Shown here in pieces: positions 1 to 64,000 of a stretch of 64,000 nucleotides of DNA. The position numbers and the translations under genes were made by a program. A model generated the notes under the pieces. The model did no database searches. It was given only the letters and a program-made list of their open reading frames with translations, and was not told the DNA's origin. The stretch is from Actinomycetota bacterium (GTDB lineage Bacteria > Actinomycetota > Thermoleophilia > Solirubrobacterales > 70-9), in the NCBI GenBank assembly GCA_018268675.1, contig JAFDWB010000092.1, positions 62,001 through 126,000 of the forward strand, given 5' to 3'. Position 1 is the stretch's first letter. The number at the start of each line of letters is the position of its first letter.

Positions 1-1
1 C

Positions 2-784
2 GCCAAGCCGGGCGACGAGGTCGACGTCGAGGTCACCTTCCCCGACGAATACCAGGAAGAGAAACTGGCGGGCGAAGACGCGGTCTTCAAGGTCACGGTC
101 AAGGAGGTGCGGGAGAAAATCCTCCCCGAGCTCGACGACGACTTCGCCTCCGACGCCTCCGAGTTCGACACCCTGGAGGAGCTCCGCGCCGACATCCGCG
201 AGAAAGTCGCGGGCGCGCTGAACAGCCGCGCCGAGGAAGACTTCCGCATCGCCGCGGTCGACGCCGCGGTCGACAACGCGACGGTGGTGGTCCCCGACGA
301 GATCGTCACCGCGCGGGCGACCGAACGGTGGGAGCGGATGGAACGCCAGCTCGCCGGCCAGGGGATGGACCCCAACATGTTCCTGCAGATGCAGGGTAAG
401 ACGCGCGACGAGCTGATCGAGGAATCGAAGCCCGATGCCGAGCGGGAGCTGAAGCGCGAGGCCGTGGTGACGGCGATCGCCGCCGCCGAGGGGCTCGAGG
501 CCTCCGAGGAGGAGATGGTGGAGGCGCTCGAGCACTCCGCCGAACACGAACGCACGACGCCGGAGAAGCTCTTGGCGCGGCTGCGCGAGAACGGGCGCGA
601 CGCGATGATCCGCGAAGACCTGCTGGCGCGCAAGGCGATCGAGCTGGTCGCCGACTCGGCCAAGCCGATCCCGCTCGCCGAGGCCGAAGAGCGCAAGGGC
701 AAGGCCGAGGCGGCGGAGAAGCTGCTGGCCCCGGAGGGCGAGGAGAAACCCGCAGGCAAACTCTGGACGCCCGGCGGCGAGTGA
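2..784 (+). CDS. tig: Trigger factor, 3' part (N-terminus outside window)
   Basis: Ribosome-associated peptidyl-prolyl isomerase and chaperone for nascent chains. The reading frame is open from base 2 for 260 residues to TGA, so the gene begins before the window and the N-terminal ribosome-binding domain is missing. The first ~35 visible residues (KPGDEVDVEVTFPDEY, then KVTVKEVREKILPELDDDFA) are the end of the FKBP-type domain and the conserved junction to the helical C-terminal chaperone domain. The rest is helix-rich and acidic, ending in a Lys/Glu/Ala tail. It is followed 19 nt later by clpP and then clpX, the usual tig-clpP-clpX order. Confidence 0.95.
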   Translation, partial: AKPGDEVDVEVTFPDEYQEEKLAGEDAVFKVTVKEVREKILPELDDDFASDASEFDTLEELRADIREKVAGALNSRAEEDFRIAAVDAAVDNATVVVPDEIVTARATERWERMERQLAGQGMDPNMFLQMQGKTRDELIEESKPDAERELKREAVVTAIAAAEGLEASEEEMVEALEHSAEHERTTPEKLLARLRENGRDAMIREDLLARKAIELVADSAKPIPLAEAEERKGKAEAAEKLLAPEGEEKPAGKLWTPGGE

Positions 785-803
785 TCAGTAGAGTGCCCGC
801 ACG

Positions 804-1388
<585 letters not shown>

Positions 1389-1414
1389 GCCACCCTCCGG
1401 TTAGGCTGCCGGGC

Positions 1415-1708
1415 GTGGCCGACCGCTACGAAGTAGACGACGAAGGCAACGCGGTCGCCGAAACCGCGGCCCCGGCCGACGATCCGCTGCGGCGCCAGGT
1501 CGAGGCGACGCTCCGCTTCGTCGCCCTGAGCACGGCCGTCGGCCTCGTCGTCATCGCGATCCTCGCCCTCGCGATCCCGAGCATCCGCGGTGTGATGATC
1601 CTGGTCGGCCTCGTCTACCTGATCACCTCCGTGACCGCCTACATCTTCCTGCGCCGCAACTTCAACGCCCGCCTGCAGCACGCCGGGCGCTCGCCCGAGG
1701 ACGCCTAG
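1415..1708 (+). CDS. Small two-TM membrane protein, unknown function
   Basis: 97 aa from a GTG 26 nt after clpP. The N-terminal ~30 residues are acidic and probably cytoplasmic. Two hydrophobic segments follow at about 33-54 and 58-79, then a short basic/acidic tail. I recognise no catalytic motif. The close spacing suggests co-transcription with clpP. It could be a DUF-type membrane protein, but the family is not identified. Confidence 0.75.
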   Translation: MADRYEVDDEGNAVAETAAPADDPLRRQVEATLRFVALSTAVGLVVIAILALAIPSIRGVMILVGLVYLITSVTAYIFLRRNFNARLQHAGRSPEDA

Positions 1709-1745
1709 TCGGTCGATTCGGGGGCGGGGCCTGCTGTCGCCCGCC

Positions 1746-1800
1746 GGCGCGCCCGTCCCACCCTCACTACGGCTGGCTATGAGGGCGGGACGGGCGCGCC
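1746..1800. repeat. Palindrome E1 (variable arms, conserved centre)
   Basis: 21-nt arms 1746-1766 and 1780-1800 are inverted copies with one mismatch, around a 13-nt centre. Read on the minus strand the centre is TAGCCAGCCGTAG between CCCTCA and TGAGGG. Element E2 at 56.15 kb has nearly the same centre but different outer arms. It lies 37 nt after a + strand stop codon and could also act as a terminator. Confidence 0.7.
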
Positions 1801-1847
1801 TCGTGCGTATCCGGTGACGGAGAGGGCACAGGCCCCGCAGAGCGCCA

Positions 1848-1898
1848 CGGTGAGCTCGCAGAAACCCGCGGTATGCGCGGAGAACTGCGAACTCACCG
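1848..1898. repeat. Palindrome B1 (GTTCGCA/TGCGAAC family)
   Basis: Arms CGGTGAGCTCGCAG (1848-1861) and CTGCGAACTCACCG (1885-1898) are inverted repeats with one mismatch. The interior contains CCCGCGGTATGCGCGG. Read on the minus strand it aligns with B3 at 46.86 kb (shared CCGCGGGTTTCTGCGA). Confidence 0.7.
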
Positions 1899-1927
1899 GG
1901 GCACTCCGACGCTCCCCTGGCGTCGCC

Positions 1928-1980
1928 ATGTTGATGGGCCGAAAACCCGCCCATATGTCAGGTTTTCGGCCCATCAACAT
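1928..1980. repeat. Palindrome A1 (GATGGGCCGAAAACC family)
   Basis: Perfect 20-bp arms (1928-1947 and 1961-1980) with centre CGCCCATATGTCA. Copy A2 at 23.34 kb has the same centre and the same inner 18 bp of each arm. The outermost two bases differ (AT/AT here, AG/CT there) but remain complementary. Confidence 0.85.
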
Positions 1981-2116
1981 CCGAGGCCCGGGAAGGCGCA
2001 CGGGGTGCGCGCAGTTGTCGGCGGGACGCGCACCGTCCCTTCGCAACTCTGTGGCGGGACGCCCGGGGCCCGCGCCGCCGAGGCGTCAGCCGGCCCGCCC
2101 CTCGGCATCAATCCCA

Positions 2117-2575
2117 CTAAACGTCCAGCTCGTACTCGAGCCAGGTCGATTTCTCGTGCGTCATCGAGTCGTAGAGGCGCTGGGCGGTGTGGTTGTCGGG
2201 GGCGGTCGCCCACTCGAGCCAGGCGGCGCCGCGGCGGCGGGCGACGGCGGCGCTCGCTTCGATCAGGGCGCGGCCGACGCCGCGGCCGCGCGCGTCGGGC
2301 ACGACGAAGAGGTCGTTCATCAGCACGGTCTCGACCGCGCGGGTCGAGGAGAAGTGCCAGTAGAGGCAGGCGTAGCCGAGGATCGCGCCGCCCTCCGCGC
2401 GCGCCGCGAGCATCTCACCGTCCTCGCTCGGGGCGACGAAGCGGCGGAAGAAGGCGCGGTTGCGGTCCGCGTCGATCTCCTCGACCTCGTAGAAGGTCTG
2501 GTAGGCGGCGATCAGGGGGAGGAGGGCCTCGAGCTCCTCCTCACGCAGCGCGCTCACCTCGACTCCGTCGGCCAT
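2117..2575 (-). CDS. GNAT-family N-acetyltransferase
   Basis: 152-aa acetyl-CoA-dependent acyltransferase of unknown substrate. The acetyl-CoA binding motif A is clear at about 88-108: DLFVVPDARGRGVGRAL, with the RxxGxG/A loop as RGRGVG. The C-terminal NHTAQRLYDSM segment matches GNAT motif B (neighbour-of-Tyr). It is one of the few minus-strand genes, divergent from clpX and convergent with the upstream small membrane protein, so it is probably its own transcription unit. Confidence 0.9.
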   Translation of the reverse strand: MADGVEVSALREEELEALLPLIAAYQTFYEVEEIDADRNRAFFRRFVAPSEDGEMLAARAEGGAILGYACLYWHFSSTRAVETVLMNDLFVVPDARGRGVGRALIEASAAVARRRGAAWLEWATAPDNHTAQRLYDSMTHEKSTWLEYELDV

Positions 2576-2729
2576 TGCCGCAACCTACCGCCATGCAAGG
2601 CCGCAGTCACGCGCAGGGACGGCGGCGGCGGCGCCGTAAACCACCCCCTGTAACCGACAGCAGGGCCTGTTTAATCTTGGGGACCCCGCCGAAGGCTCCG
2701 AACGTTCGTCCCGTCAGGAGGGGATTCAA

Positions 2730-4019
<1,290 letters not shown>

Positions 4020-4066
4020 CGGCGGCGACGACCCTCCCGCCGCCGACACCTCCATAAACTCGCCGC

Positions 4067-6625
4067 ATGGACGCGGCGAAGCGCACGCAGCTCGAGCAGA
4101 CGACCCGGTACGAGCCGGGGGAGTTCGAGGCGCGCGTCTTCGCCGAATGGATGGAGGGCGGGTATTTCCACCCCGAGGCGACCGGGACCCCTGCCGAGAA
4201 CTTCTCGGTGGCGATCCCGCCGCCCAACGTCACCGGCGCCCTCCACATGGGGCACGCGCTGAACGGGTCGATGCAGGACGCGCTGGTGCGGATGAACCGC
4301 ATGCGCGGCCGCAACACGCTCTGGATCCTCGGCACCGACCACGCCGGCATCGCCACCCAGGCGGTGGTCGAGAAAGAGCTCCGGGCCGCGGGCGAGAGCC
4401 GCCAGGAGCTCGGCCGCGAGGCCTTCGTCGAGCGCGTCTGGGCCTGGAAAGAGGAGTACGGCTCGCGGATCGTCGAGCAGTACAAGCGCCTCGGCGCCTC
4501 CTGCGACTACGAGCGCGAGCGCTTCACCCTCGACGACGGCTACGTCCGCGCCGTCCACAAGGTCTTCAAGCAGCTCTACGACAAGGGCTACATCTACCGC
4601 GACAACTACATGGTCAACTGGGACCCGGGGACGCGCTCGGCGATCTCCGACCTCGAGGTGGAGAACCGCGAGGTGACCGACTCGCTCTTCTCGATCGATT
4701 ACCCGGTCGAGGGCTCCGACCGCGTGCTCACCGTCGCCACCGTGCGCCCGGAGACGATGCTCGCCGACACCGCCGTCGCCGTGAACCCCGAGGACGGGCG
4801 CTACGCGGACCTGGTCGGCTCCTTCTGCGTGCTCCCCCTGGTCGGCCGCCGGCTGCCGATCATCGCCGACGCCTACGTCGACCCCGAGTTCGGCACCGGG
4901 GCGCTGAAGATCACCCCCGGCCACGATGTGAACGACTTCGAGATCGGCCGCCGGCACGGGCTCGAGGAGATCGTCGTGATCGGCCCCGACGGCCGCCTGA
5001 ACGAGGGGGCGGGGGACTTCGAGGGGATGACCGTGGCCGAGGCCCAGCGCGCCGTCGCCGCGCGCCTCCGCGCCGAGGGCCTGCTGCGCGACGAGCAGCC
5101 CTACACCCACGCCGTCCCCTTCAGCCACCGCTCCGGCGAGCGGATCGAGCCGCTCATCTCCCTGCAGTGGTTCTGCCGCATGGACGAGCTCGCGGCGCCG
5201 GCGATCAAGGTGGTCGAGGACGACGAGGTCCGCATCGCCCCCGCCCAGTGGAAGCGCGTCTACCTCGACTGGATGAAGGAGATCAGGCCCTGGTGCGTCT
5301 CCCGCCAGCTCTGGTGGGGGCACCGGATCCCGGTCTGGTACTGCGGCGAGTGCGAGGAGACGATCGTGGCCGAGGTCGCGCCGGAGCGCTGTCCCGCCTG
5401 CGACGGCACCGCGTTGGTCCAGGAGGAGGACGTCCTCGACACCTGGTTCAGCTCCGCGCTCTGGCCCTTCGCCACGCTTGGCTGGCCCGACGACACGCCC
5501 GAGCTGCGCGCCTTCTACCCGACCAGCTTCCTCACCACGGCGCGCGAGATCCTCTTCCTCTGGGTCGCCCGGATGGTGATGATGGGGATCGAGTTCCCCG
5601 GCGACGTCCCCTTCCGTGACGTCTACGTCCACTCGGTGATCCAGGCCCGCGACGGGCGACGGATGTCGAAGAGCCTCGGGACCGGGATCGACCCGCTGGA
5701 GGAGATCGACGAGCGCGGCGCCGACGCGCTCCGCTTCGGCCTCCTGGCGATGTCCTCGACCCAGGACGTGCGGTACTCCGACGCCAAGGTGGAGCAGGGC
5801 TCCGACCTCGCCAACAAGCTCTGGAACGCCTCCCGCCTGATCCTCCTGAACGCCGCCGCGGTCGAGCCCGCGCCGCGCCCCGCCCGGGCCGAGGACCGCT
5901 GGCTGCTCTCGCGCCTCGAGCGCACGATCGCCTCGGTGACCGCGAAGCTCGAATCCTTCGACTTCGCCCACGCCGTCCAGGAGTGCTACGGCTTCGTCTA
6001 CGGCGACCTCTGCGACTGGTACCTGGAGATCGTCAAGCCGCGCCTCTACGAGGGCGAGGTGGACGTCTCGGCGACGCTCCTCTACGCGCTCGAGCGCGTC
6101 CTCGCCCTGCTCCACCCGACGATGCCGTTCGTCACCGAGGAGATCTGGTCCTTCCACCCGGCCCGCGACGGCCACCTCGCCGTGCACGCCTTCCCGGTCG
6201 CCGACCCGGCGCTCTTCGACGAGGGCGCCGAGGCTGACGTCGCCGAGGAGATCGCCCTCACCCGCAGCCTGCGCACCTGGCGCGACCTCGTCGGCGCACC
6301 CGCGAAAGCGGTGCTGCCGGCCGTGATCGACGGGATGGCGCCCTCGGAGTTCGTCGGCCGCCTCTCGCGCTTCGCCTTCGACGGGGTCGGCGCCGAGCCG
6401 GTCGCCTCGGTCGGCCCGGTGCGCGTGCTCGCCTCCGCCGAGCTCGACGCCGCGGCCGTCGCCGGGCGCCTCGGCAAGCGCCGCCAGGAGCTCACCGCCG
6501 AGATCGCCCGCGCCGAGCGCAAACTCTCCAACCAGGGCTTCGTCGCCAAGGCCCCCGGCGCCGTGGTCGAGGAAGAGCGCGGCAAGCTCGAGCGCTACCG
6601 CCGGGAACTGGGGGAATTGGGCTGA
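4067..6625 (+). CDS. valS: Valyl-tRNA synthetase
   Basis: Class I aminoacyl-tRNA synthetase that charges tRNA-Val. 852 aa. The HIGH-type motif is HMGH at 60-63 (PPPNVTGALHMGH) and the KMSKS-type motif is RMSKS at 532-536. A central Cys pair region (CGECEETI and CPACDG) looks like a zinc ribbon. The C-terminal ~60 residues (LGKRRQELTAEIARAERKL onward) form the tRNA-binding coiled coil typical of ValRS. Downstream folC overlaps or abuts, the classic valS-folC pair. Confidence 0.98.
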   Translation: MDAAKRTQLEQTTRYEPGEFEARVFAEWMEGGYFHPEATGTPAENFSVAIPPPNVTGALHMGHALNGSMQDALVRMNRMRGRNTLWILGTDHAGIATQAVVEKELRAAGESRQELGREAFVERVWAWKEEYGSRIVEQYKRLGASCDYERERFTLDDGYVRAVHKVFKQLYDKGYIYRDNYMVNWDPGTRSAISDLEVENREVTDSLFSIDYPVEGSDRVLTVATVRPETMLADTAVAVNPEDGRYADLVGSFCVLPLVGRRLPIIADAYVDPEFGTGALKITPGHDVNDFEIGRRHGLEEIVVIGPDGRLNEGAGDFEGMTVAEAQRAVAARLRAEGLLRDEQPYTHAVPFSHRSGERIEPLISLQWFCRMDELAAPAIKVVEDDEVRIAPAQWKRVYLDWMKEIRPWCVSRQLWWGHRIPVWYCGECEETIVAEVAPERCPACDGTALVQEEDVLDTWFSSALWPFATLGWPDDTPELRAFYPTSFLTTAREILFLWVARMVMMGIEFPGDVPFRDVYVHSVIQARDGRRMSKSLGTGIDPLEEIDERGADALRFGLLAMSSTQDVRYSDAKVEQGSDLANKLWNASRLILLNAAAVEPAPRPARAEDRWLLSRLERTIASVTAKLESFDFAHAVQECYGFVYGDLCDWYLEIVKPRLYEGEVDVSATLLYALERVLALLHPTMPFVTEEIWSFHPARDGHLAVHAFPVADPALFDEGAEADVAEEIALTRSLRTWRDLVGAPAKAVLPAVIDGMAPSEFVGRLSRFAFDGVGAEPVASVGPVRVLASAELDAAAVAGRLGKRRQELTAEIARAERKLSNQGFVAKAPGAVVEEERGKLERYRRELGELG

Positions 6626-7920
6626 CCTCGGGCTCCCGGCCCGACGCCGGCGGACGCGAAGGGGGGCTGCCGTCGCCGGACGCCTATCTGGACTCGCTGG
6701 AGCCGGTCGGCTGGCGCCTCGGGCTCGACCGGATGTGGAAGCTGACGACGGCGCTCGGCCTGCCGCAGCGCCGCTTCGCCTCGGTCCACGTGGTCGGCAC
6801 CAACGGCAAGTCCTCGGTCACGCGGATGGTCGCGGCGCTGCTCGAAGCGCACGGCGTCAGCTCCGGCGCCTGCCTCTCCCCGCACACGACCCGCTGGACC
6901 GAGCGCACCCTGATCCGCGGTGAGGAGATCGCGCCGCAGGCCTGGGCGGACGCGGTGGCCCAGGTCGCCGCGGCGGCGGAAGGGGTGAACCGGACGCTGG
7001 AGGAGGGCGAGGCGGTGACCGAGTTCGAGGCGGCGACCGCGGCGACGTTCGTCGCCCTCGCCCGCGCCCGGGTGAAGGCGGCGGCGATCGAGGCGGGCCT
7101 CGGCGGCAGGCTCGACGCCACCAACACGATCCCCTCGCTGGTGACCGTGCTCACCTCGATCGGCCTCGACCACACCGAGTGGCTGGGGGAGACCGAGACC
7201 GCGATCGCGGCCGAGAAGCTCGCCGTCCTGCGCGAGGGCTCGACCCTGGTGCTGGGACGGGTGTCGGCGCCGGTCCGGGCGCTCGCCGAGCGGATCGCGG
7301 GCGAACGGAGCGCGACGCTCGTGGTCGCCCCCGAGGACCCCGGGCCGGAGATCGAGCCGGCCGCCACCGGCCCCTTCCAGCGGCGCAACTTCGCTCTCGC
7401 CACGGCCGCCGCCGAGGCCTTCCTCGGCGGCGTCGAGCGGGAGCGGGTCGCCGCCGTCGCCGCCGGCATCCACATCCCCGGTCGGCTCGAGCGGATCGGC
7501 GACCGGCCGCCGACCTACGTCGATGCCGCCCACAACCCCGACGGTGCGGCGGCGCTCGCCGAGGCGCTCCCCGGGATCGCCGGCGGGCGGCCGGTCGTCG
7601 CCTGCCTCGGGATCCTCGCCGACAAGGACGCGCCGGCGATGATCGCGGCGCTCGCCCCGAGCCTGCGGAGCGCCGTCTGCACCGAGATCCCGCCCGCGGC
7701 GCTGCTCGGTCACGGCCGCGCCGACGCGCGCTCGCGCCCCGCCGGGGAGCTCGCCGACCTCTGCCGGTCACACGGCCTCGACGCGCGCGCCGAGCCCGAT
7801 CTCGGCGCCGCCCTGCGCCGCGCCGGCGAGCTCGCACGCGCCTTCGAGGGCGTCCTCGTCGTCACCGGATCGCACTACCTGATCGGTCCGGCGCGCGCTT
7901 CCCAGGGGAATCTAACCTGA
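6622..7920 (+). CDS. folC: Folylpolyglutamate synthase / dihydrofolate synthase, probable CTG start
   Basis: Mur-ligase-type enzyme adding glutamate to (dihydro)folate. The ATP-binding P-loop GTNGKSS and the GGLGGRLDATN region are present. The first ATG (6733) falls inside the conserved N-terminal motif YLDSLEPVGWRLGLDRMW, so it is too far downstream. No ATG, GTG or TTG exists in frame upstream. I placed the start at CTG 6622, which overlaps the valS stop as CTGA and has GGGGA 6 nt upstream. CTG 6667 is the alternative. The end and identity are secure; the exact start is not. Confidence 0.9.
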   Translation: MTSGSRPDAGGREGGLPSPDAYLDSLEPVGWRLGLDRMWKLTTALGLPQRRFASVHVVGTNGKSSVTRMVAALLEAHGVSSGACLSPHTTRWTERTLIRGEEIAPQAWADAVAQVAAAAEGVNRTLEEGEAVTEFEAATAATFVALARARVKAAAIEAGLGGRLDATNTIPSLVTVLTSIGLDHTEWLGETETAIAAEKLAVLREGSTLVLGRVSAPVRALAERIAGERSATLVVAPEDPGPEIEPAATGPFQRRNFALATAAAEAFLGGVERERVAAVAAGIHIPGRLERIGDRPPTYVDAAHNPDGAAALAEALPGIAGGRPVVACLGILADKDAPAMIAALAPSLRSAVCTEIPPAALLGHGRADARSRPAGELADLCRSHGLDARAEPDLGAALRRAGELARAFEGVLVVTGSHYLIGPARASQGNLT

Positions 7921-7938
7921 CTGTGCGAGGATTCCTGC

Positions 7939-8058
7939 ATGGACCGCAGCGCGGGCTCGGAACTGCTTTCGATGATGGCCCTGGTCGCCGCCGTGGTGGC
8001 GATCGTGATTCTCGTCTTCTTCGGCGTCGGGTACCTGTTCGGGAGGCTTTTCCTCTAG
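7939..8058 (+). CDS. 39-aa single-TM small protein
   Basis: A short ORF 18 nt after folC: MDRSAGSELLSMM, then one hydrophobic segment (about 14-34) and a basic end GRLFL. It has a GAGG (7927-7930) 8 nt before the ATG. Composition and spacing support a real membrane-anchored microprotein, but no family is recognised and length alone gives little statistical support. Confidence 0.5.
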   Translation: MDRSAGSELLSMMALVAAVVAIVILVFFGVGYLFGRLFL

Positions 8059-8149
8059 GCAAGTCGGCCCGAGCGAGGGCCCGAACAGGATCGGGCGCCA
8101 GTACGGCGAATACACTGCGCGATCCCCATCCCCGGAAGGGGCACTTCCC

Positions 8150-8899
8150 ATGGCACTAGCGATCTTCGGCATCACCAACTCTGGCCTCAACCTGGCCGCG
8201 ACCCTCGTTCTGCTCCTGCTGATCGTGATCTGGCTGGCGCTGATCGTCTACACGTTCCTGGACGCGCGCCGTCGGATCTCCGATCCGTTCCTGGTCGCCT
8301 GCGCCACGATCGCCTCGTTCTTCCCCTACATCGGCACGATCGTCTACACGATCGTGCGGCCGCCGGAGTACCTCGAGGATGCCCACGAGCGCGAACTCGA
8401 GATCAAGGCCGCGGAGCTGCGGGTGCGCCAGCTGACCGAGCAGAGCTGCCCGAACTGCGAGTACCCGGTGGAGAAGAACTTCCTGCGCTGCCCCAACTGC
8501 CAGCGCCGGCTGAAGGATCCCTGTCCGACCTGCGGCGAACCGGTGGACCCGCGCTGGAGCCTCTGCCCGTACTGCGAGACGGCGCTCGCCGGCGAACGCT
8601 CCCAGCAGCCGCGCCGCCGCCGCCCGCCGGAGGACCAGCGCGAACGCGAACGCGACCGCGAGCTCGCCGAAACCGAGCCGCAGCGCCGACCGCGGAGCGC
8701 CGACAAAGCGGAGAAACAACGGCGGTCCGGCGCGAGCGCCGCCGCCGACTCCGAAGGCGAAGGCTCCGGCTCGGCACGACCGAAATCTTCGGGCGCCCGC
8801 AAAGGCAATGCCCGCAGTGCCTCGGGAGAGGCGCCGACCAGCGAACAAAAACAAAGGAGCCCACGCCGTGAGCCGGACCCTGATCCTCGTCAAGCCTGA
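8150..8899 (+). CDS. Membrane-anchored double zinc ribbon protein with charged tail
   Basis: 249 aa. Two predicted TM helices (about 15-37 and 47-68) are followed by a helical linker and four CxxC pairs: C100/C103, C114/C117, C125/C128 and C139/C142. This is a double zinc ribbon arrangement. Residues 150-249 are low-complexity and rich in Arg, Glu, Ser and Ala, likely disordered. A GGAAGGGG at 8134-8141 supports the ATG. The tail's last 32 nt overlap the start of ndk. The partner or ligand of the zinc ribbons is unknown. Confidence 0.8.
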
Positions 8900-9275
8900 C
8901 GCGTTCGAGCGCGCCCTGACCGGCGAGGTGATCGCCCGCTTCGAGCGCAAGGGCCTGCGGATCGCCGCCCTGAAGATGCTCACCGCGACCGAGGACATCG
9001 CCAACGAGCACTACGCCGAGCACACCGAGAAGCCCTTCTTCGGCGAGCTGGTCAGCTTCATCACCGGCGGCCCCCTGGTGGCGCTGGTCCTCGAGGGCGT
9101 CGAAGCGGTGCCCGCCGCGCGCCAGCTGATCGGCGCGACGAACCCGGTCGAGGCGGCCCCCGGCTCGATCCGCGGCGACTTCGCGCTCGAGGTGACCTTC
9201 AACATGGTCCACGGCTCCGACTCCGACGAGTCGGCCGAGCGCGAGATCGCCATCTGGTTCCCCGAGTTGTCCTAG
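8868..9275 (+). CDS. ndk: Nucleoside diphosphate kinase
   Basis: Transfers the gamma phosphate between NTPs and NDPs through a phosphohistidine. 135 aa from GTG 8868, chosen because AAAGGAG (8853-8859) precedes it by 8 nt and the protein then starts [16 protein letters not shown], the family N-terminus. The catalytic His115 is in NMVHGSDS. The longer frame from 8808 adds 20 non-family residues. It overlaps the zinc ribbon gene upstream by 32 nt and maf downstream. Confidence 0.97.
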
Positions 9276-9832
9276 CGTCCGGCTCTCCCCAGCGGCGCGA
9301 GATCCTCGCCAAGCTGGGGATCGAGTTCGACGTCGTCGTCCCCGGGGTCGAGGAGCTCGAGGCCGGGGACCCCGAGCTGCTGGTGGTCGAGAACGCGCGG
9401 CGCAAGGCCCGCGCGGTGGCGCCCCCGGCGGCCGGCCTGGTGATCGCCTGCGACACTGACGTGGTCCTCGACGGGGAGGTGCTCGGGAAGCCGGCGAATC
9501 CCGCCGAGGCGCGCGCGTACCTCGACCGCATGTCGGGCCGCGGCCACACCGTGATGAGCGGCCTCGTCGTGGTCGAGGACGGGGAGGAGCGCAGCGGCCT
9601 CGAGCGCTCCGAGGTCGTCTTCAAGGCTCTCGGTGACGCGGCCAAGCAGCGTTATGTCGACTTCGGCGAGTGGCGCGGCCGCTCCGGCGGCTACGCGATC
9701 CAGACCCTCGGCTCGACCCTGGTCGAGCGCCTCGAGGGCAGCGTCTCGAACGTGGTCGGCCTCCCGGTGGGCCTCCTTGCCGAGCTGGCGCCGGTGTTGT
9801 TCGAGCGGGCCGGCGCCTCGGACGGTTGGTGA
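9254..9832 (+). CDS. maf: Maf-type nucleotide pyrophosphatase, CTG start
   Basis: House-cleaning nucleoside triphosphate pyrophosphatase. The diagnostic N-terminus [20 protein letters not shown] is encoded well before the first ATG/GTG/TTG in frame (9383). The nearest usable codon is CTG at 9254, giving [17 protein letters not shown] and a 192-aa protein of normal Maf size, overlapping ndk by 22 nt. Other motifs: [16 protein letters not shown] and [16 protein letters not shown]. Its last codons and stop lie in the left arm of a 20-bp palindrome. Confidence 0.93.
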
Positions 9833-9871
9833 GTTGACCCCTTCGGGGTGTGGTCAACTCACCAACCGTCC
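9820..9871. terminator. Long palindrome across the maf stop codon
   Basis: Perfect 20-bp arms at 9820-9839 and 9852-9871 with an inner CC-TTCG-GG tetraloop. The maf TGA (9830-9832) is inside the left arm. This would form a very stable RNA hairpin. It is followed at once by a shorter hairpin with a T run. Confidence 0.7.
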
Positions 9872-9877
9872 AGGTGG

Positions 9878-9901
9878 GTCACGCACGGAAGCGTGACTTT
9901 T
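9878..9901 (+). terminator. Rho-independent terminator after maf
   Basis: GTCACGC (9878-9884) and GCGTGAC (9891-9897) pair around a 6-nt loop and are followed by TTTT. It is one of the few hairpins in the window with a T tract. Confidence 0.75.
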
Positions 9902-9931
9902 CCCGCCTTCCGTCACACCTCCCCCGTCACA

Positions 9932-9991
9932 AGAGCCGCGGATGCCGGGCCGACCTCAGCCAGCCCGGGTCGGACCGGCATCCGCGGCTCT
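9932..9991. repeat. 17-bp palindrome with 26-nt centre
   Basis: Arms AGAGCCGCGGATGCCGG (9932-9948) and CCGGCATCCGCGGCTCT (9975-9991) are perfect inverted copies. The 26-nt centre can pair internally (CCGACC with GGGTCGG). The shape matches the type C elements, but the centre sequence differs and no second copy is seen in the window. Confidence 0.7.
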
Positions 9992-10197
9992 CGCACGGCC
10001 CTCAGCCCGCCACCCTTCTCGGCCGGCCGCGTCCCTCGCACTGCCGCCTGAGCCCTGCTTCTTAGCGCCCTATTAGCGCGCGCTCAACGGAAATTAATCC
10101 TGCAAGCGGCCGATTTTCTGCGCCGCCGGGGTCGACGCCGGTTCGATTTCCCGCGTTTGGAATCATGAATCGTTCTGGCCTCGCGACGGACTGAAAA

Positions 10198-11247
10198 TTG
10201 AGCTGGTTCAGCCGCATCTTCCGGCTTGGCGGCCGGGACATGGCGGTCGATCTCGGCACGGCGAACACGCTTGTCTATGTGCGCGGGCGGGGGATCGTGC
10301 TGTCGGAGCCCTCGGTGGTCGCGATCGACACGAAAACCGGCCAGGTGCACGCGGTCGGGGTCGAAGCGAAGCGGATGATCGGGCGCACGCCGGGCAACAT
10401 CACCGCGATCCGGCCGCTGAAGGACGGCGTGATCGCCGATTTCGAGGTCACCGAACAGATGTTGCGGCACTTCATCCAGTCCGTTCACTCGAATCGCTTC
10501 GCGCACCCGCGGGTCGTCGTCTGCGTCCCGTCCGGCGTCACCGGGGTCGAGAAGCGCGCGGTCGAGGAGGCGTGCCTCTCGGCGGGCGCCCGCCAGGCCT
10601 ACCTGATCGAGGAGCCGATGGCGGCGGCGATCGGCGCCGGCCTGCCGGTCGCCGAGCCGACCGGGTCGATGATCGTCGACATCGGCGGCGGCACCACCGA
10701 GGTCGCGGTGATCAGCCTCGGTGGGATCGTCGTCTCGCAGTCGATCCGGGTCGGCGGCGACGAGCTCGACGAAGCGATCGTCGCCCACTGCAAAAACAAC
10801 TACAAACTGGCGATCGGCGCGCAGACCGCCGAGGAGGTCAAGCTCGAGGCCGGCTCGGCCGCCCCGCTGCCCACCGAGGTGCGCACCGAGATCCGCGGCC
10901 GCGACCTCGTCAGCGGGCTGCCGAAGACGATCGAGCTCGGCTCCGAGGAGGTCCGCCAGGCCCTCGAAGAGCCGGTCGGCCACATCGTCGCCGCGGTCAA
11001 GGAGACCCTCGACCAGACGCCGCCCGAGCTGGCGGGCGACATCATGGACCGCGGCATCACCTTGGCGGGGGGCGGCGCCCTCCTGCAAGGCCTCGAGCAG
11101 CGCCTCCACGACGAGTGCCAGATGCCCTGCCAGCTGGCAGAGTCGCCGCTCACCTGCGTGGCCGTCGGCTCGGGCATCTCGCTGGAGGAGTTCGAGACGA
11201 TCCACCGCAGCGGCAGGAACGGCACCGGGGCGCGCCAGCGTGTCTGA
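10198..11247 (+). CDS. mreB: Rod shape-determining protein MreB
   Basis: Bacterial actin that directs the elongation machinery along the inner membrane. 349 aa from TTG 10198. Phosphate-1 motif [11 protein letters not shown] (about 19-29) and phosphate-2 motif [16 protein letters not shown] are intact, and GGGALLQGL near the end is the adenosine motif. The short basic/aromatic N-terminus [11 protein letters not shown] is a plausible amphipathic membrane anchor. It is the first gene of the mreB-mreC-mreD-PBP2-rodA operon. Confidence 0.98.
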
Positions 11248-11300
11248 CGCCCCCGCCCTCATCCCTGTCTCAACCCGAACAGCCATCCTGGACCTTCCAC

Positions 11301-12146
11301 GTGTATCGCAAGCAAGTACGCCGCCGTAGGGCGATCCTCGCCCTCCTGATCGTCGGCAGCTTCGCGCTGCTGACGCTCACCTACGGCCAGGGGTCGAACA
11401 GCCTCCAGCGCGGTGTCACCGCGGTGTTCGCCCCGGTGTCCTCGGTCCTCGACCGGGCGCTCAAGCCCGCCCGCGACCTGATCAACTGGATCGACGAAAC
11501 CTTCGACGCCCGCGGCAACAACCGCCGCCTGGAAGAAGAACTGCAGGCCGCCCGCAAGCAGGCGGTCGGGGCGAAAGCGGCGCTGGCCGAAAACGCGGAA
11601 TTCCGCAAGCTCCTCAAATTCGACAAGTCGGGGGCGATCCCGGAAGGGACCGAACCGGTGACCGGGCGCGTGATCGGGCTCTCGCCGACGGTCTGGTTCA
11701 GCGACGTGATGATCGACGTCGGCTCGGGCGAAGGCGTGGCGGTCGGCAACCCGGTGGTGAACGGCGACGGCCTGATCGGCATGGTGACCGCGGTCACCGG
11801 CTCGACCTCCCAGGTGACGCTGATCTCCGACCACTCGAGCCACGTCACCGTGCGCGTCGTCCCGGCGGGCGTCCAGGGCGTGGTCACGCCGACGGTGGGC
11901 GAACCGGACCGCCTCTCGCTCGAATTCCTCAATTCGACGAAGAAGATCCACAAGGGCGAATCGGTGGTGACCGCGGGCTGGCACAGCGAAGGGTTCGAAT
12001 CGCGCTTCCCGCCCAACATCCCGGTCGGCGAAGTGGTCCAGGCATCGATCCTCGAACAGGTGGCCCAGGAACGCTCGGTGGTTCGCCCCTACGCCGACCT
12101 GCGCAACCTCGACACGGTCCAGGTGCTCACGGGTGGAGGCCACTAG
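11301..12146 (+). CDS. mreC: Cell shape-determining protein MreC
   Basis: Bitopic protein linking MreB to extracytoplasmic PBP2. 281 aa from GTG 11301 (protein starts YRKQVRRRRAILALL), chosen because the basic stretch and TM helix (about 12-30) then sit at the N-terminus. A coiled coil at about 70-105 (NNRRLEEELQAARKQ) is followed by the two-barrel MreC domain (VIGLSPTVWFSDVMIDVGSG). The open frame runs further upstream through mreB in another frame, which is spurious. Glu is written mostly GAA, unlike cytosolic neighbours. Confidence 0.95.
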   Translation: MYRKQVRRRRAILALLIVGSFALLTLTYGQGSNSLQRGVTAVFAPVSSVLDRALKPARDLINWIDETFDARGNNRRLEEELQAARKQAVGAKAALAENAEFRKLLKFDKSGAIPEGTEPVTGRVIGLSPTVWFSDVMIDVGSGEGVAVGNPVVNGDGLIGMVTAVTGSTSQVTLISDHSSHVTVRVVPAGVQGVVTPTVGEPDRLSLEFLNSTKKIHKGESVVTAGWHSEGFESRFPPNIPVGEVVQASILEQVAQERSVVRPYADLRNLDTVQVLTGGGH

Positions 12147-12694
12147 TGATCCTGACCCCGAAAATCGTCGTCCGCCTGCTGCTCGTCGGCCTCTTCGGCG
12201 TGCTGTTGCAGCTGACCTTCTTCTCCCAGGTCGCGCTGTTCCACGTCAGCCCCGACATCCTGCCCTCGCTGGTCGTCTGCTTCGGCCTGCTGGGCGGGAC
12301 GATGACCGGCGCCGTCTCCGGCTTCGCGATCGGCTTCCTGCTCGATTGCCTGCTGATCCAGCCGCTCGGCGGTGCCTCGCTGGTGCTGATCGCGGTCGGC
12401 TACGCGGCCGGCACCTTCCGCGAGCGCTTCGAGATCCACAGTCGCCTGGTCGCGCCGCTGATGTGCGCGGTCCTCACCCTGGCCGCCGAGCTCGGCTTCG
12501 GCGCGGTCGAGGCGATGTTCGGGATCCACGCCTCGGTCAGCGTGCTGGTCGTCCGCGACATGCTGATCAAGAGCGTCTTCGCCTTCTTCCTCGGCTGGGC
12601 GATCTACGTCGGCATGCGGCGCCTGGTCCGTCCCGCCCTGGTCGATGAGGCGACGGTGCGGCGCACCAGACGACCGACGGTCCTGGGAGCGTAG
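12146..12694 (+). CDS. mreD: Rod shape-determining membrane protein MreD
   Basis: 182-aa polytopic membrane protein of the elongasome. GTG start overlaps the mreC stop by one base (TAGTG). About five hydrophobic segments; the motif SPDILPSLVVCFGLLGGTMTGAVSGFAIGFLLDCLL is typical of MreD. Its position between mreC and PBP2 confirms the call. Confidence 0.93.
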   Translation: MILTPKIVVRLLLVGLFGVLLQLTFFSQVALFHVSPDILPSLVVCFGLLGGTMTGAVSGFAIGFLLDCLLIQPLGGASLVLIAVGYAAGTFRERFEIHSRLVAPLMCAVLTLAAELGFGAVEAMFGIHASVSVLVVRDMLIKSVFAFFLGWAIYVGMRRLVRPALVDEATVRRTRRPTVLGA

Positions 12695-12698
12695 GAGC

Positions 12699-14657
12699 GT
12701 GTACCAGCGACCCGAGGACAGGGCGCGGCCGAACCGGATGGCGCTGCGGATCGCCGTCGTCGGCGGCGTCGCCGCGGCGCTCTTCGCGGTGCTCTTCTTC
12801 CGCCTTTGGGACCTGCAGGTCCTCGAAGGCGCCGAAAACCTCGCCCAGGCCACGAACAACCGCACCCGGGAACTGAAAATCCTCGCGCCGCGGGGCAAAA
12901 TCCTCGCCCGCAACGGCGAAGTGCTGGTCGACAACCGCACCAGCCTGGCGCTGCAGGTCGACCCCTCGAAGCTGCCCAAGCAGACGGCGGCGAGGATGGC
13001 CGAGCTGAAGGAAATCGGCGAACTCGTCCACATGAGCTTGAAACAGGTCGAAAACAAGCTCGAAGAAGAAGTGAAAGTCGTCGCTTCGGGAGCGCCGCTC
13101 ACCGTCCGTCGCGAAGTCGGCTACAACCTCATCTACTACATCGAGGAACGCCCGGGGAAGTTCCCGGGAGTGACCGTGGAACGCGTCTTCGTCCGCAACT
13201 ATCCGAACGAAACCGAGGCCGCCCACCTGCTCGGGCACACCGGCCAGGTGGACCAGGAAGAACTGGAAAAAGGTCCCTACAAGGGCCTCGAACCGGGCGA
13301 AGTGGTCGGCAAGGAAGGGGTCGAGTACACCTACGACAAGTACCTGCGCGGCACCCCGGGCATCTCCCGGTACCAGGTGAACGCGCTCGGCGAGCCGACC
13401 CCCGGCGGGCAGCTCGCCCAGACCCCGCCGAAGCCGGGGGACAGCCTGAAACTGACGATCAACCCGGCGATGCAGAAAGCCGGCGAAGCGGCGCTGGCCG
13501 AACGCGGGCTGCCGGGCGCCTTCGTCTCGATGAACATCCACAACGGGCAGATCCTCGCCTTCGGCTCCTACCCGACCTACAACCCGACGGTGTGGACGAA
13601 GCCGCTCTCGCCGAAGGCCTACGAACAGCTGTCCTCGGAAGCGAACGGCACGCCGCTGTTCGACCGGGTGATCTCGAGCCTCTATCCGACCGGCTCGACC
13701 TACAAGCTCCTGACCGCGCTGGCGGGGCTCGAAAACAACTACGTCACCGGCAGCACGGTGGTCCAGGACAACGGCTACATCGAACTCGGCAACCAGAAAT
13801 TCGAAAACTCCGAAGGCGCGGTCAACGGCCCGATCAGCCTTCTGCACGCGTTCGAAGTGTCCTCGGACGTCTACTTCTACAAGCTCGGCGCGCGGATGTG
13901 GAACAACAACGACCTGCAGAACTGGTCCCACAAGATGGGGATCGGCGACCCGACCGGGATCGACATCCCGGGCCAGGAACTCGGCCTTGTGCCGAGCAAG
14001 AAATGGCGCGACGAACTCTTCGAAAACGAAGAAACCGAACGGCCCTGGTCGCAGGGCGACGACGTCCAGCTGGCGACCGGGCAGGGCGACCTGCAGACCG
14101 ACCCCATGCAGATGGCGATCGCCTATGCCGCGCTCGGCAACGGCGGCACCATCGTCACCCCGCACCTCGGCATGGAAATCCTCGACCCGGCGGGGCGGGC
14201 GTTGAAGGAAATCGACCCCGGGCCGCGCCGCCACGTGGCGATCAAACCGGAAACGCGGCAGCTGATCATGGAAGGACTGCATCTCGCCGCGCAGGGGCCG
14301 AGCGGCACCGGACACCCGGTGTTCGGTGAATTCCCGATCCCGATCGCGGGCAAGACCGGGACCGCGGAACGCCCCCCGAACGGGACCCAGTCCTGGTTCA
14401 TCTCGTTGGCGCCGTACCCGAACCCCAATATCGTCACCGCGGTGACGATCGAGCACGGCGGCTTCGGCGTCGAAAGCGCGGCGCCCGCGAACAAGCAGAT
14501 CCTGGAAGCGTATTTCAGCCACCAGCTCGAACAGGAAAAGAAGAAGGAAGCACGGGCCGAAGGGCGTGAAGCGGGCGGGGAAGCCGAAGCCGGCGGCGAA
14601 GAAACCTACGAAGAAGTCCCGGCCGAAGCGGGCGCGGGAGCGGGTGGTCACCCGTGA
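12699..14657 (+). CDS. mrdA: Penicillin-binding protein 2 (elongation transpeptidase)
   Basis: Class B PBP that cross-links peptidoglycan during elongation with RodA. 652 aa from GTG 12699; ATG 12738 is an alternative. One N-terminal TM (about 18-36), the dimerisation/pedestal domain, then the transpeptidase: STYK with active Ser333, SSD-type second motif (SSDVYFYK) and KTG at 552-554. The tail is rich in Glu, Lys and Gly. Glu codons are mostly GAA. The stop overlaps the rodA start. Confidence 0.96.
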   Translation: MYQRPEDRARPNRMALRIAVVGGVAAALFAVLFFRLWDLQVLEGAENLAQATNNRTRELKILAPRGKILARNGEVLVDNRTSLALQVDPSKLPKQTAARMAELKEIGELVHMSLKQVENKLEEEVKVVASGAPLTVRREVGYNLIYYIEERPGKFPGVTVERVFVRNYPNETEAAHLLGHTGQVDQEELEKGPYKGLEPGEVVGKEGVEYTYDKYLRGTPGISRYQVNALGEPTPGGQLAQTPPKPGDSLKLTINPAMQKAGEAALAERGLPGAFVSMNIHNGQILAFGSYPTYNPTVWTKPLSPKAYEQLSSEANGTPLFDRVISSLYPTGSTYKLLTALAGLENNYVTGSTVVQDNGYIELGNQKFENSEGAVNGPISLLHAFEVSSDVYFYKLGARMWNNNDLQNWSHKMGIGDPTGIDIPGQELGLVPSKKWRDELFENEETERPWSQGDDVQLATGQGDLQTDPMQMAIAYAALGNGGTIVTPHLGMEILDPAGRALKEIDPGPRRHVAIKPETRQLIMEGLHLAAQGPSGTGHPVFGEFPIPIAGKTGTAERPPNGTQSWFISLAPYPNPNIVTAVTIEHGGFGVESAAPANKQILEAYFSHQLEQEKKKEARAEGREAGGEAEAGGEETYEEVPAEAGAGAGGHP

Positions 14658-15853
14658 TGTACGCGACGCGGGCGCGGCAGGCGCGGCCCGAGCTCTTCGA
14701 CGAACGGCCGACGATCGGCGAACGCCTCGGGCTCGCCCAGATGGACTGGGTGCTCACCCTGTCCGCGATCGGGCTGATCGCGTTCAGCGTCTTCACCCTC
14801 GGCCAGGCGACGCTGCAGGACGTTCCCGGCGACCCGCATTACTACCTGAACCGCCAGGCGATCTACGGGATTGTCGGGATCATCGGCATGGTGATCGTCA
14901 GCCGGATCGACTACTCGCGCTTCCGCGAGCTGCGGGTCGGCATCTACACCTTCGTCTGCGTCTCGATCGCGCTGGTCTTCTTCGTCGGCGCCGCCGCGCT
15001 CGGCTCGCGCCGCTCGTTCGAACTGCCGCTCTTCTCCTTCCAGCCCTCCGAGCTGGCGAAGCTCCTGCTCGTTTTGGCCCTCGCGGGCTTCGTCATCGAC
15101 GGCTCGCGGCGCAGCTCGCCGATCCGCCGAACCCTCCGTTATCTGGCTCTGGGACTGTTCCCGGCGGGGATGGTCTTCCTCCAGCCGGACCTCGGCACCG
15201 CCCTCGTGCTGGGCGTCGGGACCCTCGCCGTGATGTACTTCGGGGGAGTCCCATGGACCCACTTCGCAGTAATAGGCGGCACGATTGCCGCCCTCATAGC
15301 TTTAGTCCTCGTCGTGGCGCCTGCCCTCGGCCACCCCGTGCTTCAGGAATACCAGGAACAGAGGCTCACCTCGTTCCTGCATCCGAGCTCGGATCCCGCG
15401 GGCGCGGGCTACCAGCAGGACCAATCCATGGTTGCGATCGGCGCCGGTCAGCAGACCGGGCGCGGCAACCAAGCCACCCAGACGCGGCTCGACTTCGTGC
15501 CGGAGCGCTCGACCGACTTCATCTTCGCGGTGATCGGGGAGCGCTACGGGTTCGTGGGCGCCGCGTTCGTCCTATCCCTTTACGCCCTTCTCATCTGGCG
15601 GGCGCTGCGGATCGTGACGCTCTCGAAGAACTCCTACGGGATCTTGGTCGCCGGCGGGTTAGCCGTCGAGCTCTTGTTCCAGGTGTTCGTCAATGTCGGG
15701 ATGTGCCTCGGCATCATGCCCATCACGGGCATCCCTTTGCCGATGATGAGTTACGGAGGGTCCTCCGTGCTCGCTACCTTCCTGGCGATTGGAGTCCTCC
15801 AGAGCATCCACATCCAGGCGCGTCTCAGCCGGCAGGGAAGGTTCGCGTGGTGA
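14654..15853 (+). CDS. rodA: Peptidoglycan glycosyltransferase RodA
   Basis: SEDS-family polymerase partnering PBP2. 399 aa with about ten TM helices. Conserved features: FQPSELAKLLLVLALA, QPDLGTALVLGVGTLAVMYFGG, the loop VPERSTDFIFAVIGERYGFVGA, and PLPMMSYGGSSVLATFLAIGVLQSI near the C-terminus. Start GTG 14654 or the adjacent ATG 14657, both overlapping the PBP2 stop. Last gene of the mre operon. Confidence 0.97.
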   Translation: MMYATRARQARPELFDERPTIGERLGLAQMDWVLTLSAIGLIAFSVFTLGQATLQDVPGDPHYYLNRQAIYGIVGIIGMVIVSRIDYSRFRELRVGIYTFVCVSIALVFFVGAAALGSRRSFELPLFSFQPSELAKLLLVLALAGFVIDGSRRSSPIRRTLRYLALGLFPAGMVFLQPDLGTALVLGVGTLAVMYFGGVPWTHFAVIGGTIAALIALVLVVAPALGHPVLQEYQEQRLTSFLHPSSDPAGAGYQQDQSMVAIGAGQQTGRGNQATQTRLDFVPERSTDFIFAVIGERYGFVGAAFVLSLYALLIWRALRIVTLSKNSYGILVAGGLAVELLFQVFVNVGMCLGIMPITGIPLPMMSYGGSSVLATFLAIGVLQSIHIQARLSRQGRFAW

Positions 15854-15904
15854 CGCCTCTGTAGAGGGCCCGCGCATGCGTACCTAACCGAATGAGCTGA
15901 ACAA

Positions 15905-17767
15905 ATGAAGAAAACGATTCTGGTGTCCGCCGAGCGAGGCGAGACGCGCGTTGCCGTACTCGAGGCGAAGGCGAAAGGCTCGAAGCCGAACGTCGCCGAG
16001 CTCTACATGGAGCGCCGCGGCCGCCGCTCGATCGTCGGCAACATCTACAAGGGCAAGGTCGACAACGTCCTGCCCGGCATGGAGGCCGCCTTCGTCGACA
16101 TCGGCCTCGAGCGCAACGGCTTCCTGCACGTCGACGAGATCGTCCTGCCGGACGGTCAGCAGGCGCCGCGGCGCGGCCGCGGGTCCGGCAAAGGCGCGCG
16201 GATCAACGAGCTGATCAAGCCGGGCCAGGAGATCCTGGTCCAGGTCGTCAAGGACCCGCTGAAGACGAAGGGCGCGCGGCTCTCGATGAACGTCTCGATC
16301 GCCGGGCGCTACCTGGTGTTCGCGCCGCAGGGCTCGGGCGTCGGGGTGAGCCGCCGGCTTTCCGACAAAGAACGGGACCGGCTGCGCAAGATGGTCGACC
16401 GGACCTACAAAGGGCCGGGCGGGCTGATCGTGCGGACCGCCGCCCACGGGGCCAAAAAATCCGACTTCGTGCGGGAGATCTCCTACCTGCAGAAGCTGAA
16501 CGAGGTGCTCGAGCGCCGGGCGGCGGAAACCAAGGCGCCGTCGATGGTCTTCCAGGAGGCCGACCTCTCGGTCCGCGTCCTCCGCGACGTCTTCCTGAAC
16601 GAGTTCGAAAAGGCGATCATCGACTCCGAGAAGCAGTTCGAGCGGGTCACCAGCTTCTTCCAGCGCACCGCGCCGGAGCTGGTCGGCGGGGTCGAGCTCT
16701 ACAAGGGCCAGAAGCAGTCGCTGTTCGAAAAATATGGGATCGACCGGGAGATCGAGTCGACCCTGAACCGGCGGGTCGACCTGCCGAGCGGCGGTTATCT
16801 GGTGATCGACTATGCCGAGGCGCTGACCGTGATCGACGTGAACTCGGGAAGCTTCACCGGGCGCGGCAAAGGCGGCCTCGAGGAGACGATCACGAAGGTC
16901 AACACCGAGGCCGCCGAGGAGGCGGTGCGCCAGCTGCGGCTGCGCGACATCGGCGGGATCATCGTCATCGACTTCATCGACATGGCGCGCGCCTCGAACC
17001 GGGACAAAGTCCTGAAGACGATGCGCAAAGCGCTCGACGCCGACAAGTCGAAGAGCTACGTGGTCGAGGTCTCGCCGCTCGGGCTGGTCGAGATGACGCG
17101 CCAGAACGTCACCGACGGGGTGCGCGAGATCCTCACCGAGCTGTGCCCGACCTGTCACGGTGAGGGGGTCGTGCTCTCGGCCGAGACGGTCGCCCTGGAG
17201 GGCTTGCGGAAGATGCGCGAAATCGCGGCGGAAAAATCCGCGGAAGCGTTCCTCATCCGCGTGAATCCCAAGGTCGCCGCGGCGCTCACCGACGCCGACA
17301 GCGGCCTGGCCGAGCTCGAGGAGGAGACCGGCAAGCGCTTCCACTTCGAGGGCGGCGACGCGAACGCGATCGACACCTTCGAAGTGGTCGAGTCGGGGTC
17401 ACGGGCGGCGATCGAGGAGCGGGCGCTGCCGTTCAAGGTAGGCGAGGAGGTGCTGGTCAAGATCGACGAGCCTCACATGTACAACGCCGACGATGCGGTC
17501 GCCCGGATCGACTCCTACATCGTCAGCGTGACCGGCGGCGGGCCCTATGTGGGGGAGCGCCGGATGGTGCGGATCGAGGAGGTGGAGCGGGCGGCGGCGA
17601 TCGCCTCGCTGCTGGGTGGCGAGTCCCCGAACGGGCACGCAAACGGCGCTTCCAACGGCGACGGGCTAGACTCCGACGCTCCCGCGCGCAAACGCAGTCG
17701 CGGCCGCCGAGGCGGTCGGGGGCGTTCGCGCGCCAATCAAGGCAGCACGGACGAGCAGTCGGAATAG
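15905..17767 (+). CDS. rng: Ribonuclease E/G family endoribonuclease
   Basis: Single-strand-specific endoribonuclease for rRNA maturation and mRNA decay. 620 aa. The S1 domain occupies about 30-130 (GNIYKGKVDNVLPGMEAAFVDIG). The catalytic DNase I-like region carries the Mg-binding aspartates in LTVIDVNSGSFTG and IIVIDFIDM. The zinc link is CPTCHGEG. The short Ser/Arg/Gly-rich tail lacks the long degradosome scaffold of E. coli RNase E. It is 12 nt from rplU, the common rng-rplU-rpmA order. Confidence 0.95.
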   Translation: MKKTILVSAERGETRVAVLEAKAKGSKPNVAELYMERRGRRSIVGNIYKGKVDNVLPGMEAAFVDIGLERNGFLHVDEIVLPDGQQAPRRGRGSGKGARINELIKPGQEILVQVVKDPLKTKGARLSMNVSIAGRYLVFAPQGSGVGVSRRLSDKERDRLRKMVDRTYKGPGGLIVRTAAHGAKKSDFVREISYLQKLNEVLERRAAETKAPSMVFQEADLSVRVLRDVFLNEFEKAIIDSEKQFERVTSFFQRTAPELVGGVELYKGQKQSLFEKYGIDREIESTLNRRVDLPSGGYLVIDYAEALTVIDVNSGSFTGRGKGGLEETITKVNTEAAEEAVRQLRLRDIGGIIVIDFIDMARASNRDKVLKTMRKALDADKSKSYVVEVSPLGLVEMTRQNVTDGVREILTELCPTCHGEGVVLSAETVALEGLRKMREIAAEKSAEAFLIRVNPKVAAALTDADSGLAELEEETGKRFHFEGGDANAIDTFEVVESGSRAAIEERALPFKVGEEVLVKIDEPHMYNADDAVARIDSYIVSVTGGGPYVGERRMVRIEEVERAAAIASLLGGESPNGHANGASNGDGLDSDAPARKRSRGRRGGRGRSRANQGSTDEQSE

Positions 17768-17779
17768 GAACGAGACAGC

Positions 17780-18127
17780 ATGTACGCGGTGGTCGAAAGC
17801 GGTGGCAAGCAGTACAAGGTCGAAGAGGGCACCTCGCTGCTCGTCGATCGGCTGGACGCCAAGGACGGCGACAAAGTCTCGCTGCGCCCGGTGCTCTTCC
17901 GTGACGGTGACGTGATCGTCGGGAAAGGCCTCGAGAAAGTCAAAGTCGAGGCCAAGGTCGCGGAACACCTCCGTGGCCCGAAGGTCAAAGTCTTCAAATA
18001 CAAGGCGAAGAAGGGATACCGGCGCCGCGCCGGCCACCGTTCCGAGCTGACCAGGCTCGAGGTGACCAGCCTCAAAGGTGGAGCCAAAAAAGCCCCCGCC
18101 GCCAAAGCCGAGAAAGAGGAGTCCTGA
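17780..18127 (+). CDS. rplU: 50S ribosomal protein L21
   Basis: 115 aa; the family signature [17 protein letters not shown] is present near residue 75, and the N-terminus [17 protein letters not shown] is diagnostic. A Lys/Ala-rich tail of about 15 residues extends the C-terminus. The gene ends 2 nt before rpmA, so the pair is translated together. Confidence 0.98.
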
Positions 18128-18129
18128 GG

Positions 18130-18384
18130 ATGGCCCATAAGAAAGGCCTCGGCTCCAGCCGCAACGGCCGCGAATCCAACCCGAACATGCTCGGCGTCAA
18201 GGTCTTCGCCGGCCAGCAGGTCCACGGCGGCGAGATCATCGTCCGCCAGCGGGGGACTCGCTTCTGGCCGGGTGAGGGCGTCGGCATCGGCCGGGATCAC
18301 ACGATCTTTGCGACGCGCGAAGGCAAGGTCTCCTTTCACTCGGCGCGTAAGGGTCGGACCATCAGCGTTCTGGCTGACGACTGA
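18130..18384 (+). CDS. rpmA: 50S ribosomal protein L27
   Basis: 84 aa. [24 protein letters not shown] and the [26 protein letters not shown] core are typical. There is no N-terminal extension of the kind cleaved in Firmicutes. The stop is followed 12 nt later by hairpin C1, then obgE. Confidence 0.98.
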
Positions 18385-18395
18385 GGTTTGTGAGG

Positions 18396-18466
18396 GGGAG
18401 GAGTCGGGGGACCCCCTCTCTCACGAACTGCAGGGAGGTTCGTTCGGGGGTCCCCCGACTCCTCCC
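18396..18466. repeat. Type C hairpin C1 (rpmA-obgE)
   Basis: Perfect 21-bp arms 18396-18416 and 18446-18466. The 29-nt centre contains CTCACGAACTGCAGGGAGG then TTCGTTC. It starts 12 nt after the rpmA stop. The arms differ from those of the other type C copies, but the centre is closely shared with C2 and C3. Confidence 0.9.
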
Positions 18467-18492
18467 GCGCGCCTCTGTCGTTCTACTTTTAG

Positions 18493-19788
<1,296 letters not shown>

Positions 19789-19796
19789 GTCTTGGG

Positions 19797-19867
19797 GGGA
19801 CGAGTCGGGAGACCCCCTCACTCACGAACAGCGTGGAGGTTCGTTCGGGGGTCTCCCGACTCGTCCC
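19797..19867. repeat. Type C hairpin C2 (obgE-proB)
   Basis: Perfect 21-bp arms 19797-19817 and 19847-19867 around a 29-nt centre containing ACTCACGAACAGCGTGGAGG then TTCGTTC. It starts 8 nt after the obgE stop. Arms resemble C1 (GACGAGTCGGGAGACC against GAGGAGTCGGGGGACC), and each left-arm change is matched in the right arm. Confidence 0.9.
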
Positions 19868-19906
19868 GCGAAGCCGGTTCCTCTTTCGCTCTTAGACTTG
19901 CCGGCC

Positions 19907-21001
19907 ATGACGCTGGTTGTGAAGCTTGGATCGTCGGTGGTTGCCGCCGACGACGGCTCCTTGCGCGCGGACGTGCTCGACTCGGTGTGCGAGCAGGTGA
20001 GCGCGCTCGAGCGGGCCGGGGAGCGGGTCGTGCTCGTCACCTCCGGGGCGATCGCGCGAGGGATGCGGCTGCTCGAGCTCGGCGAGCGCCCGCGCGGGAT
20101 GGACGCGCTGCAGGCCTGCTCGGCGATCGGCCAGGGTGACCTCTTCCGCGCGTATGAGTCACGGCTGGCGGCGGGGGGGACGCGCGCCGCGCAGGTGCTG
20201 CTGACGCTCTCCGACGTCTCCGAACGCAGTCACTACCTGAACGTGCGGCACACGCTCGACCGGCTGCTCGACTGGAACGTGGTGCCGGTGATCAACGAGA
20301 ACGACACGACCGCCACCGACGAAGTGACCTTCGGCGACAACGACTTCCTCGCCGCGCTGGTCGCCGCGCTGCTGAAGGCGCGGCTGCTGGTGCTGCTGAC
20401 GAACACCGACGGCGTGTTCACCGCCGACCCCCGCTCCGACCCGGGCGCCGCGCTCGTGCCACAGATCGAGGACACCCAGGCGCTGGAGGCGATCCAGATC
20501 GGTGAGTCCTCGCGGCTCGGGCGGGGTGGGATGGAGAGCAAGATCACCTCGGCGCGGATCGCCAGCGAGTCGGGCGTGCCGGTGGTCATCTGCAACGGCA
20601 CCAGGGGCGGCGAGCTGGCCGCGGCGGCGGCGGGCGCGGAGGTGGGGACGCGGTTCACGGCGCGGGTCGAGGGGCGTCTCAGCCCCTACAAGCTGTGGCT
20701 CAAATACGCCAAGCAGCCGAGCGGCGAGGTCGTGATCGACCCCGGGGCGGCGGCGCGTCTGCGCGAGAGCGGTTCGAGCCTGCTGGCGGTCGGCGTGGTC
20801 CTCGCGCGGGGCGGCTTCCAGGCGGGCGACGCCGTCTGGGTGGTCGAGCGCGACAGCGGTGTGCCCCTCGGCAAGGGCATCTCCGAGTACTCCGCCGGCG
20901 ACGTCGCCGGCACGGCAGGCCATCGCAGCGCCTACCTGCGCGAGCACTTCCCCGAGGTGCCCGAGGAGGTCATCCACCGGGACCGCTTCGTGCTGCTTTG
21001 A
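19907..21001 (+). CDS. proB: Glutamate 5-kinase
   Basis: First step of proline synthesis: ATP-dependent phosphorylation of glutamate. 364 aa from ATG 19907; the frame is open further upstream through hairpin C2, but MTLVVKLGSSVV is the family N-terminus. Amino-acid-kinase motifs VTSGAIARGM, INENDTTATDEVTFGDND and GRGGMESKITSA are present. The C-terminal ~90 residues (DPGAAARLRE, LAVGVVLARGGFQAGDAV) form a PUA domain. proA follows 31 nt later. Confidence 0.97.
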   Translation: MTLVVKLGSSVVAADDGSLRADVLDSVCEQVSALERAGERVVLVTSGAIARGMRLLELGERPRGMDALQACSAIGQGDLFRAYESRLAAGGTRAAQVLLTLSDVSERSHYLNVRHTLDRLLDWNVVPVINENDTTATDEVTFGDNDFLAALVAALLKARLLVLLTNTDGVFTADPRSDPGAALVPQIEDTQALEAIQIGESSRLGRGGMESKITSARIASESGVPVVICNGTRGGELAAAAAGAEVGTRFTARVEGRLSPYKLWLKYAKQPSGEVVIDPGAAARLRESGSSLLAVGVVLARGGFQAGDAVWVVERDSGVPLGKGISEYSAGDVAGTAGHRSAYLREHFPEVPEEVIHRDRFVLL

Positions 21002-21032
21002 GGCAGATTCTTAGGCCAAGTACCCTGTCCGG

Positions 21033-22301
21033 ATGGCCGTAGCGACCAGGACCATCCCCGCGAGCTGCCTCGCGGCGAAGCGCGCGGCGCGGGCGCTGGC
21101 GAGCGCGCCGACCGCCGCCAAGGATGCGGCGCTGGCGGCGGCCGCCGGGTTGCTCGACGAGCGGGCCGAGGCGGTGCTCGAGGCGAATGCGGCCGACCTC
21201 GCCGACGAGCGGGCCGCGCGGCTCACCGACGCGCTGCGCGACCGGCTCACGCTGACGCCGGAGCGGGTGGCGGCGATGGCCGACGGCGTGCGCGCCGTCG
21301 CCGCGCTCGCGGACCCCGTCGGCGAGGAACTCGACCGGAGGACGCTCGCCAGCGGTATCGACCTGCGCAAGATCCGCGTGCCGCTCGGCGTGGTCGGGGT
21401 GATCTACGAGGCGCGCCCGAACGTGACGATCGATTGCGCGGCGCTGACGATCAAGAGCGGCAACGCGATCGTCCTGCGCGGCTCCAGCTACGCGCAGCGC
21501 TCCAACGCCGCGCTCGCGGCGATCGTCCGCGAGGCGCTGGCCGCCGCCGCGCTGCCGGAGGATTCGGTGCTGCTGCTCGATTCCGGCGACCGCGACGGGT
21601 TGGCCGAACTGGCGACCCAGGAGGGGGTCGTCGACCTGCTGATCCCGCGCGGTGGCGAGGGGCTGAAGGAGGCGATCAAGGCGGTCGCGACGGTGCCGGT
21701 GATGTACGCGGCGGCGGGCAACTGCCACGTCTACGTGCATGCCGACGCGGACCTGGAGATGGCGACGCGGATCGCGGTCAACGCGAAGGTGCAGCGGCCC
21801 GGTGTCTGCAACGCGGCCGAGACGCTGCTCCTCGACGGGGCGATCGCGGCGAGCCACGGGCCGACCATCCTCGCCGCGCTGGCGGGCGAAGGGGTGGAGC
21901 TGGTCGGCGACGCGCGCGCCCGCGCCGTCGCCGGGGAGTCGGTCGCGATCGGCGTGGCGACCGAGGACGATTGGGACACCGAGTACCTGGCGCTGAAGAT
22001 GGCGGTCGCGGTGGTCGACTCGGTCGAGGACGCGATCGACCACGTCAACGAGCACGGGACCGGACACTCGGAGGCGATCGTCACGGATTCTGCGCAGGCG
22101 GCCGACGCCTTCGTCGCGGGAGTCGACGCCGCCGCGGTTTATGTCAACGCTTCGACGCGGTTCACTGACGGCTTCGAGTACGGGATGGGTGCCGAGATCG
22201 GCAACTCGACCCAGAAGCTCCACGCGCGCGGCCCGATCGGGATGCGCGAGCTGACCACGACGAAGTACGTCGGCCGCGGCAGCGGCCAGGTGCGTGGCTG
22301 A
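21033..22301 (+). CDS. proA: Gamma-glutamyl phosphate reductase
   Basis: Second step of proline synthesis, NADPH-dependent. 422 aa. ALDH-superfamily fold; the catalytic cysteine is in the segment VNAKVQRPGVCNAAETLL, and GVVGVIYEARPNVTIDCAALTIKSGNA is strongly conserved. The C-terminus GMGAEIGNSTQKLHARGPIGM is typical. It overlaps nadD by 8 nt. Confidence 0.97.
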   Translation: MAVATRTIPASCLAAKRAARALASAPTAAKDAALAAAAGLLDERAEAVLEANAADLADERAARLTDALRDRLTLTPERVAAMADGVRAVAALADPVGEELDRRTLASGIDLRKIRVPLGVVGVIYEARPNVTIDCAALTIKSGNAIVLRGSSYAQRSNAALAAIVREALAAAALPEDSVLLLDSGDRDGLAELATQEGVVDLLIPRGGEGLKEAIKAVATVPVMYAAAGNCHVYVHADADLEMATRIAVNAKVQRPGVCNAAETLLLDGAIAASHGPTILAALAGEGVELVGDARARAVAGESVAIGVATEDDWDTEYLALKMAVAVVDSVEDAIDHVNEHGTGHSEAIVTDSAQAADAFVAGVDAAAVYVNASTRFTDGFEYGMGAEIGNSTQKLHARGPIGMRELTTTKYVGRGSGQVRG

Positions 22302-22905
22302 CGCGCCGGGCGCAGGCATCGGGGTGCTCGGGTCGGCTTTCAACCCGCCGCACCTCGGTCACCTGGCGCTCGCCCAGGAGGCGCTCTGGCAGCTGGGCCT
22401 GGCCGAGGTCATCCTCGTGCCCACCGGCGTCGCGCCGCACAAGCGGATCGTCGACGACCCGGGGAAGGAGCTGCGGGTGACGATGACGCGGCTCGCCGCC
22501 GCCGACGACCCGCGCTTCTCGGTCTCGGCGCTGGAGGTCGAACGCGACGGGCCGTCCTATACGTATGAGACCTTGGAGCTACTTGCTGAGGAAAGAGGCG
22601 AAAGTGACCTCGTTTTCGTGATGGGGGCCGATGCCGCCGTCGGCCTCGAGAGCTGGCGTGAGCCCGAGCGGGTGGTCGGGCTGGCGCGCCTGGCGGTGGC
22701 GAGGCGGTCGGGCATCTCCGACGCCGAGGTGGCGGCGGTGATGCGCAGCCTCGGCGCCGAGGGGCGGGCGACGATGCTCGAGATGCCCCAATTCGGTGTC
22801 TCTTCCTCCGCAGTTCGCGAGCGCGCCGCCGCCGGCCGGCCGCTCCGGTACCTGGTGCCCGAGCCGGTAGCCCGATTCATCGAGGAGAAGGGGATCTACG
22901 CTTGA
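22294..22905 (+). CDS. nadD: Nicotinate-nucleotide adenylyltransferase
   Basis: Makes nicotinate adenine dinucleotide in NAD synthesis. 203 aa from GTG overlapping proA. The nucleotidyltransferase motif GSAFNPPHLGHL is at about 13-24 and the second motif is SSSAVRERAAAGRPLRYLVP near the C-terminus. Stop overlaps the rsfS start (TTGA), consistent with the common nadD-rsfS coupling. Confidence 0.96.
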   Translation: MADAPGAGIGVLGSAFNPPHLGHLALAQEALWQLGLAEVILVPTGVAPHKRIVDDPGKELRVTMTRLAAADDPRFSVSALEVERDGPSYTYETLELLAEERGESDLVFVMGADAAVGLESWREPERVVGLARLAVARRSGISDAEVAAVMRSLGAEGRATMLEMPQFGVSSSAVRERAAAGRPLRYLVPEPVARFIEEKGIYA

Positions 22906-23294
22906 ATCCGGTCCAGTCAGAGAACCTGGCTCGGCGGCTCGCCGAGCTCGCCGATTCGAAAAAAGCCGAGGACATCGTCGTGCTCGACATGCGCGGCCTG
23001 GTCGCCTACACCGACTTCCTGGCGATCTGCACGGCCCGCAACGAGCGCCAGGCACGCGCGATCGTCGACGAGGTGCGTGTGCGCGTGAAGCACGAATCCG
23101 GCCTCCTGCCCGGCGGCGTCGACGGCGGCGGCGAAGCCGGCTGGACGATCCTCGACTACCTCGACGTCGTCCTCCACGTCTTCACCCCCGAAGCCCGCGA
23201 CCGCTACCAGCTCGAGGACCTCTGGCACGAGGCCCCGCGCCTCGAACTGGACCTCGACGCCCCGGAGGCCCCCTCGGCCGCCGCCGGGGCGTAG
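22902..23294 (+). CDS. rsfS: Ribosome silencing factor RsfS
   Basis: Binds L14 and blocks subunit joining in starvation. 130 aa from TTG 22902. Family core: KKAEDIVVLDMRGLVAYTDFLAICTA, and the C-terminal segment WTILDYLDVVLHVFTPEARDRYQLEDLW. A short acidic/Ala tail follows. Translationally coupled to nadD. Confidence 0.95.
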   Translation: MNPVQSENLARRLAELADSKKAEDIVVLDMRGLVAYTDFLAICTARNERQARAIVDEVRVRVKHESGLLPGGVDGGGEAGWTILDYLDVVLHVFTPEARDRYQLEDLWHEAPRLELDLDAPEAPSAAAGA

Positions 23295-23574
23295 GCGTCG
23301 AAGCGGGGCGGCACTCACCGGCGTCCCTGGCACCCGCCAGGTTGATGGGCCGAAAACCCGCCCATATGTCAGGTTTTCGGCCCATCAACCTCGGGTCCTG
23401 GGGAAGGGTCACGGAATCCGCGCAGTACTCTCGACGGGACCCGCACCGTCCATTGCCATCTCTGTGACGGCAGCGCGCCGCCGGGCGTCAGCCGGCCCAC
23501 CTCCGATCCCTTCCGGCCCGTCTTCCGCAGCCCCAACCGAAGTTACGTCCGAGGCCCGCTCTACGGTCGCGCCC
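23295..23574. other. Intergenic repeat mosaic M2 (no gene)
   Basis: About 280 nt containing palindrome A2 (23339-23391), CTCTGTGAC (23460-23468) and GGCGTCAGCCGGCCC (23484-23498). The segment after A2 is visibly similar to that after A1 at about 1980-2100. The frame of the next gene is open through part of it, but the encoded residues look random. Confidence 0.7.
23339..23391. repeat. Palindrome A2 (GATGGGCCGAAAACC family)
   Basis: Perfect 20-bp arms 23339-23358 and 23372-23391, with centre CGCCCATATGTCA identical to A1. It sits 45 nt after the rsfS stop. Confidence 0.85.
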
Positions 23575-24453
23575 ATGACCAGCTTCAAAAGGGGCCTATT
23601 CGGCTATCGCCGCCCAGAGGTGGATGCGGCGATCGCGGCTCGCGACAGGAAGATCACCGGTCTCGAGGAACAGGTCGGGACGCTCGGCGAGTCGAACTCG
23701 ACGCTCGAATCGCAGGGCCTGATCCAGGCGCGGGCGATCGCCGCCTACGAGGCCGACCTGTCGGCGCTGTCGGGGATGGTGATCGAGCGTGAGCGGCTGA
23801 TCCGCGACCTGACCGGTCGCCTCGAGGAGGCGAACGCCTGCCACGACCGCAGCATCGCCTCGCTCGACGCGGTCTCGGCCCGCCTGGAGGACCTGCAGGC
23901 GCAGGCCCGCGGCCAGGCGACCAGGATCCGGATGAAAGCGCTGCGCGAGGCGGTCGAGGTGGGCAAGCGCGCGGAGGCACTGCGCGAGGCCGAGGCGGTC
24001 GATGCCGACCTTGCCCGCGGCGAGGCCGCCGTGCAGGGTGCCCGCCCGCCCGCCGACATCGCCGCCGAAGCCGCCGCGGTCGAGGAGGCGGCCGCGTCCG
24101 CGCTCCCGCAGCCGAGCCCTGACGGCTCGAGCAACGGCCACGTCGCCGCGCCCGACACCCCCTGGGAGCCCGGCCTGTACGAGGGCCGGGTCCGCCTCGA
24201 GATCGGCCCGCTCGGGGACTTCGCCCAGCTGGTCGGCTTCGAGGACACGGTGGGCAAGATCGGCGCCACCGAGATCTCGGTCGAACGGTTCTCCGAGGGG
24301 CGCGCGACCTTCTCGATGCGGCTCGACCAGCCGGTCGACCTCCTGCGCGAGCTCGAGTCGCTCTCCAGCCTCGACTTCAAGGTCCGCCACACCGCGCCCG
24401 ACAACCTGATCCTCGACGTCGACGAGGACGGGCCCGAGCGCCACGCCGCCTAG
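23575..24453 (+). CDS. DivIVA-like coiled-coil protein with C-terminal alpha/beta domain
   Basis: 292 aa from ATG 23575. The N-terminus SFKRGLFGYRRPEVDAAIAARD resembles the DivIVA membrane-binding motif (FxxxxxGYxxxEVD). A heptad-like helical region follows at about 25-135, then an Ala/Glu linker containing PQPSPDGSSNGHVAAP (about 180-195). The last ~90 residues (YEGRVRLEIGPLGDF to LILDVDED) look like a compact alpha/beta domain I cannot name. A polar or septal localisation role is inference from the N-terminus only. Confidence 0.7.
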   Translation: MTSFKRGLFGYRRPEVDAAIAARDRKITGLEEQVGTLGESNSTLESQGLIQARAIAAYEADLSALSGMVIERERLIRDLTGRLEEANACHDRSIASLDAVSARLEDLQAQARGQATRIRMKALREAVEVGKRAEALREAEAVDADLARGEAAVQGARPPADIAAEAAAVEEAAASALPQPSPDGSSNGHVAAPDTPWEPGLYEGRVRLEIGPLGDFAQLVGFEDTVGKIGATEISVERFSEGRATFSMRLDQPVDLLRELESLSSLDFKVRHTAPDNLILDVDEDGPERHAA

Positions 24454-24484
24454 CCGCGGTCACCCGGTAAACTTCCGCCTTCCC

Positions 24485-24557
24485 GGGGCTGTAGCTCAGC
24501 TGGCAGAGCGCTTCGCTGGCAGCGAAGAGGTCAGGGGTTCGATTCCCCTCAGCTCCA
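24485..24557 (+). tRNA. tRNA-Ala (anticodon GGC)
   Basis: 73-nt cloverleaf. Acceptor GGGGCTG pairs with CAGCTCC, discriminator A. The anticodon arm CTTCG-CTGGCAG-CGAAG gives anticodon GGC. T arm AGGGG-TTCGATT-CCCCT is intact. CCA is not encoded. Confidence 0.97.
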
Positions 24558-24598
24558 TCTGACTCAACCCCGGCGCCCGCGGTGCCGATGCATCTCCG

Positions 24599-25342
24599 AT
24601 GCGCGCCCGCACCGCCGCCGACGAACACGTCCTCTCCCACGGGATGGAGGACACCCGGGCGGCGCTCGCCACCTGGCGGGCGGGGAACTGGCGGGTGCTG
24701 CGAGGCTGGTTCGCGCTCGGGCTCGGCATCGCGCTGGTGTTGCTCGCCGCGGTCTGGGTCACGTCCGGGCTCCTGCCCGCCGACATCACCCCGTGGAAAT
24801 TGCCGGGTGTGACGGAACCGTCGCATCTCTCCGACCTGCTGCCGATCCTCTACCGCAACTCGCTCGTCCTCGCCCTCCACGCGAGCGCCTGCGTGGCGGG
24901 CTTCATCGCGGGCTCCTCGATGCCGCTCGCCGCCGAACAGCGCACCGGCTTCTCGCGCTGGGTCCACGTCAAGGCCGGCGAGCTGGCGATCCTCTTCGTC
25001 GCCGCGGTGACGATCTTCTCGCTCTCGACCCAGGCGCTCTACCTCGGCTTCCAGGGGTCGACGCTCGCCTACCAGCTCCACATCAGCCGGCTCGAACTGA
25101 TCCTCAGCGTCCTCCCGCACGCGCTGATCGAGCTGACCGCCCTCTTCCTGCCGCTCGCCGCCTGGCTGATCGCGAGCCGGCGCGGCGAGTGGAACCAGCT
25201 GCTCGCGGCGACCGCGGTGACGGTTGCGATCGCGATCCCGATGCTGATCTGCGCGGCGACGATCGAGGTCTACGTCTGGCCTCACATCCTGCGCTCGCTC
25301 AGTGACCACCACTACACGCTTCAAGGCCAATTCACGCACTGA
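24599..25342 (+). CDS. Polytopic membrane protein, SpoIIM/DUF95-like
   Basis: 247 aa with about five or six TM helices. The pattern LYRNSLVLALHASACVAGFIAG near residue 85 and SVLPHALIELTALFLPLAAWL near 175 resembles the stage II sporulation protein M (DUF95) family, in which an Asn-containing helix and a PHxxxE helix are conserved. Function in non-sporulating actinobacteria is not known. The start could also be the in-frame ATG at 24644. Confidence 0.6.
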   Translation: MRARTAADEHVLSHGMEDTRAALATWRAGNWRVLRGWFALGLGIALVLLAAVWVTSGLLPADITPWKLPGVTEPSHLSDLLPILYRNSLVLALHASACVAGFIAGSSMPLAAEQRTGFSRWVHVKAGELAILFVAAVTIFSLSTQALYLGFQGSTLAYQLHISRLELILSVLPHALIELTALFLPLAAWLIASRRGEWNQLLAATAVTVAIAIPMLICAATIEVYVWPHILRSLSDHHYTLQGQFTH

Positions 25343-25381
25343 ACGCCGCCCGCCGCCCGGCCCTCATAAGATCGGCGGCCG

Positions 25382-27871
25382 ATGAGCGGTTACGAGCCGA
25401 AGACGATCGAGCCCAAGTGGCAGGCGGTGTGGGCCGCGGAGGGTACCTGGGAGGTGCCGAACCCCGGGCAGCCCGGCTTTGACCCCGAGAAGCCGAAGGC
25501 CTACGTCTGCGAGATGCTCCCCTACCCGTCGGGCGAGCCCCACGTCGGTCACCTCAAGTGCTACGCGGTCGGCGACGCGATCGCCCACTTCCGCCGCCGC
25601 CAGGGCTTCCAGGTGGTCCACCCGATGGGCTACGACGCGTTCGGCCTGCCCGCCGAGAACAACGCGATCAAAACCGGCGAGCCGCCGCGCGTCGCCACCG
25701 AGCGCTCGATCGAGTCGTTCCGGCGCCAGTTCCAGGAGTGGGGGGTCTCGATCGACTGGGCCCGCGAGATCGCCACCCACCAGCCCGATTACTACCGCTG
25801 GACGCAGTGGATCTTCCTGCAGCTCTTCGAGCGCGGGCTCGCCTACCGCACCGAGGCGCCGGTCCAGTGGTGCCCGGTGGACGCGACCGTGCTCGCGAAC
25901 GAGCAGGTCGTCGACGGCCGCTGCGAGCGCTGCGGCACCGAGGTGATCCAGAAAAGCCTGGAGCAGTGGTTCTTCAAGATCACCGACTACGCCGACCGGC
26001 TGCTCGCCGACTTCGACCTGCTCGAGTCCTGGCCCGAGCACGTGATCACGATGCAGCGCAACTGGATCGGCCGCTCCGAGGGCGCCGAGGTCGTCTTCCG
26101 CTGCGACGAAGTCGACCTCGACTTCCCCGTCTTCACCACCCGCCCCGACACGCTGTTCGGGGCGACGTTCTTCGTCCTCGCGCCGGAGCACCCGCAGCTG
26201 GAGAAGCTGGTCGCGGGCACGCCCGCCGAGGCGGCGGTGCGGGAGTACAAGGACCGCGTCGGCCGCGAGTCGGCCGAGGAACGGGGGGCCGAGGACCGGG
26301 AGAAGACCGGCGTGCCGCTCGGCCGCACCGTCGTCAACCCGGTGAACGGCGAGGAGATTCCGATGTTCGTTGCCGATTACGTGCTCATGGAGTACGGAAC
26401 AGGCGCGATCATGGCGGTGCCCGGGCACGATACGCGCGACTACGACTTCGCCCAGGCGTTCGGTCTGCCGGTCAGGCGGGTGATCGAGGGGACCGATCCC
26501 GACGCGCCCGGTGACGCGGCAGGCCTCCCGTACACCGGCGACGGCCCGATGGTCGCCTCCGGGCGCTTCGACGGCCAGGGGAACCGCGACGCCTACGCGG
26601 CGATGGTCGAGTGGCTGGCCGAGGAGGGCCGCGGCAGGACGGCGGTCAACTACCGCCTGCGCGACTGGCTGCTCTCCCGGCAGCGGTACTGGGGCGCGCC
26701 GATCCCGATCGTCTACTGCGACGACTGCGGGATGGTGCCGGTGCCCGAGGATCAGCTGCCGGTGACGCTCCCGGAGATCGAGGACTACGCGCCGCACGGC
26801 CAGAGCCCGCTCGCCGCGGCGACCGACTGGGTGAGCACCGAGTGCCCGCGGTGCGGCGGGCCGGCGCGGCGCGAGACCGACACGATGGACACCTTCGTCG
26901 ACTCCTCCTGGTACTACATCCGCTACCTCGACCCGCGCAACGAGGAGGCGGCCTGGGACCGCGAGGCGGCCGCACACTGGCTGCCGGTCGACCAGTACAT
27001 CGGCGGCGTCGAGCACGCGATCCTGCACCTGATGTATGCGCGGTTCCTGGTCAAGGCGCTCGCCGACCTCGGCCACCTGGAGGTGCAGGAGCCGTTCGCG
27101 AGCCTCTTCGCGCAGGGGATGATCACCCGCGACGGGGCGAAGATGTCGAAGTCCCGTGGCAATACCGTGAGCCCGGCCGAGTACGTCGAGCGCTACGGCG
27201 CCGACACCGCCCGCACCTACGTCTGCTTCATGGGCCCGCCGGAGCGTGGCGGGGACTGGACCGACGAGGGCGTCGAGGGGGTCAACCGCTTCCTCTCGCG
27301 ACTGTGGCGCCTCTGCGAGGAGGTCGCGGAGCGGACCGCGGCGGGCGCCGATCCGGCGGCGACCGAGGGCGAGGCGCGGGCGCTGGTCGCCAAGGCGCAC
27401 TGGTCGATCGACAAGGCGACCAAGGACTTCGAGCGCGGCTTCCAGTTCAACACCGTGATCGCCGCGGTGATGGAGCTGGTCAACGACGCCTACCGGCTGA
27501 AGGACGGTCTCTACGGCGATCGGGGCGGGGACGCGGCGCTGCGCTTCGCCACCGCGACCGCGGCGTCGCTGATCTTCCCCTTCGCCCCGCATCTCGGCAG
27601 CGAGGTGTACGAGCGGATCGAGGGCGGGCGGGTCTGGGAGCAGCCCTGGCCGGTCGCCGAGGAGACGATGCTGGCCAGCGACACGGTGACGCTGGTGGTC
27701 CAGGTGAACGGCAAGTTGCGCGACCGGATCGAGACGCCGGCGGAGGCTTCCAAGGAAGAGCTCCTCACTCTCGCCAAGGCGAGCGAAAAGGTCGCGCGAC
27801 ACCTCGACGGCAAGGATCTGGTCAAGGAGATCGTCGTTCCGGGCAAGCTCGTCAACCTGGTCGTCAGGTAA
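25382..27871 (+). CDS. leuS: Leucyl-tRNA synthetase
   Basis: Class I synthetase for tRNA-Leu. 829 aa. HIGH-type motif HVGH at 54-57 (PYPSGEPHVGHLKCY) and KMSKS at 587-591. The CP1 editing domain is present (about 220-410, with TTRPDTLFGATFFVLAPEHP and the GTGAIMAVPGHDTRD threonine-rich editing region). A zinc-type CPRCGGPARRETDTMDTFVDSSWYY region precedes the KMSKS loop. Bacterial-type LeuRS. Confidence 0.98.
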   Translation: MSGYEPKTIEPKWQAVWAAEGTWEVPNPGQPGFDPEKPKAYVCEMLPYPSGEPHVGHLKCYAVGDAIAHFRRRQGFQVVHPMGYDAFGLPAENNAIKTGEPPRVATERSIESFRRQFQEWGVSIDWAREIATHQPDYYRWTQWIFLQLFERGLAYRTEAPVQWCPVDATVLANEQVVDGRCERCGTEVIQKSLEQWFFKITDYADRLLADFDLLESWPEHVITMQRNWIGRSEGAEVVFRCDEVDLDFPVFTTRPDTLFGATFFVLAPEHPQLEKLVAGTPAEAAVREYKDRVGRESAEERGAEDREKTGVPLGRTVVNPVNGEEIPMFVADYVLMEYGTGAIMAVPGHDTRDYDFAQAFGLPVRRVIEGTDPDAPGDAAGLPYTGDGPMVASGRFDGQGNRDAYAAMVEWLAEEGRGRTAVNYRLRDWLLSRQRYWGAPIPIVYCDDCGMVPVPEDQLPVTLPEIEDYAPHGQSPLAAATDWVSTECPRCGGPARRETDTMDTFVDSSWYYIRYLDPRNEEAAWDREAAAHWLPVDQYIGGVEHAILHLMYARFLVKALADLGHLEVQEPFASLFAQGMITRDGAKMSKSRGNTVSPAEYVERYGADTARTYVCFMGPPERGGDWTDEGVEGVNRFLSRLWRLCEEVAERTAAGADPAATEGEARALVAKAHWSIDKATKDFERGFQFNTVIAAVMELVNDAYRLKDGLYGDRGGDAALRFATATAASLIFPFAPHLGSEVYERIEGGRVWEQPWPVAEETMLASDTVTLVVQVNGKLRDRIETPAEASKEELLTLAKASEKVARHLDGKDLVKEIVVPGKLVNLVVR

Positions 27872-27922
27872 CGGTCGTCCGAGCCGGCGCACCCGAGCGC
27901 CAGGTTTTGGTAGAAACGGCCC

Positions 27923-28321
27923 GTGCTCGTCAGGCGCCTCACGGAATCTCCGGTCGAGGAGTGGCATCGCCTCCGCACCCACGTCCTGATGGACGCGGGC
28001 GAACTCGGCGCGCGAAACCTCTCCGTGACCTGGCTCGTGCTGCCCGCGGGCTCCGAGCAGCGCCTCCGCTCCCAGGGGGAAGCCGAGCAGGTCTACGTCG
28101 TGGTCCGCGGCGAGGGGACGATGTCGGTGGCCGGGGACACGCAGGCGGTCACCGAGGGCGATCTGATCCTGGTGCCGCCCGCGACCGAGCATTCGGTGCG
28201 CAACGACGCCGGCGAGGACTTCGCCTGCCTCTCGATCCAGTCGCCGCCGGTGGCCGCGCAGGAGCTCTACAGCGACCAGCTCGCCGAGGTGGCGGGCTAC
28301 GACGACGAGGACGAGTACTAG
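27923..28321 (+). CDS. Cupin-domain protein
   Basis: 132-aa single-domain cupin. Motif 1 is degenerate: RSQGEAEQVYVVVRGEG keeps the Glu/Gly framework, but the usual HxH metal ligands are absent. Motif 2 (GDLILVPPATEHSVRN) keeps its His. The very acidic C-terminus (DDEDEY) is likely disordered. It may be a non-metal or weak metal cupin; the ligand is unknown. Confidence 0.8.
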   Translation: MLVRRLTESPVEEWHRLRTHVLMDAGELGARNLSVTWLVLPAGSEQRLRSQGEAEQVYVVVRGEGTMSVAGDTQAVTEGDLILVPPATEHSVRNDAGEDFACLSIQSPPVAAQELYSDQLAEVAGYDDEDEY

Positions 28322-28338
28322 CGTCGGGAGGCGGCGTG

Positions 28339-28358
28339 CGGGAGCGGTGACGCTCCCG
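28339..28358 (+). terminator. GC hairpin after the cupin gene
   Basis: CGGGAGCG (28339-28346) and CGCTCCCG (28351-28358) pair around GTGA, 18 nt past the cupin stop. There is no T run, so termination is plausible but unproven. Confidence 0.5.
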
Positions 28359-28409
28359 TAACCGAGAATTTCGTTTCGGCGCGCCACACGTGCGCTTTTT
28401 CTCGCCAGC

Positions 28410-29066
28410 GTGGCGGGCATGCCGGAGCTGAGCCGAACCCAGGTGGCGGTCTACGGCGCGATCGCGGTCGCGTTGCTCTTCGTCGGCGCGCGGGCGGTGC
28501 GCGGCGAGGGCGGGGGAGGGGGAGGGGGCAGCTCCGGCTACACGAGCAGCTACGGGGGCTCCTCCTCGGAATCGGGGGAAGCCGGCGCCGAAGGTGAAGC
28601 AGGAGCGTTCTCGGTGAGCGGCTCCGGGAGCGACCTGGTCGTCGACGTCACCGGCGCGGTGCGGCGGCCGGGGGTGTACCGGATGCCGGCCGGGAGCCGG
28701 GTGGACGACGCGGTGAGGCGGGCCGGGGGCGCGTCGGGGAAGGCGGCGCTCGACTCGATCAACCTCGCGGCGCGGCTCGCGGACGGCCAGCAGGTCGTCG
28801 TGCCCGAGGAAGCGCCGGGCGGGGGCGGAGGGGCGGTCGCCGCCGGCGCGGGCGGAGCGGGCGCCGAAGACGATGGGCCGATCAGCCTCGCCACGGCGAC
28901 CGAAGCCGATCTGGACACGATCGACGGGATCGGGCCGGTGACGGCCGCCGGAATCATCGCGTTCCGCGAAGAACACGGCGGGCTCGCGTCGGTGGACCAG
29001 CTCGACCAGATCTCCGGCATCGGCCCGGCGACGATGGAAGCGCTGCGCGCGCGGCTCCAGCCGTGA
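28410..29066 (+). CDS. comEA: Competence protein ComEA (DNA receptor)
   Basis: 218 aa. One N-terminal TM (about 13-27), a Gly/Ser-rich flexible linker, an SLBB domain (about 73-132: LVVDVTGAVRRPGVYRMPAGSRVDDAV), a Gly/Ala linker and a C-terminal helix-hairpin-helix pair (ATEADLDTIDGIGPVTAAGIIAFRE and LDQISGIGPATMEALRARL). It binds exogenous DNA at the membrane for uptake. comEC follows 9 nt later. Confidence 0.94.
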   Translation: MAGMPELSRTQVAVYGAIAVALLFVGARAVRGEGGGGGGGSSGYTSSYGGSSSESGEAGAEGEAGAFSVSGSGSDLVVDVTGAVRRPGVYRMPAGSRVDDAVRRAGGASGKAALDSINLAARLADGQQVVVPEEAPGGGGGAVAAGAGGAGAEDDGPISLATATEADLDTIDGIGPVTAAGIIAFREEHGGLASVDQLDQISGIGPATMEALRARLQP

Positions 29067-29075
29067 GGGACCACG

Positions 29076-30959
29076 ATGCGCTCGTCCCGTCCCTCGCTGC
29101 CGGTCCTGTTCGGGATCGTCGGCCTGGTCGCGCTGGCGCTCGTCCGGGCCGGGGAGATCCGCGAGCGCGCCCTGGCCGGGCTCGGGGAGGGGATGCCCGC
29201 GCGGGAGGCGGCGCTCGCCCGCGGGTTCGTGCTCGGCGAAGACGACGATCTCGACCCGGCGACCAAGGAAGACTTCATCCGCGCCGGGTTGAGCCACCTG
29301 ACCGCGGTGAGCGGCGAGAACGTGACCTTGCTGGCCCTGCTGGCGATGCCTGTCCTGGCCGTCTTCGGCGTCCCGCTGCGCGAGCGGCTGGTCTGGGTGA
29401 TCGGCCTGATCGCTCTCTACGTCCCGCTGGCCGGGTCCGGTCCCTCGATCCAGCGGGCCGGGCTCATGGGCGCCGCGGGGCTGCTGGCGACGCTCGGCGG
29501 CCGTCGCGCGTCCCGCCTCTACGCACTCGGCCTCGCGCTGGTCGTCACCCTGGCGATCGACCCTGGCGTGGCGGGGGACGTCGGCTGGCAGCTGAGCTTC
29601 GCCGCCGTCCTCGGCATCCTCCTGCTCGCCGCGCCGATCCGCGGGTGGCTCCTCGCCCGCCTCGGTCCGGGGCGATGGAGGCGCACGCTCGCCGAGGGGA
29701 TCGCCGTCACCGTCGCCGCGACCCTGGCCACGGCTCCGCTGATCGCCTTCGTCTTCGAAGAAGTCTCGCTGACGAGCCTCGTCGCCAACGTCCTCGCCCT
29801 GCCCGCGGTGGCGCCGGCGATGTGGCTCGGCATGGTGTCGGCGGCGCTGTCCCAGGTCCCTGGCGTTCCCCTGACGCCGCTGGACGGCCTCGACGCCCTT
29901 CTGCTCGCCTACATCGCCCAGGTCGCCGCCTGGTGCGGCCGCCCGTCCTGGGCCGTCCTCCACGTCCACATCGGCCTCGTCGCGATGCTCGTGACCTATG
30001 CCGCGATGGCCGCCGCCATCCTTGGCCTCGCCGCCCTGGGCCGTGCCCGCCGCCTCGCCGTCGCCCGCTCGAGGCCTCCACGTCCCGCGGTCGACCTAAC
30101 CCGCGCCATTGGAGGGAAAGGCCGACCGCGGTCGAGGGGGCGGGGGGTCGCGGCGGGCGCGGCGGTGCTGCTCGCCGCCGCCGTTATCGCCTTCAGACCG
30201 CACGGCTCCGACGTTCAGCCGGGGCCGCCGCCCGGGCTTCGGGTAGAGGTCCTCGACGTCGGTCAGGGCGACGCGATCCTGCTGCGGCCGCGGGGGGCGC
30301 CGGCGGTCCTCGTCGACGGCGGGCCTCCCGGCGACGGGCTCGCCGCCAAGCTCCGCGCCGAGGGCGTCGAGCGGCTCGGCGCCGCGATCGTGACCCACGA
30401 CCAGGCAGACCACGCGGCCGGGGTCGCGGAAGCGCTCGGGCGCCTGCCGATCTCCCGGCTCGTCTACGGGCGCCTCGACCGCCGGTTGCTCGCCGACGCG
30501 CGGGCCGTCGGCGCCCGCCCCGAGCAGGCCGCCGCCGGCACCACCCTGCGCTCCGGCTCGCTCCGCCTCGAAGTCCTCTGGCCGCCGTCTACCCTCCTCG
30601 CCGAAGGGCCGACCGGCACCGACCCGAACGCGCTCGCGCTCGTCATCCGCGCCCACTGGCACGACTTCACGATGCTGCTCACGGCCGACGCCGAGGCCGA
30701 GGCGACGCCGCTCGACCCGGGGCCGATCGACGTGCTGAAGGTCGCCCACCACGGCTCCGACGATGCCGGGCTCGGCTCCCTCCTCGACCGCATCGGGCCG
30801 CGGCTCGCGGTGATCTCGGTCGGGGCGGGCAACCCGTACGGCCACCCGACTCCCGGCACGCTTGCGACCCTCGCGGCGCACGGGGTCCCGACCCTGCGCA
30901 CCGACGAGGACGGCACGATCGCGATCGACGTGCGCCGCCGGTCCTTCTCCGTCGACTAG
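29076..30959 (+). CDS. comEC: Competence protein ComEC (DNA uptake channel)
   Basis: 627 aa. Polytopic Competence domain (about 60-340; SGENVTLLALLAMPVLAVFGV and WQLSFAAVLGILLL are typical), then a C-terminal metallo-beta-lactamase-type nuclease domain (VEVLDVGQGDAILLRPRG, THDQADHAAG as the HxxxDH metal motif, KVAHHGSDD). The N-terminal OB-like domain of longer ComEC proteins appears to be missing. Together with comEA and the following holA it forms the comEA-comEC-holA order seen in many bacteria. Confidence 0.94.
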   Translation: MRSSRPSLPVLFGIVGLVALALVRAGEIRERALAGLGEGMPAREAALARGFVLGEDDDLDPATKEDFIRAGLSHLTAVSGENVTLLALLAMPVLAVFGVPLRERLVWVIGLIALYVPLAGSGPSIQRAGLMGAAGLLATLGGRRASRLYALGLALVVTLAIDPGVAGDVGWQLSFAAVLGILLLAAPIRGWLLARLGPGRWRRTLAEGIAVTVAATLATAPLIAFVFEEVSLTSLVANVLALPAVAPAMWLGMVSAALSQVPGVPLTPLDGLDALLLAYIAQVAAWCGRPSWAVLHVHIGLVAMLVTYAAMAAAILGLAALGRARRLAVARSRPPRPAVDLTRAIGGKGRPRSRGRGVAAGAAVLLAAAVIAFRPHGSDVQPGPPPGLRVEVLDVGQGDAILLRPRGAPAVLVDGGPPGDGLAAKLRAEGVERLGAAIVTHDQADHAAGVAEALGRLPISRLVYGRLDRRLLADARAVGARPEQAAAGTTLRSGSLRLEVLWPPSTLLAEGPTGTDPNALALVIRAHWHDFTMLLTADAEAEATPLDPGPIDVLKVAHHGSDDAGLGSLLDRIGPRLAVISVGAGNPYGHPTPGTLATLAAHGVPTLRTDEDGTIAIDVRRRSFSVD

Positions 30960-30978
30960 TACGGTGTCCGGCGGACCG

Positions 30979-31959
30979 ATGCCCGACGAGATGCGCCCGC
31001 TCTACCTGATCTCCGGCACCGACGGGGCGAAAATCGACGCGACGCGGCAGCGGCTGCGGGCGCGGGCCGAACGGGAGGGGGGCGACGGGTCGCTGGTGGT
31101 CTTCGAGGCCGCCGAGGGCCGTGGGGCACCTGACCACGAGGCGCTGCTCGCGGCGATCCCGGCGATGTCGTTGATGGGCACGCGCCGTTACCTGCTCGCC
31201 GACGGGGTCGAGAAATGGCGCGACAAACAGCAGGCCGCGATCGCCGAGGCGATCGCCGGGGCGCTGCCTCCGGACCTTACCCTCGTCCTGATCGCCCGCG
31301 CCAAGGCGCCGCCCAAGCTGCTGAAAGCGGTCAAGGCCGCCAAGGGCGAGCTCCACGACTTCGAAGCGCCGAAGGCGCGCGACATGCCGCGCGCGCTGGT
31401 CGCCGACGCCGGCCGCCTCGGCTTCCGGCTTGATCCCGCCGCCGCCCGCCTGCTGGTGGAACGTATGGGTCCCGAGCCGCTGCGGCTCCGCAACGAGCTC
31501 GAGCGCCTCTCCCTCTGGGCCGGGGAGGGCGGCCAGGTCACCGCCGCCGATCTCGAGGAGATGATCGCCGACACCTCCGAGGCCGCGGTCTGGACCCTCT
31601 CCGACGCCGTCGTCTCGGGCGACGCCCGCACCGCGCTCCGGGTCGGCGAGCAGCTGATCGAACAGGGCGAGAACGTCACCGGTCTGATCTACGGCCTCGC
31701 CTCCCGCCTCCGCGCCGCCTGCGCCGCCGCCGCGATGCTGGAGGAGGGCATGCCGCCCCGCGAGGTCGAGTCCCAGCTCAAGATGCACCCCTATGCCGCC
31801 AAGCAGCTGGTCGCCCGCCTCGGCAACGCCGACCTCGCCGACCTTCGTCTCGCGACGGAGACCCTCGCCCAACTGGAGCGCTGGTGCCGTGGCGACGCCG
31901 ACTACGGCGACGAGCTCGCGCTCACCCTGGCCCTACGCGAGATGACCGCGGCCGAGTAG
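30979..31959 (+). CDS. holA: DNA polymerase III delta subunit
   Basis: Clamp-loader subunit that opens the sliding clamp. 326 aa from ATG 30979 (MPDEMRPLYLISGTDGAKID); GTG 30964 is the alternative. The open frame extends upstream inside comEC but is meaningless there. AAA+-like N-terminal domain without a functional Walker A, then the collar domain (VWTLSDAVVSGDARTALRVGEQLIEQGENVTGLIYGLASRLR). Its last codons and stop form one arm of an inverted repeat with the 3' end of the convergent rpsT. Confidence 0.93.
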   Translation: MPDEMRPLYLISGTDGAKIDATRQRLRARAEREGGDGSLVVFEAAEGRGAPDHEALLAAIPAMSLMGTRRYLLADGVEKWRDKQQAAIAEAIAGALPPDLTLVLIARAKAPPKLLKAVKAAKGELHDFEAPKARDMPRALVADAGRLGFRLDPAAARLLVERMGPEPLRLRNELERLSLWAGEGGQVTAADLEEMIADTSEAAVWTLSDAVVSGDARTALRVGEQLIEQGENVTGLIYGLASRLRAACAAAAMLEEGMPPREVESQLKMHPYAAKQLVARLGNADLADLRLATETLAQLERWCRGDADYGDELALTLALREMTAAE

Positions 31960-32066
31960 GCGAGCGAAAACCAAGCAGCGCAAGGAGCTGCAAGGGAGCG
32001 TGCTCTGCACGTGACCGAGCCGCGACGCCGCGATGCGCCGGTTTGCAGCCGCCTACTCGGCCGCGG
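31946..32066. terminator. 17-bp inverted repeat spanning the convergent holA and rpsT stops
   Basis: Arms 31946-31962 and 32050-32066 are perfect inverted copies (CCGCGGCCGAGTAGGCG on the + strand). The left arm encodes the end of HolA (AAE-stop) and the right arm, read on the minus strand, the end of S20 (AAE-stop). The 87-nt interior has no ORF. A bidirectional terminator or shared 3' structure is inferred. Confidence 0.6.
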
Positions 32067-32316
32067 CGGCGATGCGGGCCGCTTTGGCCTTCTTACGCGC
32101 GCCGGTGTTCTTGTGCAGGGCGCCCTTCTGGACGGCCTTGTCGATCCGCGAGGTCAGCTCGCGCTGCTCCTTCGCGATCGCCTCGGCGTCGCCCGACTCG
32201 ACCGCCGTCTCGAGGCGCCGGAAGTACGTCTTCACGGTGCTGGTGAGCAGTCGATTCTCGGTGCGCTCGCGCTCGCTGCGAAGTATCCGCTTTTTCTGTG
32301 AGGCTATGTTGGCCAT
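32053..32316 (-). CDS. rpsT: 30S ribosomal protein S20
   Basis: 87 aa on the minus strand, MANIASQKKRILRSERERTENR onward. The ATG at 32316 was chosen over the TTG at 32334 because MANIxSxxKR is the family N-terminus. Binds 16S rRNA early in 30S assembly. It is a monocistronic minus-strand gene lying between holA and murJ. Confidence 0.97.
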   Translation of the reverse strand: MANIASQKKRILRSERERTENRLLTSTVKTYFRRLETAVESGDAEAIAKEQRELTSRIDKAVQKGALHKNTGARKKAKAARIAAAAE

Positions 32317-32383
32317 GTCGATGTGCCCGGCCAAGCTTTCTCGGCTGCGGGCGGCCGCCGACTATAGCGACTGAGAACAAAGC

Positions 32384-34069
32384 TTGGAGAGTTCCGAGGC
32401 ACCCGACACCCCTGTCCATGGCCTGGAGGCCATCAACGCCGACGTCGCCATCGGTGAGGCCGAGGCGTTCTATCCGAGCGAGGAATTCGCCCTGCCGACC
32501 CCGCGTGTCGGCCAGGGCGGCCGGATCGCGCGCTCGACCGCGTTCTTCTCCGCCGCCACGGCGCTCTCCCGCGTCGCCGGCCTCGCCCGCGAAGTCGTCG
32601 CCGCCGGTTACTACGGCGTCTACGGCCCGGTGTCGGCCTTCACGATCGCCTTCCAGGTCCCCAACCTGGTTCGCGCGCTCTTCGCCGACGCGGCCCTGCA
32701 ACCGGCCTTCGTCCCGGTCTTCACCGACCTGATCGGCCGCCGCCAGTTCAAAGAGGCCTTCCGTCTCGCCTCGACCCTGCTGCTGCTGATCACGATGGTG
32801 CTCGGCGCGCTCACCGCGATCTTCGTCCTCGCCGCGCCGGTGATCATCCCGCTCTTCGCCCCCGGCTTCGAAGGTCACCTCCTCGACCTGACGATCTCGC
32901 TGTCGCGCATCCTCTTCCCGATCCTGATCCTGCTCGGGGTCAGCGGCATCGTCGTCGGCATCCTCAACAGCTACGACCGCTTCGGCGCCTTCGCGATCTC
33001 GCCGTTCTTCTGGAACCTGACGATCATCCTCGTGCTCGTCGTCCTCGAGCCGCTCTTCCCGCAGAAGGACAAGATCTACGCCTACGCGATCGGCATCCTG
33101 ATCGGCACCGCGGTGCAGCTGGCGATCCCCGCCTGGGATCTCCGCAACACGCCGTTCCACTTCACCTGGAGCCTCGACTGGCGCCACCCGGGCGTGCGCC
33201 GCGTGCTGCTGCTGATGCTGCCGGTGACGATCAGCCTCGGCCTGATCAACTTCAACCAGCTGATCAACAGCTTCTTCGGCAGCCTCGTCTCCGAAGAAGC
33301 GCCGGCGGCGATCGACAAAGCCTTCCGCATCTACCAGCTGCCGCAGGGAATCTTCTCGGTGGCGATCGCGACGGTGCTCTTCCCGACCCTCGCCCGCTTC
33401 GCCAACAAAGGCGAAATGGTCAACCTGCGGGCGACGCTGGCGAACGGGATGCGCCAGATCCTCTTCGTCCTGGTGCCGGCGGCGGTGGTGATCCTGGCGC
33501 TCTCCGACCCGATAATCCGGCTCGTCTACCAGCGCGGGGAATTCAATCCGGCCGACACCCAGCTGGTCGGCACCGCCCTCTTCTGGTTCGCCTTCTCGCT
33601 GCCGACCAACGGCATCTACCTGCTGCAGACGCGGACCTTCTTCAGTCTCCAGAAGCCGTGGCAGGCGACCGCGCTGGCGGTGATCGACCTGGTCGTCTCG
33701 GGGCTCTCCGCGTGGGCGCTCTACAAGCCGTTCGGGGTGGGCGGGATCGTCGCCGGGACCGGGATCGGGACGAGCGCCGCGGTGGTCGCCCAGGCGGTCA
33801 TCCTGCGGCAGAAGTTCGGCGGCCTGGAGCTGGGGCGCCTGCTCTCGACCACGATCCGCATCTCGATCGCCTCGGCGGCGCTGGCCGGGGTGAGCTGGCT
33901 GATCTGGGACGTCCTCAACGGCGCGCTCGGGGAGGGGACGGTCGCCCAGATCGTCTCGCTGGGGACGGGCCTCGCGCTCGGCACGCTCGCCTATCTCGGC
34001 GCCGCCTGGACGCTGCGGATCGCCGAGCTCGAGCAGATCCTCCGACTGTTGCGGCGGCGGGGGGCCTAG
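32384..34069 (+). CDS. murJ: Lipid II flippase MurJ (MviN)
   Basis: MOP-superfamily transporter that flips lipid II. 561 aa from TTG 32384, with about 14 TM helices after a ~50-residue cytoplasmic N-terminus. Conserved elements: STAFFSAATALSRVAGLAREVVAAGYYG, PNLVRALFADAALQPAFVPVF and SLPTNGIYLLQTRTFFSLQKPWQAT. The adjoining membrane protein gene abuts directly. Confidence 0.93.
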   Translation: MESSEAPDTPVHGLEAINADVAIGEAEAFYPSEEFALPTPRVGQGGRIARSTAFFSAATALSRVAGLAREVVAAGYYGVYGPVSAFTIAFQVPNLVRALFADAALQPAFVPVFTDLIGRRQFKEAFRLASTLLLLITMVLGALTAIFVLAAPVIIPLFAPGFEGHLLDLTISLSRILFPILILLGVSGIVVGILNSYDRFGAFAISPFFWNLTIILVLVVLEPLFPQKDKIYAYAIGILIGTAVQLAIPAWDLRNTPFHFTWSLDWRHPGVRRVLLLMLPVTISLGLINFNQLINSFFGSLVSEEAPAAIDKAFRIYQLPQGIFSVAIATVLFPTLARFANKGEMVNLRATLANGMRQILFVLVPAAVVILALSDPIIRLVYQRGEFNPADTQLVGTALFWFAFSLPTNGIYLLQTRTFFSLQKPWQATALAVIDLVVSGLSAWALYKPFGVGGIVAGTGIGTSAAVVAQAVILRQKFGGLELGRLLSTTIRISIASAALAGVSWLIWDVLNGALGEGTVAQIVSLGTGLALGTLAYLGAAWTLRIAELEQILRLLRRRGA

Positions 34070-36181
34070 GTGCTCGGGGCCGGTCGATACCTGGTGGGTG
34101 TGGTCGAGTTGCTGGCGCTGGTCGGCTTCGCCTGGCTGGGCGCGGCGCGCGTGCGACGGCGGCTGCTGGCGGAGCTCGCCGGGGCGCCGGGCGTCCTGGC
34201 GACGGCCGTCCTGGCGATCGCCCTCCTGATCTGGGTGGCGGAGCTCCTCGGCACGGTGTCGCTCTTCAGGCCGATCCCCTACCTGCTGGTGATGGCGGTG
34301 CTCGGCGTCGTCCTGTACCTGAAGGTCGCGCCCGCGGATGGCGACCGTCGTTTCTCGGCGCCCCGAGCCGAACGCCCGGCCCTCTGGCCCACGGTGGTCG
34401 CGCTGGTGATCGCCGGGATCGCGATCGGCCACTTCGCCGGCGGCGTGAAGCTCCGCCTCGGCACCGGCATGACCGGCTTCGACTCGACCTGGTACCACGG
34501 CCCCTTCGCCGCCGGCTTCTTCCAGTCCGGCAACACGATCGACCTGCACTTCATCGCGCCGCAGTTCCTCGCCTGGTTCTACCCGGCGAACAGCGAAGTC
34601 GTCGCCGCGATCGGGATGCTCGCCTTCCACCGGGACCTGCTCTCGCCGCTGCTGAACCTCGGCTGGCTGCTGGGATGCCTGCTCGCCTGCTGGTGCATCG
34701 GGCGCCCGTTCCGGGTCGCGCCGTGGTCGTTGGCGCTCGGCGCGATCGCCCTCAGCGTCCCGGCGCTGGCCGACCAGGCCGGGGAGGCGCGCAACGACAT
34801 CGTCGGGATCTTCTTCCTCCTCGCCGCAATCGCGATCGGGCTGAACGCGGCGGCCGCGAGGGGGGGCACCGAGGAAGGGGCCGAGCGGCAGTGGCTCTCG
34901 ACCGGCGCGTTGCTCCTCGTCGGCCTGGCGGTCGGCTTGGCGGCGGGGACGAAGCTCAACTTCCTGCTCCCCGCCGCTGTGCTCGTGCTCGGGCTGACGG
35001 CGCTGGCGCCGCGCGGCAGACGGTGGCGGACGCTCCTGTGCAGCGGCGGGATGGCGCTGGCGGGGGGCGGCTACTGGTACCTGCGGAACCTGGTCCAGGC
35101 CGGGAACCCGCTGCCCTGGGTCCACCACCTGGGCCCGATCAGCCTGCCCGCCCCCGAACAGGCGCTCGGCGGCCGCGAAGCCCACAGCGTCTTCAGCTAC
35201 CTGACGAACGGCTCGGTGTGGTCGGGATGGTTCCTGCCCGGCCTCCACGGCGGCCTCTGGATCATCTGGCCTCTCCTCGGCGCCGCGGCGCTCGCGGGCC
35301 TGGTCCTCGCCGTGGTCACGCTCCGCGGTCGACGGGCCGAAAACCCGTCAGATGGTCCGGTTTTCGGCCCGTCGACGTCCGTCGCCGGCGTGCTGGCGGT
35401 CGCGGGCCTGGTCGGGATCGCGGCGGCGGTGGCGTGGCTCGTGTCGCCGACCTCGGCCTCTGGGCCCGCGGGCATGCCGCGGGGGTTCGAATCCGGGCTC
35501 CGCTACCTCACTCCGGCGCTGATCCTGGGCCTGGCGCTGCTGCCGACCGTGCCGCCCGTCCGCGCCTTCGCCGCCCGCCTCGCGTCCCTCGGCCCGCGCC
35601 TTGGCGACCGCCCCGTCGCGCCCGACGCCCCCGGCGACTGTCTGCATCCGGGGACGCATAGCGACCCCAAACGCGGACGCAACGTCGAGGAAGAGCGACT
35701 CCCGCGTCGATGGGTGGCCACGATCGTCGCCGCGGCGATCGTGCTCGGCGTGATCGTCGGCTACCCGGTCGAGCGCCACTACCTCCAGAACCGCTACCGC
35801 AACCCGAGCTTCACGACGCCCGGGCTCGACGCCGCCTTCGCCTGGGCGCGCGACATCTCCGGCGCCCGCATCGGCACGACCAGCACCCGCCAGTACCCGC
35901 TCTTCGGCACCGACCTCTCCAACCACGTCGCCTACCTGGGAATCGAACGCCCCAACGGGGGCTTCGAGGCGGCCCCCAGCTGCCGCGAATTCCGCCGCCT
36001 GGTCAACCATGGCCACTACGACTATGTGGTCGCCACCCGCGACCGGATCGAACCCGGCAAGCCCGCCTTCCCTCCGCAAGCCGCCTGGACGGCCGGCCCT
36101 GACGCCGAAGTGGTGCTGAGGAAAAAGCCCACCGTCGTCTTCCGCATCACCGGCCCCCTCGACCCGAAGACCTGCCCGTAG
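34070..36181 (+). CDS. GT-C-like polytopic membrane protein with repeat insertion
   Basis: 703 aa, about 12 TM helices and a C-terminal soluble region. TGFDSTWYHGPFAAGFFQSG near 135-155 resembles the first periplasmic loop of GT-C glycosyltransferases that use lipid-linked sugars, but no family Asp motif is certain. An in-frame type A palindrome (35328-35376) encodes GRRAENPSDGPVFGPSTS (about 419-436), between two TM helices. A second unusual hydrophilic segment (about 528-545, GDCLHPGTHSDPKRGRN) may also be an insertion. GTG start abuts the murJ stop. Confidence 0.7.
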   Translation: MLGAGRYLVGVVELLALVGFAWLGAARVRRRLLAELAGAPGVLATAVLAIALLIWVAELLGTVSLFRPIPYLLVMAVLGVVLYLKVAPADGDRRFSAPRAERPALWPTVVALVIAGIAIGHFAGGVKLRLGTGMTGFDSTWYHGPFAAGFFQSGNTIDLHFIAPQFLAWFYPANSEVVAAIGMLAFHRDLLSPLLNLGWLLGCLLACWCIGRPFRVAPWSLALGAIALSVPALADQAGEARNDIVGIFFLLAAIAIGLNAAAARGGTEEGAERQWLSTGALLLVGLAVGLAAGTKLNFLLPAAVLVLGLTALAPRGRRWRTLLCSGGMALAGGGYWYLRNLVQAGNPLPWVHHLGPISLPAPEQALGGREAHSVFSYLTNGSVWSGWFLPGLHGGLWIIWPLLGAAALAGLVLAVVTLRGRRAENPSDGPVFGPSTSVAGVLAVAGLVGIAAAVAWLVSPTSASGPAGMPRGFESGLRYLTPALILGLALLPTVPPVRAFAARLASLGPRLGDRPVAPDAPGDCLHPGTHSDPKRGRNVEEERLPRRWVATIVAAAIVLGVIVGYPVERHYLQNRYRNPSFTTPGLDAAFAWARDISGARIGTTSTRQYPLFGTDLSNHVAYLGIERPNGGFEAAPSCREFRRLVNHGHYDYVVATRDRIEPGKPAFPPQAAWTAGPDAEVVLRKKPTVVFRITGPLDPKTCP
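35328..35376 (+). repeat. Palindrome A3 inside a coding region
   Basis: Perfect 18-bp arms 35328-35345 and 35359-35376, of which GGGCCGAAAACC is shared with A1 and A2. The 13-nt centre CGTCAGATGGTCC matches the A1/A2 centre better when reversed (8 of 13), so this copy seems to lie in the opposite orientation. It is read through in frame by the GT-C-like gene. Confidence 0.8.
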
Positions 36182-36216
36182 TTTGCGGGAACGCGCCCGG
36201 TGTCTCCCGCCGGACG

Positions 36217-36237
36217 GGGGCGAATTTCCATCGCCCC
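36217..36237 (+). terminator. Short hairpin after the GT-C-like gene
   Basis: GGGGCGA and TCGCCCC pair around ATTTCCA, 35 nt past the stop codon. There is no T tract. Confidence 0.4.
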
Positions 36238-36371
36238 GACCCTTGAGGGACTGAGACCGGCCTGGCGGCCCGCACCTGCTAGCCGCGGTCGGCCAGCCTG
36301 CGGCGTGCGGCGGGCCGACCGCGCCTCGGCCCGGGCCGCGCCGGGGAGCGCCCGGCCTTCCGGTGACGGCC

Positions 36372-36424
36372 CCGGTGAGTTCGCAGTTAGCCACACATAG
36401 CGTGGATAAGTGCGAACGCGCCGG
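36372..36424. repeat. Palindrome B2
   Basis: GTTCGCA...TGCGAAC arms with inner TTAGCCAC/GTGGATAA (one mismatch) and an ACATAGC centre. Its reverse complement aligns closely with B5 at 56.03 kb (TCCACGCTATGTGTGG). Confidence 0.7.
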
Positions 36425-36525
36425 GGAGGCGCGGGGATGGGCGCGCCGTCGAGGCGCAAGCCGGCCCGGCCATCGAGCCCCGCAAGCTGCCCGGCGGCGC
36501 CCACCTTCATACTCGTGGCTCGCGC

Positions 36526-38316
36526 ATGGACAAGATTCGCAACTTCTCGATCATCGCCCACATCGACCACGGCAAGTCGACGCTCGCCGACCGCATCCTG
36601 GAGCTCACCGGGGCCGTGGACCCGAAAAAAATGCAGGCGCAGCTGTTGGACTCGATGGACCTCGAGCGCGAGCGGGGGATCACGATCAAGGCGCAGGCCG
36701 TGCGGGTCGAGTACCAGGCGCAGGACGGGGAGACCTACCACCTGCACCTGATCGACACGCCGGGGCACGTCGACTTCTCGTACGAGGTCTCGCGCAGCCT
36801 CGCCGCCTGTGAGGGCGCGCTGCTGGTGGTCGACGCCGCGCAGGGGGTCGAGGCGCAGACCGTCGCCAACACCTACCTGGCGATCGAGAACGGGCTCGAG
36901 CTGATCCCGGTGATCAACAAGGTCGACCTGCCCGGCGCGGAGCCGGAGCGGGTTGCCCAGGAGGTCGCCGACCTGCTCGGCACCGACCCCGAGGACGCGC
37001 TCTGGATCTCCGCCAAGACCGGCAAGGGCGTGCCGGAGGTGCTGGAGGCGATCGTCGCCCGCATCCCGCCGCCGGAGGGCAAGGTCGACGCGCCCGCCCG
37101 TGCGCTCATCTTCGACTCCGAGTTCGACCAGTACCGCGGCGTGATCGCCTACGTGCGGATGGTCGACGGCCACTTCCGCAAAGCCGAGCGAATCCTCGCG
37201 ATGCAGACGCAGAACCGTGCCGAGATCGACGACCTCGGCTTCTTCCGCCCGGCGATGACGGCGGTGGGGGAGATGGAGGCGGGCGACGTCGGCTACCTCA
37301 TCACCGGCATCAAGGACGTGACGAAACTGCGCGTCGGCGACACGCTGACCGGTGAGGCGAGCCCCGCGAGCGAGGCGCTCGAGGGCTACCGCGAAGTCCG
37401 CCCGATGGTGTTCTGCGGCCTCTTCCCGATCGACACCGACCGCTTCGAAGACCTCCGCGAGGCGCTCGAGAAGCTGTCGCTGAACGACGCCGCGCTCTCC
37501 TGGGAGCCGGAGACCTCCGAGGCGCTCGGCTTCGGCTTCCGGGTCGGCTTCCTCGGCCTCCTCCACATGGAGATCGTGCGCGAGCGACTGGAGCGCGAGT
37601 ACGGCCTCGACCTGTTGGCGACGACGCCCAACGTGCGCTACGTCGTCCACCTCACCGACGGCACCGAACGCGAGGTCCACAGCCCCACCGACCTCCCCGA
37701 CCCGGCCCGCATCGAGACGATCGAAGAGCCTTACATCCGCGCCACGATCATCTGCCCGAAAGAGCAGGTGGGCGCGGTGATGGAGCTCTGTCAGCAGCGC
37801 CGCGGCACCCATGTCGACATGAACTACCTGAGCCCGCAGCGGGTGCAGATCCGCTACGATATGCCGCTCGGCGAGATCGTCCTCGACTTCTTCGACCTGC
37901 TGAAGAGCAGCACCCGCGGCTACGCCTCGCTCGACTACGAACCGATCGGCAACCGGCCCTCCGACCTGGTCAAGGTCGACATCCTGCTCGCCGGCGACAA
38001 GGTCGACGCGCTCTCGATCATCGTCCACCGCGAATTCGCCTACGACCAGGGGAAGAAGCTGGTCGGACGGCTGCGCAAGACGATCCCGCGCCAGCTCTTC
38101 GACGTGCCGGTGCAGGCGGCGATCGGCTCCAACATCCTCGCCCGCGAGACGGTCAAGGCGCTGCGCAAGGACGTCACGGCGAAGCTCTACGGCGGCGACG
38201 TCACCCGCAAGAACAAGCTGCTGAAGAAGCAGAAAGCGGGGAAGAAACGGATGAAGGCCGTGGGACGCGTGGAAGTGCCGCAGGAGGCATTCCTCGCGGT
38301 GCTGGAGATCGACTGA
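36526..38316 (+). CDS. lepA: Elongation factor 4 (LepA)
   Basis: Translational GTPase that back-translocates or remodels stalled ribosomes. 596 aa. G1 [10 protein letters not shown]2 region RERGITIK, G3 DTPGH and G4 [10 protein letters not shown] are intact. The LepA-specific C-terminal domain is recognised by the ends [17 protein letters not shown] and [14 protein letters not shown]. Confidence 0.98.
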
Positions 38317-38374
38317 TCTGGCCGGCCGGCCAGGACGATGCCTGACCGAGGCGCGACCCGGTAGGTTGCCCGCC

Positions 38375-38815
38375 ATGGCGATCAAGACCGATGCGGTCGG
38401 TAAGTCGTGGCCGTCGACGACCTACCAGGTGGGCCGCGAGAAGATCAAGGAGTACGCGACGGTGATGGGGATCGGGAACCCGGTCCACCACGACGTCGAC
38501 GCCGCCCGCGAGGCGGGGTTCCGCGACGTCGTCGCGCCGCCGATGTTTGCGGTCGTCTACGCGATGCCCTCGCTCGGCCCGGCGATGTTCGACCCCGAGG
38601 TCGGGATCGACTTCGCCCGCCTGGTGCACGGGGCGCAGACCTTCGAGTGGAGCGAGCCCGCCTGCTCCGGGGACGAGATCACGACCACCGCGACGTGCAT
38701 CTCGATCGAGGAGAAACTCGGCAACGGGTTCTACGTCTTCGACACCACTTCCGTGAACGGGGACGGCGCCGAGGTGGTCCGCGGCACCTGGACCAACATC
38801 GTCAGGGGGGCGTGA
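38375..38815 (+). CDS. MaoC-like dehydratase, HadA-type subunit
   Basis: 146 aa from ATG 38375 (TTG 38366 possible). Hot-dog fold resembling the N-terminal/non-catalytic MaoC subunit (FAS1_DH-like): VGREKIKEYATVMG, HHDVDAAREAGFRDVVAPPMFAVVY. It overlaps neither neighbour and lies 1 nt before the HadB-type gene, matching the two-subunit (3R)-hydroxyacyl-ACP dehydratase layout known from mycobacteria. Substrate chain length cannot be told. Confidence 0.82.
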   Translation: MAIKTDAVGKSWPSTTYQVGREKIKEYATVMGIGNPVHHDVDAAREAGFRDVVAPPMFAVVYAMPSLGPAMFDPEVGIDFARLVHGAQTFEWSEPACSGDEITTTATCISIEEKLGNGFYVFDTTSVNGDGAEVVRGTWTNIVRGA

Positions 38816-38816
38816 G

Positions 38817-39212
38817 ATGGCCGACGTGAAAGCCGGGGACGCGGTGCCGGAGCTGCGCATCACCCCCGACAAGTACCTGCCCTACCGCTACGCCGGCGCC
38901 TCCGGGGACTTCAACCCGATCCACCTCGACGCCGACTTCGCCAGATCGGTCGGCCTGCCGAGCAACATCCTGCACGGCCTCTACTCGATGGGCCTGGTCG
39001 CCAAAACCGCGGCCCAGGAGCTGGCGGGCGGGGATCCGCGAGCGCTCAAAAAGCTCTCGGTCCAGTTCCGAGGCATGGGCCTCCCCGAGCAGGAGATCGT
39101 CGTCACGGGTGAGGTCAAAGAGGTCGAGGGGGATCGCGTCAGGGTGGCCCTGGAGGCCGTCCAGGGCGACGCGCGCATCATCCGCAACGGTCAGGCCGAA
39201 CTCCAGCTGTAG
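38817..39212 (+). CDS. MaoC-like dehydratase, HadB-type catalytic subunit
   Basis: 131 aa. The R-hydratase signature YAGASGDFNPIHLDADFARSVGLP carries the catalytic Asp and His, followed by NILHGLYSMGLVA. Likely forms a heterodimer with the product of the preceding gene and dehydrates (3R)-hydroxyacyl thioesters in fatty acid synthesis. Hairpin C3 begins 4 nt after its stop. Confidence 0.85.
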   Translation: MADVKAGDAVPELRITPDKYLPYRYAGASGDFNPIHLDADFARSVGLPSNILHGLYSMGLVAKTAAQELAGGDPRALKKLSVQFRGMGLPEQEIVVTGEVKEVEGDRVRVALEAVQGDARIIRNGQAELQL

Positions 39213-39216
39213 CGGG

Positions 39217-39284
39217 GGCGGGCCGGGGTGGCCCCTTCGCTCACGAACTGCGGGAGGTTCGCTCAGGGGCCACCCCGGCCCGCC
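39217..39284. repeat. Type C hairpin C3 (HadB-like gene to hrcA)
   Basis: Perfect 20-bp arms 39217-39236 and 39265-39284 around a 28-nt centre containing GCTCACGAACTGCGGGAGG then TTCGCTC. The arms (GGCGGGCCGGGGTGGCCCC) are unlike C1 and C2. It starts 4 nt past the stop and ends 38 nt before hrcA. Confidence 0.9.
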
Positions 39285-39322
39285 TTGAAGGGCTCGGGGG
39301 CCGCGCCTCCTAAGCTGTAAGG

Positions 39323-40351
39323 GTGCTCACCGAGCGCCAGGAACTGATTCTGCGGCTTGTGGTCGACGCGTACCTTGCGTCGGCGCGGCCGGTGCCTTCG
39401 AAAGACGTCGCCTCGATGCCGGGGGTCGAGTGGGGGCCCTCCACGGTGCGGGCGGAGCTGGCGCTGCTGGAGGCGGAGGGGTATCTGACGCATCCTCATA
39501 CCTCGGCGGGAAGGGTCCCGACGGACTCGGGGTATCGGCGTTATGTCGACCTGCTGCTCGAATCGGGGGCGCCGTCCGGGGAGACGGGCGTGGAGCTCGA
39601 ACTCTCGCGGCTGCGGCGCGAGGTCGACGAGGCGATGCGGGAGACGACGGCGGCGCTCGCACAGGTCACCGACCTGGTGGCGATGGCGACCGCGCCGCGG
39701 CTCGGGGCGACGACGACGATCCACCGGGTCGAGGTCCTGCGGCTGCAGCCGAACCGGGTCGTGGTGATCGTGATCGCCTCGAGCGGCGACGTCTACCGGC
39801 GCGTCTTCGAGTTCGAGCGCGTGGTCGACACCGGGCTCGTCGAGTGGGCGTCGAGCTACCTGAACGAGCAGCTGAGCGGGCTCGGGATCGGCGCGCGGAT
39901 GATCCCCACGCGGCTCGCCGAGCCGACCCTCGACACGCTCGAGGCGGGCTTCGTCGCGACACTCGCGCCCGCCTTCACCGACCTCGAACCCGAGGGTGCC
40001 GCCGACCTCTACATGGACGGCGCCGCGCGGCTCCTCTCCGAAGCCCACATCGACGACCTGCCCCGCGCCGACGAGCTGATGCGGGCGCTGGAGCGTCGCG
40101 CCGACGTGCTGCAGATGCTCCGCTCCTCGCTCGCCGAGCGCTCCGTCTTCCTCTGGATCGGCGACGAGAACCCGCAGCCGACCCTCCGCTCCGTCAGCGT
40201 CGTCGGCGCCAACTACGGCCTCGGCCACCGCAACCTCGGCGCGGTCGGCGTGGTCGGCCCGCGGCGGATGGACTACGCGACCGCGATCGCCTCGGTCCGC
40301 GTCGCCGCCCGCGAGCTCTCGCGATACTTCGAGACCGTCTACGACAACTAG
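39323..40351 (+). CDS. hrcA: Heat-inducible transcription repressor HrcA
   Basis: Represses chaperone genes by binding CIRCE. 342 aa from GTG. N-terminal winged helix (LTERQELILRLVVDAYLASARPVPSKDV, then GPSTVRAELALLEAEGYLTHPHTSAGRVPTD), followed by the GAF-like HrcA domain ending GVVGPRRMDYATAIASVRVAARELS. I found no obvious CIRCE inverted repeat upstream. dnaJ follows 33 nt later; grpE and dnaK are not in the window. Confidence 0.95.
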   Translation: MLTERQELILRLVVDAYLASARPVPSKDVASMPGVEWGPSTVRAELALLEAEGYLTHPHTSAGRVPTDSGYRRYVDLLLESGAPSGETGVELELSRLRREVDEAMRETTAALAQVTDLVAMATAPRLGATTTIHRVEVLRLQPNRVVVIVIASSGDVYRRVFEFERVVDTGLVEWASSYLNEQLSGLGIGARMIPTRLAEPTLDTLEAGFVATLAPAFTDLEPEGAADLYMDGAARLLSEAHIDDLPRADELMRALERRADVLQMLRSSLAERSVFLWIGDENPQPTLRSVSVVGANYGLGHRNLGAVGVVGPRRMDYATAIASVRVAARELSRYFETVYDN

Positions 40352-40384
40352 TCAGCCCCAGCACACCCAACAGAATCACTACAC

Positions 40385-41503
40385 ATGGCACGCGATTACT
40401 ACGAAGTCCTGGGCGTCTCCCGCGACGCTTCCGACACCGAAATCAAGAAGGCCTTCCGCGGTCTCGCCCGCGAACTGCACCCCGACGTGACCGGGCACGA
40501 CCCCGAGGCCGAAGCCCGCTTCAAAGAGGCGGCCGAGGCCTACGAGGTCCTCTCCGACGGCGAGCGGCGCCGCACCTACGACCAGTACGGAGCCGAGGGG
40601 TTGCGCTCCGGCGGCTTCGACCCGGGCGCCGGCTTCGGTTCCTTCGACGACATCTTCCAGTCGCTGTTCGGACAGGCCTTCGGCGGCGGGTTCGGCGGCG
40701 CGAGCGGTCCGGCGCCCGGCGGCGACATCCTGGTCGAGACCGAGCTCAACCTCGACGAGGTCGCCACCGGGGTCGAGCGCGAGCTCGTCTACGACGCGGT
40801 CGTCGTCTGCTCGCACTGCCGCGGCAACGGCGCCGAGCCGGGGACGCCGATCGAGACCTGCGACCGCTGCGGCGGCGCCGGCCAGCTGCGCCAGGTGACG
40901 CGGACGCCGTTCGGGCAGATGGTCCGCGCCGTCACCTGTGATGTCTGCAACGGCTCCGGCAAGGTGCCCGAGACCCCCTGCGAGGTCTGCGACGGGACCG
41001 GGCGGGACCGCGGCAAGGTGACGAAGACGATCGAGGTCCCGGCGGGGATCGAGGACGGACAGCGGCTTCGGGTCGGCGGCGCCGGTCATGCCGGGGAACC
41101 AGGGGCGCCGGCGGGCGACCTCTACGTGCAGGTCGCGGTGGCCGCGGACGGGCGCTTCGAGCGCCAGGGCACCGACCTGGTGAGCGCCGTCCGCATCCCG
41201 GCGACCGAGGCGATGCTGGGGACGACGGTGACCGTGCCGACGCTCGATGGCGAGCGCGAGATCGAGCTCGACGCGGGCGTCCAGCCGGGCCACGAGGAGA
41301 CGCTGCGCGGGGCGGGGCTGCCGCGCCTCGGCGGGCGGCGCCGCGGCGACCAGCGGATCGTGGTCGAGGTCGTCGTCCCGACCAACCTCTCCGACGAGCA
41401 GCGCGAGATCGCCGAGCGGCTCGACGGGACGCTCGAGCCCGACAACCTCGCGCCGCAACACGGCGAGGGCTTCTTCGGGCGCTTCCGCAAGGCGTTCTCC
41501 TAG
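40385..41503 (+). CDS. dnaJ: Chaperone protein DnaJ
   Basis: Hsp40 co-chaperone of DnaK. 372 aa. J domain with HPD at 32-34, a Gly/Phe-rich linker (about 72-115), and four CxxCxGxG zinc motifs: [32 protein letters not shown]. The C-terminal substrate-binding domains follow. In the hrcA-dnaJ-prmA order common in Gram-positive bacteria. Confidence 0.97.
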
Positions 41504-41508
41504 CGCCC

Positions 41509-42399
41509 GTGATCCGCCTGGCAGTGCGTTGCGCGCCCGACCAGGCCGACCTCGTGTTGGCCGAGCTGACCGTGTTGGCGCCGAACGGGGTGGAGGAGGA
41601 GCGTGGCCCCGGGTACGTCGAGTACGCGATCTACGGCGGCGAGGGGGAGCTGCCGGAGCTGGGGGAGATCGACGCGGTGGTCGGCGGCCGGCCGATCGAG
41701 GTTTCCTCGACCGAGGTTCCCGACGACTGGGCCGACCGCTGGCGCGACTTCCACAAGCCGCTGCTGGTCGGCGGACGCCTCTGGCTGCGCCCGTCCTGGG
41801 AGCCCGCGCGCGACGGCGCGATCGACCTCGTCGTCGACCCCGGCCAGGCGTTCGGCACCGGTGCCCATCCGACCACCCGCCTGTGCCTCGAGTACCTCCT
41901 CGAGCTGGCCGACGCCGGGGAGGCGCGGGGAGCGCTGACGGACCTCGGCACCGGCTCCGGCGTCCTCGCGATCGCGGCGGCGAAGCTCGGCTGGGACCCG
42001 GTCACGGGTTACGACCACGAGCCCGCCGCGATCGGGGCGGCAGCCTCCAACGCCCAGGTCAACGGCGTCGAGCTGACCCTCCACCGAACGAACCTGCGCG
42101 AATCCCTCCCCGAGCTCGCCCCGACCTGCGTCGCCAACCTGACCTCGCCGATCCTCAAGGCGGTCGGGGGCCGGCTGCAAGGAATCTCGGGGGAGACTCG
42201 GCGGAACAACAGCGGGGAGGTTCCGGCGAGTCTCCCCCGAGATTCCTCTCCAAGGCTCCCTCGGGTTCTTCTGCTGTCCGGGATCCTGCCCGCCGAGGTG
42301 GATGAGGTCGCGGCGGCGTTCGCTCCCTCCGGATTCCGCGAGCAGGACCGCCGCACGCTGGGCGACTGGGCCGCGCTCTTCCTCCGATGCCCCCGATAA
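41509..42399 (+). CDS. prmA: Ribosomal protein L11 methyltransferase with in-frame hairpin insertion
   Basis: SAM-dependent methyltransferase of L11. 296 aa from GTG 41509. SAM motif I is DLGTGSGVLAIAAAKLGW, with GTGAHPTTRLCLEYL before it. After VANLTSPILKAVGGRLQ the expected next strand LLLSGIL is delayed by about 27 residues (GISGETRRNNSGEVPASLP then RDSSPRLP), encoded by type C hairpin C4. The frame is maintained, so the product may be functional, but the insertion lies inside the Rossmann domain. Confidence 0.9.
   Translation: MIRLAVRCAPDQADLVLAELTVLAPNGVEEERGPGYVEYAIYGGEGELPELGEIDAVVGGRPIEVSSTEVPDDWADRWRDFHKPLLVGGRLWLRPSWEPARDGAIDLVVDPGQAFGTGAHPTTRLCLEYLLELADAGEARGALTDLGTGSGVLAIAAAKLGWDPVTGYDHEPAAIGAAASNAQVNGVELTLHRTNLRESLPELAPTCVANLTSPILKAVGGRLQGISGETRRNNSGEVPASLPRDSSPRLPRVLLLSGILPAEVDEVAAAFAPSGFREQDRRTLGDWAALFLRCPR
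42180..42247 (+). repeat. Type C hairpin C4 inside prmA
   Basis: Perfect 21-bp arms 42180-42200 and 42227-42247. The 26-nt centre (42201-42226, containing GGAACAACAGCGGGGAGGTT) is identical to that of C6 at 58.68 kb read on the minus strand, while the arms differ. It is translated within prmA. Confidence 0.9.
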
Positions 42400-42409
42400 G
42401 GTGGCTCTC

Positions 42410-42901
42410 ATGCCAGTCGCCATGATCGGGGACAGCGGCTACAAGATCGCGTTGTTCTTCCACATCTTCGCGGTCGTCGCCCTAGGCCCCACCTTCGCTT
42501 ACGGGATCCTCTTCTCGGTCCTGCCCAAATACCCGCGCTCCGCGCCCGCGCTGCTCGAGGGCATGCGGCGGATCGACCGCTACATGGTCAATACCGCGAT
42601 GGTGGTGCTGCTGATCGCAGGGATCATCCTGCTCGCCACCAGCGGCAGCGTCTGGAGTGGCAGCGACTTCTTCGTCGTGTGGGGCTTCATCGCGATCATC
42701 GGCCTGTTCGGCCTGCAGCACGGCTTCTTCGCGCCGCAGATGCGCAAGCTCCAAGGGATCGCCGAGCGCGACCTCGCCGCCGGCGACACGGTCGGCGCCG
42801 AGCTCGACGCGACCAGCCGCTTGATCGCCCGCGTGGGCGGCGCGACCGGCCTTCTGATCGTGGTGACGATCTTCATCATGGTCTACAAGCCCTTCATGTG
42901 A
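42410..42901 (+). CDS. Four-TM membrane protein, DUF2269-like
   Basis: 163 aa from ATG 42410, with AAGGTGG 6 nt upstream. The frame is open into prmA but that part is not protein-like. Four TM segments (about 11-37, 60-78, 85-106 and 143-161). The KIALFFHIFAVVALGPTF start and ALLEGMRRIDRY loop resemble predicted integral membrane proteins of DUF2269. The stop overlaps the murI start as GTGA. Confidence 0.75.
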   Translation: MPVAMIGDSGYKIALFFHIFAVVALGPTFAYGILFSVLPKYPRSAPALLEGMRRIDRYMVNTAMVVLLIAGIILLATSGSVWSGSDFFVVWGFIAIIGLFGLQHGFFAPQMRKLQGIAERDLAAGDTVGAELDATSRLIARVGGATGLLIVVTIFIMVYKPFM

Positions 42902-43755
42902 TCGACGCCTCGCTGCCGGTGGCGATGTTCGACTCCGGCGTCGGTGGTCTCACGGTCCTCCACGAGTGCCTGGTGGCGCTGCCGCAGGAGGACTACGTCT
43001 ACCTCGGCGACACGGCGTGGTTTCCATACGGGACGCGAGATCCGGAACGCCTTCGTGACCGCATCGCCCTGATCACCGAGGACCTGCTGGAGCGCGGGGT
43101 GAAGCTGGTGGTGATCGCCTGCAACACGGCGACGGCGATCGGCGAGGACGTGGTCCGCGAGGTGGCGGCGGGCTACGGCGTCCAGGTCGTGCCGGTGGTG
43201 CAGCCGCAGGCCGAGATCGCCGCCGCGATCACGGAGAACCGCAGGATCGGGGTGCTGGCGACGACCAACACGGTCGAGAGCGGCGCCTACCGGCGGGCGC
43301 TGGAAGCCCAGGGGCGCGCGCTCGAGGTGATCGAGGTGGCCGCCCCGCGCCTCGCCCCGTTCATCCAGGACGGCTCGCTCTTCGACGAGGAGACGATGGA
43401 GATGGCGCGCGGCTACTGCGCCCCCCTGCGCGAGGCCGGGATCGACACCCTGATCCTCGGCTGCACCCACTACCCGCTGGTGGCGCCGATGCTGCAGCGG
43501 ATCCTCGGCCGCAACGTGCGGTTGGTGAGCGGCGGGCACGCGGTCGCCGCCGCTGTCCAGCGCACGCTCACCCGCGCCGGCCTCGCCCGGACCGGGGACG
43601 AGGAGGGCGCCTATGAGTTCTTCTGCACCGGCCCGATCGCGGACTTCCGCGAGGTCGCCACCCGCTTCCTCCAGATGCCCCTGGGCGAAGTGCGCCAGAT
43701 CGAGTTCGCGGACCGTGGGAGGCCGAGCGTCTGCCGAGCCGACGGCGCCGTCTAA
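42898..43755 (+). CDS. murI: Glutamate racemase
   Basis: Produces D-glutamate for peptidoglycan. 285 aa from GTG 42898, chosen because PVAMFDSGVGGLTVL is the family N-terminus; the upstream open frame inside the previous gene is spurious. The two catalytic cysteines are Cys75 (VVIACNTATA) and Cys189 (LILGCTHYPL). Confidence 0.96.
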   Translation: MIDASLPVAMFDSGVGGLTVLHECLVALPQEDYVYLGDTAWFPYGTRDPERLRDRIALITEDLLERGVKLVVIACNTATAIGEDVVREVAAGYGVQVVPVVQPQAEIAAAITENRRIGVLATTNTVESGAYRRALEAQGRALEVIEVAAPRLAPFIQDGSLFDEETMEMARGYCAPLREAGIDTLILGCTHYPLVAPMLQRILGRNVRLVSGGHAVAAAVQRTLTRAGLARTGDEEGAYEFFCTGPIADFREVATRFLQMPLGEVRQIEFADRGRPSVCRADGAV

Positions 43756-43765
43756 TCTCTTTGCC

Positions 43766-44197
43766 ATGAGCGTTCTGGAGCAGGTGCAAGGCGACGTGCG
43801 GACGGCGATGAAAGCGCGCGAACGGGAGAAGGCCGCGGCGCTGCGGCTGGTCGTCGACGCGCTGCAGCAGGACGCGAAGCTCGGCAAAGGCGACGAGGTC
43901 GCGGTGCTGCAGCGGGAACGGAAGAAGCGGGTCGAGGCGGCCGAGGCCTTCGAGGGCGCCGGGCGCGCCGAGCAGGCCGCCGCCGAGAGATTCGAGGCGG
44001 AGCTGATCGAGGGCTACCTGCCCGCGCAGCTCTCCGACGAGGAGCTGGAGGGACTCGTGGCCGAGGCGGTCGCTGAGACCGGCGCGACCGAACAGAAGCA
44101 GATGGGCCAGGTGATGTCCGCGGTGATGCCGAAGGTCGCGGGCCGCGCCGACGGCAAGCGGGTGAGCGCCGCGGTGCGCCAGAGGCTGGGTAGCTAG
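43766..44197 (+). CDS. yqeY: GatB/YqeY domain protein
   Basis: 143 aa from ATG 43766. Helical YqeY fold related to the tail of GatB: MKAREREKAAALRLVVDALQ near the start and GQVMSAVMPKVAGRADGKRVSAAVRQRL at the end. Thought to act around tRNA-dependent amidation or translation; the precise role is unknown. Confidence 0.92.
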   Translation: MSVLEQVQGDVRTAMKAREREKAAALRLVVDALQQDAKLGKGDEVAVLQRERKKRVEAAEAFEGAGRAEQAAAERFEAELIEGYLPAQLSDEELEGLVAEAVAETGATEQKQMGQVMSAVMPKVAGRADGKRVSAAVRQRLGS

Positions 44198-44206
44198 GGC
44201 ACCGAC

Positions 44207-45157
44207 TTGGCCCGCCGTCAGCTGACCCTCGACAACGACGTCGCCGCCGAGCTCGCGGGCTCCGAGGACTCGGTGCTGCGCGGGCTGCGCGACCGGCTGC
44301 CGGTCGAGATCCACCTGCGCGGCAACGTGCTGACGCTGGACGGCGATCCCGACGACCTGCAGGAGGCCGCCAACCTGGTCGACGAGATGGTCGAGCTGAT
44401 CGAGCAGGGCCACGAGGTGGTGCCGGGAACGGTTGAAGCGGTGGCGGGCGCGCTCGACGCCGAAGAGAGCCCGGCGGCGATCCTCGACGACGTCGTCTGG
44501 CGCCACCGCAACACCAAAGTCGCGCCGAAAACGCTGAACCAGAAGCGCTACGTCGACTCGATCCGCCGCAACACGATCACCTTCGGGATCGGCCCGGCGG
44601 GCACCGGCAAGACCTTCCTCGCGGTCGCGATGGCGGCGGCGGCGCTGACCGAACGCAAGGTCCAGCGCATCATCCTCACCCGCCCCGCGGTCGAGGCGGG
44701 CGAGCGCCTCGGCTTCCTCCCGGGCGACATCCAGGCGAAGGTCGATCCCTACCTGCGCCCCCTCTTCGACGCCCTCTACGACATGATCGACCCCGACCGC
44801 GTCAACGGCTACTTCGAGCGCGACGTGATCGAGGTGGCGCCGCTGGCGTTCATGCGGGGTCGGACGCTTAATGATTCCTTCGTGATCCTCGACGAGGCCC
44901 AGAACACCACGCCCGAGCAGATGAAGATGTTCCTCACGCGGCTCGGCTTCAACTCGCGGATGGTGGTGACCGGGGACGTGACGCAGATCGACCTGCCGAG
45001 CGAACAGCGCTCGGGGCTCGTGGCGGTGCGGGACATCCTCGGCGAGGTGAAGGACATCTCGTTCATCGAGTTCGGCGGCGAAGACGTGGTTCGCCACAAG
45101 CTGGTCCAGCGGATCGTCGCCGCCTACGACCGACACGGTGCCCGCGGATCTGTCTGA
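44207..45157 (+). CDS. phoH: PhoH-like ATPase
   Basis: 316 aa from TTG. Walker A GPAGTGKT at 129-136, Walker B VILDEAQNTTPEQMKMFLTRLG. The N-terminal KH-like stretch and the C-terminal helicase-like part are as in the PhoH/YbeZ group. It overlaps ybeY by 20 nt; the pair acts with ribosome maturation in other bacteria. Confidence 0.95.
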   Translation: MARRQLTLDNDVAAELAGSEDSVLRGLRDRLPVEIHLRGNVLTLDGDPDDLQEAANLVDEMVELIEQGHEVVPGTVEAVAGALDAEESPAAILDDVVWRHRNTKVAPKTLNQKRYVDSIRRNTITFGIGPAGTGKTFLAVAMAAAALTERKVQRIILTRPAVEAGERLGFLPGDIQAKVDPYLRPLFDALYDMIDPDRVNGYFERDVIEVAPLAFMRGRTLNDSFVILDEAQNTTPEQMKMFLTRLGFNSRMVVTGDVTQIDLPSEQRSGLVAVRDILGEVKDISFIEFGGEDVVRHKLVQRIVAAYDRHGARGSV

Positions 45158-45509
45158 CGTCCCCGCGGAGCTACGCGGGCCGGTCGCGGCGGCGCTGGAC
45201 GCGGCGGGGGTCGAGGACGGCCACCTGGCGGTCGAGATCGTCGACGCGGGGCGGATCCAGGCGCTGAACCGCGAGCACCGGGGGGTGGACGCGCCGACCG
45301 ACGTGCTCTCGTTCCCGATCGACGGGGTGGGGCCGGCGGCGGGCCCGCGGGAGCTCGGCGACGTCGCCATCTGCCCCGAGCTCTGCGTCGACATGACCCT
45401 GACCGAGACCGTCGTCCACGGCGTCCTCCACCTCTGCGGGCACGACCACGAGACCGACGACGGTGAGATGCTCGCCCTCCAGGCGCGGGTCCTGGCCTCG
45501 CTGCGATGA
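45138..45509 (+). CDS. ybeY: Endoribonuclease YbeY
   Basis: Zinc-dependent single-strand RNase for 16S rRNA 3' end processing. 123 aa from GTG inside the phoH end. The metal triad is His94, His98 and His104 in HGVLHLCGHDH. DAPTDVLSFP at 51-60 is the family's other signature. Confidence 0.96.
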   Translation: MPADLSDVPAELRGPVAAALDAAGVEDGHLAVEIVDAGRIQALNREHRGVDAPTDVLSFPIDGVGPAAGPRELGDVAICPELCVDMTLTETVVHGVLHLCGHDHETDDGEMLALQARVLASLR

Positions 45510-46402
45510 GCACCCGCTCCGGCTTCATCGGTCTGGCCGGGCGGCCTAATGTCGGCAAGTCGACGCTGGTCAACGCTCTCGTCGGCCGCCACGTCGCGAT
45601 CGTCTCGACGCGCCCGCAGACGACCCGCCGGGCGATCCGCGGCGTCGTCACCGACCTCGAGGCCGAACGGCAGCTGGTCCTGGTCGACCTCCCCGGCGTG
45701 CAGCGCCCCCGCGACGCGCTGACGAAACGCATGCAGGCGCGGGTCGAGCGGGAGCTGGCCGAGTCCGATGTCGCCCTCCTGGTCATCAACGGCGAGGAGG
45801 GGGTCGGTCCCGGCGACCGCTTCATCGCCGGCCTGCTGAAAGCGGCGCGCGTCGACATCCCGGTGATCTGCGCGGTCAACAAGTGCGACCGGCTCGCCCG
45901 CGGGGGCACGGTCAAGGCGCTCACCGACGCCGCCGAGCTCCCCGGCGTCGACGAGGTCTTCCCGATCAGCGCCCGCGCCGGCGAGGGGCTCGGCGAGCTC
46001 CTCCACCGCCTCGGCGAGCTGGTCCCGGAGGGCCCCTACATGTACCCGCCCGAGGACTCCTCCGACCAGTCCTCGGAGCTGCTCCTGGCCGAGCTGATCC
46101 GCGAGCAGGTGTTGAACCGGACCCGGCAGGAGATCCCGCACTCGGTCGAGGTCGCGGTGCAGGAGGTCACCCCTCGCGACGACGGCCTGATCACCGTCAA
46201 TGCCGAGATCTGGGCCGAGACCGAGTCCCAGAAGGGCATCCTGATCGGCCGCGGCGGCGCCAAGATCGCCGAGATCGGCACCGCGGCGCGGCGTTCCTTG
46301 GAAGCGGAGCTCGGCGCGCAGGTCCACCTTGATCTCCAGGTCCGCGTGCGGCGGAATTGGCGGCGCGACGAGGACATGCTGGATCGGCTGGGGATCGAGT
46401 AG
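45506..46402 (+). CDS. era: GTPase Era
   Basis: Binds 16S rRNA and guides 30S assembly. 298 aa. G1 GRPNVGKST, G2 QTTRRAIRG, G3 DLPGVQ, G4 NKCD. The C-terminal KH domain contains KGILIGRGGAKIAEIG. It overlaps ybeY by 4 nt (ATGA). Confidence 0.97.
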   Translation: MSTRSGFIGLAGRPNVGKSTLVNALVGRHVAIVSTRPQTTRRAIRGVVTDLEAERQLVLVDLPGVQRPRDALTKRMQARVERELAESDVALLVINGEEGVGPGDRFIAGLLKAARVDIPVICAVNKCDRLARGGTVKALTDAAELPGVDEVFPISARAGEGLGELLHRLGELVPEGPYMYPPEDSSDQSSELLLAELIREQVLNRTRQEIPHSVEVAVQEVTPRDDGLITVNAEIWAETESQKGILIGRGGAKIAEIGTAARRSLEAELGAQVHLDLQVRVRRNWRRDEDMLDRLGIE

Positions 46403-46451
46403 CGCTGGAGGGACGGGTGGGGTCCGAAGACTTTGCGGCCGTCCGAGGTGC

Positions 46452-46504
46452 CCCGGGCGCCTCATGGGGTCCTGGCAAGCTGTGACCCCCATGAGGCGCC
46501 CGGG
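46452..46504. repeat. Palindrome F
   Basis: Near-perfect arms of about 20 bp, 46452-46471 and 46484-46504 (CCCGGGCGCCTCATGGGG with one extra G in the right copy), around CTGGCAAGCTGT. It begins 49 nt past the era stop. Confidence 0.75.
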
Positions 46505-46754
46505 TCGGAGGGGTGCGTGGGGGAGAGGGACGATGCGAAGTCGGACTTCCGTGACGATCTCGTGCGGAAAGGAGGCCACCGACGGCGGGGACGGGGCGCC
46601 TGTGGAGCGTTAGTGGCGCATAGAGAGAGTTTCTCTCCACAGCAAAGTCCTGACCGATGGGAAGGCATGGAGAAGACGGGAGGAACCGTGACGTTCCCGA
46701 CGTCTTCGTCACAAGGTCCCACTTCGGTGACGGACCCTCCACGCCTTTCATACC

Positions 46755-46804
46755 CGTCCCTCTCGCCACGGCCACAGCCGGCCCAGGCCGTGGCGAGAGG
46801 GACG
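46755..46804. repeat. Palindrome G
   Basis: Perfect 19-bp arms 46755-46773 and 46786-46804 (CGTCCCTCTCGCCACGGCC) around ACAGCCGGCCCA. The centre shares AGCCGGCC with E2. Confidence 0.8.
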
Positions 46805-46857
46805 CGTCCCTTTGCCTCTCGGGCGTCCAGTCGGCCCACGCCCCGTTCCTCCCCCAG

Positions 46858-46905
46858 TGCGTTCGCACTTTCCCGCGCTATCCGCGGGTTTCTGCGAACT
46901 CACCG
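46858..46905. repeat. Palindrome B3
   Basis: GTTCGCA (46861-46867) pairs with TGCGAAC (46893-46899), and CCCGCG with CGCGGG around CTATC. It ends in the family motif CTGCGAACTCACCGG. Confidence 0.7.
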
Positions 46906-46927
46906 GGGGGCGGGCCGGGCCTCTACG

Positions 46928-47584
46928 ATGGGCCTCATGTTGGACGGGATCTCCTTCGACGAGCGCGGCCTGGTGCCGTGCGTGGTGCAGGACGAGGCGA
47001 CCGGCGAGGTGCTGATGCTCGCCTACGCCAACGCGAAAGCGCTGGAATTGACGCAGGAGACGGGGGAGATGCACTTCTTCAGTCGCTCGCGCCGGGAGAT
47101 CTGGCGCAAAGGGGAAACCTCGGGGGCGACGATGGCGGTGCGGCAGTTGCGCTACGACTGCGACGGCGACGCCGTGCTCGCGCTCGTCGCGCCCGCCGGG
47201 CCCGCCTGTCACACCGGGGAGCGCACCTGCTTCTACCGCGAGGTCGGCGGCTCGGCGTCGCCGGAGCGCGATGCGCCGCCCGCGGACGGCGAGCCGCGCC
47301 GCGCCCTCCACGAGGCGCTCCCGGCCCTGGAGCGGACGCTCGCGAGCCGCGCCGCCGAGCGCCCCGCGGGGAGCTACACCGTGCAGCTGCTCGACGACCC
47401 GACCCTGATCGGCGAAAAGGTCGAGGAGGAGGCCGAGGAGGTCGTCCGCGCCGCCCGCGAAGAGACCGACGAGCGGGTCGCCGAAGAGGCCGCCGACGTC
47501 ATCTACCACCTCGCCGTGCTGCTGGCCTCGCGCGGCGTCCCGCAGGCGGCGGTGCTGGAGGAGCTGAATGCCCGTAGCCGCTGA
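46928..47584 (+). CDS. hisIE: Bifunctional phosphoribosyl-AMP cyclohydrolase / phosphoribosyl-ATP pyrophosphatase
   Basis: Steps 2 and 3 of histidine synthesis in one polypeptide. 218 aa from ATG 46928 (ATG 46937 also possible). HisI domain about 1-115, with RYDCDGDAVLALV and zinc-site CHTGERTCFY. HisE domain about 125-215 with the metal-binding EKVEEEAEEVVRAA and EAADVIYHLAVLL. It is the only his gene here and overlaps trpE by 17 nt, coupling it to tryptophan synthesis. Confidence 0.95.
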   Translation: MGLMLDGISFDERGLVPCVVQDEATGEVLMLAYANAKALELTQETGEMHFFSRSRREIWRKGETSGATMAVRQLRYDCDGDAVLALVAPAGPACHTGERTCFYREVGGSASPERDAPPADGEPRRALHEALPALERTLASRAAERPAGSYTVQLLDDPTLIGEKVEEEAEEVVRAAREETDERVAEEAADVIYHLAVLLASRGVPQAAVLEELNARSR

Positions 47585-49106
47585 CTCCGAGCTGCGCCTC
47601 ACGCCGACCCTGGAGGAGGCGCGCGCGCTCGCCCGCGAGGGCAACGTCGTCCCGGTCCGCGCCCGCTTCGTCGAGGACACCGAGACGCCGGTCTCCGCCT
47701 TCCTCAAACTGCGTGCCGGGGAGCCGGAGGGGGCGCCGTGCTTCCTGCTCGAGTCCGCCGAGCAGGGCCAGGTCGGCCGCTACTCCTTCGTCGGCCTGCG
47801 CCCCCGCGCGGTGCTGCGCTGGGCGGACGGCGAGCTCGCCGAGTGGAGCGGCCGCGCGGCGACCCTCGGCGGCGCGCCGACCAAGGTCGAGCCCGAGGCC
47901 GACCCCTACGGCGCCGTCGCCGCCCGCTTCGCCGCCTACAGCCCGGCGCCGGTCGCCGATCTGCCGCCCTTCACAGGCGGCGCCGTCGGCTTCTTCGGCT
48001 ACGACCTGGTGCGCACGGTCGAGCCGCTCGGCGCGCCGAACCCGGACGAGCTCGGCCTCCCCGACATGGCGCTGATGGTGACCGACGCGATGCTCGTCTT
48101 CGACCACCTGCGCCACGAGCTGACGATCCTCGCCTGCGTCCACACCGACGGCGCCGAGGACTTCGAGGCCGAATACGCCCGCGCCGCGGCGACGATCGCC
48201 GAGATGCGCGAGCGCCTCCGCGGCGCCGTCCCCCAGCCCGCCGCGCCGAGCGTGGTCGACCCGCCCGAGTTCACCTCCAACTTCGAGCGCGAGGACTTCG
48301 AAGCCGCGGTCTCCCGGATCATCGAGTACGTGCGCGCCGGCGACGCCTTCCAGGTCGTCCCCAGCCAGCGCTTCAGCGCCCCCGCCCCGGTCGAGGCCTT
48401 CTCCCTCTACCGCGGCCTGCGCGCCGTCAACCCCTCCCCGTACATGTACTTCCTCGAGTTCGGCGACTTCCAAATCGCCGGCGCCTCGCCCGAGCCGCTG
48501 GTCAAAGTCCACGACGGGATCGTCGAGACGCGCCCGATCGCCGGCACTTCGCCGCGCGGCGGGTCCGCCGAGGAGGACCGCCGCCTCGCCGAGCGCCTGA
48601 TCAACGACCCGAAGGAGCGCGCCGAGCACGTGATGCTGGTCGACCTCGGCCGCAACGACCTGGGCCGGGTCTGCGAGTACGGCAGCGTCAGCGTCGACGA
48701 GCTGATGGTGATCGAGACCTACTCGCACGTCCTCCACATCGTCTCCCAGGTGTCAGGGAAGCTGCGCGAGGGGGTGACCGCGATGGACGTGCTCCGCTCG
48801 GCGCTCCCGGCCGGCACGCTCTCCGGCGCGCCCAAGGTCCGCGCGATGCAGATCATCGACGAGCTCGAGCCGGTCAAGCGCTGCTCCTACGGCGGCGCGA
48901 TCGGCTACCTCTCCTGGAACGGCGACCTCGATACCGCGATCCACATCCGCACCGTCGTGGTCAAGGACGGCCGCCTCCACGTCCAGGCCGGCGGCGGCAC
49001 CGTGGTCGACGCGAAGCCGAACTACGAGTGGAACGAGTCGGTGAACAAGGCGCGCGCCGTCTTCCGCGCGGTCGAGGTCGCCTGCGCCCAGCCAGACTGG
49101 GCCTGA
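47568..49106 (+). CDS. trpE: Anthranilate synthase component I
   Basis: Chorismate to anthranilate with TrpG. 512 aa. The chorismate-binding domain is clear: GDAFQVVPSQRF, ASPEPLVKV, TRPIAGTSPRG, DLGRNDLGRV, FSGAPKVRAM-type GTLSGAPKVRAMQIIDELE. The N-terminal FLLESAEQGQVGRYSFVG contains the LLES motif linked to tryptophan feedback binding. Start ATG inside hisIE. Confidence 0.97.
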   Translation: MPVAADSELRLTPTLEEARALAREGNVVPVRARFVEDTETPVSAFLKLRAGEPEGAPCFLLESAEQGQVGRYSFVGLRPRAVLRWADGELAEWSGRAATLGGAPTKVEPEADPYGAVAARFAAYSPAPVADLPPFTGGAVGFFGYDLVRTVEPLGAPNPDELGLPDMALMVTDAMLVFDHLRHELTILACVHTDGAEDFEAEYARAAATIAEMRERLRGAVPQPAAPSVVDPPEFTSNFEREDFEAAVSRIIEYVRAGDAFQVVPSQRFSAPAPVEAFSLYRGLRAVNPSPYMYFLEFGDFQIAGASPEPLVKVHDGIVETRPIAGTSPRGGSAEEDRRLAERLINDPKERAEHVMLVDLGRNDLGRVCEYGSVSVDELMVIETYSHVLHIVSQVSGKLREGVTAMDVLRSALPAGTLSGAPKVRAMQIIDELEPVKRCSYGGAIGYLSWNGDLDTAIHIRTVVVKDGRLHVQAGGGTVVDAKPNYEWNESVNKARAVFRAVEVACAQPDWA

Positions 49107-49142
49107 GAAGCTAGGCCCGGTACCGCACCTCCGAAGGCACCC

Positions 49143-49718
49143 ATGCGCGTCCTCGTCATCGACAACTACGACTCCTTCACCTACAACCTGGTCCAGTACC
49201 TGGGCGAGCTCGGCGCCGAGCTCGAGGTGGTGCGCAACGACAAGGCCGCGGTCGCCGAGCTGCTCGAGCGCGGCGCCGACCGCCTGGTCGTCTCGCCCGG
49301 CCCCTGCACGCCCGCCGAGGCCGGCATCTCCACCGCCGCGATCCGCGCCTTCGCCGAGGCCGGGACGCCGACGCTCGGCGTCTGCCTCGGCCACCAGGCG
49401 ATGGTCGAGGCTTTCGGCGGCCGGGTCGTCCAGGCCGAGCCGGTCCACGGCAAGGACGCCGAGGTCGAGCACGACGGCCGCACGATCTTCGCCGGGCTGC
49501 CGACACCGATGGTCGCCGGTCGCTATCACTCGCTGGTCGCCGACCCCGACCTGCCGGAGGAGCTCGAGCTGACCGCCCACCTCGGCGACGTCGTGATGGG
49601 CGCCCGCCACCGCGAGCTGCCCGCCGAGGGCGTCCAGTTCCACCCCGAGTCGGTGCTCACGCCGCACGGCAAGCACCTGCTCGCCAACTTTCTCGGAAAG
49701 GGAGAAGCCAGTGCCTAA
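49143..49718 (+). CDS. trpG: Anthranilate synthase component II (glutamine amidotransferase)
   Basis: Class I glutaminase subunit supplying ammonia to TrpE. 191 aa. Triad Cys81 (GVCLGHQ), His167 and Glu169 (VQFHPES). Oxyanion motif SPGPCTPAEAG at 51-61. It overlaps trpD by 8 nt. A PabA role for folate synthesis is also possible, as only one such gene is in view. Confidence 0.95.
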   Translation: MRVLVIDNYDSFTYNLVQYLGELGAELEVVRNDKAAVAELLERGADRLVVSPGPCTPAEAGISTAAIRAFAEAGTPTLGVCLGHQAMVEAFGGRVVQAEPVHGKDAEVEHDGRTIFAGLPTPMVAGRYHSLVADPDLPEELELTAHLGDVVMGARHRELPAEGVQFHPESVLTPHGKHLLANFLGKGEASA

Positions 49719-50739
49719 CGATGTGGTGTCGCGCGCGATCGACGCGGTCTGCGCCGGGGAGAACCTGACCGCCGACCACGCCGCTGCCGTGCTCGCCGAG
49801 ATCATGGAAGGGCGGACCGAGCCGATCCAGACCGGCGCCTTCCTGATCGCCCTGCGGGCGAAGGGGGAGACGGTGTCGGAGCTGGTCGGGCTGGCGCGGA
49901 CGATGCGCTCGCTCGCCGCCTCGGTGCACTCCGACCGCCCCGACCTGGTCGACACGGCCGGCACCGGCGGCGGGCCGACGACCTTCAACGTCTCCACCAC
50001 CGCGGCGCTGGTCGCCGCCGGGGCGGGCTGCGCGATCGCCAAGCACGGCAACCGCTCGGCGACCTCGAAGTCGGGTTCGGCCGACGTGCTGGAGGCGCTC
50101 GGCGTCCGCGTCGACCTCGGCCCCGAGGCGGTCGCCCGCTGCATCGACGAGGTCGGCTTCGGCTTCATGTTCGCGCCCCGCCACCACGAGGCGACCGCGC
50201 ACGTGCGGCCCGCCCGCGAGGGGCTCGGCGTGCGCACGGTCTTCAACTTCCTCGGCCCGCTGACCAACCCGGCGGGCGCCACCCGGCAGCTGGTCGGGGT
50301 CGCCGACCGCCACTACCAGGAGACGATCGCCGAGGCGCTGATCGGCCTCGGGGTCGAGCGGGCGTTGGTGGTGAGCGCCGAGGACGGGGTCGACGAGCTC
50401 GCCCTCTCGGCGCCGACCCGGGTGATCGAGGTCTTCGACGGCCGCACCGCCGAGTGGTTCGTCGAGCCCGGCCAGTACGGGCTGGCGCCGCTCGAGCTGG
50501 CGCAGATCGCCGGCGGGACGCCGGCTGAGAACGCCGCCGTGACCCGCGCCGTGCTGGCCGGCGAGGCCGGACCGGCCCGCGACATCGTCCTGCTGAACGC
50601 GGCCGCCGCGATCTATGTCGGCGGGCTCGCCGCCGATCTCGAGGACGGGGTCGGCAAGGCCGCCGCGGCGATCGACTCGGGGGCGGCCGCCGGCGTCCTC
50701 GACCGGCTGATCGCCGCAACCGCCGCCGCGGCCGGCTGA
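49711..50739 (+). CDS. trpD: Anthranilate phosphoribosyltransferase
   Basis: Transfers phosphoribosyl from PRPP to anthranilate. 342 aa from GTG. PRPP-binding DTAGTGGGPTTFNVST, KHGNRSATSKSGSADVLEALG and the metal site EDGVDEL are conserved. Its stop lies in a 10-bp hairpin before trpC. Confidence 0.97.
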   Translation: MPNDVVSRAIDAVCAGENLTADHAAAVLAEIMEGRTEPIQTGAFLIALRAKGETVSELVGLARTMRSLAASVHSDRPDLVDTAGTGGGPTTFNVSTTAALVAAGAGCAIAKHGNRSATSKSGSADVLEALGVRVDLGPEAVARCIDEVGFGFMFAPRHHEATAHVRPAREGLGVRTVFNFLGPLTNPAGATRQLVGVADRHYQETIAEALIGLGVERALVVSAEDGVDELALSAPTRVIEVFDGRTAEWFVEPGQYGLAPLELAQIAGGTPAENAAVTRAVLAGEAGPARDIVLLNAAAAIYVGGLAADLEDGVGKAAAAIDSGAAAGVLDRLIAATAAAAG

Positions 50740-50759
50740 TCGGCCCTGAGGGCCGATCA
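50737..50759 (+). terminator. Hairpin between trpD and trpC
   Basis: TGATCGGCCC (50737-50746) and GGGCCGATCA (50750-50759) pair perfectly around TGA. It includes the trpD stop codon. There is no T tract; it could limit read-through into trpC or protect the upstream mRNA. Confidence 0.5.
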
Positions 50760-50778
50760 TCTAGTCTCTCCTCGTTCC

Positions 50779-51579
50779 GTGGGAATTATCGAGCAGCTGA
50801 TCGAGGGCGCCCGGGAGGGGGTGGACGCGCGCAGGCGCGAGGTGCCGCAGGCCGCGCTGGAGGCGCAGCTCTCCGCCCGCGGCGAGGACCGTCCCTTCCA
50901 GGAGGCGCTGACCCGCCCCGGGCTCTCGCTGATCGCCGAGTTCAAGCGCCGCTCGCCGAGCGTCGGCGACATCGCCCCCGACGCCGACATCGCCGCCCAG
51001 GTCGCCGCTTACGAGCGCGGCGGCGCGGCCGCCCTCTCGGTGCTGACCGACACCGCCCACTTCGGCGGCTCGCTCGAGGACCTGCGCGCCGCCCGCGCCG
51101 CCGCCACGCTGCCGATCATCCGCAAGGACTTCATCGTCGACCCCTACCAGCTCTACGAGGCGGCGGTGAACGGGGCCGACGCGGTGCTGCTGATCGTCCG
51201 CGCGCTCGACGACCCCGAGCTGCGGGCGCTGTACGAGGAGGCACGGGCGCTCGACCTCGACTGCCTGGTCGAGGTCCACGACGCCGAGGAGCTGGGGCGG
51301 GCGCTCGAGGTCGAGGCCGAGGTGATCGGGATCAACAACCGCGACCTCGACGAGCAGCGGGTCGACATCCAGAGGACCTTCGAGCTGATGCCCGACGTGC
51401 CGGCGGGCAAGACCGTGGTCGCCGAGAGCGGCATCTCCGGGCGCGAGGAGCTGGCCGAGCTGGAGCGGGTCGGCGTCGACGCGGTGCTGATCGGCGGCGC
51501 CCTGATGACGGCCGCCGACCCGGAGCGCAAGACGCGCGAGCTGACCGGCGCCGACGAGACCCGCGAACACCTCTACTAG
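50779..51579 (+). CDS. trpC: Indole-3-glycerol phosphate synthase
   Basis: 266-aa TIM barrel that closes the indole ring. GTG start. Conserved AEFKRRSPSVGDI (catalytic Lys), LSVLTDTAHFGGSLEDL, IIRKDFIVDPYQLYEA, VEVHDAEEL, GINNRDL and VAESGISGREEL. The next trp gene, trpF, comes only after htrA. Confidence 0.97.
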   Translation: MGIIEQLIEGAREGVDARRREVPQAALEAQLSARGEDRPFQEALTRPGLSLIAEFKRRSPSVGDIAPDADIAAQVAAYERGGAAALSVLTDTAHFGGSLEDLRAARAAATLPIIRKDFIVDPYQLYEAAVNGADAVLLIVRALDDPELRALYEEARALDLDCLVEVHDAEELGRALEVEAEVIGINNRDLDEQRVDIQRTFELMPDVPAGKTVVAESGISGREELAELERVGVDAVLIGGALMTAADPERKTRELTGADETREHLY

Positions 51580-51695
51580 GCGGGAGCGCCTCCCAGACGA
51601 CTCCCAGGCGGTTGCCGGCCGCCGGGGCTACCTTCTTTAAGAAACTTTTGGACTTGCTTTAAGGCCGCGTCAAAGGACCAAGGGAACCTGTGCAT

Positions 51696-52967
51696 ATGGA
51701 CTACCAACCGCAACCACCGCAGAACGACCAGGGCCAGAAGCCGGCCGAGAAGACGGGATTCCTCCGATCGCCGTTCGGCTCGGCGCTGCTCGGGGGAGCG
51801 GTCGTCGCCGTCGTCGGCGCGGTCCTCCTGCTGACCGGCGCGGTGAAGTCGAGCGGCGGTGGCACGACCACGGTGGTGCAGACGGGCGCGGCGCCGGTCG
51901 TCTCCAAGTCCTCCGCAGGGAGCGGCAACACCGTCGACCAGATCTACAAGGCCGACGGCAACGGCGTCGCCTTCATCGAATCGACGCTGAAGCCGCAGCA
52001 GACCGAAAGCCTCAACCCGTTCATCGAACCGGAATCGCAGAGCGGTGGCACCGCGACCGGCTCCGGCATCGTGCTCGACAACCAGGGTCACATCCTCACC
52101 AACAACCACGTGATCGAAGGGGCGAGCAAGATCGAGGTCAAACTCGGCGCCTCCGAGAAGCAGTACACCGCCGAAGTGGTCGGCACCGATCCCGCCTCCG
52201 ACCTGGCGCTGCTGAAGGTCGAAGCGCCGACCAGCGAACTGACGCCGCTGAAGCTCGGCGACTCCGCGAAGATGGAAGTCGGCGATCCGGTGGTTGCGAT
52301 CGGCAACCCGTTCGGGCTCGACCGGACTGTGACCAGCGGCATCGTTTCGGCGCTGCAGCGCCAGATCCAGGCGCCCGACGGCTTCTCGATCAACAACGTG
52401 ATCCAGACCGACGCGGCGATCAACCCGGGCAACTCGGGCGGGCCGCTGATCAACGCCGCCGGCGAAGTGATCGGCATCAACTCGCAGATCGAGACCGGCG
52501 GCAACGGCTCCAACGGCAACGTCGGCATCGGCTTCGCGATCCCGATCAACACCGCCAAGTCGGTGATCCACGAACTCGAAACGAAGGGCACCGTGGAACA
52601 CGCCTACCTCGGCATCGAGGGCGGCACGATCACCCCGCAGCTGGCCCAGGCGTTCAACCTGCCGGTCAAGGAAGGCGTGCTGATCCAGTCGGTCGAAAAG
52701 GGCGGGCCGTCCGACAAGGCGGGGCTCCAGGGCGGCACCACGCCGGTGACGATCGAAGGCGCCGAACTCAAGGTCGGCGGCGACATCATCATCGAAGCCG
52801 ACGGCAAGAAGATCAACAACATGGAACAGATCGTCGAACTTGTCAACGGGAAGAAACCGGGCGAAGAAGTGACGCTGAAGTTCCTCCACGAAGGCAAGGA
52901 AAAGACTGCGACCGTGACGCTGGGCACCAGGCCCGCGAAGGTCGAAGAAGCCTCGCCGAAAGGCTGA
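51696..52967 (+). CDS. htrA: Membrane-anchored HtrA/DegP-type serine protease
   Basis: Extracytoplasmic quality-control protease. 423 aa from ATG 51696 (AGGGAA 9 nt upstream; GTG 51690 possible). TM helix at about 28-50, trypsin-like domain with His138 (NNHV), Asp169 (SDLALLKV) and Ser247 (GNSGGP), then one PDZ domain (about 300-400: GVLIQSVEKGGPSDKAGL). Unlike neighbours it uses mostly GAA for Glu. It splits trpC from trpF and has its own A/T-richer upstream region and a strong hairpin after the stop, so it is probably a separate unit. Confidence 0.96.
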   Translation: MDYQPQPPQNDQGQKPAEKTGFLRSPFGSALLGGAVVAVVGAVLLLTGAVKSSGGGTTTVVQTGAAPVVSKSSAGSGNTVDQIYKADGNGVAFIESTLKPQQTESLNPFIEPESQSGGTATGSGIVLDNQGHILTNNHVIEGASKIEVKLGASEKQYTAEVVGTDPASDLALLKVEAPTSELTPLKLGDSAKMEVGDPVVAIGNPFGLDRTVTSGIVSALQRQIQAPDGFSINNVIQTDAAINPGNSGGPLINAAGEVIGINSQIETGGNGSNGNVGIGFAIPINTAKSVIHELETKGTVEHAYLGIEGGTITPQLAQAFNLPVKEGVLIQSVEKGGPSDKAGLQGGTTPVTIEGAELKVGGDIIIEADGKKINNMEQIVELVNGKKPGEEVTLKFLHEGKEKTATVTLGTRPAKVEEASPKG

Positions 52968-52980
52968 GGGAAGCACACTG

Positions 52981-53011
52981 CCGCCCGGGGGGAGTCCGGC
53001 CCCCCGGGCGG
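52981..53011 (+). terminator. Strong GC hairpin after htrA
   Basis: CCGCCCGGGGGG (52981-52992) pairs with CCCCCCGGGCGG (53000-53011), a perfect 12-bp stem with a 7-nt loop, 13 nt past the htrA stop and followed by TCTGATCTT. Likely terminator. Confidence 0.75.
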
Positions 53012-53050
53012 TCTGATCTTGTCGATGACCGGGTCCCGTAATCTGGGCGG

Positions 53051-53689
53051 ATGCGCGTCAAGTTCTGCGGGATCACCGACCTGGACGACGCCGCCGAGGC
53101 GGTGCGGCTGGGGGCGTGGGCGATCGGGCTGATCCACTGGGAGCCCTCGCCGCGGGACGTCGATCGCGCGGTGGCGGCGGAGATCGCCGCCGCCTTCCGG
53201 CGCAAGGCGGAGATCGTCGGGGTGTTCGTCAACCCGACGCTTGATGAGGTCGCGCGGGCGGTCGAGGACGAGCAGCTCTCGATGGTGCAGCTGAACGGCG
53301 AGGAGGGCGCCTCGTTCTGCGCCGAGGTCGCGCGGCGAACCGGCGTCAAGGTGATCAAGGCGATCCACGTCGGCTCGGCCGCCGACATCCACGCCGCCGA
53401 GGCCTACCGCAGCGTCGACTTCCACCTCTTCGACCGGCGCGCCAGGAACCTGCCGGGTGGGACCGGGGAGACCTTCGACTGGGAGCTGCTGCGCGACCAC
53501 CGCTCCGAGGTCCCGGCGATCCTGGCCGGCGGCCTGCGGCCCGAGAACGTCGCCGCGGCGGTGGAGATCGTCCGTCCCTACGCGGTCGACGTCGCCAGCG
53601 GCGTCGAGGCCGCTCCGGGCCGCAAGGACCACGCCAAGATGGCCGCCTTCTACGAGGCGGCGAACTCGGTCGGCGCCGCGACCCGATGA
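53051..53689 (+). CDS. trpF: Phosphoribosylanthranilate isomerase
   Basis: 212-aa TIM barrel. [12 protein letters not shown] carries the catalytic Cys, [16 protein letters not shown] follows, and the Asp is in the segment [17 protein letters not shown]. It overlaps trpB by 4 nt (ATGA) and starts the second trp block (F-B-A). Confidence 0.96.
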
Positions 53690-54858
53690 GCCCGGTCGAG
53701 CAGCGCTTCGGCCCCTACGGGGGCCGCTACGTGCCGGAGACGCTGATCGCGGCGCTCGACGAGCTGACCGCGGCCTGGGAAGAGGCGCGCGACGATCCCT
53801 CCTTCAACGCGCGCCAGGACGCCCTGCGGCGCGACTTCGTCGGCCGGCCGACGCCGCTCTACCTGGCCGAGCGGCTGTCCGAGCGGGTCGGCTCGCGGGT
53901 TTACCTGAAGCGCGAGGACCTCGCCCACACCGGCGCCCACAAGATCAACAACGCCCTCGGGCAGACGCTGCTGGCGCAGCGGATGGGCAAGCGGCGGATC
54001 ATCGCCGAGACCGGGGCGGGCCAGCACGGCGTCGCCACGGCGACCGCCTGCGCCCTGCTCGGGCTCGAGTGCGTCGTCTACATGGGGACCGAGGACATCC
54101 GCCGCCAGGCGCCGAACGTCGAGCGGATGCGCCTCCTGGGCGCTGAGGTGGCGCCGGTCGAGGCGGGCGCGCGGACGCTCAAGGAGGCCGTCTCGGCGGC
54201 GATCCGCGACTGGGTGGCGAACGTCGACACGACCCACTACGTGATCGGCTCCGCGGTCGGGCCGGCGCCCTACCCGGCGCTGGTGCGCGACCTGCAGCGG
54301 GTGATCGGCGAGGAGGCGCGCGCGCAGGCCCTGGCCGCGGAGGGCGCGCTGCCGCGGCGGGTGATCGCCTGCGTCGGCGGCGGCTCCAACGCGATCGGCA
54401 TCTTCGCCCCCTTCGTCGAGGACGCCGAGGTGGCGCTGGTCGGGGTGGAGGCGGGCGGCGACGGGATCGCGAGCGGCCGTCACGGGGCCTCGCTCGGAGC
54501 GGGGCAGACCGGGGTCCTGCACGGCTCGCTCTCGGCGGTGCTCAGCGACGAGGACGGGCAGATCCTCGAGGCGCACTCGGTCTCGGCGGGGCTCGACTAT
54601 CCCGGGACGGGGCCCGAGCACGCCTGGCTGCGGGACACCGGGCGCGCGAGCTACGTCGCGGTGGACGACGACGGCGCGCTGGGGGCGCTGCGGGAGCTGG
54701 CGCGGCTGGAGGGGATCATCCCGGCGCTCGAGTCCTCGCACGCGGTCGCGTGGCTGCTGGAGAACCCGCTGCAGGGAGACGGATTCGACCTGCTCTGCCT
54801 TTCCGGCCGCGGCGACAAGGACCTTGCCGAGTACACGCGCAGGACGAGCGCGGCGTGA
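53686..54858 (+). CDS. trpB: Tryptophan synthase beta chain
   Basis: PLP enzyme joining indole and serine. 390 aa. The PLP lysine is Lys86 in [13 protein letters not shown]; the phosphate-binding GGGSNAIG loop and the [12 protein letters not shown] motif are intact. TrpB1-type by these motifs. Translationally coupled to trpF and trpA. Confidence 0.98.
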
Positions 54859-55664
54859 TCGCCGGCGAGGAGAGGATCCGCGCCGCGTTCGCCGCGGCCG
54901 AGGCCGAAGGTCGCGCCGCCCTGATGCCCTACATGATGGCCGGGTTCCCGGATCGGGAGGCCGGGCTGGCGGTGGCGGCGGCCTACGTCGACGCGGGGGC
55001 CGACCTGATCGAGCTCGGGGTGCCGTTCAGCGATCCGCTCGCCGACGGTCCGGCGATCCACGCGGCCGACACCAAGGCCCTCGCGGGGGGCGCGACGCTG
55101 CGGACCGCGCTGGAGGTCTGCGAGGCGGTCGCCGACCGGGTGCCGGTGGTGCTGATGGTCTACGTGAACATGGTGCTCGCGCACGGGGGCGGGGCGGAGT
55201 TCGCGAAGCTGGCGCGGGCGGCCGGCGCCGCGGGGGCGATCGTGCCGGACCTGCCGCTCGGGGAGGACGAGGGGATCCGCGACGCCTTCCACGAGGCCGG
55301 GCTGGCGATGGTGCCGCTCGTCGCCCCGACCACGCCGCCCGACCGACGCGCCCGGATCGGCGCGGTCGCCAAGGGCTTCGTCTACCTCGTCTCCACCGTC
55401 GGCACGACCGGCGAGCGGGGGGAGCTGGCGCCGGAGCTCGCCGAGCTGGTCGCCGCCACCAAGGCCGACGCGGGGGAGACGCCGGTCGCGGTCGGCTTCG
55501 GGATCGGCACCCCGGCACAGGTCGGCGAGGTCGGGAAGGTCGCCGACGGGGTGATCATCGGCAGCCGCCTGGTTCGCGCCGCGGACGAAGGCGGCAGCCC
55601 GGCGGGGGCCGCCGACGCGGTCGCCGAGTTCCTCGCCGAGGCACGCGTCGCCCTCGACGGATAG
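54855..55664 (+). CDS. trpA: Tryptophan synthase alpha chain
   Basis: 269 aa from GTG 54855, overlapping the trpB stop (GTGA). The frame is open further upstream inside trpB but is not protein-like. Catalytic Glu53 and Asp64 lie in [26 protein letters not shown] and VIIGSRLV near the end are the phosphate-binding loops. Confidence 0.97.
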
Positions 55665-55676
55665 GATGCGCGCCGT

Positions 55677-55856
55677 ATGTTCATGGCCGTCTGGACCTTC
55701 CTCGCGCTCGCCGTCACGCTGATCATCTATGCCTGGCTCGGCCAGGGCGGCGGCGTCTCCGGCCTGATCTTCTTCGGCATCATGCTGCTCGCCGTGATCA
55801 TCAAGATGATGCTCGGCACCCCGTCGAAACCCGACGGCGAACGCCCCCGCGCCTGA
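55677..55856 (+). CDS. 59-aa two-TM small protein
   Basis: Small ORF 12 nt after trpA: MFMAVWTFLALAVTLIIYAW (TM1), a Gly-rich turn GQGGGVSG, then a second TM (about 28-46) and a hydrophilic tail KPDGERPRA. AGGATG lies about 7 nt upstream of the ATG. It looks like a genuine small membrane protein; function unknown. Confidence 0.6.
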   Translation: MFMAVWTFLALAVTLIIYAWLGQGGGVSGLIFFGIMLLAVIIKMMLGTPSKPDGERPRA

Positions 55857-55965
55857 GCCCACCCTGCCGCGCGCCTCGAGGGCCGGCTGACGCCTCCCGG
55901 CGCGGCTTGGCCGGCGCCGGGCCGAGCGCCGTCGTCACAGAGATGCCAAGGGATGTTGATGGGCG

Positions 55966-56010
55966 CGAGTTCGCAGTTGGCCACAACAGTTGTGGCCAAC
56001 TGCGAACTCG
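55966..56010. repeat. Palindrome B4, perfect 45 bp
   Basis: 22-bp arms 55966-55987 and 55989-56010 with a single central A (GTTCGCAGTTGGCCACAAC and its complement). It is the most perfect palindrome in the window and directly follows the half type A arm. Confidence 0.85.
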
Positions 56011-56033
56011 ATCGCGGGCGCACCCGTCCCCGC

Positions 56034-56087
56034 CGGTGCGTTCGCACTCATCCACGCTATGTGTGGGTAACTCCGAACTCATCCCGG
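56034..56087. repeat. Palindrome B5
   Basis: Imperfect arms (GTTCGCA / CCGAACTC) with inner TCCACGCTATGTGTGGGTAA. It aligns with the reverse complement of B2 at 36.37 kb. Confidence 0.65.
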
Positions 56088-56131
56088 GATTCCACGGGAG
56101 GCTGGCGGCTCTCCGAGCTGGCGCAGGCCGA

Positions 56132-56183
56132 GGCGCGGCCATCGCCCTCATAGCCGGCCGAACATGAGGGGGATGGCCGCGCC
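56132..56183. repeat. Palindrome E2 (variable arms, conserved centre)
   Basis: 19-nt arms 56132-56150 and 56165-56183 with one mismatch around TAGCCGGCCGAACA. The centre and inner CCCTCA/TGAGGG match E1 at 1.77 kb, but the outer arms do not. It lies 17 nt past the methyltransferase stop on the minus strand. Confidence 0.7.
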
Positions 56184-56200
56184 GCGGGGCGACAGCAGGC

Positions 56201-57016
56201 CTACGCCCGGATCGCGACGACCTGCAGGTACTCGGGTTCGAGCACCAGGGCCCCGTCGCGGTTCCCGACCCGTTCGAGGTAGGCGCGCATGTCGGCCTCC
56301 AGGGCCGGGGCTCCCTCGGGGCCGACTTTGTCGAAGGCGGCGCGGATCGGGCCGAAGTAGGAGCGGAAGAATTCGAGGTAGTGGTCGGCGGAGCGGAAAG
56401 CCTGGCGGCTGACGCGGCGCTCGACCCGGAGGTCGGTGATGCCGTCGCCGAACAGCTCGCGGAGGCGCGCCTCGCTGCCCCAGAGGACCGGTGGGACGGT
56501 GCCGGGCGGCGGGCCGCCGACGTGGCGGGCCAGCAGGGCGAAGAACTCCCCGAGGCTGCCGTCCGGGGTCCAATTCGCCATCCCGATCCGCCCGCCCGGT
56601 TTCGTCACTCGGAGGAGCTCGGCCGCGGTGCGCTCCTGGTCGGGGGCGAACATCGCGCCGAAGATCGACATCGCGACGTCGAAGCTCCCGTCCTCGAACG
56701 GCAGCTCCTGGGCGTCGGCCTCGACGAAATCGACCGCGAGGCGCTCGGCCGCGGCGCGTTCCCGCCCCCGCTCGAGCAGCGCCGGGACGAAGTCGCAGCC
56801 GACGGCGCCCACCCAGGAGCGCCGCGCCGCCGCGATCGCCCCGTTGCCGCTGCCGCAGGCGACGTCGAGGACGCGTTCGTCGGGCAGGATCGCGAGCGCT
56901 TCGGCGAGGCTCTCGGCGACGTTGACGATCATCGAGGCGACCATCGAGAAATCGCCGTCGGACCAGGTCCGCTGCTGGGCGGCGGTGATCGCGGCGAGGT
57001 CAGGGTTGGTCGTCAT
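56201..57016 (-). CDS. Class I SAM-dependent methyltransferase
   Basis: 271 aa on the minus strand. Motif I VLDVACGSGNGAIAAAR at about 48-64, acidic loop VEADAQELPFEDGSFDVAMSIFG and post-motif LLRVTKPGGRIGMANW place it in the UbiE/type 11 group. The substrate is not identifiable. It is divergent from pfkA with only 21 nt between start codons, so the two promoters must overlap the other gene's 5' end or the space between. Confidence 0.9.
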   Translation of the reverse strand: MTTNPDLAAITAAQQRTWSDGDFSMVASMIVNVAESLAEALAILPDERVLDVACGSGNGAIAAARRSWVGAVGCDFVPALLERGRERAAAERLAVDFVEADAQELPFEDGSFDVAMSIFGAMFAPDQERTAAELLRVTKPGGRIGMANWTPDGSLGEFFALLARHVGGPPPGTVPPVLWGSEARLRELFGDGITDLRVERRVSRQAFRSADHYLEFFRSYFGPIRAAFDKVGPEGAPALEADMRAYLERVGNRDGALVLEPEYLQVVAIRA

Positions 57017-57037
57017 CCCCGTCTAACCTAGACCGCG

Positions 57038-58066
57038 ATGCGGATCGGTGTGTTAACCGGCGGTGGGGACTGTCCCGGGCTGAACGCGGTCATCCGCGCC
57101 GTCGTCCGCAAGGGGTCGGGCGCCTTCGGCCACGAGTTCGTCGGCTACCGGGACGGGTGGCGCGGGCCGCTCGAGGACGACCGCAGGCCGCTCGGCGTGC
57201 CGGAGGTGCGCGGAATCCTGCCCCGCGGCGGGACGATCCTCGGCTCCTCGCGCACCAACCCGTTCACGCACGAGGACGGGCCGGACCGGATCGCCGCCAA
57301 CCTGGAGGCGGCCGGGGTGGACGGGCTGATCGCGATCGGCGGCGAGGACACACTCGGCGCCGCCTCGCGGCTCCACACCGAGCACGGCCTGAACGTCGTC
57401 GGGGTGCCGAAGACGATCGACAACGACCTCTCGGCGACCGATTACACGTTCGGCTTCGACACCGCGGTCAACATCGCGATGGAGGCGATCGACCGGCTCC
57501 ACACGACCGCCGACAGCCACCACCGGGTGCTGATCGCCGAGGTCATGGGCCGCCACGCGGGCTGGATCGCCGTGCACGCGGGCCTTGCCGGCGGCGCCAA
57601 CGTGATCCTGATCCCGGAGCGCCAGTTCGACGTCGAGGCGGTCTGCGACCTCGTGGGCCGCCGCTTCGCCAGCCACTTCGCGCCGATCATCGTGGTCGCC
57701 GAGGGGGCGCAGCCGATCGGCGGGATGCCGAGCGCCGACGAGGTGAAGACCGACGCCTTCGGCCACGTGCGCCTCGGCGGGGTCGGCCACTGGCTCGAGG
57801 GCGAGATCGAGCGGCGGACCGGCAAAGAGACCCGCGCCACGGTCCTCGGCCACGTCCAGCGAGGCGGCACGCCGACCGCCTTCGACCGGGTGCTGGCGAC
57901 CCGCTTCGGGCTGCATGCGATCGACGCGGTGGACGAACGACGGTGGGGGACGATGGCGGCGTTGCGGGGGACGGAGATCAGGCTGGTGGAGCTGACCGAG
58001 GCGACGGCGGAGTTGAAGACGGTGCCGGAGGCTCTCTATGCGGAGGCTGAGGTGTTCTTTGGGTGA
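57038..58066 (+). CDS. pfkA: 6-phosphofructokinase, PPi-type active site
   Basis: Phosphorylates fructose 6-phosphate in glycolysis. 342 aa. TGGGDCPGLNAVIR binds the phosphoryl donor and PKTIDNDL the sugar phosphate. The two donor-specificity positions read Asp104 (GGEDT) and Lys125 (PKTIDND), the pair typical of pyrophosphate-dependent PFKs; ATP enzymes usually have Gly at the first. A reversible PPi-PFK is therefore predicted, though mixed or ATP use is not excluded. Hairpin C5 follows. Confidence 0.93.
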   Translation: MRIGVLTGGGDCPGLNAVIRAVVRKGSGAFGHEFVGYRDGWRGPLEDDRRPLGVPEVRGILPRGGTILGSSRTNPFTHEDGPDRIAANLEAAGVDGLIAIGGEDTLGAASRLHTEHGLNVVGVPKTIDNDLSATDYTFGFDTAVNIAMEAIDRLHTTADSHHRVLIAEVMGRHAGWIAVHAGLAGGANVILIPERQFDVEAVCDLVGRRFASHFAPIIVVAEGAQPIGGMPSADEVKTDAFGHVRLGGVGHWLEGEIERRTGKETRATVLGHVQRGGTPTAFDRVLATRFGLHAIDAVDERRWGTMAALRGTEIRLVELTEATAELKTVPEALYAEAEVFFG

Positions 58067-58105
58067 CGGGTCTCGAAGGGCCAAGGGTTCGGGGGTTTGT
58101 GGGGA

Positions 58106-58171
58106 GAGCCCGTGGGGATGACCCGGCCGAACCACAGCGGGGAGGTTCCGGCGGGTCATCCCCACGGGCTC
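58106..58171. repeat. Type C hairpin C5 (upstream of lipoprotein gene)
   Basis: Perfect 20-bp arms 58106-58125 and 58152-58171; 26-nt centre containing CGAACCACAGCGGGGAGG then TTCCGG, one base different from C4/C6 within the AACNACAG part. It lies 39 nt past the pfkA stop and just before the lipoprotein gene. Confidence 0.9.
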
Positions 58172-58192
58172 CGACGTCGGGCGCGGGGGACG

Positions 58193-58651
58193 TTGTCCCG
58201 GGGCGGGGTCGGGCTGCTCGGGGCGCTGGTCGTCGGGGTCGTTGTTGTCGGCTGTGGAAGTGGCGATGCTGCGGGGGCGACCGTGAGCGTCTACGTTGCG
58301 GCGCCGCTCTGTGCGGAGGCGAAGGCTGAGCTCGCGTCGCACGGGGTGAGCGCGGGGAGCTTCAAGGTCGCGGTGCGCTGTCTCGCTCCGAGCGAACATG
58401 GCGGGAGGCTCGACCTCGCCGCCAACGGCTCGAACTCCCGCCGCGCCACGAGCGACACCACCACCGTCGCCACCCTCGAACCCCCGGGCCCCGCCACGAA
58501 GTTCAGCCGCCCGATCCTCGAATCCGCCGGCATCCCCCTGGTCACCTCCGAATCAGCCACCGGCGGCATGAAGCGCATCATCGAAGCCATCGAAAGCGCC
58601 GGCAGCTCCAACATCCGCGAATCCGTGCAGTCCACCCTCGAACCCTCGTAA
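58193..58651 (+). CDS. Putative lipoprotein, substrate-binding-protein-like fragment
   Basis: 152 aa from TTG 58193 (GGGGGA just upstream), chosen because it places the signal peptide SRGGVGLLGALVVGVVVVGC with a lipobox VVGC at the N-terminus. The frame also stays open upstream through hairpin C5 (from GTG 58097). The mature part (VSVYVAAPLCAEAKAEL, SRRATSDTTTVATLEPPGPATKFSRPILESAGIPLVTSES) resembles the N-terminal lobe of type 1 periplasmic binding proteins but is too short for a full one. It is bracketed by C5 and C6 in opposite orientations. Confidence 0.65.
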   Translation: MSRGGVGLLGALVVGVVVVGCGSGDAAGATVSVYVAAPLCAEAKAELASHGVSAGSFKVAVRCLAPSEHGGRLDLAANGSNSRRATSDTTTVATLEPPGPATKFSRPILESAGIPLVTSESATGGMKRIIEAIESAGSSNIRESVQSTLEPS

Positions 58652-58656
58652 GCCCA

Positions 58657-58732
58657 GGGGAGCGACCCCGGGGGTGACCCGCCGGAACCTCCCCGCTGTT
58701 GTTCCGCCGGGTCACCCCCGGGGTCGCTCCCC
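58657..58732. repeat. Type C hairpin C6 (downstream of lipoprotein gene, inverted)
   Basis: Perfect 25-bp arms 58657-58681 and 58708-58732, the longest of the set. The 26-nt centre read on the minus strand is identical to C4. It lies 5 nt past the lipoprotein stop and 46 nt from the stop of the convergent SDR gene. Confidence 0.9.
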
Positions 58733-58778
58733 GAGATCAACGGCGTCCCTTCCAACGGCGTCCCTTTCCGCCCGCCAC

Positions 58779-59687
58779 CTACCCGACGAGATCCCGCAAC
58801 GCCCCGTCGATCTCCCTGAACCTGAACTGATACCCGAGCTCCTCGGTCCGCTTCGGCACCACCCGCTGGCCCCCTTGCGCCACCCGCCCGAACTCGCGCC
58901 CGAATTTGAGCTCGATCGCCACCCCCGGGATCGGCAGTACCGCGGGGCGCCCGAGCACCCGCCCCAGCGCCTTCGACCATTCCTTGTTCGTGACCGGGTT
59001 CGGCGCGGTGGCGTTCACCACGCCGCTCACCGCATCGGTGTCGAGCGCCCAGGTCAGGATCCCGAGCTCGTCGGCGAGGTGGACCCACGGAACCCACTGG
59101 CGCCCGCCCGCGAGCGGCCCGCCGAGGCCGAGCCTGAAGGGGAGGAGGAGCTCGCCGAGCATGCCGCCGCCTGCCTGCATCACCTGCCCGGTGCGGGTGA
59201 TCGCCAGGCGCACGCCCGCCGCCTCGACCCCTTGTGCCGCCCGCTCCCACTCGATGCAGACCTCGGAGTCGAAGCCGGTGCCGGGTGCGCTCGACTCGTC
59301 GAGCACCTCGTCGCCACGGTCGCCGTAGTAGCCGACCGCGGACTGGCTGATCAGCACGCCCGGCTTCTCCGCCAGGCCCGCGATCGCGCCGACCAGGTTG
59401 TGCGTCCCGAGCCCCCGCGAGTCGACGATCTTCCGCTTCGCGGCGGCGCTCCAGCGCTGGTTGATCCGCTCGCCGACCAGGTTGACGACCCCGTCGACGC
59501 CCTCGAAGGCCGCCGCGGCCGGGCGTTCGAGGGTCGGCTCCCAGGCGTGCCAGGTGACCCGCGGCTGCGCCGCGCGCGCCTTCTCGGGGCTGCGGGAGAG
59601 GCCGACGACCTCGTCGCCGCGCCGGAGAAGGTCCTCGCACAGCGCGCTGCCGATCCGACCGGCGGCGCCCGTGACGAGGACCCGCAT
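58779..59687 (-). CDS. TIGR01777-type SDR epimerase family protein
   Basis: 302 aa on the minus strand. N-terminal NAD(P) fold TGAAGRIGSAL, then GVDGVVNLVGERINQRW, SAVGYYGDRGDEVLDE and a C-terminal DUF1731-like region (GRPAVLPIPGVAIELKFGREF, SQRVVPKRTEELGYQFRF-like GGQRVVPKRTEELGY). Start ATG 59687 overlaps the malic enzyme stop by one base, so they are co-transcribed. Physiological substrate unknown. An upstream open frame extending to 60638 is a shadow of the malic enzyme gene. Confidence 0.9.
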   Translation of the reverse strand: MRVLVTGAAGRIGSALCEDLLRRGDEVVGLSRSPEKARAAQPRVTWHAWEPTLERPAAAAFEGVDGVVNLVGERINQRWSAAAKRKIVDSRGLGTHNLVGAIAGLAEKPGVLISQSAVGYYGDRGDEVLDESSAPGTGFDSEVCIEWERAAQGVEAAGVRLAITRTGQVMQAGGGMLGELLLPFRLGLGGPLAGGRQWVPWVHLADELGILTWALDTDAVSGVVNATAPNPVTNKEWSKALGRVLGRPAVLPIPGVAIELKFGREFGRVAQGGQRVVPKRTEELGYQFRFREIDGALRDLVG

Positions 59688-61144
59688 CAGGTCGCCTCGA
59701 CGGCGGCGAAGGTCCCTGTTTCCTCGTTCAGTCGCGCGACCCCGGCGCGCTTGGCCTCTTCGATCACCGCTTCGGCGACCTTCGGCGCGACCTCGCGGTT
59801 GAAGACGCTGGGGATGATGTAGTCCTCGGCCAGGTCGTCCTCGGCGACGGCCGCCGCGATCCCCTCCGCCGCGGCGAGCTTCATCTCCTCGGTGATCTGC
59901 GGCGCGCCGGCGTCGAGGGCGCCGCGGAAGATGCCGGGGAAGGCGAGCACGTTGTTGATCTGGTTCGGGTAGTCGGAGCGCCCGGTGGCCATGATCCGCA
60001 CGTACGGGGCGGCGTCCTCGGGCATCACCTCGGGGGTCGGGTTGGCCATCGCGAAGACGATCGCGTCGTCGTTCATCTTCGCCAGCGAGTCGGCCTGGAT
60101 GATGCCGGGGCCGGAGAGGCCGACGAAGAGGTCCATGCCCTCGATCACGTCGTCGGGCTGCCCGTGGATGTGCTCGGGGTTGGAGTTCTCCGCGTACCAG
60201 CGCTTGGTCGAGTTCATCGCGCCGGAGGCGTAGTCCTCGCGCTCGGTCGAGAGGGCGCCCTGGCGGTCGGCGCCGATGACGTGGGTGATGCCCGCCGCGA
60301 GCATCATTTTCGTCACCGCGACGCCCGCCGCGCCGAGGCCGACGACGAGGACGCGGAGCTCCTCGATCGGCTTGTCGACGATCTTCAGCGCGTTGAAGAG
60401 CGCCGCCATCGTCACCACGGCGGTGCCGTGCTGGTCGTCGTGGAAGACCGGGATGTCGAGCTTCGCCTTCAGCCGGTCCTCGATCTCGAAGCAGCGCGGG
60501 GCGGAGATGTCCTCCAGGTTGACGCCACCGAAGGTCGGCGCCATCAGTTCGACCGCGCGGACGATCTCGTCGGCGTCCTGGGTGTCGAGGCAGACCGGGA
60601 ACGCGTCGACCCCCGCGAACTCTTTGAAGAGCATGCACTTGCCCTCCATCACCGGCATCGCCGCCTCGGGCCCGATGTTGCCGAGCCCGAGCACCGCAGA
60701 GCCGTCGGAGACCACGGCCACGGTGTTCTTCTTGATCGTGTACTCGAAGGCTTTGCTGCGGTCGGCGTGGATGTCCATGCAGACGCGGGCGACCCCGGGC
60801 GTGTAGGCCATCGACAGGTCGTCGCGCGTTTTCACCGGGTACTTGTTGTGCATGTCGATCTTGCCGCCGCGGTGCATCTGCATCGTCCGGTCGACGTAAT
60901 CGATCACCCGCGCGCCCCGCGTCGACCCGATCGCCCGCAGGATCCGCTCCCAGTGCTCCTGGTCTGACGCGTCGATCGTGAACTCCCGCACCCGTTTGCC
61001 CTCCGGCCCCGCGCCCGGCACCAGATCCACGCCCTGCAACTGTCCCCCCGCCTCGGCGATCGCCGCCGTCAGCTTCCCGAGCGGCTCCTGCCGCGCGTCG
61101 AGCTCGACCCGGATGGTGACACTGTACTGGGCGCTGACCGGCAT
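59687..61144 (-). CDS. NAD(P)-dependent malic enzyme with N-terminal ACT domain
   Basis: Oxidative decarboxylation of malate to pyruvate. 485 aa on the minus strand. Residues 1-85 look like an ACT regulatory domain (SVTIRVELDARQEPLGKLTAAIAEAGG). The malic domain begins with KYPVKTRDDLSMAYTPGVARVC, followed by VVSDGSAVLGLGNIGPEAAMPVMEGKC and FHDDQHGTAVV. NAD-binding GLGAAGVAVTK follows. An amino acid or other small effector is suggested by the ACT domain. Divergent from the exported protein gene. Confidence 0.95.
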   Translation of the reverse strand: MPVSAQYSVTIRVELDARQEPLGKLTAAIAEAGGQLQGVDLVPGAGPEGKRVREFTIDASDQEHWERILRAIGSTRGARVIDYVDRTMQMHRGGKIDMHNKYPVKTRDDLSMAYTPGVARVCMDIHADRSKAFEYTIKKNTVAVVSDGSAVLGLGNIGPEAAMPVMEGKCMLFKEFAGVDAFPVCLDTQDADEIVRAVELMAPTFGGVNLEDISAPRCFEIEDRLKAKLDIPVFHDDQHGTAVVTMAALFNALKIVDKPIEELRVLVVGLGAAGVAVTKMMLAAGITHVIGADRQGALSTEREDYASGAMNSTKRWYAENSNPEHIHGQPDDVIEGMDLFVGLSGPGIIQADSLAKMNDDAIVFAMANPTPEVMPEDAAPYVRIMATGRSDYPNQINNVLAFPGIFRGALDAGAPQITEEMKLAAAEGIAAAVAEDDLAEDYIIPSVFNREVAPKVAEAVIEEAKRAGVARLNEETGTFAAVEAT

Positions 61145-61177
61145 GCCGGAATCGAATCAGATTCCCGGGGCGAACAG

Positions 61178-62101
61178 ATGACGCGCTCGCGCGCCGGCGT
61201 TTGCCGTAGGGTCCGCCGAGTGCTCAGACGTCCGTTGATCGCCGCGCTGCTGCTTCTCCTGGGCGCGTTCGCACCCGCTGCGCTCGCAGACGAACCGTTG
61301 CCGAAAGGGGCGGAGGGAACGTTCGAACTGCAAGGGACGAACGGCTACCAAGTGTTCGGCCTGATCGGTTCGACGGGGACGTCCGGCATGTTGTCCCTCT
61401 TCGTCGAGAAGCGAGGCGCCGCCGCCATCTACACCGTCCGCGGCGAAGTGACCAGAGAACACGTGCGCTTCAACCTCGGCGCGCTCGGAGACGTCGACGT
61501 CATCGTCCAGCCGACCGGGCGGATGGAAACCGTCGGCTCGAAATGCGGCAAACCGACCAGGATCGAAGGCGAGGAATATACCGGCACCATCGCGTTCCAC
61601 GGCGAGGAAGGCTTCACCGATGTGGAAGCAACGCGCACGCCGCTGCGACTCGAACCGATTCTCGACCTCGTGTGCGGAGGCATGGGGGGGTCCGAAGTGT
61701 CGGGGGGCGGCCTCCCCGGTGTGGTGTTGAGGATCGCGAGCAACGACGGGCCCGGGCTGCGCCTCAACCAGAACCACCGCGGGGCGCCTGTCTTCTACGA
61801 GGCACGGATGACGGAACGGGAGGGCGCGATGCGTGTGGACCGGACCGTTTCCGGCCACCTCGGCGGCGGCGCCCTCAGCTACGACCCGACGCTCTCGTCG
61901 GCGCGCTTCTCCGCGGGCGCCCCGTTCTCGGGCAACGCGACCTACGCCGGCCGCCGCCTCGCGCGCGAAGCTCGCCCCGGTCAAGGGAGCTGGCTGGGCA
62001 CCCTCGCGGTCGACTTTCCGGGACGCGCCGGTGTTCCCTTGGCAGGCCCCGACTTCTCGGCGTCGATAGTCCACGCAAGACGCACCGAATTCCACGGCTG
62101 A
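61178..62101 (+). CDS. Exported protein of unknown function
   Basis: 307 aa. Basic N-terminus, hydrophobic core ALLLLLGAFAPAALA and a likely signal peptidase site near residue 37 (ALA-DE). The mature part is beta-rich with many Gly, Thr and Val, two Cys (SKCGKPT and DLVCGGMGG), and no motif I recognise. Glu codons are mainly GAA. No operon partner. Confidence 0.75.
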   Translation: MTRSRAGVCRRVRRVLRRPLIAALLLLLGAFAPAALADEPLPKGAEGTFELQGTNGYQVFGLIGSTGTSGMLSLFVEKRGAAAIYTVRGEVTREHVRFNLGALGDVDVIVQPTGRMETVGSKCGKPTRIEGEEYTGTIAFHGEEGFTDVEATRTPLRLEPILDLVCGGMGGSEVSGGGLPGVVLRIASNDGPGLRLNQNHRGAPVFYEARMTEREGAMRVDRTVSGHLGGGALSYDPTLSSARFSAGAPFSGNATYAGRRLAREARPGQGSWLGTLAVDFPGRAGVPLAGPDFSASIVHARRTEFHG

Positions 62102-62131
62102 CGGGCGTCGACGGGGGAAAGGCTCGGGGGC

Positions 62132-62170
62132 GTGGAGCCTTCCTCTCTCTATGCGAGAGGAAGGCTCCAC
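62132..62170. repeat. 16-bp palindrome at the start of the AbiEi/DUF559 gene
   Basis: Perfect arms GTGGAGCCTTCCTCTC (62132-62147) and GAGAGGAAGGCTCCAC (62155-62170) around TCTATGC. The annotated ATG (62151) is in the loop. GCATAGAGAGAG, the complement of the loop region, also occurs at 46.62 kb between short CTGTGGAG/CTCCACAG arms. Confidence 0.8.
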
Positions 62171-62990
62171 AGCCGAGGCTGGGATCGCGGCGATCGCGGC
62201 GCGGCAGCAGGGTCTTGTCACGATCGGACAGCTCGCGGCGCTCGGGATTGACAAGAGCGGGGTGACCCGTCGGGTGCAGATGGGGCGGTCGCACCGCTTG
62301 CACCGGGGCGTGTACGCGGTAGGGCATCGGAATCTCTCGTGGCGGGGGCGGTGGCTGGCGGCGGTGCTCGCCGTGGGGGACGGGGCGGTGCTGTCGCACG
62401 CGAGTCCCGCGGCGCTGTGGCAGTTTCTGCGGCCGATGCCGGGGCCGACGCATGTCACCGTCGGTGCGGCTGTTCATCGAAGGCCACGGTCGGGAGTACA
62501 AATCCATCGCTCGCGCACGCTTGTGCCGCGGGATGTCACTCGCCGCCATGGGATCGTGGTGACGACTCCGGCGAGGACGATCGAGGACATGCGCGGCGGG
62601 GTCGAGCCGTATCTATTTCGCCGCGCGCTGCGGCAGGCGGAGCTCGCCGGGTATCGGGTGCCGCACCTCGGGCGCGTGAAACGGACGCGGTCGGACCTCG
62701 AGCTGCGCTTCCTCGCCCTATGCAAGCGGCACGGGCTGCCGCGGCCGCTTGTCAACCAGCGTGTCCACGGGCGGCTCGTCGACTTTTACTGGCCCGAGCA
62801 GCGGCTCGCGGTCGAGACCGACAGCTGGGACTACCACCGCGGCTCGGTCGCGTTCGAGGACGACCACGGCCGCGACCTCGAGCTGCGCGCCCACGGGATC
62901 GCGACGCGGCGGTACACCGGCGAGCAGCTAGAAGCCGCTCCGCAGGCGGTCGTCGCCGACCTGCGACAGGCGCTCGGCCTCGCCTCGTAG
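62151..62990 (+). CDS. AbiEi-type antitoxin domain / DUF559 nuclease-like protein
   Basis: 279 aa. N-terminal winged-helix of AbiEi type (ARQQGLVTIGQLAALGIDKSGVTRRVQMGRSHRLHRGVYAVGH) and a C-terminal DUF559/Vsr-like region (LVDFYWPEQRLAVETDSWDYHRG...FEDDHGRDLELRAHGIATRRYTGEQL) with the D...ExD spacing of PD-(D/E)XK nucleases. Such orphan proteins are frequent in actinobacteria; no AbiEii toxin gene is beside it. The ATG lies in a hairpin loop, which could limit translation or indicate a later start. Confidence 0.8.
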   Translation: MREEGSTAEAGIAAIAARQQGLVTIGQLAALGIDKSGVTRRVQMGRSHRLHRGVYAVGHRNLSWRGRWLAAVLAVGDGAVLSHASPAALWQFLRPMPGPTHVTVGAAVHRRPRSGVQIHRSRTLVPRDVTRRHGIVVTTPARTIEDMRGGVEPYLFRRALRQAELAGYRVPHLGRVKRTRSDLELRFLALCKRHGLPRPLVNQRVHGRLVDFYWPEQRLAVETDSWDYHRGSVAFEDDHGRDLELRAHGIATRRYTGEQLEAAPQAVVADLRQALGLAS

Positions 62991-63000
62991 AGTTGCGCCG

Positions 63001-64000
63001 ATGGCCGACGCCCCTGAGCTCTTTCTGATCGACGGCAACAGCCTCGCCTACCGCGCGTTCTTCGCCCTCCCCGAGTCGATCGGGACCAGCGACGGGCGCC
63101 CCACGAACGCGATCTTCGGGCTCGCCTCGATGCTGGTGAAAATCATCGACGAGCACCACCCGCAGGGGGTGATCGTCGCCTGGGACGCCGGCTGGAGCGG
63201 GCGCGAGAAGACCTACGACCTGTACAAGGCGCAGCGCAAACCACGCCCCGACCTGCTGCGCGAGCAGTGGCCGCACCTGATGCCGCTGGTCGAGGCCTTC
63301 GGCTACACCAACGTCAAGGTCGAAGGCTTCGAGGCCGACGACGTGATCGCCTCGCTCGCCAAGGCCGCCCGCGAGCAGGGGATCGAGGTGATGGTCGTGA
63401 CCGGCGACCGCGACGCCTACCAGCTGGTCGGCGACGGCGTCCGCGTGATGAGTACCTCGCGCGGCATCACCGAGACGAAGATCTACGACGCCGCCGCGGT
63501 CGAGGAGCGCTATGGGGTGCCGCCGGAGCTGATCACCGACCTGATGGGCCTCCGCGGCGACACCTCCGACAACATCCCCGGCGTCCCCGGGATCGGCGAG
63601 AAAACCGCCACCCAACTGCTGCAGAAATTTGGCTCGCTCGACGGCGTGCTGGCGAGCGTCGACGAGATCTCCGGGGCCAAACGCAAGGAAAACCTCACCA
63701 ACCACGCCGAGGACGCGCGGATGTCGAAAGCGCTGGCGACGCTCCAGTTCGACATCGAGACCGGGGTGGACCTGGCGGCGGCGCTGGCGGGCGAGCCCGA
63801 CCGCGGCGCGCTCCGTGACTTCATGCGCGAGTTCGAGCTCCGCGCCGTGCTCGAGCGGCTCGAAGAAGCGCTGCCGGAGGGCGACGCCGTCCCCGGCCGC
63901 AAGGTCGAGACCGAGCTCGCGGTCGAGACCGTGGAGGCGACCCCCGCCGACCTCGGCGACGCGCCCCGCATCGCGCTCGCCCTCGACGGCGAGCAGTGGG
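63001..64000 (+). CDS. polA: DNA polymerase I, 5' part (continues beyond window)
   Basis: 333 codons are visible before the window ends. The 5'-3' exonuclease domain is complete: LFLIDGNSLAYRAFFALP, VEGFEADDVIASLA, VVTGDRDAYQLV, and the helix-hairpin-helix LMGLRGDTSDNIPGVPGIGEKTATQLLQKFGS. The start of the 3'-5' exonuclease-like region follows. It begins 10 nt after the AbiEi/DUF559 gene. Confidence 0.97.
   Translation, partial: MADAPELFLIDGNSLAYRAFFALPESIGTSDGRPTNAIFGLASMLVKIIDEHHPQGVIVAWDAGWSGREKTYDLYKAQRKPRPDLLREQWPHLMPLVEAFGYTNVKVEGFEADDVIASLAKAAREQGIEVMVVTGDRDAYQLVGDGVRVMSTSRGITETKIYDAAAVEERYGVPPELITDLMGLRGDTSDNIPGVPGIGEKTATQLLQKFGSLDGVLASVDEISGAKRKENLTNHAEDARMSKALATLQFDIETGVDLAAALAGEPDRGALRDFMREFELRAVLERLEEALPEGDAVPGRKVETELAVETVEATPADLGDAPRIALALDGEQW

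What the first reader, a model, noticed from the sequence alone, without database searches (positions are those of the whole stretch)
42180..42247. A type C hairpin sits in frame inside prmA
The PrmA reading frame continues through C4 and adds about 27 residues between VANLTSPIL...GGRLQ and the expected LLLSGIL strand. The centre is identical to intergenic copy C6. This is direct evidence that the element moves or is copied into new sites, and that it may be tolerated as a protein insert.
Basis: partly seen in the sequence, partly recalled or inferred. Interest (0 to 1): 0.7.

Follow-up and report, generated by a model that had tools for sequence, protein, structure and literature searches.

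The report
Old DNA hairpin translated inside PrmA
A hairpin-forming repeat found in dozens of copies in one little-known group of actinobacteria sits, still in reading frame, inside essential housekeeping genes such as prmA and cysS, where it has been inherited for a long time with a fixed loop while its stem changes sequence yet stays perfectly paired.

Summary
A 28-bp hairpin (42180-42247) lies in frame inside prmA, and its 20-base core recurs exactly elsewhere in the genome, including C6. But this is not a fresh jump. Seven species in two genera carry related hairpins at the same prmA loop. Others lack it or keep what look like scars, and distant relatives have a short loop. The family is confined to 11 of 12 species of this Solirubrobacterales genus and 2 of 3 of a sister genus. 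Copies also sit in frame in CysS (11 species), an Lhr helicase (two sites), an MMPL transporter, BirA, an NuoG-like protein, CofE and a hydantoinase. Intergenic copies cluster within 25 nt after stop codons, with the core mostly sense. Arms differ between nearly all copies yet stay Watson-Crick paired: among own-genome C-type copies, 51 two-sided changes against no G-U pair. G.T and A.C mismatches are equally rare, which points to DNA-level upkeep, most simply template switching. That also explains the inverted core on shared prmA arms between G000 and G003. It is REP-like / Rickettsia-palindromic-element-like with the opposite conservation pattern: a new variant of a known kind. No mobilising enzyme or target-site duplication was found.

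The parts
41509..42399 (+). prmA, ribosomal protein L11 methyltransferase, 296 aa
   Evidence: ORF; Pfam PF06325 9.3e-43; PDB relatives 1ufk/2nxc
42180..42247 (+). C4 hairpin element in frame inside prmA
   Evidence: orthologue alignment
42180..42207 (+). left arm of C4 (28 nt)
42220..42247 (+). right arm of C4 (28 nt)
42204..42223 (+). conserved core GAACAACAGCGGGGAGGTTC (12-nt loop plus closing 4 bp), here on the sense strand of prmA; antisense in G003, G011, G001, G031, G026
58106..58171 (+). C5, C-type copy downstream of a stop codon, core on + strand
58657..58732 (-). C6, C-type copy between convergent genes, core on - strand; an orthologous copy exists in G008, G003 and (with D core) G011
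18396..18466 (+). D-type copy (core TCTCTCACGAACTGCAGGGAGGTTCGTTC), 11 nt after a stop codon
19797..19867 (+). D-type copy, 8 nt after a stop codon
39217..39284 (+). D-type copy, 4 nt after a stop codon

Best explanation
C4 is one copy of a small palindromic DNA element restricted to this Solirubrobacterales genus and a sister genus. Shown: the element has a conserved core (12-nt C-type loop, 28-29-nt D-type core) on 20-28-bp arms whose sequence is almost free but whose pairing is nearly perfect. Shown: intergenic copies lie just after stop codons, mostly core-sense, and several copies sit in frame in variable loops of conserved proteins. Inferred: the prmA copy entered the helix-strand loop before the two genera split, was inherited vertically, was lost in some lineages by internal deletion, and is translated as a harmless loop extension. 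Inferred: the arms stay complementary because replication template switching (one arm copied from the other) homogenises them. The same process occasionally inverts the core (prmA of G000 versus G003), and recombination between copies may swap C and D cores on retained arms (MMPL transporter). Inferred: the core is kept because something in trans recognises it as a folded single strand; that factor is unidentified and is not a RAYT/IS200-type Y1 transposase.
For: Family and distribution: 11/12 congeners and 2/3 of sister genus g9, and none of 35 other family genomes, for both the C model and the D model. Exact core in only two named genomes of 84,980 species. Vertical inheritance: orthologous arms more alike than different-site arms (0.62 vs 0.56; clade K 0.72 vs 0.61; permutation p 0.0005); prmA G000/G003 0.89, G001/G031 0.83; intergenic orthologues including C6. 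Translation: in frame with 3n length changes at prmA, CysS, Lhr, MMPL (Pfam). DNA-level upkeep: own C copies 51 two-sided changes, 0 G-U; D copies 120 two-sided vs 7 one-sided; mismatches G.T 12 vs A.C 13 in 2744 pairs; paired double changes 41 transversions vs 24 transitions. Core inversion with arms kept; C/D core exchange on like arms in MMPL. Scars: one arm left in G004 prmA and G007 Lhr (0/500 shuffles), parts of both outer arms in G008 prmA (p about 0.01). Template switching is reported to homogenise arms and invert spacers (PMC8604942, PMC8794818).
Against: No single mutational event was caught: the nearest genomes differ by about 10% in protein. Arm comparison was gapless from the centre, so symmetric indels can mimic double changes. 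The copies were gathered with a pairing model and a hairpin finder, which favours intact stems. Sense orientation after stop codons (45 of 59, p 6.5e-5) suggests selection on RNA or on transcription, which template switching alone does not predict. Half-hairpin sites in G004 and G007 could instead be pre-insertion states. The tree is weakly supported within the genus and G005 (78% complete) has no copies at all, so gain and loss order is uncertain. Independent insertion at a tolerant loop cannot be excluded for all seven prmA copies.
Confidence: 0.6

Rival explanations
1. The hairpin is selected as RNA: a 3'-end (terminator-like, mRNA-stabilising or ribosome-stalling) element whose loop binds a protein; in-gene copies are tolerated strays.
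For: 59 of 75 intergenic copies lie within 25 nt of a stop codon (79% vs 49% expected in the same gaps), 45 of 59 core-sense; only 5 divergent sites. The core is more conserved at codon third positions than the CysS flanks (0.76 vs 0.60).
Against: Almost no G-U pairs among many two-sided changes; G.T equals A.C; antisense copies inside genes; no U tract (16% T after the stem); no Rfam match.
Confidence: 0.25
2. One reading: a currently mobile element recently copied into prmA.
For: Occupied and empty orthologous sites; Lhr site 2 occupied only in G000 and G001 among those read; many copies with the same core.
Against: Same prmA site occupied in seven species of two genera with site-specific arms; few pairs of copies in one genome with near-identical arms; no Y1 transposase in 12 genomes; no target-site duplication readable.
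Confidence: 0.1
3. Repeated independent insertion (or de novo palindrome formation) at a permissive prmA loop rather than one ancestral insertion.
For: Patchy occupancy, both core orientations, C and D cores, a single remaining arm in G004 and an unrelated perfect palindrome in G010 at the same loop.
Against: Arms shared between G001 and sister-genus G031, and between G000 and G003, beyond nearly all different-site pairs.
Confidence: 0.3
4. The hairpin is skipped by the ribosome or removed from the mRNA, like mitochondrial byp elements or intervening sequences, so the protein never contains it.
For: Hairpin elements inside conserved genes do behave so elsewhere (from general knowledge).
Against: All orthologous inserts found keep frame and lack stops although their lengths vary; skipping would not need that.
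Confidence: 0.03

Closest known systems
Rickettsia palindromic elements (RPE; Ogata 2000, 2002, as summarised in PMC10969869 and PMC6649704)
   Same: Dispersed palindromes, many in frame inside unrelated conserved genes and also intergenic, tolerated by the proteins.
   Different: About 68 bp, not about 150 bp; a different phylum; conserved core with free but perfectly paired arms, whereas RPE arms are reported to lose repeat identity over time; reading frames differ between sites, so no conserved peptide.
REP / REPIN elements with TnpA-REP (RAYT) (PMC8266576, PMC3116915)
   Same: Short dispersed hairpins, mostly extragenic, with a loop- or bulge-type feature (a fixed G.G mismatch beside the core in many C copies).
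   Different: No conserved GTAG-type tag beside the stem; no Y1 transposase in any of 12 genomes; arms not conserved in sequence; in-gene copies.
Template-switch-maintained inverted repeats (PMC8794818, PMC8604942, PMC6649704)
   Same: Arm homogenisation, compensatory changes, spacer inversion with arms kept, occurrence in coding sequence.
   Different: Here a dispersed multi-copy family with a conserved core, in a bacterium, over genus-scale divergence.

Membership tests
Rickettsia palindromic elements | palindromic repeat inserted in frame in several unrelated protein genes | tested here: met
   PrmA, CysS, Lhr (2 sites), MMPL, BirA, NuoG-like, CofE, hydantoinase
Rickettsia palindromic elements | RPE sequence family / Rickettsia host | tested here: not met
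   Exact core found only in two Solirubrobacterales MAGs among 84,980 species genomes; no RPE sequence was compared directly
Rickettsia palindromic elements | conserved encoded peptide | tested here: not met
   Core is read in different frames and strands at different sites
REP/REPIN mobilised by RAYT | genome encodes a Y1 (IS200-like) TnpA-REP | tested here: not met
   PF01797: 0 of 12 genus genomes, 5 of 14 controls positive
REP/REPIN mobilised by RAYT | conserved tetranucleotide (GTAG type) next to the hairpin | tested here: not met
   No conserved bases at the foot of the C-type stems in A1/A2; D-type flanks were not aligned
MITE | terminal inverted repeats matching a parent transposon plus target-site duplication | tested here: inconclusive
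   Inserts replace length-variable loops, so no duplication can be read; parent transposon not searched
Rho-independent terminator | GC hairpin followed by U tract, downstream of genes | tested here: not met
   16% T in the 12 nt after the stem; many copies inside genes
Template-switch-maintained inverted repeat | two-sided changes without wobble bias and spacer inversion with conserved arms | tested here: met
   single events not observed
Any Rfam family | score above gathering threshold | tested here: not met
   only one tRNA in the window

The most novel reading that the evidence does not exclude
The conserved loop, not the whole hairpin, is the unit that is exchanged: cores are flipped and swapped (C for D) between fixed palindromic cradles whose arms are continuously rewritten by template switching, under recognition of the folded core by an unknown single-strand hairpin-binding factor. 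A bacterial genus thus carries translated, self-correcting palindromes in essential genes.
Probability: 0.3. Interest if true: 0.8.

Novelty: new variant of a known kind. Interest (0 to 1): 0.6.

Why it matters
In-frame palindromes are best known from Rickettsia and there are reported to decay with time. Here is a second, phylogenetically remote case in which hairpins survive genus-scale divergence inside essential genes (cysS, prmA) while their stem sequence turns over. It gives many parallel natural experiments on whether compensatory change in stems comes from selection or from template switching, a long-standing question, because the same sites can be read in a dozen species and on both strands.

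Tried and rejected
RAYT/IS200 mobiliser: none in own genome or genus. Rfam: no match. Arms derived from the host target: examined at empty sites. Only one- or two-arm remnants were found, which fit deletion scars at least as well, so it was not adopted. Target-site duplication: not readable because the loops differ in length. The first D model R2 was built with pairing shifted by one column and was discarded for R3. The pair count on A3 includes most strong hairpins on both strands and was not used for the argument. G010's prmA palindrome was tested as a second dispersed family: no other exact copy in the genus. The three papers that mention both Solirubrobacterales and palindromes are soil and water community studies judging by title and abstract, not reports of such repeats.

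Full report
What is there. The window (contig C91 of a 4.2-Mb, 95-contig genome) comes from a Solirubrobacterales lineage: congener G011 matches the record 'Solirubrobacterales bacterium 70-9' and G003 the record 'RYN_247' (contig lengths agree). At 42180-42247 a hairpin with 28-nt arms and the 12-nt loop AACAGCGGGGAG lies inside prmA. It folds far better than shuffled sequence (z -6.7), and prmA reads through it in frame. The 20-nt core occurs 12 times in the genome within two mismatches, none in the reversed control; C6 (58657-58732) has it exactly.

Orthologues of prmA. Of 61 genomes searched, 59 gave a PrmA match. Aligned after correcting strand, the insert lies between the helix after the VANLTSPIL motif and the LLLSGIL strand; Thermus PrmA has 12 residues there against 33 here. 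G006, G007, G008, G005 and G002 have short loops. G003, G011, G001 and G009, and sister-genus G031 and G026, have related hairpins at the same place. The core lies sense to prmA in G000 and G009 and antisense in the other five. G000 and G003 share arms (0.89 identity; none of 238 different-site pairs as high) but have opposite cores; the G031 arm finds the G001 prmA copy as its best match among 116 copies. The prmA element is therefore old. G004 keeps one arm and G008 pieces of both; G010 has an unrelated perfect palindrome that is unique in the genus.

A genus-wide family. Covariance models of the C type (R1) and D type (R3) find copies in 11 of 12 species of the genus and 2 of 3 of the sister genus, and in none of 35 other family genomes at E <= 1e-6. 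Hits reach 64 for D in G003; strong C hits are counted on both strands. G005, 78% complete, has none. The window's three D hairpins share the core GAAC..GC..GGGAGGTTC with C4, so the types are subfamilies of one family.

Inside genes. Copies lie in frame in CysS (11 of 12 congeners; empty in G005 and in G019), a large Lhr-type helicase at two sites, an MMPL transporter (G000, G003, G008, G011; empty in G006 at 86% identity), a BirA-type biotin ligase, an NuoG-like molybdopterin oxidoreductase, an F420 ligase and a hydantoinase (Pfam). Lengths at each site differ by multiples of three and no stop intervenes, which argues for translation. Frames differ between sites (EQQRGGSG in CysS and Lhr; NNSGEV in PrmA and MMPL), so the DNA, not the peptide, is what is kept. 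In CysS the core's third codon positions are more conserved than those of the flanks (0.76 vs 0.60), while positions 1 and 2 are less so (0.84 vs 0.95).

Between genes. With a simple codon-model gene caller, 59 of 75 intergenic copies with an adjacent stop lie within 25 nt of a stop codon (79%, against 49% for random placement in the same gaps). In 45 of these 59 the core is on the sense strand (p 6.5e-5). There is no U tract. Only 5 sites are divergent.

How the stem evolves. In the 11 own-genome C copies, 51 cells have both sides changed and none has a G-U or other one-sided standard pair. In 19 D copies 120 have both sides changed and 7 one side. Sliding the partners by one column destroys the signal. 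Over 116 distinct copies, G.T and A.C mismatches are equal (12 and 13 of 2744 pairs), so there is no strand on which wobble is tolerated. Paired double changes between orthologues are mostly transversions (41 vs 24), which do not pass through wobble directly. This points to upkeep at the DNA level. Template switching between arms is reported to do just this and to invert spacers (PMC8604942, PMC8794818). Arms at orthologous sites are more alike than at different sites (p 0.0005), so arms are inherited and rewritten over time. At the MMPL site G000 and G003 have a C core while G008 and G011 have a D core on arms 0.81-0.86 alike; at the orthologue of C6, G011 has a D core and three others a C core. 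Core exchange is therefore likely; its route is inferred, not shown.

Compared with what is known. In behaviour it is nearest to the Rickettsia palindromic elements (in-frame, in unrelated genes) and to REP elements (short, mostly extragenic hairpins). It fails tested defining features of both: sequence family, host and conserved peptide for RPE; GTAG-type tag and Y1 transposase for REP. RPE arms are reported to lose identity with time (PMC6649704), the opposite of what is seen here.

Limits. All genomes are one per species and many are fragmentary. The genus tree is weakly supported. The copy set was collected by a pairing model, and orthologous arms were compared without gaps. Movement was not observed directly and no mobilising enzyme is known. 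That selection on RNA contributes (position and sense bias after stop codons) remains open.

Noticed in passing
window 35328-35376: A type B palindrome (GTCGACGGGCCGAAAACC..GGTTTTCGGCCCGTCGAC) also lies in frame inside a long ORF (34070-36181, + strand, membrane-protein-like); two sister copies are at 1928 and 23339. A second palindrome family may also sit inside a protein gene.
   Followed up: partly
window 1844-1902, 36319-36429, 46851-46911, 55966-56138: Type A palindromes (GAGTTCGCAGTT / AACTGCGAACTC) with conserved arms and small variable loops: the reverse conservation pattern of the C/D family. Similar ones occur in G008 loci (L056, L126), one scored as in frame (L126:1321-1369).
   Followed up: partly
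L023 / L273 (G010 prmA): Perfect 13-bp-arm palindrome GGCGAGTTTGTCA..TGACAAACTCGCC in the same prmA loop, unrelated to the C family and unique in the genus.
   Followed up: yes
G005 (same genus) and G019 (sister genus): No copy of either type detected although their relatives carry many; useful for finding a co-distributed gene. G005 is only 78% complete.
   Followed up: partly
window 18396-18466 and 19797-19867: Two D-type copies 1.4 kb apart have 19 of 21 arm positions identical, one of the few near-identical arm pairs within a genome; perhaps a recent local copy.
   Followed up: no
C-type stems, for example L001-L009: A fixed G.G mismatch in the upper stem next to the core in most C copies, reminiscent of the conserved bulge in E. 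coli REPs.
   Followed up: no
L231 (G009 Lhr-type helicase, second site): The loop contains what looks like a decayed hairpin, GGGGGGACCCCCCCT..AAGGGGGGGTGGGTCCCC, without the core.
   Followed up: no
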